From: a virus
Reading direction: 5' to 3' (one strand)
Length of the DNA: 35,519 bases
IMG/VR virus record: IMGVR_UViG_3300030099_003494
Coordinates: 1-35,519 of that record
Below the pieces are notes generated by a model that saw nothing but the letters and a program-made list of their open reading frames with translations, searched no databases and had not been told where the DNA came from. Each line of letters starts with the position of its first letter. Positions within the stretch are counted from its first letter, which is position 1. Below, piece by piece: positions 1 through 35,519 of the stretch. The position numbers were made by a program, and so were the translations under genes.

Positions 1-105
1 ATAGTCTAGGTACAGTATGTAGTGTTTTGTATCACAAATGGTAGCCCTATGCATTGAACCATACAACATACGCACGGAGCATATCAGCAATGTATCTAAG
101 ACTAT
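1..105 (+). other. Imperfect long inverted repeat, possible RNA stem at left edge
   Basis: Bases 1-13 pair with 92-105 (13 pairs, one G.U at 10/95, one bulged A at 98). Inside, 15-20 pairs with 66-71 and 38-42 with 58-62. The G.U pair suits a plus-strand transcript. The left arm shares TAGTCTAGG with the first stem of the structured region at 1503. The element may begin before the window. No ORF here is convincing. An alternative is a DNA-level repeat near an origin. Confidence 0.4.
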
Positions 106-188
106 TTCGTGTACAAGGGGAGGCTAACTTACAGGAATTTATTTCTTTCTACGCTGAAGAAATAAATCTCGTTATAGCATATCAGTAA
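78..188. repeat. Direct repeat AGCATATCAGYAA, two copies
   Basis: A 13-base direct repeat with one mismatch lies at 78-90 and 176-188, spaced 98 bases apart. Between the copies is a hairpin of 11 perfect pairs plus one T.G (137-148 with 156-167). A perfect 10-base inverted repeat (123-132 with 250-259) spans the second copy. Together these make the stretch upstream of the first gene unusually repeat-rich. Function is unknown; protein-binding iterons or RNA stems are both possible. Confidence 0.45.
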
Positions 189-201
189 AGGCGAACACGA
201 G

Positions 202-217
202 TGTCGCATTTGCGACA
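202..217. promoter_or_regulatory. Dyad operator TGTCGCA-TT-TGCGACA
   Basis: A perfect 7-base inverted repeat with a 2-base centre overlaps the -35 region of the promoter at 210-239. This size and place are typical of a dimeric repressor site. I do not recognise the half-site as a known regulator's box, and no obvious repressor gene is in the window. Confidence 0.5.
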
Positions 218-239
218 GCCTTGACAGACACGCTATACT
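210..239 (+). promoter_or_regulatory. Candidate sigma70-type promoter for the first gene
   Basis: A -35-like TTGCGA at 210-215 lies 18 bases before a -10-like TATACT at 234-239, placing the start near 246 and leaving a leader of about 32 bases before the ATG at 278. A perfect TTGACA at 221-226 is also present but is only 7 bases from TATACT; at a 19-base spacing it would face TAGAGT at 246. Which -35 is used is uncertain. Confidence 0.5.
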
Positions 240-277
240 CCCCTGTAGAGTAAGTTAGCTAAAGAAAGGAATATACA

Positions 278-664
278 ATGGCTAAAAATACATGGACACC
301 TAAGAACAAAACTTATGGTGTAATCAAAGGAACTAACTACTATGGCGTGAAGCTAGTAGGTAAGGATAGTCCAAGAGAAGATGGGAAGTCAGCTTTCTTC
401 ATCATGCAGAAAACAGATGCTTTCGGCAATGGTAAGAAGTTGCATGACCAACCGCTTACTCACTATCCAGCTTACATGCAGTTCAAAGCCATAGTAGAGA
501 ACAATCCTAAGGCATTAGAGAAAGGTAAGTTCAAACTGAACTCTAATGGTTCTATACCGAAAGCCTTAGTATCTCTGCTAGGTACAGACAAAGTAGCTAA
601 AGAGATAGAAGGAGTTCCAACTCTCTCACAATGCAAACAAGAAATGCAGTCATGGGGGAGTTAA
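278..664 (+). CDS. Hypothetical phage protein, 128 aa
   Basis: I do not recognise this protein. It is basic and hydrophilic, with no membrane segment and only one Cys. It reads like a small soluble beta-rich or nucleic-acid-associated protein: many Lys, an aromatic and Gly-rich N-terminal half (YGVIKGTNYYGVKLVG), and a C-terminal half of likely helices. The ATG is supported by AAAGGA seven bases upstream. It is transcribed alone: the promoter/operator region lies before it and a strong terminator follows at 729-766. A dedicated promoter and terminator suggest an early, strongly expressed or separately controlled product. Confidence 0.75.
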   Translation: MAKNTWTPKNKTYGVIKGTNYYGVKLVGKDSPREDGKSAFFIMQKTDAFGNGKKLHDQPLTHYPAYMQFKAIVENNPKALEKGKFKLNSNGSIPKALVSLLGTDKVAKEIEGVPTLSQCKQEMQSWGS

Positions 665-720
665 TCCTTCTCGTGTTCCTTTGTGTGCTTAGCTTTTATA
701 CAGGTAAGTATTCAAATTGA
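631..720 (+). CDS. Possible 29-aa single-span membrane peptide
   Basis: An ATG at 631, in another frame overlapping the end of the previous gene, opens a 29-residue ORF. It has a short positive start (MQTRNAV), a continuous hydrophobic stretch (LILLVFLCVLSFY) and a polar tail, and ends just before the terminator. This is the layout of a small membrane peptide. A second in-frame ATG at 652 gives 22 residues. Neither start has a well-spaced ribosome site; the nearest GGAG is 17 bases before 631. It could easily be chance. Confidence 0.25.
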   Translation: MQTRNAVMGELILLVFLCVLSFYTGKYSN

Positions 721-728
721 ACTAAATC

Positions 729-766
729 AAAGTCGGCTAGTCGTAAGGCTAGTCGGCTTTTTTTTA
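729..766 (+). terminator. Strong rho-independent terminator, plus strand only
   Basis: A 14-pair stem (729-742 with 747-760) closes on a GTAA (GNRA-class) tetraloop and runs into eight Ts (758-765). Three pairs are G.U (733/756, 736/753, 741/748), so the two arms look like direct copies of GGCTAGTCG rather than a clean inverted repeat. In the opposite strand these become A-C mismatches, so termination should act only on plus-strand transcripts. Confidence 0.85.
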
Positions 767-1050
767 TTTAGTCGCAGGGGGGCGAGTGTATCATACCAGA
801 ATCTACCCTACCCCCAACAGTCCTATGCATATCAATTCGTAATGAATGCTATCCAAAAAAAATTTCTCCTATGCATATGCGATAGGGGGCGAGAACCCCA
901 TAACACGCATATACGAATGGGGCTGTCAAGTCGTTCTCTTTAATGGGGCAAATTTGCAAAAAATTTTTTTGTCGGCAAAACTGTTGTTGAGATTTTTTTC
1001 TCAGCTATTTTATTTATTCATGCACACATGCACTAATGAAAGGAGTTGTT
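767..1050 (+). other. Non-coding repeat-rich upstream region of the zinc-ribbon gene
   Basis: No convincing gene lies here. The stretch contains GGGGGCGAG twice (778-786, 885-893), TCCTATGCATAT twice (821-832, 867-878), a short GGGG/CCCC hairpin (886-889 with 896-899), two AT-rich palindromes around 951-972, and a TGAGA/TCTCA hairpin near 990-1003. A weak promoter-like pair, TTGTTG then TATTTT 16 bases later, sits at about 985-1012. The ORFs reading through it cross the terminator or the palindromes and have no ribosome site. Confidence 0.45.
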
Positions 1051-1497
1051 ATGGGCAAGAAAAAATATATTACACATACACCTAATACAAAGAAAGCTTT
1101 GATTGGTGTTGATGAGAACAATGGTCGGCTTGTGTATGCCGATACAGGACTACCTGTTATCCGTACACAGACAGAGTTCATGACTGAAAGTCAAGACAAA
1201 GACCTGTACAAGCACGAGTGTATTGCTTGTGGAGTTCTAACCAACGCAGAGTTTCCTAGATGTTGGGATTGTGTGCAACAAGACAAAGAATTGGAGAACA
1301 AGATGAAACGACTAGCTCGGCTATCAAGAGAAGGTATTATCCCAGAAGATGATACCAACGGAGTTAGAGATGCTAGTTATCAATACAACGATAGCGTTAC
1401 TGTTGTTGTAGATAATTACAAAACTTGCAGTAATTGTTTCATAGTCTTACCGAAATCTTTCGGTCGTAAAAGACTATGTGAACATTGTAGGAAGTAA
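1051..1497 (+). CDS. Double zinc-ribbon protein, 148 aa
   Basis: Eight cysteines form two four-Cys sets. The first is C57-x2-C60 with C71-x2-C74; the second is C126-x2-C129 with C143-x2-C146, at the very C-terminus. This is the pattern of two zinc ribbons separated by a charged linker with a helical Lys/Arg/Glu stretch (about 78-93). Such proteins usually bind nucleic acid or polymerase; the exact role here is unknown. I place the start at the second ATG (1051) because AAAGGAG (1039-1045) overlaps the codons following the upstream ATG at 1036 and is ideally spaced from 1051. The 3' end contains a long hairpin (1441-1477) that adjoins the structured RNA region starting at 1503. Confidence 0.8.
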   Translation: MGKKKYITHTPNTKKALIGVDENNGRLVYADTGLPVIRTQTEFMTESQDKDLYKHECIACGVLTNAEFPRCWDCVQQDKELENKMKRLARLSREGIIPEDDTNGVRDASYQYNDSVTVVVDNYKTCSNCFIVLPKSFGRKRLCEHCRK

Positions 1498-1502
1498 TTA
1501 GC

Positions 1503-1943
1503 TAGAGTAGTCTAGGACATACCTTATCGTAGTTAGTTTGTAATAAATTCCTTTACTACGATACTTGGACTACTCTATGGTAATTATTACAGAGTAGGCG
1601 TATTCCTTTCACTAGGGTGCGAAGCTAAATATCGCTCCCAATATGCGTACTAATAGCCAAGCAACCATGTATGCCTACTCTGTAATAGTTACAAGACATG
1701 TTGCTATCGCTTTACTTGTATCCTTTCTTAATACGATATAAAGCAACGGCTATGGGATTGTGGTCGTGATTGACTAGCAACACCTTGTAACCGAATAGCT
1801 ATCTATGAGTAGGAAGTCTTTACTACTTGCCCTGTTTTGACTGACTGAAAGTAGATAGCTTGATATCTATACAGAACTAATGTTCTACCTTAAAAAATAA
1901 ATGTTATTTAGTCGTGTAGGTATCAAGCTATTTATGAGATAGC
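1503..1943 (+). ncRNA. Candidate large structured non-coding RNA
   Basis: This gap lacks an ORF with a ribosome site but holds consecutive long stems. A: 1503-1516 with 1564-1577 (14 pairs, two G.U), enclosing 1525-1533 with 1555-1563. B: 1580-1603 with 1669-1692 (24 unbroken pairs, three G.U), enclosing a hairpin at 1615-1647. C: 1688-1695 with 1784-1791 and 1700-1706 with 1775-1781, enclosing 1709-1714 with 1739-1744. D: 1797-1805 with 1852-1860. E: 1855-1867 with 1919-1931 (13 pairs, one G.U). All the G.U pairs noted in stems A, B and E work only in plus-strand RNA. Size and ornateness recall phage ncRNA classes such as ROOL or GOLLD, but I cannot assign it to either. A long leader controlling the following genes is the alternative. 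Confidence 0.65.
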
Positions 1944-1974
1944 AACGAGAACCATATTAAGAGAGAGGAAAATT

Positions 1975-2124
1975 ATGGTATGTGATATGTGTCATCAAGA
2001 CACTTATACAAAGTTATTGATAGAAGCTAATGTAAAATCCTCTGTTTATCACAGAGTATTGTGTCGTACTTGTGGATATCAAACAGTCAAAAGAATGAAT
2101 ACAAAGAAAGGTGGTGTACATTAA
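1975..2124 (+). CDS. Small zinc-ribbon protein, 49 aa
   Basis: The ORF encodes a 49-residue protein with C3-x2-C6 and C30-x2-C33, a compact four-Cys zinc-binding layout, and a basic C-terminal tail. The ATG at 1975 follows a purine-rich GAGAGAGGAAAA site and is the first gene after the structured RNA region. Its stop overlaps the next start (TAATG at 2122-2126), so the two are probably translationally coupled. It could be a nucleic-acid-binding or metal-holding accessory protein. Function is unknown. Confidence 0.65.
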   Translation: MVCDMCHQDTYTKLLIEANVKSSVYHRVLCRTCGYQTVKRMNTKKGGVH

Positions 2125-2651
2125 TGGCTAAAATGCAACCAGCAGATGAAGAAGAATTTGCTGAACATATCAAAGAAGTTGAAAGTCGTGGATTTGATAA
2201 TCATCATGACTACCGACTTCACAATGGTGTAAGTATATACGCTTGTAACATTGTAGATATCACAAAAGATGGAGAGCCAAAAACTACTCGTATGAGTACG
2301 ACAGCTTCATCTTATGGTCAAGCCTTTGGCGAACTATGGGATACTATGTATCAAGTAGGTATAGCTTCTGCACTCAATGGAATATCAAGTTTCATTGCTA
2401 GCATGGTTAAAGACTTATCTGCAAAAGGAACTCCTGCTGAAGCAATGCTAGGAGCTGTTTTGGAAATGTTGAAAGACAAAGAGTTTCATAAAATGTTCTT
2501 TGATGCAGTTAAATCAGGACAACCAGAGATGATTGCTATTGGTAATCCAGATTTGGTTGGCTCTATGATTGCTCAAACAATGGACAGCGATGAAATCAGC
2601 GAAGAACTTGATAAGTTCATCAATGATGTAATGAAAGGAGAAGAAGAATGA
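2124..2651 (+). CDS. Hypothetical protein, 175 aa
   Basis: I do not recognise this protein. It begins MAKMQPADEEE, after AAAGGTGG about ten bases upstream, and overlaps the preceding stop. An in-frame ATG at 2061 would add 21 residues inside the previous gene and has no ribosome site, so I reject it. The chain is acidic, with a probable beta-rich N-terminal third (VSIYACNIVDITKDG). It then has a mostly helical region with an amphipathic or mildly hydrophobic part (about 80-95), and an acidic C-terminus. It overlaps the next start by four bases (ATGA). Confidence 0.7.
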   Translation: MAKMQPADEEEFAEHIKEVESRGFDNHHDYRLHNGVSIYACNIVDITKDGEPKTTRMSTTASSYGQAFGELWDTMYQVGIASALNGISSFIASMVKDLSAKGTPAEAMLGAVLEMLKDKEFHKMFFDAVKSGQPEMIAIGNPDLVGSMIAQTMDSDEISEELDKFINDVMKGEEE

Positions 2652-2821
2652 GTAAAGCAAATCTAGAACACAATGGAGATACATTTTCTGTTGAAGTTGA
2701 TGATGATTTGTACCTACGAGTAAAACTTGGACTTTCTCAAAAGTATCTAACGCAAGAACAGCTAGATATTGTTGATGAAAAGACAGGTCGTATGGTACAG
2801 AGAATACTTAAAAACGAGTGA
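2648..2821 (+). CDS. Hypothetical small acidic protein, 57 aa
   Basis: The ORF starts at an ATGA overlap with the previous stop and has GGAGAAGAAG just upstream (GGAG at 2637-2640). The 57 residues are soluble and charged, with an N-terminal strand-rich part (FSVEVDDDLYLRVKLGL) and a short C-terminal helix. No Cys, no membrane segment. It belongs to the overlapping chain of small early genes. Function unknown. Confidence 0.6.
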   Translation: MSKANLEHNGDTFSVEVDDDLYLRVKLGLSQKYLTQEQLDIVDEKTGRMVQRILKNE

Positions 2822-2994
2822 TTAATCGTTTAAAGAAAAGAAAAAATTGTTTGAAAAGAAGAAAATCACATGTATGCAAATACAAGAGAACTTCTTGGGG
2901 AGCTTCTCAATGTTATATTTGCTACGAGTATTATAGCGAACAATTTAAATGTGATGTTTGTAGACCAATCATCATAGAAAGGATAAAGACATGA
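2818..2994 (+). CDS. Small basic zinc-finger-like protein, 58 aa, GTG start
   Basis: A GTG at 2818 overlaps the previous stop (GTGA). It opens a 58-residue frame that runs exactly to an ATGA overlap with the next gene, filling what would otherwise be a gap in the chain. The N-terminal half is very basic (LKKRKNCLKRRKSHVC). The second half carries C32-x2-C35 and C45-x2-C48, a four-Cys zinc knot, with two more Cys at 11 and 20. Basic plus zinc suggests nucleic-acid binding. The ribosome site is weak, so expression likely depends on coupling. Confidence 0.55.
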   Translation: MINRLKKRKNCLKRRKSHVCKYKRTSWGASQCYICYEYYSEQFKCDVCRPIIIERIKT

Positions 2995-3188
2995 GATTGA
3001 AAGAAGATAAAGAAATCTTTGAATACGAAGATGGTAATCCAAAGAGAGTTACAAATGAACTCGCTGTTGATTTCATCTTCCCAATGGACGTATCTAAAGA
3101 TGAAGCAGTTAAGTTCGTTACAGAACAACTAGAAAACTATCCAATGGATTGGACAATTGATATGTGGACAATTCCAAATGACGAGTAA
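2991..3188 (+). CDS. Hypothetical acidic protein, 65 aa
   Basis: The ORF starts at ATGA overlapping the preceding stop, with GAAAGGA seven bases upstream. The 65 residues are acidic with a Trp-rich end (DWTIDMWTIPNDE). The order of predicted elements (strand, strand, helix DEAVKFVTEQL, strand) suggests a small alpha/beta fold. No family is recognised. Its last codons overlap the start of the next gene by 11 bases. Confidence 0.6.
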   Translation: MRLKEDKEIFEYEDGNPKRVTNELAVDFIFPMDVSKDEAVKFVTEQLENYPMDWTIDMWTIPNDE

Positions 3189-3366
3189 AAGTGAGATAGA
3201 ATTATATATTCATTGTAGTAAGTGCCTAGAAGAAAAGCCAAGCTACCTAACACCAAGAGATTATTCAATGGTGGAAGTTGGTAGGACAAGTATTGGTTTG
3301 CAAGTCTGGTGCATAAGACATGAAGAAAACATAGTTCACTTGGACTTTAGAAAGGAAATAGTATGA
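3178..3366 (+). CDS. Small Cys/His-containing protein, 62 aa
   Basis: The protein has C13-x2-C16 and a later WCIRH motif (Cys and His about 35 residues on), giving a possible C-C-C-H metal site. I choose the ATG at 3178, inside the end of the previous gene, over the ATG at 3157: it gives a shorter overlap and the Cys pair sits near the N-terminus, as in its neighbours. Function is unknown. The gene is in the zinc-ribbon-rich early chain and overlaps the next start by ATGA. Confidence 0.55.
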   Translation: MTSKSEIELYIHCSKCLEEKPSYLTPRDYSMVEVGRTSIGLQVWCIRHEENIVHLDFRKEIV

Positions 3367-3506
3367 GATGTAAGAACTGTAATCAAGAAATAACCCAAGC
3401 GTCAGTATCAATAGATGATATTTTAGCACACCCTGATATCACTCTAGATGTTGACTATTGGTTAGACAGAGAACACAAGAAGGTGTGTAGAAAGGTAAAA
3501 CTATGA
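3363..3506 (+). CDS. Small Cys-pair protein, 47 aa
   Basis: The ORF is a 47-residue frame beginning MRCKNCNQEI, with the start overlapping the prior stop (ATGA) and AAAGGA about five bases upstream. C3-x2-C6 is at the N-terminus and a single Cys (42) near the C-terminus, so a full four-ligand site would need a His (about 23 or 38). The middle is acidic. It ends in an ATGA overlap with the next gene. Probably a degenerate or small zinc-binding protein; role unknown. Confidence 0.5.
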   Translation: MRCKNCNQEITQASVSIDDILAHPDITLDVDYWLDREHKKVCRKVKL

Positions 3507-4027
3507 ACGATATAGAGAAGATTGAAGAATATTCTCAAAGACTAAAGAACTGTGCTATCACTGTTGACATATTGAGATACCTAAATGGTATCGCTATTGA
3601 TATGGACTTCAACAGAAGCATTGAGCCAGAGTTTCTTGATGAAACTATGAAAACAGAACGAGCTATGGAAACTGATATTGTTGCAGACAGTAGGTTTCCT
3701 GTTGTTGTTTTGATGGCTGTTCCACATTATTACAAGCGTGGTGAACTAACTGATGTTCACGTTCGTATGGTAATGGAAGTCATTGTGAAAAGTAAAATCG
3801 GTAGAGAACTAGACCAAGAGTATGCGACTATTCAAGTTGATGTACCTATGGAAGTGCTAGAACATCTACCAAACATTCCAGAAATTCGTTGGATTGATAC
3901 AAAAGTCAACCGACAGGATTGGATAAAAGTATGGGAAAATGTAGATAAAGACAAGCTCAATCAAGATTTTGTCAAAGAGATTGAAACTTTCCTAGAGATA
4001 CAAGATGAAAGGAGAGAAGAAGAATGA
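3503..4027 (+). CDS. Hypothetical protein, 174 aa, upstream of AAA+ ATPase
   Basis: I do not recognise this protein. It is acidic and soluble, with an N-terminal helix (IEKIEEYSQRLKN), a central beta-rich segment (about 65-115, VVVLMAVPHYY and VRMVMEVIVKSKIG) and a charged helical C-terminus ending in Glu residues. It overlaps the following AAA+ gene by four bases (ATGA at 4024), so the two are translationally coupled. Its position suggests it could be a partner or adaptor of the ATPase/VWA pair, but nothing in the sequence proves that. Confidence 0.65.
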   Translation: MNDIEKIEEYSQRLKNCAITVDILRYLNGIAIDMDFNRSIEPEFLDETMKTERAMETDIVADSRFPVVVLMAVPHYYKRGELTDVHVRMVMEVIVKSKIGRELDQEYATIQVDVPMEVLEHLPNIPEIRWIDTKVNRQDWIKVWENVDKDKLNQDFVKEIETFLEIQDERREEE

Positions 4028-4740
4028 CTGAAAAAGGTTGTTGGGAACAACTAGAAACAGTTATCGGTTACAGCGACAGAATACTTCTGTATGGTGTAGC
4101 AGGTACAGGTAAAACATATCAAGCCAATCGCTTTGGTTTGAAGAAAGGACAAGGTACATACAACATTACATTGACAGCAGACAGCACGGCTACTGAATTG
4201 ATGGGGCATTACATAGCTACTTCTGATGGTGGTTTTCGTTGGAAAGATGGTAATGGTACTCGTGCTTTCAAAGAAGGCTCACGCCTTGTTATCAATGAGA
4301 TAGACCATGCAGGAGCAGATGTGCAAACATTTCTCCATGCTTTGCTAGATGACAAAGAGTTTGCTGGTTTTAATCTACCAGATGATGAAGGTACTTTTGT
4401 AAGACCATTGCCTAGCTTTCAATGTATTGCAACAATGAACGGCTATCCAGATGACTTACCAGAGCCACTTGCAGATAGGTTTCCTATCAAGATTAACATT
4501 GATAAGATACACCCTTCTGCATTGGAAAGTCTTGGTAAAAGACTTAAAGCTATCTACCTTGATACTAATGGTAGAAACTTGTCTATTCGTAAATGGATTG
4601 AGTTGAAGAAACTAATGGATAGTGAAGCAGATGATGTTACAGCAATACAGATATTGTTTCCAGATGAAGATGAACAATATACTGTGCTTTCTGCTCTAAA
4701 TCTTCAAGATGAACAACTACCAAACGAAGAAGATGAGTAA
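4024..4740 (+). CDS. MoxR-like AAA+ ATPase (AAA_5 type), 238 aa
   Basis: The protein is a single AAA+ domain. Walker A is GVAGTGKT (24-31), the Walker B region is LVINEID (88-94), the sensor-1 region is IATMN (135-139) and the likely Arg finger is in LADRF (149-153). The motif order and the following VWA gene match MoxR/CobS-type remodelling ATPases, which act as rings on protein or metal-cofactor targets together with a VWA partner. The usual Walker B Asp-Glu reads Asn-Glu here. The domain is compact with no extra N-terminal region. The start overlaps the 174-aa gene and its end overlaps the VWA gene by eight bases, so expression of all three is coupled. The substrate is unknown. Confidence 0.88.
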   Translation: MTEKGCWEQLETVIGYSDRILLYGVAGTGKTYQANRFGLKKGQGTYNITLTADSTATELMGHYIATSDGGFRWKDGNGTRAFKEGSRLVINEIDHAGADVQTFLHALLDDKEFAGFNLPDDEGTFVRPLPSFQCIATMNGYPDDLPEPLADRFPIKINIDKIHPSALESLGKRLKAIYLDTNGRNLSIRKWIELKKLMDSEADDVTAIQILFPDEDEQYTVLSALNLQDEQLPNEEDE

Positions 4741-6493
4741 GCCAACAAGTCTTTTTCGTGCTAAAAGGAACAATCAAATTAAACTTGGATTGCCTTCTGT
4801 ACTACCAAATGTATCTTTGTTTGCTAACAAAGTTAGAAAATACAAAGTGGTGTACTCAAGCACTCCAGAAATAAAAGATGGTACTGACTTTCATAGTATC
4901 AATGTTCCCAAATGGATAGCACCAACGAGTGATGTTGATAGACAATACCTTGTTGAAACTGCTGTTCATAGAGAAAGACTGTTCGCCAATATGAACTTTC
5001 GCAGAAAGGATATGAGATTATTGTATTTCGCTCAAATGCTTTGGGCTATGCGTTGGACTAATTGGTCTAGTAAGAAAGTATTGGAAAAGCTAGGTGGTAG
5101 AAGAAGATTTGATGAACTGAAAGAGAAAGTTAATCAATGGAACATTGACAACGGATATGACAACAACGAAGAAGGTCTTAGAGAAATGCTTCGTAATGAA
5201 GACATATCTAAAAGTGAAGTTGCCTTTATGGAAAGGTGGCGTAGACACGCTTCATACTATGCAACAATAGGATTGAAGATGGACAAAAGTGATGTAGAGA
5301 TGAAAGTATATCGTCTTGTACAACAACTTTACCAACACAATGACAGTCGTAGATTTGTAAGAGATGTTGTGTATATGTTTGCTTTGCAAACAGATGTTAA
5401 ATACAACATAGATGAAGGTCAAATTCAAAAGATTGTTATGGCTAATGTTCCATTTGATGTACCTGTTGATGTACAAATGGAAGATGTGAGTTATGTAAGA
5501 ACTCTAATCCATTATGGGTTTGAAAGAGTAAGACAAGCTACATATCATGCTCAACGATTGTCAATACAGAAAAGTCAATGGCGATATGACAATGAAGAAC
5601 AGAATTGGAAAGTTAGACACTCTAGCTTGACAAAGTCTATGCTTAGGTATCGTATATCCAAGATATACAATGCTCTTGATGGACAAAACTATGGTGGCTC
5701 TTTGCGTGGTATGCCAAGTGAATTGCCTAGTAAATCTTATGTTGCTCCAAAGAGTATTCCAAAAGAAGATATGACACCAGAAGGCTTGACTTTACCTAAA
5801 GAACTAAGTGATGAGCTTAAGAGAGATATTATGGACAGAGCAGACCATAATCACAGGCGACACTTTGTTGACCATAGGACTAATGCAGGTGGTATTCATG
5901 GTGTTGGTAACATACACAAGTTCAAGCCTAATGCTAGAGTACATAAAGCCATTAGAGAACTAAGGAAAAGAAATCACGATAGTGGTGTTGTGCCTAAGAA
6001 TATGCACAGACTTACTACTGACCGAAAGGTATTTCAAAACAGAAAAACTGTTGCAGGTGGTAGTGTGATGATTGACTGTTCTGGAAGTATGGGCTTTAGT
6101 TCAAGAGATGTTGAAGAAGTTGTGGAGTTACTTCCAGCTAGTTGGATTGCAGGTTATACAGGTTATACACATAAGAGAGATGGATTTGATGGCGATATTC
6201 GTATCATTGCAGACAATGGTAGGATTGATACAGAAGCTATCAGCGAACTCTCTATGCACGGAAACAACTCTGTTGACTTTGAAGCTCTTAAACTTCTAGC
6301 AGAAAAACCAGAGCCAAGACTTTGGGTTAGCGACCAACAAGTTATTGGTGTTGATGTAGAAGGTTATGCTACTACATTAGCAACAGACAAACTCAAAGAG
6401 ATTGAAAGGTTTGTATTATTGAATAATATTATACCTATCAATGATATTGATATGGTAAAGAAGGTAGCTAAACAGCTATCAGTAAAGAAATAA
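4733..6493 (+). CDS. VWA-domain partner of the AAA+ ATPase, 586 aa
   Basis: A von Willebrand A domain occupies the C-terminal part. The metal-binding DxSxS motif is D448-C-S-G-S, in VMIDCSGSMG. Later conserved points are a Ser/Asp stretch (GNNSVDFEAL, about 505-515) and an Asp in WVSDQQ (about 535). The long N-terminal region (1-400) is charged, helical and basic, probably for substrate or ATPase binding. The architecture and the upstream MoxR gene resemble CobS/CobT-like chelatase pairs and MoxR/VWA chaperones. I start at 4733, where the ATG follows GAAGAAG; an ATG at 4709 would overlap the ATPase more. The gene ends 41 bases before a terminator. What the pair acts on in a phage is unknown. 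Confidence 0.82.
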   Translation: MSKPTSLFRAKRNNQIKLGLPSVLPNVSLFANKVRKYKVVYSSTPEIKDGTDFHSINVPKWIAPTSDVDRQYLVETAVHRERLFANMNFRRKDMRLLYFAQMLWAMRWTNWSSKKVLEKLGGRRRFDELKEKVNQWNIDNGYDNNEEGLREMLRNEDISKSEVAFMERWRRHASYYATIGLKMDKSDVEMKVYRLVQQLYQHNDSRRFVRDVVYMFALQTDVKYNIDEGQIQKIVMANVPFDVPVDVQMEDVSYVRTLIHYGFERVRQATYHAQRLSIQKSQWRYDNEEQNWKVRHSSLTKSMLRYRISKIYNALDGQNYGGSLRGMPSELPSKSYVAPKSIPKEDMTPEGLTLPKELSDELKRDIMDRADHNHRRHFVDHRTNAGGIHGVGNIHKFKPNARVHKAIRELRKRNHDSGVVPKNMHRLTTDRKVFQNRKTVAGGSVMIDCSGSMGFSSRDVEEVVELLPASWIAGYTGYTHKRDGFDGDIRIIADNGRIDTEAISELSMHGNNSVDFEALKLLAEKPEPRLWVSDQQVIGVDVEGYATTLATDKLKEIERFVLLNNIIPINDIDMVKKVAKQLSVKK

Positions 6494-6534
6494 TCTAGTC
6501 GCTCTCTCTTCTAGAATATTTCTGCCGTGTAAAG

Positions 6535-6567
6535 TAGGCGAGTGTTTCGGCACTCGCCTATTTTTTT
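6535..6567 (+). terminator. Rho-independent terminator after the VWA gene
   Basis: A perfect 10-base stem (6535-6544 with 6551-6560) has loop TTTCGG, which can tighten to a TTCG tetraloop with one T.G pair. Seven Ts follow (6561-6567). It ends the plus-strand early operon. Confidence 0.9.
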
Positions 6568-6576
6568 ATTTTTTTC

Positions 6577-6598
6577 TTATGCATATGCATATGCATTT
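6577..6598. repeat. Overlapping TATGCAT array upstream of a promoter
   Basis: Three overlapping copies of TATGCAT start at 6579, 6585 and 6591, 14 bases before the -35 at 6612. The same motif occurs in other non-coding stretches at 48, 824 and 870. The self-complementary core ATGCAT could be a repeated protein-binding site. Confidence 0.5.
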
Positions 6599-6611
6599 AT
6601 TTCAAATATCC

Positions 6612-6640
6612 TTGCAATTAAAACACAATCACGATATGAT
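6612..6640 (+). promoter_or_regulatory. Sigma70-type promoter, leaderless transcript predicted
   Basis: TTGCAA (6612-6617), a 17-base spacer and TATGAT (6635-6640) make a good promoter. The predicted start, about seven bases on, falls on the ATG at 6647. No ribosome site lies before that ATG, so the message is probably leaderless. Confidence 0.7.
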
Positions 6641-6646
6641 TACCTT

Positions 6647-6922
6647 ATGACAGATACAAACAAAGAACAGGTAATTGAAAATCTTATTTCCAAATCTACT
6701 AATAAAATCACAGGTGGTATGGAAACGTGGCTTAATCGTATGCCGAAAGAAGCAATTCCTTTTATAGAAACATTAGCAGACAGGGTTGAAAATCACGGAC
6801 AAAAGGCTAACGCAAGAGTTGTAGCTGAGATACTTGAAGAACAATACAATTTCACAGTATCACGCAGTAGAGTACGATTGTGGCTAGTAGATTTAGAGAA
6901 ACGCTATGCCCAAAAAAATTGA
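6647..6922 (+). CDS. Small helical DNA-binding-type protein, 91 aa
   Basis: The ORF encodes a helical, charged protein. The second half (about 50-85, ARVVAEILEEQYNFTVSRSRVRLWL) reads like a helix-turn-helix: a helix, a turn, then SRSRVRLWLVDL as a recognition-type helix. It could be a regulator or a small-terminase-like DNA binder; it is not close enough to any family for me to say which. The longer ORF beginning at 6542 is rejected because it starts inside the terminator hairpin and its extra residues translate the TATGCAT array. The ATG at 6647 coincides with the predicted transcription start. It overlaps the phosphoesterase gene by 17 bases. Confidence 0.65.
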   Translation: MTDTNKEQVIENLISKSTNKITGGMETWLNRMPKEAIPFIETLADRVENHGQKANARVVAEILEEQYNFTVSRSRVRLWLVDLEKRYAQKN

Positions 6923-7970
6923 TACAGAACTAGCAAAGCTCATAGCTGAAGCTGAAAGCGATAAAATAAAAGATTTAAAAGACACCAATGGGAGATTACT
7001 CAAACAGATTGACAAACTCAAAGATAAGAAAGCCGATATGGTAGAAGCCGTATTTTCAGGTGCGAGAGATGGTATGAGAACTCTTGAATTTCCAGATATA
7101 TCATCTCCTAAAATCAAACACAAACCAAAAACCCAAACTGAAATTTGCGTTCCATTGCTCTCTGATATTCAGCTCGCAAAGAGAACCCCAGACTACGACA
7201 CTTCTGTTGCAGAAGTACGAGTCAGAAGGTATGCAGAAAAGATAATTAAGCTTACAGAAATACAAAGAGCTACTCACAATGTAAATAAATGTGCAGTGCT
7301 TGCATTGGGTGACATAGTGGAGGGTGAACTTATATTTCCAGGACAGTCACATTTAATAGACAGTTCTTTGTATAGACAAGTAACTGTTGATGGTCCAAGA
7401 ATATTACATACATTTCTATCTATCTTGCTAGAAAATTTTAATGAGGTAGAAGTATATTGGGTAATAGGTAATCATGGTGCTTTAGGTGGTAGGTCTAGAA
7501 GAGACTACAATCCTGAGACAAATGCCGACAGAATGTTGGGAAAGATTCTTCAAACAATGTTTGCAGGGGAAAAACGAATCAAGTTTATTATCCCTGAAGG
7601 TGTTGATAACCATTGGTATACAGTTGCAAGACTTGGTCCAAAAGCCAAGTTTTTTTGTTTTCATGGAGATAATATTCGTGGAACAATGGGTGTACCTTTT
7701 TATGGTTACAATAAAAAAATACTGGGCTGGAAAGCTCTTGCATCACAAGGATTGATGGAAGACTTCACACACGCAGTCTGTGGACACTATCACACACCAA
7801 CATCTTTGTACATCAATGATGTTCGTGTATGGGTAAATGGTTCTACAGAAAGTTATAACAGTTATGCACAAGAACAGTTAGCAAGTATGGGTAGACCTTC
7901 ACAATTTTGTTTATTTGTGAAACCTACAAAAGGAGTTACTGCTGAGTATCTTGTGAATTTGGAGGAATAA
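6906..7970 (+). CDS. Calcineurin-like metallophosphoesterase, 354 aa
   Basis: The two-metal phosphoesterase motifs appear in order: D87-I-Q89 in LSDIQL, GD at 135-136 in LGDIVEG, GNH at 188-190, H253 in FHGD, and GHYH at 293-296. The family hydrolyses phosphomonoesters or diesters, including nucleic-acid ends. The first motif is DxQ instead of the common DxH. The N-terminal 50 residues are charged and likely coiled coil (about 10-48), which may mediate dimerisation or partner binding. The start lies within the end of the HTH-like gene, suggesting the two work together in DNA metabolism. Similar phosphoesterases are common in phage replication regions. The substrate is not evident from sequence. 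Confidence 0.85.
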   Translation: MPKKIDTELAKLIAEAESDKIKDLKDTNGRLLKQIDKLKDKKADMVEAVFSGARDGMRTLEFPDISSPKIKHKPKTQTEICVPLLSDIQLAKRTPDYDTSVAEVRVRRYAEKIIKLTEIQRATHNVNKCAVLALGDIVEGELIFPGQSHLIDSSLYRQVTVDGPRILHTFLSILLENFNEVEVYWVIGNHGALGGRSRRDYNPETNADRMLGKILQTMFAGEKRIKFIIPEGVDNHWYTVARLGPKAKFFCFHGDNIRGTMGVPFYGYNKKILGWKALASQGLMEDFTHAVCGHYHTPTSLYINDVRVWVNGSTESYNSYAQEQLASMGRPSQFCLFVKPTKGVTAEYLVNLEE

Positions 7971-8113
7971 TGAATGATACAAAAGTAGTTGCTGTTGAAT
8001 TTGCAGGGGTTGGTAGTATACCTCAGTTTATTGTAAAAATTAATGGCAAGTATGAGTACATACCAGTAAAACTTGGTGTGAATCCTATTGATTCATTACA
8101 AGAAGAAGAATAA
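7970..8113 (+). CDS. Hypothetical small protein, 47 aa
   Basis: The ORF starts in TAATG overlapping the phosphoesterase stop, with a strong GGAGG (7961-7965) at good spacing. It encodes 47 residues that look beta-rich (VVAVEFAGVGSIPQFIVKI), with a short acidic tail of three Glu. No family is recognised, and there is no Cys or membrane segment. The excellent ribosome site and the tight packing make it a credible gene. Confidence 0.6.
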   Translation: MNDTKVVAVEFAGVGSIPQFIVKINGKYEYIPVKLGVNPIDSLQEEE

Positions 8114-8137
8114 AAGCTAATACAAAAGGAGAGTGGA

Positions 8138-8803
8138 ATGGCGAAATTCAACTTAGAAGACTATGAATTAGTCGAAGATAGACTAAAAAAATATTGGAAA
8201 GAAAATCCTGAAGGACGTATAGAAACAAATGTTGTACATATCACTGATGATGGTTCATGTGTAACCATAAAAGCAGAAATTATGGACAATGATGGAAGAC
8301 TTGTGTCTACAGGTATTGCACAAGAGACAAAAGGAGATGGTTTTGCAAACACTACATCTTGGATGGAGAACTGTGAAACATCTGCAATAGGTAGAGCATT
8401 AGCTAATTGGAAGTATCAAGGAAGTAAAAAGGCAAGACCGAGCCGTGAAGAGATGGCAAAAGTCCAGAGAAATTCAGTAACGCCAACCACTGATACCAAG
8501 AAGAAAGCAGAGGAGTCCGTGGCTGATTCCTCTGCTCCTTCTGAAGATGACATAATTATTGTTACAGAGGGTTCAATGACACCTCAATGTTTATCTTGTG
8601 GTAGTGAACTATGGGATAACAGACAAGACAAAGCAAGTGGTAAAGTTAAAAAAACATATCCTGATTGGAAGTGTAAGGATAAAAACTGCACAAGAATCTG
8701 GTACATAGATAGTTATGCTAATGATAAGAAAGCTCCAGAGCAATGGTACATGCCTGAAATGCCAAAAGCAAAAAGCATGGAAGATTGGGAGGTGCCGTTC
8801 TAA
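8138..8803 (+). CDS. Putative ssDNA-binding/annealing protein with zinc ribbon, 221 aa
   Basis: The N-terminal domain (about 1-95) ends in a motif CETSAIGRALANWKY. This motif is seen in phage proteins often placed near Erf/Rad52-like single-strand annealing proteins. A low-complexity charged linker (about 100-145) follows, then a zinc ribbon C151-x2-C154 ... C179-x4-C184 with the spaced WDNR and PDWKCKDK residues typical of phage replication proteins. The last residues, MEDWEVPF, resemble the acidic, Pro-Phe-ending tip by which bacterial SSB recruits partners. The start is preceded by AAAGGAGAG. Its placement beside a phosphoesterase supports a replication or recombination role. The annealing call is inference from motifs. 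Confidence 0.6.
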   Translation: MAKFNLEDYELVEDRLKKYWKENPEGRIETNVVHITDDGSCVTIKAEIMDNDGRLVSTGIAQETKGDGFANTTSWMENCETSAIGRALANWKYQGSKKARPSREEMAKVQRNSVTPTTDTKKKAEESVADSSAPSEDDIIIVTEGSMTPQCLSCGSELWDNRQDKASGKVKKTYPDWKCKDKNCTRIWYIDSYANDKKAPEQWYMPEMPKAKSMEDWEVPF

Positions 8804-8892
8804 TGAGTCACCCAGTACCAGGATATGATTATCATTGCGAATTTTGTTTTGAACTATTTGAAGATGGTCCACATGAATGTAAAAATCAGTAA
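8803..8892 (+). CDS. Mini zinc-finger protein, 29 aa
   Basis: The ORF starts in TAATG overlapping the previous stop, with GGGAGG upstream at 8787-8792. The 29 residues carry C13-x2-C16 and later H24-x-C26 (HCEFCFELFEDGPHEC), a compact CCHC-like metal site. It is very short, but the ribosome site, overlap and clean Cys/His spacing fit its neighbours, several of which are small zinc proteins. The next gene begins inside it. Confidence 0.5.
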   Translation: MSHPVPGYDYHCEFCFELFEDGPHECKNQ

Positions 8893-9079
8893 ACTTGATT
8901 TTGTAAGAGATGTTTTAAATGATGATAAAGTTATTTGTAAACATCAAGCAGGTATGAGTATTAGACAACAAGTTCATGATTTAAGAAAAAACTTTGGTGT
9001 ATTAATATACGCAGAGAGATGCCATTGTAATTTAGTGAAAACTAAACATATTGGTTATGTTATAGATTGGGCTAACTAG
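8873..9079 (+). CDS. Hypothetical protein, 68 aa, last gene of the plus-strand block
   Basis: The ORF begins MNVKISKLDFVRDVL at 8873, overlapping the mini zinc-finger gene by 20 bases. An upstream in-frame ATG at 8825 would add residues encoded inside that gene. The protein is basic and helical, with three Cys (one in ICKHQ, two in CHC) and several His that could bind metal. No family recognised. Its stop is inside the hairpin that closes the block. Confidence 0.5.
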   Translation: MNVKISKLDFVRDVLNDDKVICKHQAGMSIRQQVHDLRKNFGVLIYAERCHCNLVKTKHIGYVIDWAN

Positions 9080-9119
9080 CAAGAGCCAAGGAAGAAAGGA
9101 TTAACACCTTGGCTTTGCT
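9078..9119. terminator. Hairpin between convergent gene blocks
   Basis: The stem pairs 9084-9091 with 9107-9114 and, across one bulged G, 9078-9082 with 9115-9119, with a 15-base loop. It lies exactly between the convergent blocks. Neither side has a U-tract, so it may stop transcription from both sides weakly or protect 3' ends. Confidence 0.55.
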
Positions 9120-9125
9120 ACTAAC

Positions 9126-9416
9126 CTACTTACTAATTTGTTTTTTTGCGTATGTTTTTACAACTGCAAGTGCAGCACCACCACCAGCAAGAGCAGCTAA
9201 CTGAATAGTTTCAGCTTCTACACCTACTAATGGAGCAACTGTCAATGCACCGATGAACGCTTCAATGAAGGTCCATGCAGTTCTTTCTAACATATCTTTG
9301 AGGTCTTCACTCATTTTATAACTCCATGCATCATTCCAAGGAGTCCACCATAAGTCCTTCTTGAACTTACCCTCTTGGTCTCTTTTTCTATTATTTTTTT
9401 CAAATAAATCTGACAT
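9126..9416 (-). CDS. Holin-like membrane protein (r1t-like), 96 aa
   Basis: The protein has a charged N-terminal half (to about 45), then two hydrophobic segments separated by a short acidic turn: WTFIEAFIGALTVAPLVGV and IQLAALAGGGAALAVVKTYA. It ends in a basic tail. The small-residue-rich second segment, leading to a Lys-rich end, resembles r1t-type phage holins from Gram-positive hosts. It is the last gene of the minus-strand block, directly after a DUF5675-like gene with TAATG overlap, so it is likely part of the lysis cassette. A structural membrane protein is the alternative. Confidence 0.6.
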   Translation of the reverse strand: MSDLFEKNNRKRDQEGKFKKDLWWTPWNDAWSYKMSEDLKDMLERTAWTFIEAFIGALTVAPLVGVEAETIQLAALAGGGAALAVVKTYAKKQISK

Positions 9417-9970
9417 TATGTTATGTTTCTACCACTTAGTTTAGCATTCAATACTTTAATTTCACCGCTAATCTCTTGTAGTTTTTCATAAACATCATTA
9501 GATTCTTGCGGTTCTAATTGTATTTTGCTGTATTCAATAGTAACTTTGTTACCTATTAGTAGTTGTTTAGCAACTTTTTCATATAGTTTAACGTATGCAT
9601 TTCTGCTGCTACCGACCATACCATTAAAATTAACATCTAAATCTTGTTGGGTGTCACCAACTATAAGACAACCTGAGGTGTGTTCGTCACTATTCCCTGT
9701 ATGAATTAAGATATATTCAAATCCTGGAACATCTTGTAACCAAAGCATTCCATAATGGTCTGCTCCATATCTTTCTGCATACCTTGTATGAAATCCACCT
9801 ACAGTTCTAAACTTTATTTCGTATGTTCCTTCTGGTATGCAAGTTTCATGCATAACTTTTACTGCTTGATATTGGTCTTCAAGTGTATAGCATTCAAATA
9901 TACCATCAATAAATAGCAAGCCATTTGTTGCATCTTTGCCAAGCTGAGTTCTCACAACCTGTAATTTCAT
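9416..9970 (-). CDS. DUF5675-like protein, possible cell-wall enzyme, 184 aa
   Basis: The first 130 residues match the DUF5675 pattern: YTLED (28-32), a CIPEGTYEI stretch (44-52), GMLWLQDVPGFEYILIHTGN (74-93) and SGCLIVG (99-105). The His (90) and Cys (101) motifs recall the active site of L,D-transpeptidases, which suggests, without proving, a peptidoglycan-modifying role. The C-terminal 30 residues look like a coiled coil. It sits between two small membrane proteins in the lysis region, and no other lytic enzyme is visible in the window. The start follows a GGAGG at good spacing. Confidence 0.65.
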   Translation of the reverse strand: MKLQVVRTQLGKDATNGLLFIDGIFECYTLEDQYQAVKVMHETCIPEGTYEIKFRTVGGFHTRYAERYGADHYGMLWLQDVPGFEYILIHTGNSDEHTSGCLIVGDTQQDLDVNFNGMVGSSRNAYVKLYEKVAKQLLIGNKVTIEYSKIQLEPQESNDVYEKLQEISGEIKVLNAKLSGRNIT

Positions 9971-9987
9971 TGTCCACCTCCTATGGA

Positions 9988-10173
9988 TTATTCTTTTCTA
10001 AAACCAATGGTTAGTAACCATACAGCTAATGTTATTATAGTAGCTAATCCTGTCACTTGTTGTGCAGAGCCAGTAAGTGTCAACGTGGCAATAATTAAGC
10101 CAACCAAAGTCCAACTTAAGTTAAGTGTTTCTTTAATTGCTTGTACAAACCATGACCATAACTTATTAATCAT
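9988..10173 (-). CDS. Small membrane protein, possible holin, 61 aa
   Basis: The protein has an amphipathic N-terminal helix (about 1-17) followed by two hydrophobic segments (about 19-34 and 40-57) separated by a polar turn GSAQQ, ending in FRKE. Two membrane spans with a basic end in a lysis cassette is a common holin layout. The gene overlaps the end of the large secreted-protein gene by four bases (ATGA) and is followed by the DUF5675-like gene. It and the 96-residue protein could be a holin pair, or one could be an antiholin. Confidence 0.6.
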   Translation of the reverse strand: MINKLWSWFVQAIKETLNLSWTLVGLIIATLTLTGSAQQVTGLATIITLAVWLLTIGFRKE

Positions 10174-12146
10174 AATGATTTCCTAAATACAAAAGCTGCC
10201 ATAGTAGCTATTCTAGTCAGAATTACTGGCACTACCACCTCTTGTGCTTTTTCTTTTTGGTCTTGTGTCATATCATCTCCTATACTTCCAATACTTATAT
10301 CTTCAAAATCTATATCTACAAATGTTTCTATTGGATTTTCTAAGAATGTTTCAAACTGTACTTCTGTAACTACATCAGCAAGTGTATAGTTTTCTACATC
10401 TGCATTCTCTACAGCTCTTTCAACATACTCTTCAACAGCTTCTGCAACTACTTCATCTTCTTTAACAGCCTCTGCAATAATCTCAACATCTTCTGTTTGT
10501 ACCTGTAATACCTCTGCAACAACTTCAACTTGTTCTTCGGTAAGTTCTGCTACATCTTCTATAGCCTCTTCAACTACAGCTTGTACAACTTCCTGTACTT
10601 CTTCTGAGGCTTGTTCTAGGTTCTGTACACCTATATCATTAACTTCTTCTAGTACCTCTACAACTTCTTCGGTGTCGAGTTCTTGCACAAATACTTCGAT
10701 TGCTTCTTCGATTTCCTCATCTGTTAAATCCTCTTCTTCTATATCAGGTATTTCAATTATCTCTTCTAATTCTTCAATCTCTTCTTCAACCACCTCTTCA
10801 GTAAGTATCTTTTCAGACTCTTCGGTAATATCTTCGACCTGTGGAGCTTCTTTGTCGTCATCTCTTCGTATATCTTCTTTGTGTAACTCATCTTCTTTTA
10901 CCTCTTCAAACTCTGTATCAAAGTCATCTATATCTATATCAATATCTTTTATATCTTCTAGTATTATAATCTCTACCTCTTCAAAAGTTTCTAAGTATTC
11001 TTCAACTTCAAGTACTGTGTCATTAAATTCACTGACCTCTTCTTCAATATTTTCTTCTTCATCTTCTTTATATTTGGGTTCATCTTCATATCTATCTTCA
11101 TTAACATCAGGTATATCAACATCATCAGGAAGCTCTTCTCCGTCCTCAACCATATCTTCATCATCAATGATTTCAATATCATATTGTTCTAAATCTCCTC
11201 TTTCAATTTGTTCATCAGTTAATTCTACACCATATATTTCTAAATTTTTTTTACGTTGGTTGTCTCTTTCTACTGTACCATCATCTATTTCATGCTGCTC
11301 ATACTCAGCTTCTTCTCCATTATCTAATATAACTACAAATTTTTCTGGTTCAGGTGGCGGTGGAGGTATGTATGGCTCTGGTTCTGGTTCAGGTTCAGGC
11401 GGTGGCGGTAATGTAGTAGTCGTGGTTGTTGGCTGTATATACTTAAAAGATATATCATCTAACAAAGACCAGTCATTGATTGTAATTGTAAAACTTTCTA
11501 TAAATGTTTCTAATGTATCATATATGTTATAAACAACATCCTCAAACATTATTTGCACATTACTATTACTCTGACCTTCAAGAACATTTACTTGTGTAGT
11601 TTCATCAGTATGTGTGTATGTAACTGTTCCATCATTATTTAAAGCACCTATCCTAAAACCTACCTCGTATATATCTATCTCTAGTTCTTCTTCATCTACG
11701 GTAGTTGTTTCAGGTAATGTAAATGTATAGTCATTACTGTCACTACCATGTTGTTGATAATGTAAATTCATATGAAAATCTGTCATACCACAACATGACC
11801 AATTACCATTACTATGTCTATCATCTATCTGTATGTTATTTTCTACTTCATTACCTTGACTATCTAACTCATCTTCAGGTAACTCTATATCTGTAGATTG
11901 CTCCCATTCAGGAATAGTTGTAGTTGTTGTAGTAGTTTCTGTAGTTTCTTCTTCTGTCTCTTCCTCTAAAGGACCATCAAAAGTTTCTACTTCCTCGACC
12001 TCTCCTGGGATAGTAGTAGTAGTAGTATCAGGTACAGTAGTGGTAGTAGTAGTTGTAGTATTATCTGTTTCATTTGCTAAAGCCGTAAATGGCATAACAA
12101 AGAGTAGCAGTACTAACCACCATTGCAACAACCGTGTCCGCAGCAT
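10170..12146 (-). CDS. Large secreted acidic protein with Thr-run and Pro/Glu linkers, 658 aa
   Basis: The N-terminus is a classic signal peptide: Arg residues, a hydrophobic core (about 9-20) and TALA before the likely cut near 24. Next come two Thr runs followed by Val/Ile-Pro (30-47, 70-79), a likely beta domain (about 105-238, containing SCCGMTDFHMNLHY), a third Thr run, a Pro/Glu linker (about 246-268) and an extremely Glu/Asp-rich region to about 620. The tail has a short hydrophobic stretch (VVVPVILTRIATMAAFVF) before a basic end, perhaps a membrane anchor. Thr-run linkers resemble surface proteins of some Acidimicrobiia. Its position among lysis genes suggests an envelope role, but no function can be assigned. 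A perfect AGGAGG lies nine bases before the ATG. Confidence 0.75.
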   Translation of the reverse strand: MLRTRLLQWWLVLLLFVMPFTALANETDNTTTTTTTTVPDTTTTTIPGEVEEVETFDGPLEEETEEETTETTTTTTTIPEWEQSTDIELPEDELDSQGNEVENNIQIDDRHSNGNWSCCGMTDFHMNLHYQQHGSDSNDYTFTLPETTTVDEEELEIDIYEVGFRIGALNNDGTVTYTHTDETTQVNVLEGQSNSNVQIMFEDVVYNIYDTLETFIESFTITINDWSLLDDISFKYIQPTTTTTTLPPPPEPEPEPEPYIPPPPPEPEKFVVILDNGEEAEYEQHEIDDGTVERDNQRKKNLEIYGVELTDEQIERGDLEQYDIEIIDDEDMVEDGEELPDDVDIPDVNEDRYEDEPKYKEDEEENIEEEVSEFNDTVLEVEEYLETFEEVEIIILEDIKDIDIDIDDFDTEFEEVKEDELHKEDIRRDDDKEAPQVEDITEESEKILTEEVVEEEIEELEEIIEIPDIEEEDLTDEEIEEAIEVFVQELDTEEVVEVLEEVNDIGVQNLEQASEEVQEVVQAVVEEAIEDVAELTEEQVEVVAEVLQVQTEDVEIIAEAVKEDEVVAEAVEEYVERAVENADVENYTLADVVTEVQFETFLENPIETFVDIDFEDISIGSIGDDMTQDQKEKAQEVVVPVILTRIATMAAFVFRKSL

Positions 12147-12151
12147 TCCAT
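12113..12151 (-). CDS. Possible 12-aa Cys-rich peptide overlapping the secreted-protein start
   Basis: The AGGAGG ahead of the secreted-protein gene is followed first, four bases on, by another ATG (12151) in a different frame. It encodes MECCGHGCCNGG and a stop. The CC-G-H-G-CC pattern is striking for metal binding. It might be a real micro-peptide or a decoy that tunes translation of the overlapping gene. It is too short to distinguish from chance by sequence alone. Confidence 0.25.
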   Translation of the reverse strand: MECCGHGCCNGG

Positions 12152-12159
12152 ATAACCTC

Positions 12160-12342
12160 CTACATTAGTGCGTTGACTAACACCACCAATGCAGAGCCTG
12201 CAACCAACCAACCACTTAGTTCTTGTCGTGATATCTTTGAGTTTACTTTTTCGTGAAGCAAATCAATTCTCTCATTTGTTTTTTCTTGTGTTTCAATAAT
12301 TATATTTAATAGTTCCTTATTTGTATAACCATTCCCATTCAT
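12160..12342 (-). CDS. Small coiled-coil plus C-terminal membrane-span protein, 60 aa
   Basis: A polar helical region (about 8-38, LLNIIIETQEKTNERIDLLHEKV) with heptad-like spacing precedes one hydrophobic C-terminal span (about 42-58, SGWLVAGSALVVLVNALM). I choose the ATG at 12342, whose ATGA overlaps the upstream gene's stop. A TTG at 12357 would add five residues. The layout resembles small lysis accessory proteins or tail-anchored proteins. It lies between a 41-residue membrane protein and the large secreted protein, so a role in lysis or envelope contact is likely. Confidence 0.6.
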   Translation of the reverse strand: MNGNGYTNKELLNIIIETQEKTNERIDLLHEKVNSKISRQELSGWLVAGSALVVLVNALM

Positions 12343-12464
12343 GTTATCCAATCCCAATCTTCTTCTTTATAATCATCAGGTACTTTTGGCATAGCAAAAT
12401 CATCTAACCAAACTAAAAAGTTTTTTAAAAAGTATCCTAAAATAAATCCGATTACATAATCCAT
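12339..12464 (-). CDS. Small membrane protein, 41 aa, first gene of lysis cassette
   Basis: This ORF is too short for standard tracking: MDYVIGFILGYFLKNFLVWL, one membrane span at the N-terminus, then an acidic tail ending EEDWDWIT. The ATG lies six bases after an extended -10 element (12479-12471) and has no ribosome site, fitting a leaderless message. Its stop overlaps the next ATG (ATGA). It fills the gap between the two neighbours exactly. Function unknown, presumably envelope or lysis related. Confidence 0.6.
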   Translation of the reverse strand: MDYVIGFILGYFLKNFLVWLDDFAMPKVPDDYKEEDWDWIT

Positions 12465-12470
12465 CAAGGG

Positions 12471-12479
12471 ATTATATCA
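12471..12479 (-). promoter_or_regulatory. Extended -10 promoter for the lysis cassette
   Basis: On the minus strand, TGATATAAT is a perfect extended -10 (TG at 12479-12478, TATAAT at 12476-12471). No good -35 is seen at 16-18 bases, as is allowed for extended -10 promoters. The predicted start falls on the ATG at 12464, so a leaderless transcript is expected. Confidence 0.6.
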
Positions 12480-12484
12480 TAAAA

Positions 12485-12892
12485 TTACTCGACTAAATCC
12501 CAACCAGTAGAATTATCTGCTTGATATGCTTCTTCATTCCATACATATCCTTTATCACCATCTCCATCATCAGGATATGGAATAGGTGCTTCCCACTGCC
12601 ATTTACTATTTAACGACCAACTTGCATACATTGGTTGTTCATAGAATACATCATTAGAACTATCATAGGTATGACCTATACCTGCATAGTTACCTCTAAA
12701 TGGTGTGCCTCCTAATGTGTGTTCATTTCCCATGGTATTATAAGATGTTCTTTTACAGGCATCTTGTCCTGGTCTTTTTGTTAGATAATATTCTTCCCAA
12801 TCAGCAAATCCATCAGGAGCTGTTTCGGTTTCATCTTTACCAGTAATTACTTCTGTTACTATGTTGTCTTTTATAAATGCGTAATGTGCCAT
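12485..12892 (-). CDS. Conserved marine-phage minor structural protein, 135 aa
   Basis: The protein begins MAHYAFIKDNIVTEVITG and continues with TSYNTMG, FRGNYAGIGHTYD, YASWSLN and WEAPIPYPDDG. From memory, this series of motifs is shared by a small protein found near tail or fibre genes in many marine phages. The real function is unsettled; it is usually treated as a virion or fibre-associated protein. The ATG is preceded by AGGAGATA. It is the last gene of the virion block before the lysis promoter, just after the glycine-rich fibre genes. Confidence 0.65.
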   Translation of the reverse strand: MAHYAFIKDNIVTEVITGKDETETAPDGFADWEEYYLTKRPGQDACKRTSYNTMGNEHTLGGTPFRGNYAGIGHTYDSSNDVFYEQPMYASWSLNSKWQWEAPIPYPDDGDGDKGYVWNEEAYQADNSTGWDLVE

Positions 12893-12911
12893 ATCTATCT
12901 CCTATTATACA

Positions 12912-13931
12912 CTATGCAAAACTCACTGTGTCAGTTCCTGCTGTAAAAATAATGTATTTCTCATCACCATCTGTTTGTTCACTACCATGTGTCAAACCAC
13001 TTCCTACAGTAATTGTAGCACCAGAGTAACGCAAAATTACTACTCCACTACCACCACTACCACCTGTTGGGCTTAGGTTATTTCCACCACCTTGTGAACC
13101 TCCACCGCCACCGCCACCTTTGTTAGCAGTACCTCCACCACCATTATTACCATGACCTCCACCGCCATTACCTGAGCCTGCACCTCCACCATCTTGTCCA
13201 GGATAATGACCTGAACCACCGCCTCTAGCACCACGACCACCACCACCGCCTCTTCCTACAGAAGAACCAGTAATACTTGAATCTAAACCATTTCCACCGA
13301 ATGCACCACCTGTTGTAGTTTTATCTGCTATTACATTATTACCTGCTGAATCTGTTGTTGGTCCTGAACCTGCTCCACCACCGCCACCTGCATTAGATGG
13401 GTTATCATTATTACCATTACCTGCTCCTCCAAAAAAACCTTGATTAGATGTACCATCTCCACCTTCTGTAGTTACAGAGTTGTTAGCATATCCACCACCA
13501 CCACCTGAACCACCAGTTCCACCATTACCACTTGTTTTACCTTGACCACCACCTGTTGAAGTTATTGTAGAAAATACGCTATCATTTCCTGCACCACCAT
13601 TACCTGTGCTACCATTGCCACCTGCACCTACTGTAACTGTGACACTAGCTCCACGAACTATCTCTAAAGGAGTTTCGGTTGAACCACCACCACCAGAATT
13701 TTCTGATGCGTATGAGTTTCTATAACCTCCTCCACCACCTCCACCACCAGTGTTACCACCTGCACCACCACCACCTGCTATAACTAGGTATGAAACAACA
13801 ACTGGTTGTAAAGCATACTTACTTTGATTTAATAAATCAGTAACATCATTTACTTCAAATATTCCTGAATTAGCTGTGCTACTTTGTGTAGGTCCATCTT
13901 GTATATATCCATATTCGTTTGATTTACTCAT
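12912..13931 (-). CDS. Glycine-rich tail fibre/adhesin-like protein, 339 aa
   Basis: A conserved N-terminal module (about 1-50: EYGYIQDGPTQSS, then GIFEVNDVTDLL) leads into YLVIAGGGGAGG and a very long Gly-rich region. It closes with SGVVILRYSG and a small C-terminal domain. Gly-rich regions of this kind form stacked polyglycine-II helices in known phage adhesins such as that of S16, where they present receptor-binding loops. I start at 13931, where the ATG overlaps the upstream stop (TAATG); an in-frame start at 13940 is less likely. It is a tandem paralogue of the upstream gene. Likely role: receptor binding at the fibre tip. Confidence 0.75.
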   Translation of the reverse strand: MSKSNEYGYIQDGPTQSSTANSGIFEVNDVTDLLNQSKYALQPVVVSYLVIAGGGGAGGNTGGGGGGGGYRNSYASENSGGGGSTETPLEIVRGASVTVTVGAGGNGSTGNGGAGNDSVFSTITSTGGGQGKTSGNGGTGGSGGGGGYANNSVTTEGGDGTSNQGFFGGAGNGNNDNPSNAGGGGGAGSGPTTDSAGNNVIADKTTTGGAFGGNGLDSSITGSSVGRGGGGGRGARGGGSGHYPGQDGGGAGSGNGGGGHGNNGGGGTANKGGGGGGGSQGGGNNLSPTGGSGGSGVVILRYSGATITVGSGLTHGSEQTDGDEKYIIFTAGTDTVSFA

Positions 13932-14842
13932 TATGACCAACTCACTGTGTCTGTACCTGCAGTAAATGTTGTAACTTTATCATCTCCATCTGTAGCTGTG
14001 GAACTTGTCAAACCACTACCGACTGTAATTGTAAAAGTATTTGGGTATCTTAATATAACAATTCCTGAACCACCTGTTCCTGCTGTTGATGCTGAACCAC
14101 TACCATCTCCGCCTGAACCACCATTTGCACTTCCACTTGATGCACCACCTTGTCCTGGACCTCCACCGATAGCTCTAGTAACTGCTGAACCTGTAATAGA
14201 AGATGACAAACCTGCAGCTCTAGTTTTTGTTCCTGTTTGAAAATGTACACTACCAACACCTACAGCACCTGCTCCTCCTCCACCTCCACCTGAATTTCCA
14301 TTATTATTGTTACCATTTCCACCATCATGTCCTTGTCCTGCTGTACCTTCACCTGGTGAACTTACAGTGTTATGAAAACCACCTGCACCTGAACCACCAT
14401 CTTCATCTCCATCTGAATTTGGTTTACAACCACCACCTCCTATAGAAGTAATTGTAGAAAAAACACTATTTGAACCTTTAACTCCTGATTGTAAAAAATT
14501 ATTACCTACACCACCTGTGCCACCGCCACCTACTGTAACTGTTACTGATGCTCCAGGAACTATATCTAAAGGAGTTTCTGTAGATGAATTACCACCTGAT
14601 GTTTCAGAAGCAAAAGAGTTACGATAACCTCCTGCTCCACCGCCACCACCACCTCTGTTTCCAGAAGATGAGGATGTAGAACCACCACCACCACCTGCGA
14701 TAACTAGGTATTGTATTGGTACAGTTTGTAATGGATATATATTTTGGTCTAAAGCATTAGCTACATCATTAACAGAAAATACACCACTAGATGATGAGCT
14801 TGATTGTGTAGGTCTTGCACCTATGTATCCGAATTTACCCAC
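13931..14842 (-). CDS. Glycine-rich tail fibre/adhesin-like protein, 303 aa, paralogue
   Basis: The same architecture as the next gene: N-terminal GYIGARPTQSS and GVFSVNDVANAL, then YLVIAGGGGG, a shared GGYRNSFASETSGG and STETPLDIVPGASVTVTVG segment, a long Gly/Ser-rich region with many Asn, and a C-terminus GIVILRYPN ... TAGTDTVSWS. The N- and C-terminal modules align closely with the downstream copy while the Gly-rich middle differs in length and loops, as expected after duplication and divergence. The start is a GTG with AAGGAG five bases upstream. Likely a receptor-binding or fibre protein. Confidence 0.75.
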   Translation of the reverse strand: MGKFGYIGARPTQSSSSSSGVFSVNDVANALDQNIYPLQTVPIQYLVIAGGGGGSTSSSSGNRGGGGGGAGGYRNSFASETSGGNSSTETPLDIVPGASVTVTVGGGGTGGVGNNFLQSGVKGSNSVFSTITSIGGGGCKPNSDGDEDGGSGAGGFHNTVSSPGEGTAGQGHDGGNGNNNNGNSGGGGGGAGAVGVGSVHFQTGTKTRAAGLSSSITGSAVTRAIGGGPGQGGASSGSANGGSGGDGSGSASTAGTGGSGIVILRYPNTFTITVGSGLTSSTATDGDDKVTTFTAGTDTVSWS

Positions 14843-14854
14843 AGGTACTCCTTA

Positions 14855-15184
14855 CTAGGTTATTTCTAATACAGAAACAAATGCCTCTAAATCACCTGAT
14901 GCAGCACCACCTGTAAGGTCAATCTTGTCTCCTGCCTCCAATACTATTTTTGATGTACCTGCTAACTCAATAGAGCTATCTGCAGGAACAGTCATAGTAT
15001 GTGCAATTTTTGCATCTCCTGATGAGGCATCAACAACATTTGCTGTTATTGTGTCGTTTGATGAGCCATCAACATTTGTAACTCTTAATGTAAGAACTAT
15101 TGCAGTTGTTGACCCAGGACATGTATAAGCAGCTTGTGCTGAGTTGGTTACATTTAGATAACCATTTTTAAATGTATTTGCCAT
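14855..15184 (-). CDS. Small virion protein, beta-sandwich-like, 109 aa
   Basis: The protein is rich in Thr, Ser, Ala, Val and Asp with no Lys-rich or membrane part (only one Cys), which fits a beta-sandwich. It has the pattern YTCPGSTTAIVLTLRVTNVDG ... IELAGTSKIVLEAGDKIDLTG, resembling small proteins encoded in marine-phage structural clusters that are thought to decorate fibres or capsids. It lies between two fibre-type genes. No catalytic motif is visible. The role is inferred from position and composition. Confidence 0.6.
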   Translation of the reverse strand: MANTFKNGYLNVTNSAQAAYTCPGSTTAIVLTLRVTNVDGSSNDTITANVVDASSGDAKIAHTMTVPADSSIELAGTSKIVLEAGDKIDLTGGAASGDLEAFVSVLEIT

Positions 15185-15191
15185 ATCTTTA

Positions 15192-15842
15192 TTATCCTAA
15201 CGCTATTACTAATCCAATATCTGCAAAGCCTTGAGCATCTACGAAGTCTTTGACTGCAGCAGAAGTTGGAAGTGTTGTGTCATTATCGTTTGATGAAATA
15301 CCTTCTGATTCTGTAACAAGTGTACCTGCAGCAATATCTGATGAGGTAACTGATACAGTAAAGGTTAGGTCGTATGGGTCACCATCTGTACCATTATCTG
15401 TGTCGGTCCAGTCAATGTCAATACCACCACCTTCAACAAACTTTACTTCTCTTGCTGTATAAACACCTGATGCAACAGCAGGATTTATTGTTACCTCTGT
15501 TCCATCACCATCTTCCAAAACAAAACCTTGTTGTATGGCATCATGTGCCTCATCAAAGTGTTGCTTTACTACAGCAAGTCTTACTTTTGTTCCTGACGCA
15601 TGTGTAGGGTCAGTTCCATGTTTTGAATCTATATCTCTAGTTACAGTAGCATTTGTGTGGTCTGTTCCTGATGACCATAAAACCACCTCTCTATTACTGT
15701 CATTATCAGGGTCTATAACCAAATAAACAGGTGCATCTACACCTGGGTCTGCTGATAAGTTTATTGATGTACCACCACTTGCTAATTGTGCTGCAAGTGT
15801 AGTTTCAAAAGCGTTTACTAAATTAGTCTCTCTTGCTACCAT
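15192..15842 (-). CDS. Tail fibre or baseplate-type structural protein, 216 aa
   Basis: The protein is acidic and Asp/Thr/Gly-rich. The N-terminal part (about 1-95) reads like an attachment domain: LVNAFETTLAAQLASGGTS followed by strands with VYLVIDPD and EVVLWSSG. The rest is a probable beta fold, ending with a helix-prone segment (SAAVKDFVDAQG). That layout is seen in short fibre or collar proteins of marine phages. A GGAGAGAT site precedes the ATG. It sits between a beta-propeller-like tail protein and the smaller fibre genes. Precise function not determined. Confidence 0.6.
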   Translation of the reverse strand: MVARETNLVNAFETTLAAQLASGGTSINLSADPGVDAPVYLVIDPDNDSNREVVLWSSGTDHTNATVTRDIDSKHGTDPTHASGTKVRLAVVKQHFDEAHDAIQQGFVLEDGDGTEVTINPAVASGVYTAREVKFVEGGGIDIDWTDTDNGTDGDPYDLTFTVSVTSSDIAAGTLVTESEGISSNDNDTTLPTSAAVKDFVDAQGFADIGLVIALG

Positions 15843-15865
15843 ATCTCTCCATTATACACATATTT

Positions 15866-17791
15866 TTATCCGAATCTCATTATTGCAAAACCATTTACAC
15901 CAAGAATATCGCCTGATGTTACTTGGCTAAAGGTTTGCTGTCTTGTTCCTCTAACAGTGAGTATAGCATATTGTGTTACACTGCCAATGTTTGGATTACT
16001 TTGTATCGGATAACTTATCTTTTCTACAACACCTCTAATTATTTCTGCAGGGTCAAACAATTCTAATGTAACAGCATCACCCTCTTTTTGTTTTAGTGAT
16101 TGGTAAATTGTTTCACCTAAGTTTTTTACTCTTATTGGTTTTCTAAAAGGTCTCTCTACCCTATCAGAAATATTTACAGGTATTTGTACAACTACTAATT
16201 CAGGTCTTGCTAATGCTCTTATTTGTAAAGATTTAAATTTTGGTGTGCTTGTACCATTACTGTTTAGTTCTATCTTAGCAGTAACATATCTTGCAACTCT
16301 TTGTAGCTGTACTTCCTCACCACCAGTTCCAGACTGTTGACTTAATTCAAGTTGCCATGTGTTATCAGATGAATCATTTATTGATTCGAACTTATTAGAT
16401 ATAAAAACATCTATACTTTCTCCTGATACAAGTTCTTCTGTTTCTATTTCAGCACCAACAAATTGTTTTGATTCTGCAGTAAAAAAATCTGCAGGCGGTG
16501 TAATAAGAAATCCATTTTCTTCAAAGTTATCTGTTTGTAAATACAAACCACTACCTGTTACAACAAATAAGAATTTTTCATTAACTCTACAAATATCTTC
16601 TACAGAACCTCCAGCAGCAGCTTTGTAGTATCTAGCTATTCCGGCTGTAGGTAAATAATATCTCCATAAAAAACTTGTAGACGCAGATTCTTTTATACCT
16701 ACATAAACAGAGTCTCTTGTTGCATATAATTTATGTGGTGAAGCATCAATACTGTCTATATCCCATTCTTTAATTAACTGATTGTTTCCAAGAACATATA
16801 AGTCATCAGCAGTTTGTAAAGTTGCTCTATAAAGTCTTCCAATTTTTTTAGTACCTGTTTGGTCTTCTTTTGTACCATAAAAAATAATTCCATTAGATTC
16901 TACAATACATGTTGGAGTTTCATTAGTTATTTCTGTTTGTCCATTAACTGTAAAAGCTGCTGAAACATCTTTGAAAGAATATATTCTTCCATCAGTTGCA
17001 GTTGCTAAAGCAACAGCTCCTGCATCTGTAACATCTGTCCATGTTTCTCCAGATGCTAATGTTACTTTTGCTGAAGAAACAGTAGTAGCACCATCATATT
17101 CAAATATTGAATTGCTAGCAGACACTAAAAATTTATTTTTAACAGCCCATATTCCATCAAATGTTTGAGCTGTAGATTTTTGTGTAGATGTACCATCACT
17201 TGCAAGTGTTTCTATTTCTCCTGCTGAACCATTGTTAGCTACTATATATAGTAGGTCTCCATGTGCAGCTAAACCTTTTATGTGATAACCAGCAGTTAAT
17301 CCTGTAGATTGTGTAGCAAAAGTTGTACCACCATCAGTAGATTTATAAAGTGTTGCATCATCAGAAACATAAATAGTAGTACCTACTACTGCTAGATAAT
17401 TATCACCATCAGAAGAAGATAGTGACCTAGTATTAATTGTTGTATTTAATAATTGAATATTGTAAGAACTACCTAAATCTTTTTTAAAAACATCTATACC
17501 TTGACTATCCCAAAATCTTATTGTATCTTTATCTGTTCCATCTCTCCTGTGTGCTGTATCTAAATTAGAACCACCAGAAAAATTATTACGTGAAAAAACT
17601 CTACCAAGGTTAGATGTAAAGTCTTCTGCGTTTTGTCTAACATTAACTTGACCACCTTCAACATCAGAAGATTGTATAGTCATATCTCTTCCTGGACCTA
17701 CAGCACTTCTATAAAGTTGATTATCAATACGAAAATCATATCCTTTTCTTTTTGGATTAGATACTTCTGCTTGTGTAGTTAACCTAGGCAT
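15866..17791 (-). CDS. Large tail protein with beta-propeller-like repeats, 641 aa
   Basis: Residues about 100-420 contain repeating short strands with Asp/Gly turns, such as LYKSTDGGTTF (a BNR/Asp-box-like motif), LLYIVANNGS, RIYSFKDVSAAF and LYLQTDNF. These suggest a beta-propeller. The C-terminal 200 residues look like a separate beta domain with ARPELVVVQIPV and basic loops. By length, position after the adaptor-like gene and fold pattern, it could play the role of a tail tube/nozzle protein of a short-tailed phage or a tail-tip hub. It overlaps the upstream adaptor gene by eight bases and lacks its own ribosome site, so expression is probably coupled. Confidence 0.6.
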   Translation of the reverse strand: MPRLTTQAEVSNPKRKGYDFRIDNQLYRSAVGPGRDMTIQSSDVEGGQVNVRQNAEDFTSNLGRVFSRNNFSGGSNLDTAHRRDGTDKDTIRFWDSQGIDVFKKDLGSSYNIQLLNTTINTRSLSSSDGDNYLAVVGTTIYVSDDATLYKSTDGGTTFATQSTGLTAGYHIKGLAAHGDLLYIVANNGSAGEIETLASDGTSTQKSTAQTFDGIWAVKNKFLVSASNSIFEYDGATTVSSAKVTLASGETWTDVTDAGAVALATATDGRIYSFKDVSAAFTVNGQTEITNETPTCIVESNGIIFYGTKEDQTGTKKIGRLYRATLQTADDLYVLGNNQLIKEWDIDSIDASPHKLYATRDSVYVGIKESASTSFLWRYYLPTAGIARYYKAAAGGSVEDICRVNEKFLFVVTGSGLYLQTDNFEENGFLITPPADFFTAESKQFVGAEIETEELVSGESIDVFISNKFESINDSSDNTWQLELSQQSGTGGEEVQLQRVARYVTAKIELNSNGTSTPKFKSLQIRALARPELVVVQIPVNISDRVERPFRKPIRVKNLGETIYQSLKQKEGDAVTLELFDPAEIIRGVVEKISYPIQSNPNIGSVTQYAILTVRGTRQQTFSQVTSGDILGVNGFAIMRFG

Positions 17792-18776
17792 AAGTTATTT
17801 TATTTAAGGCAACTGGTTCTGGATACCTTGCTCTTAAATCTTTCCTTGCTTGCTCGATTAAATCATTCTGATATCTTAATAAAGATGTTCTAATGTTTGC
17901 TGCAGAGTTAACAGGAAATGTAGATGTTGATAATTGGTCAGTTATATAATCAGCTGTTGCTGTTGGTATATCTCTTCCTGCAATTATTTGTGCTGCAACA
18001 CCTGCCATAATAATTGGCTCATATTCATTTTCTAAACCAACTGTTGCTAGAGTATCTGATTCTGATGTTGGTTCAATAAACTTTTTTTTAAATGTAACAA
18101 ACACTGTATGTCCTGATGATACTCCATACACTTGCAATGCATTTACTTTATTTGGTCCATTGTTACTATATGTAATTGTTTGAGAAACACCATCAGAGTC
18201 TCTATAAGTAAATGGGTTAGGTAAATCAACAAGTTCTACGGCTACACCTTGATAAACTATTCCTGTTTCATCAGAGCCTGCAGCAAAGTCTGTCATTTGT
18301 GATATAGCACTTATAGGTGCCACTATATAATTATCATTAGCTCCATCCATAGGAATATACCCTGTTTTAGCTGTAACTGATTTAGTTTCTACTGCAAATA
18401 ATGTAGGATATAAATTTTTTATTTGGTCACACACAGCATCAAAAACATTTTTTCTTGGAAAAGGTGGTGCTATTTTTATTGTATCTCCTGATGTATGTGT
18501 TGTTGCAGTTGTGCCTCTTACACCTCTTACTACTTCTACTTGGTCATTTACAGTGTCAAGAGTTTTACAAAGCATAAGTTCTGTTCCTATTTCTATAATT
18601 GAACCTGCTTCCATAACATCTTCTTCTTCTTGTGTAAGTAAATCACCATTAAAAGAAACTGTTGTTTCAGAATCTGTAAGACTTGAGGTTAATAACGTAT
18701 AAGGTTGTAAATCATCCATAGGTTCTAAATATTCTCTATAAACTCTATCTACTAATCCTTGTATATTTGTACTCAT
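17784..18776 (-). CDS. Head-tail adaptor/tail-tube-A-like protein, 330 aa
   Basis: The protein is acidic with an N-terminal helix (IQGLVDRVYREYLEPMDD). A beta-rich domain (about 30-100) contains EVVRGVRGTTATTHTSGD, a signature I associate with adaptor or baseplate-type virion proteins that bind lattice neighbours. The C-terminal part is helical and ends in RARYPEPVALNKITYA. It lies after the capsid genes and before the propeller-like tail protein, which is the usual place of the adaptor or tail-tube A protein. The start overlaps the previous stop (TAATG). Confidence 0.6.
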   Translation of the reverse strand: MSTNIQGLVDRVYREYLEPMDDLQPYTLLTSSLTDSETTVSFNGDLLTQEEEDVMEAGSIIEIGTELMLCKTLDTVNDQVEVVRGVRGTTATTHTSGDTIKIAPPFPRKNVFDAVCDQIKNLYPTLFAVETKSVTAKTGYIPMDGANDNYIVAPISAISQMTDFAAGSDETGIVYQGVAVELVDLPNPFTYRDSDGVSQTITYSNNGPNKVNALQVYGVSSGHTVFVTFKKKFIEPTSESDTLATVGLENEYEPIIMAGVAAQIIAGRDIPTATADYITDQLSTSTFPVNSAANIRTSLLRYQNDLIEQARKDLRARYPEPVALNKITYA

Positions 18777-18961
18777 TATGCAGCACCTTCCTCTACTAAT
18801 TCTGCAGCAAATATTGCTTGACCAAATGCACCTAATGCAAATAATCCATCATTTGCTTTTATATCAGGATTTACAATAGGAAATGAAGGTTCTAATGGTT
18901 GGTCAGGAATACTTTCTATATCAAGATTTCTTCCCTCTTTAAGTATTAAGAGCATACCCAT
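18776..18961 (-). CDS. Small virion-region protein, 61 aa
   Basis: The protein begins MGMLLILKEGRNLDIESIPDQPLEPSFP, with a hydrophobic short start, then a Pro-rich segment and a C-terminal Ala/Phe/Leu-rich helix ending VEEGAA. The start is supported by AGGAG five bases upstream. It overlaps the adaptor gene's ATG. No family is recognised. The gene lies in the head-completion region and could encode a connector plug or head-completion protein, but only position supports that. Confidence 0.55.
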   Translation of the reverse strand: MGMLLILKEGRNLDIESIPDQPLEPSFPIVNPDIKANDGLFALGAFGQAIFAAELVEEGAA

Positions 18962-18969
18962 TGTTGCTC

Positions 18970-19302
18970 CTAACTATGTCTAAAGTGTAAAATTATTTTT
19001 CTGTCTGCTGCCTCGTTACCATTTGATGTAACTCTTAGAAATCCATTACTTGCAAAAGCCCATCCTGAAGGGTCAACTCTTACAACATCTCCTGCTGAAA
19101 CAGTATAACTTACATCAGTTCCATCAGTTTCTTTTACATCAACAAATGTACTATTATCCATTGAGAAATCAAATGTTACTGCAGTGCCTGTCATTGCTGC
19201 AGGAAATTCTACACCACAAAGTAACATACCTTCAGTTTGTACTCCTAAAGAATTATTATTATCTGCTGATATATCTATTAAGGCTAATTTTGATTTAATC
19301 AT
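18970..19302 (-). CDS. Capsid decoration/head protein candidate, 110 aa
   Basis: A small beta-rich protein: GVEFPAAMTGTAVTFDFSMDNSTFVDVKETDG, then YTVSAGDVVRVDPSGWAF and a strand-rich end KIILHFRHS. Proteins of this type next to major capsid genes often decorate the head or form fibres. The start has AGGAAG upstream. It is separated from the capsid gene by a 68-base gap with a hairpin that may reduce its expression relative to the capsid protein. Confidence 0.55.
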   Translation of the reverse strand: MIKSKLALIDISADNNNSLGVQTEGMLLCGVEFPAAMTGTAVTFDFSMDNSTFVDVKETDGTDVSYTVSAGDVVRVDPSGWAFASNGFLRVTSNGNEAADRKIILHFRHS

Positions 19303-19327
19303 ATCTTCCTAACTATAGCAGAAGAAA

Positions 19328-19351
19328 AGGGTGGAGGTGGAGTTCCACCCT
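19328..19351 (-). terminator. Hairpin attenuator after the major capsid gene
   Basis: On the minus strand, an 8-base stem (19351-19344 with 19335-19328) with an 8-base loop is followed by a moderately U-rich TTTCTTCT. It lies 20 bases after the capsid stop. It probably ends a share of transcripts or stabilises the 3' end of the capsid message. Confidence 0.6.
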
Positions 19352-19370
19352 AATCTTCAATGCTTTTTTA

Positions 19371-20489
19371 TTAACTAACTGCTTGAATCTTGCAGTGGTA
19401 TGAAGGAGGTCCGAACTCGAATCCCATCTCCATATAAACAGCTTTTCCAATTCTAGCGTTTGCATCTTGGTCAATATCACGAACAAACACAGTTCCAAAT
19501 CCTGGGATATTGGTAAACACTGGGTTTATGTGTGCTAAGTCTAAGATGAAAGCAGTGTTGTCAGGCATAATATCAGGGTCAATAATCATCATTCCGATTG
19601 AACCGAATGGTGTAACTATTGTATCAATATCAACGCCTGCAATATTTCTATCTCTAGGAATAATTGCTCCTGCTATATCAACTGTTCCTTTAACAAGTTC
19701 ATTGTTAAGGTCTAGTAATTGTTTTGGAGTAACAGCTAACACAGGTTGATTCATTGGTGCATGGTTATCATACATTCTCTTTAACGCACCTGAAATAGTT
19801 GCGAAAGAAAGAACTTGTGTTGAACCAGAACCATCTCCGTTTGTGTCATTGTAGAAACAGTTACCACCTAATGGGTTAACTGCTGCTGAGTTGCTAGCGT
19901 TCTTGTTTAGTGTAATCCACACATCAAGACCATACATTTCTCTAGTTCCATCTCCTGGGGTGGTATTAGCACCATCTGAGAAAGAACCATTAAATGCAAA
20001 CCACTCAACTTCTCTTGCTATTTTTTCCATTGTTTTTTCCATTTGCAATGCAAATTCATCTGCCACTGGGCTACCACCAAAAAATGCTAGTTTATCTGCT
20101 GCAGTTACAGTGCCATCTCCATCAGAGGAGTTAACAATGTTAGCAGATAAATCTAGAGGATTTTGGTTTCCGGTAGATGCTAAAGCGGTATATGTCATTT
20201 GTACACCCTTGTGAAAGATTTGTGTTACATAGGTATATGCAGCCCTGTCTCTTCCAAGAAATTCTGTAGGTGTAGAACCTTCTTGACCTTTAGTTGGCTC
20301 AGTGGAAATCTTAGCATTGTCTTCTACTTGGACTTGCCAATATGTAGAATTAATTGCTCTTCCACCATTTAAACCGCCAACTGCGGATAGTAAAGGTGTT
20401 CTTTGACCACCAACTTTAAACAATTCACCAGCGAAGTTATTAATGTTTTGTGCATAAATCGTATTATTTGTTAACGATATACTTGCCAT
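19371..20489 (-). CDS. Major capsid protein, 372 aa
   Basis: The protein has the composition and length of an HK97-type major capsid protein. Early, there is a segment ELFKVGGQRTPLLSAVGG; a long helical part follows (ALQMEKTMEKIAREVEWFAFNG, about 155-175), then a domain with GALKRMYDN, QLLDLNNELVKG and RDRNIAGVDIDTIVTPFGSIGMMI. The last 50 residues are NIPGFGTVFVRDI and MEMGFEFGPPSYH. Several motifs resemble the SU10/DUF5309 capsid group, though I cannot confirm the family. The scaffold-like gene directly upstream, the leader-borne promoter and the hairpin after it all fit a highly expressed capsid gene. GGAG lies nine bases before the ATG. Confidence 0.85.
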   Translation of the reverse strand: MASISLTNNTIYAQNINNFAGELFKVGGQRTPLLSAVGGLNGGRAINSTYWQVQVEDNAKISTEPTKGQEGSTPTEFLGRDRAAYTYVTQIFHKGVQMTYTALASTGNQNPLDLSANIVNSSDGDGTVTAADKLAFFGGSPVADEFALQMEKTMEKIAREVEWFAFNGSFSDGANTTPGDGTREMYGLDVWITLNKNASNSAAVNPLGGNCFYNDTNGDGSGSTQVLSFATISGALKRMYDNHAPMNQPVLAVTPKQLLDLNNELVKGTVDIAGAIIPRDRNIAGVDIDTIVTPFGSIGMMIIDPDIMPDNTAFILDLAHINPVFTNIPGFGTVFVRDIDQDANARIGKAVYMEMGFEFGPPSYHCKIQAVS

Positions 20490-20508
20490 TTTTATCTTCT
20501 CCTATAAA

Positions 20509-20994
20509 TTATCTTTTGTCTTGTTCATTAAGAGAATCAATCATACGCAATTTTGCATTGATTTTATCTCTTGTGCTTGTGTTGGAATCATTAATGAATT
20601 TACTGAACTCTTGTGATATATCAACAGGTTCAGCATTTACACCAAGTTTATTAAGCTGTTCAACTCTTCCTTGAGCTTCAGTAACATTATCAGTAATTTT
20701 ATCTTGAACAACAGGTTCAGCATTAATAGCATCACCAAATTCATTGTTAACAAAATCTTTGATATCAGTTACATTCATTTCTCCATCGTAAAGTTTTGTT
20801 ACGGCTTTTCCAATGCCTTTATCAGATTGTAAACCTAATGACTCTAATGCAGTATTCATGGCTTGTGCCTTGAATGCTTTATTCTCAGCTTTGAGTTTTT
20901 TGAACTCATCTCTAAGTTGTTTTATATTGTCGTTAGATTCTACAGCTTCCTCAATTGCATCTTCTGTAGCTTGGTCTAATTTATTTTCTTCCAT
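20509..20994 (-). CDS. Scaffolding protein, 161 aa
   Basis: The protein is highly charged, helical and coiled-coil-forming: EDAIEEAVESNDNIKQLRDEFKKLKAENKAFK (about 10-40), a middle helical domain and a Lys/Arg-containing helical end (TRDKINAKLRMIDSL). It has no Cys and is directly before the major capsid gene, the standard place of a scaffold. I choose the ATG at 20994 because GGAG lies six bases upstream; in-frame ATGs at 21006, 21018 and 21030 would add 4, 8 or 12 residues but have weak or no ribosome sites. No protease is recognisable nearby. Confidence 0.75.
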   Translation of the reverse strand: MEENKLDQATEDAIEEAVESNDNIKQLRDEFKKLKAENKAFKAQAMNTALESLGLQSDKGIGKAVTKLYDGEMNVTDIKDFVNNEFGDAINAEPVVQDKITDNVTEAQGRVEQLNKLGVNAEPVDISQEFSKFINDSNTSTRDKINAKLRMIDSLNEQDKR

Positions 20995-21030
20995 TATTTT
21001 CTCCATTTTCTCTAGCATATTTAATCCCAT

Positions 21031-21186
21031 ATAACATAATCGCTAGGTAATTAAGGGGATTTCACAAGGATTTACGAATGTCAAACAACACACCTTGGCT
21101 GTGTCATCGCGTTTGCAGCCCTATATTTTGTGTGCCGAATCCTGCCAGGCACTACATCTAGTATAGCAGGTTTATTGTTCTGTCAA
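21031..21186 (-). promoter_or_regulatory. Capsid operon leader with candidate promoter and hairpins
   Basis: This is the only sizable gap in the virion block upstream of the capsid gene. On the minus strand TTGACA (21186-21181) and TATACT (21165-21160) form a promoter with a short 15-base spacer; the -35 lies in the last codons of the upstream gene. The leader contains two hairpins (21152-21148 with 21136-21132; 21120-21116 with 21101-21097). It probably gives the scaffold and capsid genes extra transcription. Confidence 0.5.
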
Positions 21187-22257
21187 GCCAGTTACAGCAC
21201 CTTGTCTATTTTGTCTAGCACCTGTTGCTACTGCACTAGCTGATTCTGCTTGTGCTGATAATGAACCTACTTGTTCCATAAAATCTGTATCAGGAGCTGC
21301 TCCAAACTCTGCAAACTCTAATGCTGTATATGTTTCATCAGGTCTATTAAATCTTCTAGCTAATCTTGATGCTGTAATAGCTCTAGCTGTAGCTGTTTCA
21401 AACTCTCCAGCAGCTCTTTGTGCAGTTAAACCACTACCGATAAGTCTTTGTACAGCATCAAAGTCTATATCTTCTCCTGTCACTCTTTCGAATGTTGCAC
21501 TAATTTGTGATACATTTAATCTTCTATTTAATATTTGTGCATTTACTTCAGGGTCAATAGCTAAAGCAACAAGTGTTGATGCCTTAGGTTCTACAAACTC
21601 ACCGAGTTCATTTGAATAATACTCTTGATATTGTCCTAAAATTTGTGATTTTTGCTCATCAGGAACAGCATCTATTGTTTGTTGCACTGCACTTAATCGC
21701 TGTCTCATTTCATCTGGTGAAACATTGTTAGCTAAAAGTTTTGGAAATACTGTATCAATATTTTCTTTTGCATAACCGCCTAAATTAAATTCATTAAAAT
21801 GTACAATCACAGCTTCTTTATTTTGCAGATACTGTGCTTCTGTCATTCTTAAAGAACCATCTGTTCTTTGAATACCTTCAAACATTTCACTATATTCAGG
21901 AGCTGAACGCATTGCAGCCAAAGCAAAAGTGTCTTTTCCAGACTTAATGTATCCATCTACATATGCTTTAATTAATTTTTCACCTCTTTGAGGGTCAAGT
22001 TTTGTAATGTAAGGTAGTAATACTTTTGCTTGCTCAACTGTAAAATTAGCTGAAAATGTTTCTGATAAAGGTTTGTCTGCTTCTGCAGCAGTATTACCTT
22101 TAAAATTTACTCCCCCACCTGTAAAAGATGCTGCTTCTGCCTCTGCAAAATTAGTTGTATATCCATTCTCTTCTAAGTCTTGTATTAATTTTGTTTTACT
22201 CGTATCAATAGTATATCCCTCTAGAAAATCTTTTCTATAATAAGTTACTGTTGCCAC
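21172..22257 (-). CDS. Virion/ejection-type protein, 361 aa
   Basis: Unknown family. Largely helical and acidic, with no signal peptide or membrane segment. It contains LLPYITKLDPQRGEKLIKAYVDGYIKSG, a region with NVSPDEMRQRLSAVQQTIDAVPDEQ, and a C-terminal part with AARRF-like basic helices (RAITASRLARRFN). The start is a GTG (VATVTYY) with AGGAG six bases upstream, overlapping the previous stop by one base. Its position between portal and capsid, following other large helical proteins, suggests an internal virion protein delivered with the DNA. Confidence 0.55.
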   Translation of the reverse strand: MATVTYYRKDFLEGYTIDTSKTKLIQDLEENGYTTNFAEAEAASFTGGGVNFKGNTAAEADKPLSETFSANFTVEQAKVLLPYITKLDPQRGEKLIKAYVDGYIKSGKDTFALAAMRSAPEYSEMFEGIQRTDGSLRMTEAQYLQNKEAVIVHFNEFNLGGYAKENIDTVFPKLLANNVSPDEMRQRLSAVQQTIDAVPDEQKSQILGQYQEYYSNELGEFVEPKASTLVALAIDPEVNAQILNRRLNVSQISATFERVTGEDIDFDAVQRLIGSGLTAQRAAGEFETATARAITASRLARRFNRPDETYTALEFAEFGAAPDTDFMEQVGSLSAQAESASAVATGARQNRQGAVTGLTEQ

Positions 22258-23609
22258 TATATACTCCTAACTACTGGACCACCTAATGATTTATTCATAA
22301 GGTCTGCTACGCTATATCCAAAAAACTCATTACCTGTATCATAAGCGTTTTGTCTAAAATTTACAGCCGATGTATTGTAATCGTTTTGAAACTGTGATAA
22401 AAAGAAATCAGATTCTTCATCTGGTGCTTCACCATAAATTGAAGCATAAAGTTTTATGTAAGGTGCTGCTACTTTATTGTAGTTTAATCCTTTACCTGCA
22501 AATCTTTCAAAGTATGGATTGTTGTCAAATAAATTTTGATAATATGCATTTGCACTTTCTTCTCCCTCAGTAGCAAACAACATAGCACCTTTTCTTTTAT
22601 CTGCTTCTGATAAACTGTTAAATGCACCTGCACCTAGATATGAAATACCTTTTGCATTATTTTTATTATTGTAAATAAAATCAGATAAGTCTAATCCAGA
22701 ACTATCTGAAGTCAACTTTGTTTGCTGTGATTTAAACAAATTGTAATATGGACTGTTAACATCCACTTCATATCCATCAATGTTTTCTACATATCCTATA
22801 AATTTAGGTAGTAGTGCAACTGAAATTTGTCCTTCTACAGCTCTCTGTAATAGCTGCTCATATAGTTCTGGATTATCTTTTTTGTAGTCATTTGGATTTA
22901 TACCTAGTCTAACAAAAGCACCTTCAAGTTGTGTTGCTCTTGTTTCACGCAAAGCTAATAACTTTTGGTTAGGCTTTCCGTTTATTGTGTAACCTTCAGT
23001 TCCTAATGCATTTAAATATTGAATTGTTTCTGTTGTATATGGTGCTTGTATTTCTAATAATCTTGGGTCATCTTCTGATATTGGTGTTCCATTTATAATA
23101 AAATCAAATAATAATTCCATACCTGGATAATCAGTATTACCATCTGCATCGACCACTGCATCAAAAAACCAAGGAGCTACATCTTCATAAAGTAATATTC
23201 TGTCATCAAATGTTTCTCCTGGACTCCAGTTATCAAGGTTTGCATACTTATTAGATATATCACCTACCATAAGAATATCTTCGCCTAAAAGTACTCCAGG
23301 TGGTGTTGTAACTGCTCGTGGTCCTACTCTTTTGTTTCCAGCTACAGTATCTCCAAAACCATAAGGATTATATTTTTTTCCAGCATTGTATGCTAAATAA
23401 GAAGTCCCTTGTGGTTCATCAAGTGTTGTAGATATATCCCAAAGAAAATAATAAAAGTCTCCATCATAATAAACTTCTTCAGGTGTAGGTTTATTAGAAT
23501 ATGAGAATACACCAGCACTTGCTGTATTTACTTCTGTATTATCAGTAGTCCTATAATCTTTTATATTTTCTACAGTTGGTTCTTCTGTATGTCCAGGTTC
23601 GTGTGGCAT
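22257..23609 (-). CDS. Virion/ejection-type protein, 450 aa
   Basis: Unknown family. The N-terminal part (about 1-110) is acidic and aromatic-rich (YDGDFYYFLWDISTT, SYLAYNAGKKYNPYGFG), the rest helical with many Asn and Tyr. The C-terminus has QFQNDYNTSAVNFRQNAYDTGNEFFG. No enzyme motif seen. The ATG follows AGGAGATA and overlaps the upstream stop. The gene is in the same chain as the giant protein and probably encodes an internal head protein or a tail-related structural part. Confidence 0.5.
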   Translation of the reverse strand: MPHEPGHTEEPTVENIKDYRTTDNTEVNTASAGVFSYSNKPTPEEVYYDGDFYYFLWDISTTLDEPQGTSYLAYNAGKKYNPYGFGDTVAGNKRVGPRAVTTPPGVLLGEDILMVGDISNKYANLDNWSPGETFDDRILLYEDVAPWFFDAVVDADGNTDYPGMELLFDFIINGTPISEDDPRLLEIQAPYTTETIQYLNALGTEGYTINGKPNQKLLALRETRATQLEGAFVRLGINPNDYKKDNPELYEQLLQRAVEGQISVALLPKFIGYVENIDGYEVDVNSPYYNLFKSQQTKLTSDSSGLDLSDFIYNNKNNAKGISYLGAGAFNSLSEADKRKGAMLFATEGEESANAYYQNLFDNNPYFERFAGKGLNYNKVAAPYIKLYASIYGEAPDEESDFFLSQFQNDYNTSAVNFRQNAYDTGNEFFGYSVADLMNKSLGGPVVRSI

Positions 23610-24334
23610 TATCTCCTCATCGCTTCTAAAATTTCATCACTTAATATATTTTTAAGTTTAATCGAAGCTAACCAAGCTCGTTGTCTTTTTCTATTATCAA
23701 CTGATGAAAATACTATTCTTTTATTTAAAGGCATTGGTTTTCCGTCTTGTAATAATCTTCCTGTACCTGGTTCTCTATCTGGAGTATAAAGTCTCTCAGG
23801 GTCTACAGCATCTGGAGGTATATTCATTTCATCTATTTTTTCATAGGTATATTGTTTTGCATAATCAATGAATTGTGGTGTCTTAGGATTAGTAACAAAA
23901 CTATTCCAAGTAGACCAGTTATCATATCCATTTGCACTTTGCAAAACAATTAAATATGCTTTTGCTGCTAATGTAGGATTCTCTGATATTAACGAACTTA
24001 ATTCTGGTCCGTCAATATTTTGAAACTCTGGAACAAATTTATTATTTATAACTGTTACATCTACATCACTTGTATCTTTACCCCAAGTTTGTTCATAAAT
24101 TTGTGCAGGTGAATAAGATTTTTCGTCTCCTATTGCTTTACCCATACCTGGTCCATCTAAATCTACTTGATTACCTTTTCTCCATTCAGCAGCAGATATG
24201 GCAATCATATTATGTAAAACTTGTAAATCTTCTGATGGGTCTAAATCTAATGGCATACCTGCTTCTTTTAATTCAACTGCAGCAGCTACTATTTCATTAA
24301 TCCAATCTATCCATGGAATTTGTTCTCCATCCAT
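23609..24334 (-). CDS. Virion/ejection-type protein, 241 aa
   Basis: Unknown family. The protein is acidic, with an N-terminal helix (WIDWINEIVAAAVELKEAG), a central region containing SPAQIYEQTWGKD and a Lys/Arg-rich C-terminus with RKRQRAWLASIKLKNILSDEIL. It has no membrane or Cys features. The start overlaps the previous stop (TAATG). It is short compared with its neighbours and may bind them. The C-terminal basic helix could contact DNA or the portal; this is inference from charge only. Confidence 0.5.
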   Translation of the reverse strand: MDGEQIPWIDWINEIVAAAVELKEAGMPLDLDPSEDLQVLHNMIAISAAEWRKGNQVDLDGPGMGKAIGDEKSYSPAQIYEQTWGKDTSDVDVTVINNKFVPEFQNIDGPELSSLISENPTLAAKAYLIVLQSANGYDNWSTWNSFVTNPKTPQFIDYAKQYTYEKIDEMNIPPDAVDPERLYTPDREPGTGRLLQDGKPMPLNKRIVFSSVDNRKRQRAWLASIKLKNILSDEILEAMRR

Positions 24335-25788
24335 TATCTACCTGCACTAAAAGCAGCAACAAGTCTTGCTGTTCCTTCTTTTCTAGCCTGGTCAACTTGA
24401 TTTGATTCTATAAGTTCTCCATACGTAGAGAGTATGTATTTATTAAGTTCATATTCAAATGCATTACTTACATCTTCAGAACTCATAACTGATTGTATTT
24501 CATATTGTTTATCAGGCAAATTAAATTTCTTTCTTCTCAAGGCATCTTCTTGAGCCATTCTTAATTGATTAGCATTGAGTCTATATGAATCACGAGCTTC
24601 TTTGTTAAGTTCTTTTATTTTATTATTTGCCCAATCCTGTATTGCATATACAGATAAATCAGTATTAGGAAGTCCAACAGATGTAATTGCATTTTCTATT
24701 TGTTGGTTAAGCAGTCCTGGTTTTGGAATATAAACTATATCTGGTCCTGTAAATATAGGATTTGTGTCTGTAAATTTAATACTATCTAAACTATCTAAAT
24801 AGAAATCTCTTACAAAACCTAAGAAAGCTGCATTATTTCCACCTGATGCAATAGCAATATCTTCTAAATCATTTGTATCAATTCCAAATTCTGTTTTTGG
24901 ATTCATGTAATAAAATGATTGTGCAACAGCTTTTTGTGTAGCTTCATCATATCTACCCTCTGCAAAACTATTTGGTTCTAAAAATCCTGCTTGTACTAAT
25001 GCAAGTTGAAAATCAATAACCCTTTCAGCAGGTAAATTTTCTAAAAATCCAACTTCTAAACCTTGATTATATAATGGTGTAAGATTTTGATTACCTGCTG
25101 AATCTCTGTATGTTTCTAAAGCAAATGGGTCATTTGATAAACCATAATATCCTATATCACTTCCTTGTGTAAAACCTAATTCAAATTCATAAGCACCTGA
25201 TAAAAGTTCTTCGTTGTTTGCAATCTGGTCTATTTCAGCAAAAGCATTCATTAATTTATTTACATTGCCATCCTCTGTATATTGTTTATAAGCTGCATCT
25301 CTAAGCTCTTGTGGAGATAGTTTTTTTTCTTCTGCTTTTACTCTAGCTCTTGATGTTTCTGCAACTCTTTGAACAATATTTGAATATGCTACTTGAGATT
25401 CTTCAACACTATCTCCAGCAATTAAACCAGCAGCTTCTCTTTGTGCATCTATTTCATCAGGAGTTCTATCTTCTAATGCACCATCTGCAACACCTTGTTT
25501 AAAGCTATTTACACCCTCTGCTAAACCTTGACCCATCACGTAACCAAAGTATGCTTCTCCTGTCATTCCTAACATTTCAGGATTACCAAACTCTTCAAAT
25601 ATATCGTCTGCTAATTCATCAGGTAAACTATCAAAAAAATCTGCAATTTTTTGACCAAGCAAAGAACCAATAAAAGATTCAGGGCTTTGTCCTAAATATG
25701 CAGGGTCAACAGAAGTAAATCCAGATGCTTTGGTATCTGACCAAGCTCTTCCTAATCTATAAAAAAGTCCTTTTTTCTTTTTATTCAT
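24334..25788 (-). CDS. Internal virion protein with peptidoglycan-binding-like segment, 484 aa
   Basis: Mostly helical. A central segment (about 255-295) reads PAERVIDFQLALVQAGFLEP ... GRYDEATQKAVAQSF, the pattern of the peptidoglycan_binding_1 fold (helix with LQ, a Gly turn, D-x-x-T-x-x-A-V). The N-terminus is basic (NKKKKGLFYRLGRAWSDTK). The C-terminal third has helices with QLRMAQEDALRRKK. A cell-wall-contact module in a protein encoded between portal and capsid genes suggests it is packaged and released during entry. GGAG lies five bases upstream of the ATG. Confidence 0.6.
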   Translation of the reverse strand: MNKKKKGLFYRLGRAWSDTKASGFTSVDPAYLGQSPESFIGSLLGQKIADFFDSLPDELADDIFEEFGNPEMLGMTGEAYFGYVMGQGLAEGVNSFKQGVADGALEDRTPDEIDAQREAAGLIAGDSVEESQVAYSNIVQRVAETSRARVKAEEKKLSPQELRDAAYKQYTEDGNVNKLMNAFAEIDQIANNEELLSGAYEFELGFTQGSDIGYYGLSNDPFALETYRDSAGNQNLTPLYNQGLEVGFLENLPAERVIDFQLALVQAGFLEPNSFAEGRYDEATQKAVAQSFYYMNPKTEFGIDTNDLEDIAIASGGNNAAFLGFVRDFYLDSLDSIKFTDTNPIFTGPDIVYIPKPGLLNQQIENAITSVGLPNTDLSVYAIQDWANNKIKELNKEARDSYRLNANQLRMAQEDALRRKKFNLPDKQYEIQSVMSSEDVSNAFEYELNKYILSTYGELIESNQVDQARKEGTARLVAAFSAGR

Positions 25789-28700
25789 TAATACTCCATA
25801 GGTGTAAATACATCGGTAAACTCTTCTTCTACTTCAAACCTTAGTATATCATCATAAACATAGTAGAAATCTGGAAACTGTGAAAATAGTTCTTGTGCTT
25901 TTCTTCTTAATACTTCTCTAAAATATGTGTATTCTTGTCTTTTAAGGGTTGCTCTAGGTCCATCTCTTCTTTGTATTTGTGCAAGAATACTATCTCTTAT
26001 TTCTAAATATTGAACTAAACCTTGCATCGATGGTAATTCTTTAAGAGCTAATGATTCTCCACTAGGTAGTGTTACTGTTCTTTCTCCTTCTCTTTGAATC
26101 ATATCGATAAGCTGTAGTCTTTTTGATTCAGCATCAATAGCTTTTGCAGTTGTAGATGTTTGTCCATAACCTGGATATTCTTGTCGTAGTGCCATTCTAT
26201 AATCTGTAAGTATTTCGTATTTTCTTTCAGGAGTTAAATTATTGTGAGCGCCTGATTCAAATAACAATCTTCTTTGATATTCATAAGCTAATCTACCTTG
26301 TGCTTGTCTTACAGCAGTAACATACTCATCTTCAGATAAATCTACTCTGTCTCTATCTGCAAATGAATCAGCCCAAGCTACAAAACTAAACTCATCAAGT
26401 GGATTATCTGGGAATAAATAATATCCAACATCTGGATATATTTTTAATATTTCTTCATTGTCTCTGCCAAACTTTACACCTTCATCTGTATAACTTCTTT
26501 TTTTAATTTCTTTTGATTTAGAAACTAATAATGCTGTTGGGTCTAATCCAAACTGATTAACAAATTCTTTTGTAGCAAGAACTTGGTCTCCTCCATATTT
26601 TGAAAGTATTCTATAATATGCATCTGTAAGTATTGACATTCCATAAAAATGATGTTTAGGGTCATCACCTTTTGTTTGTAATGGGTCTACAAATAATCGT
26701 CCTCCTGGTGCAACTTCAATATCATATCTAATAACTGCACCTGTAGGAGCAGCAAACTGTATAAAAGTTCTTGCAGCAGTTAAAAACATAGCCGTCTTTT
26801 TAGCTTCTTCTAACATTCTTGCTTGTTTAGCTGGTGTAGTATCATCATATAATCCTGTAGTAACAAACATCTTAATTACATCTTTGTAAGTATTTGCAAA
26901 TCCTCTTTGCATATCAGGGTCTGATGCACCCATAGACATTGCTTTTTTTGCCCAAGATGGTATAAGTGCATTTGCATATGTAGCTGGACTTAATGCACTT
27001 TTTGTTTCTCTTCCATATGGAAAAAATACTTTGTCTATTAATTCTGTTTCAGGTAATATCTTTGATGCAGGTATACCAACTAAAGGTCCAAGACCAGGAG
27101 CAGGATTACCTACAATCATATTTAAAGAAGATACATAGCCTTTAAGATTTATTTTTGCATCTGGTGCAGCAAGCTCTTCTCCTGTTACAGGATTTTTTAC
27201 TGTTCTTGAATCTCTATTACCATCAAACATCCAGTTTGTTAAAAACTCTGAACCTGGAAAGAAAAACATTTCTTCTCCTGTCATAGCATCTGTATGAAAG
27301 AATCCTTCGTCATCATTATTTAAATCAGCTTTTCTTGCACCATCAATACCTCGTGTAATCTTTCTTGTTGCAAGGAATTTTTTTTGATTTAATAATCTTG
27401 ACCAAGTACCCATTATTTCTATATATACTTCTGCGAATGGAAATGCTAAACGTAGCATATCAGAAACAACATGTCTTCTGTTTAAATCATAAAGAAGTGA
27501 TTGTGTTTCTGCTAATGCATATGCTTTTGCTGTATCGTCTAAAGCATCTAAGTCAGCTAACCTAAGAAGTTTACCTTCATCTGCTGATACCTTACCTGTT
27601 GTATCTAGTGATTTTATAAATTTCTTTGGTAAGTTAGAAGCTTGTGCTTGTTGTTTAATCTGTTGTCTAAGTCCATCATCAAAATAAGCAATGTTAGTTT
27701 CTATAAATCTCCAATAGAATTGTCTAAATGCAGGAGAACGTGAAAGTCTATTTGTAGGTGCTGACATAACAATACTAAATAATCTTTCTATAGCAGCATC
27801 GTAAGAACTAACTCTTTCTCCATCCATATCAAATACAGATTTTTTCATCACGTGCATTGATTTATAAGGGTCTTTTTTAGCTAACCACTTTGTATATGCT
27901 TTTTTATTACCAATACTTGCTTTTCTTCCTATAGCTACAGTCTTACCATCAATATCTACAAGTATTGCTTTATCATCTATAGCGTTTCTACCTTTAGATA
28001 TATGCTCTAGTAATTCTGCATCTCCAGTTTCAATAAGTTCAAATTCTATTTCTGATTGTGGAGATTTTCTGACTCTTGTCATTCCCTCCATATCTTCAAA
28101 AACTACACGTGTACCATCTGGTTTTACTTCTGTAACTTTATACTTTCCACCTGTTTTATAATGAACTCTAGCTGCTACTGAGTCAATATAATCATCAGCC
28201 CATTTTCTATCGTTTAATATTTTTATTTTTTGATATTTACCTGCTTCATCAGAACCATAAGCTAAAGCTGTTCTCCAACTACTTAAGTCTCCATCTTTAT
28301 TCCAAAATCTATCTTTTATATTTTGTAGCCCTGCTTTAACATCATCAACACCACCTTTGAGTGTTGCTATTTCTGCAGCAATAGGGTCATCTACTAATTG
28401 AAATATTTCTGATACTGCAGCTCCGTGATATCCTTTTTCTCCTTTTTGAACCGATTTGAATGCAAAAGTTCTTTTAAGTTTATCACCATCTAAAATGCCA
28501 TTATGTGACATAGACATACTTGCTTTATGATAAATACTGTCTGCTAATATTTCATTGTCTCGTATGCTAAACATACCTCTTTGTATTGTTCTATCTATAT
28601 CAAGGTTTTCATATCCTTTTACTCTTCTTAAAACAGATTCTCTGTCTTTACCTAATATCCAAGCAAATGCTGACAATGGGTGTGTAAATACATTATCTAA

Positions 28701-31700
28701 ATCTGCAGCCCACATTCTAACTTGTTCTTCACCAACAACTCTTGCTGTCCATGCACCTCTAAGAAGTATGAATGGTTTCCAAGCTCTATTCATATAGTTA
28801 TCTCCTAACTTAGATAACCAACCTTGAACTAATGCATTAGCATCTGCATCATCAGCAGATAAATCAAATCTTTTTCTTGCAGTTTTAACAGTCATTTTTA
28901 ACCAATCTGTTATACCTTTTTGGTCATTTGTTTGTAATTCAAATAATTCAGCAACTGGTTTTGCTAACATTTCTTCAAATTCAGAAACTTCAAATTCTCT
29001 TCCATCTTCTAAATCAACAGTTCTTCTTGCAGAAGTTACACTTGGTCTCTTTGAACTAGGTATTATTCTTGTCCAAAATTCTCTTGCTGGTGAAAACACT
29101 CTTAAAAATAATCTTGCATCTGGTAAAGGTAATGAACCTGATGCTAAATACTCTGAAATTAAATGTGCTGTAGGTCTTCCAACAACTGATTCTAATTCAT
29201 CAAAATTAGCACGTTTCATTAAAGTATTTGTAGCTGTTGTCAATACATCATCTTCTGTTGTTATGTCAGAAAAATAATTAAGTATTTGGTTTGGAGATAC
29301 TTTTGCATTTTTAAATACTTTAAATCCTGCTTTAGTATCAAAAGCATCTTGTGTTTTTGTAAATAAAGTTTTTAGTACAGGTGTTATTTTTGACGCATCT
29401 CCTGTTCTAGGACCAATAATATTTACAGTTGGATATTTTTTAATGAGTTCATGTATTTCTTGAACAAATTTATTATCTATTCTTTGTGCAGTATCAACTA
29501 TTACTAATGGTCTGTTACCTTGATACACGCCTTGCTCAGGTATTTTAGCTTGTGACCATTTACCCTTTCTTGCATAGTTTATTGCACCAGTAGTTCCTTT
29601 ACCTGCTGGATTAGTAACAGAATCTATTATTGCAATAGTTATATCTGCATCATCAATATTTTTTTGACTTCTTGCAACAAAATATTTATTAGCTGGCATC
29701 TTTTCATTTATATTTTTAGAAGTTAATCTATTTCTTTCACGTTGTAATGCCTCTAATTTTTTGACAGTAGAGTCATCATTAATATCATTAAGACGTGCTT
29801 GTAATTGTGTCTCATGTTTTGCAAGAGTTTGTTTTTCAGTATTGATTCTTTTTTGTAAATTTTTGTATGCTCTTTGATAACCAGGCATGTCAAAGCTATC
29901 ATATTGTAATATTTTATTTGGACCTTCTTCTACTAAGTTTGTTGCGTATCTAAGTATTGACGCTTTAGATTCTAATTCTAATCTTGCACCAATAGATAAT
30001 TCAGGAGCATCTCCATTCTTTATTCTTACATCTTCAGCATCTAATGCTTTTCTTGCAATGTAACCAGCTTGTAATTTATTTTGTATTTTTAAATCATCTC
30101 TAACTGGAGATAACTCTAATTCCTTATACGCTTTTTCTAATCCTTTTAATCTTGCTTTATCCTCAGCAACTTTTTGTTTTAATCTATTGTATGTTACAGT
30201 TGTAGCTCCTACTCTTTTATCTTTGAATATTGCTTCATTTTCAGTTCTTTTTATTGTTTCATCAATAAATCCAACTTGTCTTGCTGCATCATCTGTCAAT
30301 CCATAATCTATTAGCTCTGCTTCGTGAAGCCCATAACTACCTGTTTTAGTTTGTGCAGAGTCTCCAAAACCAGGAGTTCCTGTACCCCCTGTTTCTATAT
30401 CAAGTTCTTTTGCAACTCTTAATGCTTGTATTTCTGTACCTCTACCACCATTTGATATAACTTTTGCAGGTAAGATTTCTGCCTCTGCTAAATCTGTTGG
30501 TACTCTTTGTGCTGAATCAACTTTAGATAAAAAGTCATCTTTTATATCTTGTATGGTTCTTAATCTTCCAGACTTTTTAAAATTAGAGTTACTTATTATT
30601 TCATCAATAATATCTAAGGTTTGTTTCATGTTAAAAGAAACATTATCTAAATTATTTCTACCTTTATCTAATATGCTAATTTTTTGTAAGTTCCACGCTT
30701 CTTCGCCATATGCACCATAAAAATATTTATTAGCTTCATCGACACTAGCAACTAATTTACCAACTTGATTTACTACACCTCTAGGAATATTTACAGCTTC
30801 AAATTTATCCATAATGTGTCTAAGGACACCATTTTCACCACCATAAATATCTAACATCATATTTAATTTTTGTAGTGATGCAGGACTTCCATCAAGAGCT
30901 TGTATAACTTCATCATCCATAGCGTCAACTATTCTATCTAATGTACTTTTTGCAATATCATCATCAACTTTTGCAAACTTCATAAAATCTTTTAGTTCAA
31001 AAAATGTTCTATTCAAATCATCTGTTTGTATTCTTGGTGCAGGAAATACATTAAACAATCTTTCAAAAATACTATTTTTGCTATTTAACTTCATTGCAGT
31101 TTTAAATCCAACTGCTGAGACTTTATCACCATATACAAATTTTGCTGCAGCTTTTGACAATGTCCCATTAAATAATAATGATGTAGGGTCAAGCCTTTCC
31201 ATAGCATCAGCAGTAATGTCTTCAGCAGCATTAACAAGAATATTTTTTATTGCTTGTTTGTCTTTAGTATCTCTTAATCTCCTATAAAGTTTTGCTCCAC
31301 CTGCTGTTCTTGCTATTGTTTTATCTGAGATTTTTTTACCTTGTCCACCTAATAATATTTGTACTTCATCGTACGTATCTGCTTGAGCAAACAAATCTGC
31401 AATATCATCACCAGCTTTTGTTTCAAAATAAAACTCTCTAGCTTTTGGTATCTTAACTGTTTTCCTTACAACACTATCTATTAATCCACTTGCTTTTTTA
31501 GTTTCATTTAAATTAAAAGATTTTTTTATTGCACCTGCTTTTGCTAATGCACCACCAGCATAAGTTGCAGGGTCAGTAAGCACTGTATAAGCTCCATCAA
31601 TAATTCCTGATAATAAATTAAAAGATTTTGTTCCTGGTTCAAATACTTCAACAGCAGCTACACGACCAGGAGATAATTTTACAGTACCCTTTCTACCTCT

Positions 31701-32417
31701 ATAAGTACCTGCATGACCTTCTCTTGTATTCATTTCTAATTGTGTAATTGGTTTACCATAATATTCTTGTATGATTTGTTTTACTTCATCAGGATTTGCA
31801 CCTCTACCAACTAACTCTTTATATACTTCTGTATTTTCTGCAACTGTAGAATTACCAAAATATCCTTGACCTAAGTTTACTTTTCTTCCTGCACGTAATT
31901 CTTGGAAGGCTCTTGTAGCAACTGTAGGTCCTTGGTCTTTTAAAGATTGTACAAACTCATTTCTACCATTAGGGTCAAGTAATGGTACTAATGTGCCTAC
32001 ACCTGTAAAAGCAAGTAACGGATTCATTTTTCTTGCAGAATAATATTTCATACCTGCTTGTCCATATTTTTTTACAAACTGTGATGCAGATTCCATTCCA
32101 ACTACTGCACCTCTTATAGCACCTCTTCCTGCAGCCTTAACACCTTCCCACCATGATGTTTCTTTTTCTAAAAATCTTTCTACAATACTTGTAAATTCTG
32201 GTGAGTCTTTTGTTAATCCCATTAATGCACCTGCAACCTGCACGTCTTTTGGTAAAAAACCATAAGTCTTAGATATCTCAGACATGTTGTAAGGTATTGA
32301 TGGGTTGTTAGCAAAAAAATTATCTATTTGTTGTGCTTGTCCTAATAACTCATCTCTGTATAAATCATCCTGGTCTTCTTGCCAGGGTGCTACCCAGTTC
32401 CACCTAAAAGCTGTCAT
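25788..32417 (-). CDS. Giant internal virion protein with split SLOG-like domain, 2209 aa
   Basis: The largest gene in the window. An N-terminal Trp-rich part (FRWNWVAPWQED) precedes a mildly hydrophobic Ala/Gly-rich region (about 90-150). A SLOG/cpYpsA-type Rossmann signature follows in two parts: NGGRGTEIQALRVAKELDIE with GGTGTPGF (656-686) and DYGLTD (704-709), then, after a charged coiled-coil stretch of about 200 residues, ARSQKNIDDADITIAII (915-931), GKGTTGAINYA (939-949) and NRPLVIVDT (968-976). The remainder (1000-2209) is mainly helical with aromatic-rich segments. Its place between portal and capsid suggests an ejected core protein comparable in role to T7 gp16 or polyvalent proteins. 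It starts at an ATGA overlap. Confidence 0.7.
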   Translation of the reverse strand: MTAFRWNWVAPWQEDQDDLYRDELLGQAQQIDNFFANNPSIPYNMSEISKTYGFLPKDVQVAGALMGLTKDSPEFTSIVERFLEKETSWWEGVKAAGRGAIRGAVVGMESASQFVKKYGQAGMKYYSARKMNPLLAFTGVGTLVPLLDPNGRNEFVQSLKDQGPTVATRAFQELRAGRKVNLGQGYFGNSTVAENTEVYKELVGRGANPDEVKQIIQEYYGKPITQLEMNTREGHAGTYRGRKGTVKLSPGRVAAVEVFEPGTKSFNLLSGIIDGAYTVLTDPATYAGGALAKAGAIKKSFNLNETKKASGLIDSVVRKTVKIPKAREFYFETKAGDDIADLFAQADTYDEVQILLGGQGKKISDKTIARTAGGAKLYRRLRDTKDKQAIKNILVNAAEDITADAMERLDPTSLLFNGTLSKAAAKFVYGDKVSAVGFKTAMKLNSKNSIFERLFNVFPAPRIQTDDLNRTFFELKDFMKFAKVDDDIAKSTLDRIVDAMDDEVIQALDGSPASLQKLNMMLDIYGGENGVLRHIMDKFEAVNIPRGVVNQVGKLVASVDEANKYFYGAYGEEAWNLQKISILDKGRNNLDNVSFNMKQTLDIIDEIISNSNFKKSGRLRTIQDIKDDFLSKVDSAQRVPTDLAEAEILPAKVISNGGRGTEIQALRVAKELDIETGGTGTPGFGDSAQTKTGSYGLHEAELIDYGLTDDAARQVGFIDETIKRTENEAIFKDKRVGATTVTYNRLKQKVAEDKARLKGLEKAYKELELSPVRDDLKIQNKLQAGYIARKALDAEDVRIKNGDAPELSIGARLELESKASILRYATNLVEEGPNKILQYDSFDMPGYQRAYKNLQKRINTEKQTLAKHETQLQARLNDINDDSTVKKLEALQRERNRLTSKNINEKMPANKYFVARSQKNIDDADITIAIIDSVTNPAGKGTTGAINYARKGKWSQAKIPEQGVYQGNRPLVIVDTAQRIDNKFVQEIHELIKKYPTVNIIGPRTGDASKITPVLKTLFTKTQDAFDTKAGFKVFKNAKVSPNQILNYFSDITTEDDVLTTATNTLMKRANFDELESVVGRPTAHLISEYLASGSLPLPDARLFLRVFSPAREFWTRIIPSSKRPSVTSARRTVDLEDGREFEVSEFEEMLAKPVAELFELQTNDQKGITDWLKMTVKTARKRFDLSADDADANALVQGWLSKLGDNYMNRAWKPFILLRGAWTARVVGEEQVRMWAADLDNVFTHPLSAFAWILGKDRESVLRRVKGYENLDIDRTIQRGMFSIRDNEILADSIYHKASMSMSHNGILDGDKLKRTFAFKSVQKGEKGYHGAAVSEIFQLVDDPIAAEIATLKGGVDDVKAGLQNIKDRFWNKDGDLSSWRTALAYGSDEAGKYQKIKILNDRKWADDYIDSVAARVHYKTGGKYKVTEVKPDGTRVVFEDMEGMTRVRKSPQSEIEFELIETGDAELLEHISKGRNAIDDKAILVDIDGKTVAIGRKASIGNKKAYTKWLAKKDPYKSMHVMKKSVFDMDGERVSSYDAAIERLFSIVMSAPTNRLSRSPAFRQFYWRFIETNIAYFDDGLRQQIKQQAQASNLPKKFIKSLDTTGKVSADEGKLLRLADLDALDDTAKAYALAETQSLLYDLNRRHVVSDMLRLAFPFAEVYIEIMGTWSRLLNQKKFLATRKITRGIDGARKADLNNDDEGFFHTDAMTGEEMFFFPGSEFLTNWMFDGNRDSRTVKNPVTGEELAAPDAKINLKGYVSSLNMIVGNPAPGLGPLVGIPASKILPETELIDKVFFPYGRETKSALSPATYANALIPSWAKKAMSMGASDPDMQRGFANTYKDVIKMFVTTGLYDDTTPAKQARMLEEAKKTAMFLTAARTFIQFAAPTGAVIRYDIEVAPGGRLFVDPLQTKGDDPKHHFYGMSILTDAYYRILSKYGGDQVLATKEFVNQFGLDPTALLVSKSKEIKKRSYTDEGVKFGRDNEEILKIYPDVGYYLFPDNPLDEFSFVAWADSFADRDRVDLSEDEYVTAVRQAQGRLAYEYQRRLLFESGAHNNLTPERKYEILTDYRMALRQEYPGYGQTSTTAKAIDAESKRLQLIDMIQREGERTVTLPSGESLALKELPSMQGLVQYLEIRDSILAQIQRRDGPRATLKRQEYTYFREVLRRKAQELFSQFPDFYYVYDDILRFEVEEEFTDVFTPMEY

Positions 32418-32785
32418 TGAAATCGTTCAGATTCAGATTGTGCTGTCCCATCATTCATTAATGCTATAATTTCTTTACTCTGTAACACATTTGCCATTCT
32501 TCTTAATACCATGTCTGCATCATAAATAGGTTGCCCTGAAGCTGCCTTATATTGACTTGTAGATACATCTTCACCAGGATTATTGGTAGGTGTATCAAAT
32601 ATAGATTTACCTGGTTGTATAAATTGTCTTATTCTATTCATTCTTGGATTTGCAGGTTGTGCAGGTGTTTGATTTTCTTCTATAAACATTTCTGCACTAT
32701 TTTGCAGTTCATTTAATTCTTCACCTTGTCCATAGCTTTCAGATTCAAACTGTGCTTTATTAGTTTGTGGACTATATCTTGTCAT
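32414..32785 (-). CDS. Small hydrophilic virion-region protein, 123 aa
   Basis: Unknown family. Rich in Gln, Asn, Glu, Ser and Pro with few hydrophobic residues, so it is probably partly disordered. It contains one helix-prone segment near the end (YDADMVLRRMANVLQSKEIIALM). GGAG lies six bases before the ATG. The stop overlaps the start of the giant protein (ATGA). Such disordered small proteins next to giant ones may act as chaperones or packaging partners; position alone supports that idea. Confidence 0.55.
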   Translation of the reverse strand: MTRYSPQTNKAQFESESYGQGEELNELQNSAEMFIEENQTPAQPANPRMNRIRQFIQPGKSIFDTPTNNPGEDVSTSQYKAASGQPIYDADMVLRRMANVLQSKEIIALMNDGTAQSESERFQ

Positions 32786-33011
32786 TTAAATCTCCATAAT
32801 CAAAATCTTCTGGAACAACAAGTAAATCAATTCTTCCTAACTGTGGTATAAACGCAATAGTTATTGCATCAATAATAAAATTAGGTTTTTGTTGTTGACT
32901 CATTAGTCCTTCATTAAATGCATCTTCATACATTTCCCACATAGGTTGTTCTTCTACCGTGTAGTTATTTGCAATAATTTGTGCAAATGTAAAGTTTTCA
33001 TCATTAACCAA
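32772..33011 (-). CDS. Small acidic protein, 79 aa, TTG start
   Basis: Unknown family. The start is a TTG placed four bases after GGAGGA, a very strong ribosome site. The only in-frame ATGs are more than 20 residues further in. The protein is acidic with an N-terminal helical region (EEQPMWEMYEDAFNEGLM) and a hydrophobic stretch INFIIDAITIAFIPQLG-like in its middle (about 43-58), then an acidic tail. It overlaps both neighbours, the portal gene by eight bases. It may be a portal-associated protein. Confidence 0.55.
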   Translation of the reverse strand: MVNDENFTFAQIIANNYTVEEQPMWEMYEDAFNEGLMSQQQKPNFIIDAITIAFIPQLGRIDLLVVPEDFDYGDLNDKI

Positions 33012-34737
33012 TAGCTCCTCCTAACAATGCTGCAATATTAGGTGGTCCTTGTTGCTGAGGAGCTTGAGCCTGTTGTAAGACTTGTTGTTCCTCAGGACTA
33101 GGTTCTTCACCTTGTGTTGTAAAATACTTTTCTAATATATTACCCATGTTTTTTGGATTATTATATATTTCTACAACAGCCATCATTGCACCTTTATCAC
33201 CTTGCTGTGATTGTTGTAGCAACATAGAATATAAAATATCTTCTGTTTTTTGTTTTACAATTCTTTCATTTATCTGTGTAAGATTTTCTAAACCATCCAT
33301 TTCTTGTTGCATAGTTTCTTTATCAATTATTCCAGCTTGTAATAACTGCAAACCAGTAATAATTTTATTTGGAGCATCAAAAGAAGCCATAGCTCCATAC
33401 TTTCTTTTAGTAACAAAGTTACTATCTATATCAGTTGCAGGAGTATAGTTTTCAGCAAATGATGCACCTTTGTATGTACCACTAATAGGTTTTCTTTGTT
33501 TTCCAAATAATTTTTGGTCTAGCTCTAATCTTTTAGAATCAACTTCTTGTAAAGCATTTTCTAATATTGTGTGATACTCAGAAACCATTGCACCGACACC
33601 AGCTTCTAATTCTTCAAGTCCTCTACCTGTAACAAAAGAGTTTGGAGATATAGCATCATCTTGTACAGGATATCCAGCTACAACTCTAAGTTGTCTTTCT
33701 AATCTTCCTACAGATTCAAAGAGTTGATATGGTAAATTATTTACAGGTTTTACTACTTGTGAACCAGGAGATAAATAGTTTATAGAGTTTCTACCTTTTC
33801 TATACTGTCCTGACTCTAGCTCTCCAATAATGTTTGTTTCTGTAAATACTGCATCTTCCATAGCTATTACTGATAAAATATTTATTTTTGCCATAGAAGC
33901 CATAAGTCCTATGACTTGGTCAAATTGTCCTTGTAATTTATCAAAACTAAATCTTTTAGCAACAACAAATGCTGGACCAGATTGTAATGGATTAGGAACA
34001 AAATCTAATATTTTTCTTGAAGCAGGATGTAATATGTAAGTTCCTTCTAAATTCATATATTCAAGTATTACTTCACCACTTTCATTTGAATTTTCCCAGC
34101 TACCACTTTCTCCATAACCTTGATAAGAAATGTTTAGATACTCTTCTTGTTTATCTTTGTTTTCTGTTTCAAAATATGATTTAAGTTCTGGATACATCTG
34201 TATTAAATTCTTAACAGGAACTTTTTGAATAATTGCAAGTTCTTGTGGTTCTTGCATATTTCCATAATATCCAGGAAAACAATCATAAGGATTACGAAGT
34301 TCTGCACATGGATACATGTTTCCATTTGCATCTGGTTTCGATGTAATAACCCATACTGCGAACCCATATCCAGGAAGCCATCTAGCTACTTGTGGAAGTT
34401 GTAAATCTAGTCTTTGCATTTTATCAAATGCAGTAACGATTCTTTCTAATTTATCTTTCTTACCTTTATTTCTTTGACTATCTCTTGCATTTGTAATATG
34501 AACATCAAGTGTAGGTACTTTACCAATTTTTTGTGCAAGTCTATCTAAAGCAGATAATAATAAGTTTGGTGCTGGTAATGTGTAAGAATCCATACCATCC
34601 ATTCCTGGACCTAATAAATCTCTTATTCCATTTTCACCACCATTAAGAATGTTTCTGAATCTACTTCTATCTATAAGAGAATCATCATGCATCTTTTTAA
34701 GATTAGTTGCTCTATCTATAATCTGGTCAGGCGTCAC
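33004..34737 (-). CDS. Portal protein, 577 aa
   Basis: The length and layout suit the dodecameric portal through which DNA is packaged. An N-terminal helical part is followed by a wing domain with PTLDVHITNARDSQRNKGKK and PGYGFAVWVITSKPDANGN. The segment ELRNPYDCFPGYYG and a long stem/crown-type helix with FVTGRGLEELEAGVGAMVSEYH (about 375-400) are typical of portals next to a terminase gene. The C-terminus is Gln-rich. I choose the GTG at 34737, five bases after GGAG and following the terminase stop, over the ATG at 34758 (584 aa), which lacks a ribosome site and overlaps the terminase by 20 bases. The ATG remains possible. Confidence 0.8.
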   Translation of the reverse strand: MTPDQIIDRATNLKKMHDDSLIDRSRFRNILNGGENGIRDLLGPGMDGMDSYTLPAPNLLLSALDRLAQKIGKVPTLDVHITNARDSQRNKGKKDKLERIVTAFDKMQRLDLQLPQVARWLPGYGFAVWVITSKPDANGNMYPCAELRNPYDCFPGYYGNMQEPQELAIIQKVPVKNLIQMYPELKSYFETENKDKQEEYLNISYQGYGESGSWENSNESGEVILEYMNLEGTYILHPASRKILDFVPNPLQSGPAFVVAKRFSFDKLQGQFDQVIGLMASMAKINILSVIAMEDAVFTETNIIGELESGQYRKGRNSINYLSPGSQVVKPVNNLPYQLFESVGRLERQLRVVAGYPVQDDAISPNSFVTGRGLEELEAGVGAMVSEYHTILENALQEVDSKRLELDQKLFGKQRKPISGTYKGASFAENYTPATDIDSNFVTKRKYGAMASFDAPNKIITGLQLLQAGIIDKETMQQEMDGLENLTQINERIVKQKTEDILYSMLLQQSQQGDKGAMMAVVEIYNNPKNMGNILEKYFTTQGEEPSPEEQQVLQQAQAPQQQGPPNIAALLGGAIG

Positions 34738-34738
34738 A

Positions 34739-35519
34739 TTAACTCCATGGTATATCATTTAAGTCTAACATATTGTAACCTTCATAACTAGGAGTGTAAT
34801 CTAATCCCATATCTGCGTATGTTAGTTTTTGCAAGTTTCTAATAACTTTCATTGGAAACCAGCTTGCCATAACTATATCACTTTTATAAGAGTTTTTATT
34901 GCCTTTTGAAGCAAAATATGAAAGTTGTTTTGTATATGCAATACTCTTAGATTGTGCTTCTGGTGAACTAAAAGGTAAAACAATTTTATGTTCTGCAAAC
35001 ATTGGTGCTAAAGCTGTAACTCCAAATCTCTCATCCCATTTGTTTTTATGAGTTTCATGTCCTTCTAACTTTATTCCATGCATATTTGCAAACTGTTTTG
35101 TAGTTTCATCTTGGCGAATAGCTTTTTGAAAACCATTTTCTTCTATTACCCAATGATAACAGTTGTACATATCAAACCATTTTTTAATAAGGTTACGTGC
35201 TTCTTCAAGACCTCCACCTTGTTGATTCTCCATATCAACCATTTGTAACTTAATATCATCAACAGATGTTTCTACAGCCCATAAAAATCCTGCTTGATAT
35301 CCTGTAGCAGCAGGGTCAAGTCCTGCAACAAGGTATGCAGATTGCGGTATATTACCTAAATCAACATTATGGTCATAACATTCTTTTATAACTTCTGGAT
35401 TAAACAAAGATAAACCTTTTGCTTGTGCTTTATTAAGATATACCATCTCAAATCTTTGTACACCACCAGTAGTTTGTGCATCTCTTTTTCTATTCATAAG
35501 CCATCTAAAACTACGTTTA
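34739..35519 (-). CDS. Large terminase subunit, nuclease part (5' end outside window)
   Basis: The reading frame stays open to the window edge, so the N-terminal ATPase portion is missing. The visible part is the RNase-H-like nuclease domain: an Asp in YLVAGLDPAATG, a Glu in WVIEENGFQ and a late Asp in SDIVMASWF supply the three acidic metal ligands that cut DNA during packaging. Residues KNKWDERFGVTAL also match the family. The first in-frame Met is at 35497, but KRSFRWL precedes it, so it is not the real start. The gene is followed by the portal, as usual. The ATPase motifs cannot be checked here. Confidence 0.88.
   Translation of the reverse strand, partial: KRSFRWLMNRKRDAQTTGGVQRFEMVYLNKAQAKGLSLFNPEVIKECYDHNVDLGNIPQSAYLVAGLDPAATGYQAGFLWAVETSVDDIKLQMVDMENQQGGGLEEARNLIKKWFDMYNCYHWVIEENGFQKAIRQDETTKQFANMHGIKLEGHETHKNKWDERFGVTALAPMFAEHKIVLPFSSPEAQSKSIAYTKQLSYFASKGNKNSYKSDIVMASWFPMKVIRNLQKLTYADMGLDYTPSYEGYNMLDLNDIPWS

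Follow-up and report, generated by a model that had tools for sequence, protein, structure and literature searches.

What occupies the long gene-free gap in the early region of an uncultured phage, and is it kept as RNA? The window studied here is the whole of a 35,519-base viral record (IMG/VR record IMGVR_UViG_3300030099_003494), which carries an SU10-like major capsid protein. A first-pass annotation, made from the sequence alone, had reported five consecutive long stems in a gap of 477 bases and had proposed a large, "ornate" structured RNA; it named ROOL and GOLLD as phage RNAs of similar size, without a match to either. Analysis of the window together with related contigs showed that the locus is selected as RNA on the early-gene sense strand and that it usually consists of one conserved domain within an array of long hairpins.

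Structure of the locus

The gap was bounded by the stop codon of the ORF at 1036-1497 and an ATG at 1975, and the same gap was present in contigs L002 to L004, L017, and L028. The features recognized in and beside it were as follows.

1036..1497, plus strand: upstream gene, a 153-aa cysteine-rich protein (family f7), zinc-ribbon-like by eye
1498..1974, plus strand: whole RNA locus, equal to the gene-free gap, on the early-operon sense strand (477 bases)
1503..1577, plus strand: hairpin A, with a 14-bp stem (1503-1516/1564-1577) and an inner helix (1525-1533/1555-1563)
1580..1692, plus strand: hairpin B, with a 24-bp stem (1580-1603/1669-1692)
1688..1791, plus strand: hairpin C, which has GUUAC (1688-1692) in common with the 3' arm of hairpin B
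1796..1866, plus strand: conserved core domain, identified by covariance-model match and covariation
1797-1806/1851-1860, 1808-1811, 1829-1836, and 1847-1850, plus strand: parts of the core, namely helix P1, AGUA, the loop GCCCUGUU, and GAAA, with helix P2 between AGUA and GAAA
1852..1934, plus strand: cassette hairpin UAGAUAGCUU...AAGCUAUUUA, whose 5' arm doubles as the 3' strand of core P1
1937..1943, plus strand: closing strand AGAUAGC, whose partner is 1798-1804 if the cassette takes the core 3' strand and otherwise the cassette 3' arm
1975..2124, plus strand: downstream gene, a small cysteine-rich (CxxC) protein of 49 aa

Folding of the plus-strand RNA of 1490-1960 gave -153.9 kcal/mol (z = -8.38), a value equalled by none of 100 shuffles; the minus strand of the same segment gave z = -4.48. 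Four further contigs carried the locus at 93-100% identity, with pairing preserved where the sequences differed. The stem of hairpin A showed compensation, reading GAGGG../..CCCUC in G001 but GAGUG../..CACUC in G013, and its inner helix was rewritten in L004 with retention of pairing. Covarying counterparts of hairpin B were found in G009, G013, and G036. The apical helix of hairpin C was rewritten in L002, L003, and L004 with pairing preserved (the window has CGCUUUA..UAAAG, L002 has UGUGUA..UACA, and L004 has CGUUUAU..AUAAA, every form running on into a paired base), and the base of stem C changed from U-A in the window to C-G in L003. The more remotely related contigs L016 and L017 (69% protein identity) had the same gap and the same flanking genes but a different sequence, and blastn detected no nucleotide match between them and the window; the L017 locus folded with z = -8.9.

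These results bear on several earlier claims. The gap and the stem coordinates held, including the stems of 14 and 24 unbroken pairs, lengths that count G.U as pairs. The five stems are present but do not form one fixed fold, several adjacent stems having strands in common, and the last two held only in part, being one of two pairings that lie 0.4 kcal/mol apart. Three outcomes had been named as refuting the proposal: a folding energy no better than that of shuffled sequence, homologues lacking the stems, and an absence of covariation. None was met; the energy was far better than shuffled (z = -8.4), the stems were kept, and covariation was present.

The conserved core

The core was first spotted by eye as the one hairpin common to the window and L017. 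It is laid out as P1, AGUA(R)GA, a variable P2, an apical loop CCCUGUU, and then Y-GAAA. The pattern GCCCTGTT-N3..15-CTGAAAGTAG, taken from the shared hairpin, was used to scan IMG/VR and matched 54 contigs, 3 of which were chance matches (L054, L073, and L077). The remaining matches also had AGTA(A/G)GA and complementary flanks, neither of which had been included in the scan pattern. Among 27 sequences, 93.8% of cells in the core were paired and both sides had changed in 11 of the 17 pairs; the covariation score was 0.416, whereas shuffles gave 0.179 and slid structures no more than 0.098. The covariance model R1 matched the window core with 73.3 bits (E 2e-15), and exactly one strong match (≥67 bits) was found in each of 50 whole records out of 50.

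Because this first set had been retrieved by sequence, an independent set was obtained via the terminase protein. At least 594 relatives were returned, and 80 loci were kept. They yielded ten more cores at the same place and on the same strand, some with unrelated P1 sequences, such as ACCUUAGU/GCUAAGGU in L166 and GAAGCCACAGU/ACUGUGGCUUU in L193. For 20 diverse cores, pairing in P1 and P2 was above that of every one of 2000 arm shuffles. The pattern scan and the terminase retrieval together placed the core in over 60 contigs from a single clade of uncultured phages. The core is neither indispensable nor universal, since the hairpin array was kept without it in L162 and L156, and it was strongly altered in L150 and L151 and unrecognized in L188.

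With a single exception among 40, two extra pairs beside the AGUA/GAA loop took A-U, G-U, G-C, and A-U/G-C forms. A bulged-G module requires a 5'-AGUA/5'-GAA loop between two helices, and both the sequence pattern and the flanking R-Y pairs agreed with this. The internal loop, which is accompanied by a 2-bp R-Y helix, may resemble a bulged-G or loop-E module; the likeness is one of sequence pattern only, and the non-canonical pairing is predicted. A search for complements of the CCCUGUU loop up to 1.5 kb from the core gave none that was conserved.

The hairpin array and selection on one strand

The long hairpins around the core have arms of the form 5'-TAGGTAGCTT(GTAGCACAT)...(ATGTGTGTTAC)AAGCTATCTA-3'. 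An array comprised 3-7 hairpins, with long stems of about 20-24 bp and whole hairpins of 63-254 nt. When cassettes were defined by 15 or more perfect closing pairs, 181 distinct hairpins fell into about 98 interior families. A scan with the arms only returned at least 120 stretches. At the locus, the arms were about 78-fold denser than in the remainder of these contigs; a dispersed repeat was considered and ruled out, the arms being locus-specific.

The strand under selection was examined with a stem scoring that penalizes G.U and A.C equally. Long stems less than 900 nt from the core in 49 contigs contained 323 G.U and 17 A.C, compared with 63 and 33 in long stems elsewhere. These counts ignore kinship, and related contigs are not independent. 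The ratio of 323:17 is strong evidence that the sense RNA, rather than the DNA, is under selection. The earlier argument for a transcribed, selected RNA, drawn from a few G.U pairs in the window, thus held and extends to the stems near cores in general.

A second small motif, a hairpin with the loop UAGG-N4..6-GGAAACG and covarying stems, was observed within or adjoining cassette interiors. Sixteen distinct instances, all next to arms, were seen across 3.5 Mb of fetched sequence (in L043, L044, L057, L059, L223, L233, and others), and it is noted here as a second candidate RNA motif.

Exchange of modules between phages

Variable hairpins are swapped between related phages at the common arms. 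Contigs G038, G015, G011, and G048 shared a near-identical core, 91-99% identity over the 400 nt upstream, and 83-100% identity in the downstream gene, but from the TAGGTAGCTT of the core to the next AGCTATCTATTTGTTTAAACAAG they had unrelated hairpins (17-42% identity). In these four contigs, replacement of the hairpin adjoining the core fell exactly between the arms. One interior was found at +512 (G024), -252 (G023), and +60 (G050) relative to the core, and a duplication in the array was seen in L016. By analogy, wholesale replacement of modules with intact flanks may be the pattern expected under antagonistic selection. Fast change of the interiors would also be compatible with weak constraint on sequence while structure is kept.

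Competing pairings

Positions 1852-1860 can pair with 1797-1805 or with 1926-1934. As the strands of core P1 double as arms of the flanking cassettes, alternative pairings compete and each strand can pair two ways. The minimum free energy fold preferred the neighbours over P1 in 36 of 49 contigs; the cost of pairing P1 had a median of 5.5 kcal/mol and was 0.4 kcal/mol in the window. The outer ten arm positions, which must suit both partners, were nearly invariant, whereas the inner ten, used in pairing within the cassette only, covaried freely. In G030, both strands of core P1 and the cassette 3' arm were altered together (AGATGTCTA, TAGACATCT, and AGATGTTTA). Such joint changes may reflect selection for exchangeable pairing or homogenization by recombination; the data fit either and do not separate them.

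Genomic setting and distribution

The RNA lay on the early-gene strand in all contigs, mostly 4-6 kb from the terminase gene and divergent from it. Neighbouring genes varied by subclade. The f7 gene adjoined the RNA in one subclade only, and the 49-aa CxxC protein did so in several, but not all, lineages. Among the gene families within 5 kb in 49 contigs there was no universal partner; no family occurred in more than 21 of the 49, indicating that the RNA outlives its gene neighbours. A strong intrinsic terminator was present 100-800 nt 3' of the array in seven contigs of one subclade, and most of 16 long contigs had no intrinsic terminator downstream of the core in the early region.

No near relative of the window was found among isolated phages by DNA similarity, and terminase and capsid matches in isolated phages were only distant relatives (about 24-30% identity). 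The core was not found in isolated phages, and its exact pattern was absent from 85k prokaryote genomes searched as a prophage check. Terminase relatives occurred in a few marine MAG contigs, assigned to Actinomycetota RS345, Gammaproteobacteria MED855, and Rhodobacteraceae NAT686, and two of the terminase-relative MAG contigs (L213 and L215) had the core. With MAG contigs assigned to differing taxa, the host remains unsettled.

Several other features of the window were noted. A strong intrinsic terminator at 729-760 separates the first early gene from the gene preceding the RNA, a position conserved within the subclade. A second structured element (110-261) precedes the first early gene; its long stem reads GCUAACUUACAGG/..GUAAGUUAGC in the window and, with compensation, CUAACAUUAC../..GUAAUGUUAG in L003, and its inner hairpin (about 135-170) is missing from L003. 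The noncoding block ATAACACGCATATACGAATGGGG.TGTCAAGTCG (about 890-945 in the window, 5605-5645 in L017) is conserved in otherwise diverged relatives and could be a promoter or operator. An AAA ATPase followed by a 594-aa protein (4024-6493) resembles the CobS/CobT-like pair of other phages; several contigs with the RNA lack these two genes. The adjacent genes at 12912-13940 and 13931-14842, the second with a glycine-rich domain, are about 66% identical in nucleotide sequence along 560 bases and probably represent a duplication of tail or adhesin genes. The genome is circularly permuted, and about 4 kb of it is absent from the window: L003 starts with the last 30 bases of the window, and base 1 of the window corresponds to about position 3995 of L003.

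Comparison with known RNA families and systems

The window and nine related loci gave no match at the gathering threshold to any Rfam 15 family, including ROOL, GOLLD, and pRNA; a permissive scan of 1-2150 gave weak sub-threshold matches only. No tRNA or tmRNA gene was detected in the window by ARAGORN. Like the present locus, ROOL and GOLLD are large noncoding RNAs of phages and prophages with conserved structure and no known function. They often lie near tRNA islands (PMC12286853), whereas the window has no tRNA, and they adopt one conserved multi-junction fold, whereas separate hairpins here follow one another linearly, with shared arms and swapped modules. The RNA belongs to neither of the two families, and "ornate" is a poorer description than a linear array of modular, shared-arm hairpins. 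The broader claim of a structured, selected RNA of the transcribed strand is supported by covariation, the G.U bias, persistence at one genomic position across a diverse clade, and the lack of an Rfam match, transcription itself being inferred.

Other systems show partial likeness. The put RNA of HK022 also consists of sense RNA stem-loops in an early phage operon, but it is about 70 nt long with two stem-loops near the promoter (PMC9378689), whereas 3-7 hairpins with exchangeable modules stand here behind one or more genes. The put RNA acts by binding RNA polymerase, thereby suppressing termination. TIGR arrays, some of them made of stem-loops, likewise combine constant and variable parts in an RNA array carried by phages; here no Nop/Tas protein was detected, short spacers were lacking, and the interiors were folded and of variable length. 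The TIGR criterion of 8-12 nt repeats alternating with 8-12 nt spacers was not met by hairpins of 63-254 nt. In 12 records, PF01798 and PF02371 gave no hit for Tas proteins while the controls were positive, although these models might miss a divergent Tas. Type III toxin-antitoxin RNAs and the pseudo-ToxI escape arrays of phages (PMC3475682) offer a functional analogy only, as phage RNA repeats able to act as decoys. ToxI repeats are short identical pseudoknots; the present hairpins are unlike one another, span 63-254 nt and about 98 interior families, and are accompanied by one core per record. Integron cassettes with attC sites are also exchanged at conserved folded ends. An attC site is a folded DNA site that works as single-stranded DNA together with a tyrosine recombinase. 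They differ in that selection here is on the sense RNA, as judged by the G.U bias, and in that the arms at both ends of a hairpin pair together with no genes inside.

Alternative explanations

Four alternatives were weighed, and all were less well supported than the reading given below. The first is a cis element of the early transcript, acting by modification of RNA polymerase in put-like antitermination or in RNase III cleavage or stability of the polycistronic early mRNA. In phage T7, intercistronic hairpins set RNase III cleavage and stability of early mRNA. In its support, the RNA is in sense with the surrounding early genes in every contig, the conserved core is single, the stems have the length described, and a terminator lies downstream in one subclade. 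Against it, most of 16 long contigs lack an intrinsic terminator downstream of the core in the early region, a terminator and two genes come before the RNA in the window, and a cis role alone leaves the wholesale exchange of interiors unexplained. This alternative is considered unlikely.

Less likely still is that the hairpins are selfish or recombinogenic DNA (cruciforms, single-strand recombination sites, or attC- or MITE-like elements) with RNA incidental. The exact replacement of hairpins between constant arms, duplications of the kind found in L016, and the occurrence of one cassette at differing positions would fit. DNA hairpins, however, would accept G.U and A.C equally, which disagrees with 323:17 on one strand; the orientation is constant, and the arms are limited to one locus rather than dispersed.

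A role as a structural RNA in the virion or in packaging, similar to phi29 pRNA, is very improbable. In its favor, the core is conserved, present in single copy, and fixed in place 4-6 kb from the terminase across the clade, but the locus is divergent in orientation and lies apart from the structural and terminase genes, two relatives lose the core yet keep the terminase, the CCCUGUU loop is not self-complementary, and Rfam gave no pRNA match. A guide-RNA array of the TIGR or CRISPR type, with the variable interiors as guides, can be nearly dismissed: constant repeats do alternate with variable segments in phages and stem-loop TIGR arrays exist (PMC12045711), but the interiors are folded and differ widely in length, with whole hairpins measuring 63-254 nt, spacers of 8-12 nt with boxes C and D were not seen, no Nop-domain (PF01798) or PF02371 protein was present in 12 records, and no neighbour gene is universal.

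Proposed role and significance

In the explanation preferred here, the locus encodes an early noncoding RNA that joins a constant domain to RNA modules open to exchange, and these modules perhaps serve as decoys in host takeover or anti-defence. Taken whole, this reading is tentative, with a probability of roughly 0.4. Its parts differ in strength: the RNA and cassette architecture is very likely, while a decoy or effector function of the modules, for which there are no expression data and no identified target of the interiors, is no more than possible.

Under the preferred reading, all steps of which are inferred, the RNA would be transcribed along with the early genes, and the shared arms would provide both a footing for recombination and interchangeable pairing partners. 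The long stems may shield the modules or may allow a host double-strand RNase of the RNase III type to separate them. The constant CCCUGUU loop and the AGUA/GAA module would bind one conserved phage or host partner. The fast-changing interiors would act against host factors, either as RNA effectors or as decoys. A bolder version, also only possible, is a phage "RNA cassette" system in which effectors are acquired by swapping hairpins, not genes, on universal arms, and in which the core and its neighbours might exchange pairing partners via the shared arms.

No description of such an organization was found in the open-access literature searched; subscription papers and bioRxiv were outside its scope. 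What is new is the organization, swappable RNA hairpins with common arms, and not a demonstrated function. A widespread RNA family is thereby added to a group of phages that only metagenomes have revealed, with more than 594 contigs that carry related terminases. Should the modules be anti-host RNAs, the locus would represent a natural library of RNA effectors, and if the shared strands switch, it would be a natural RNA strand-exchange device.
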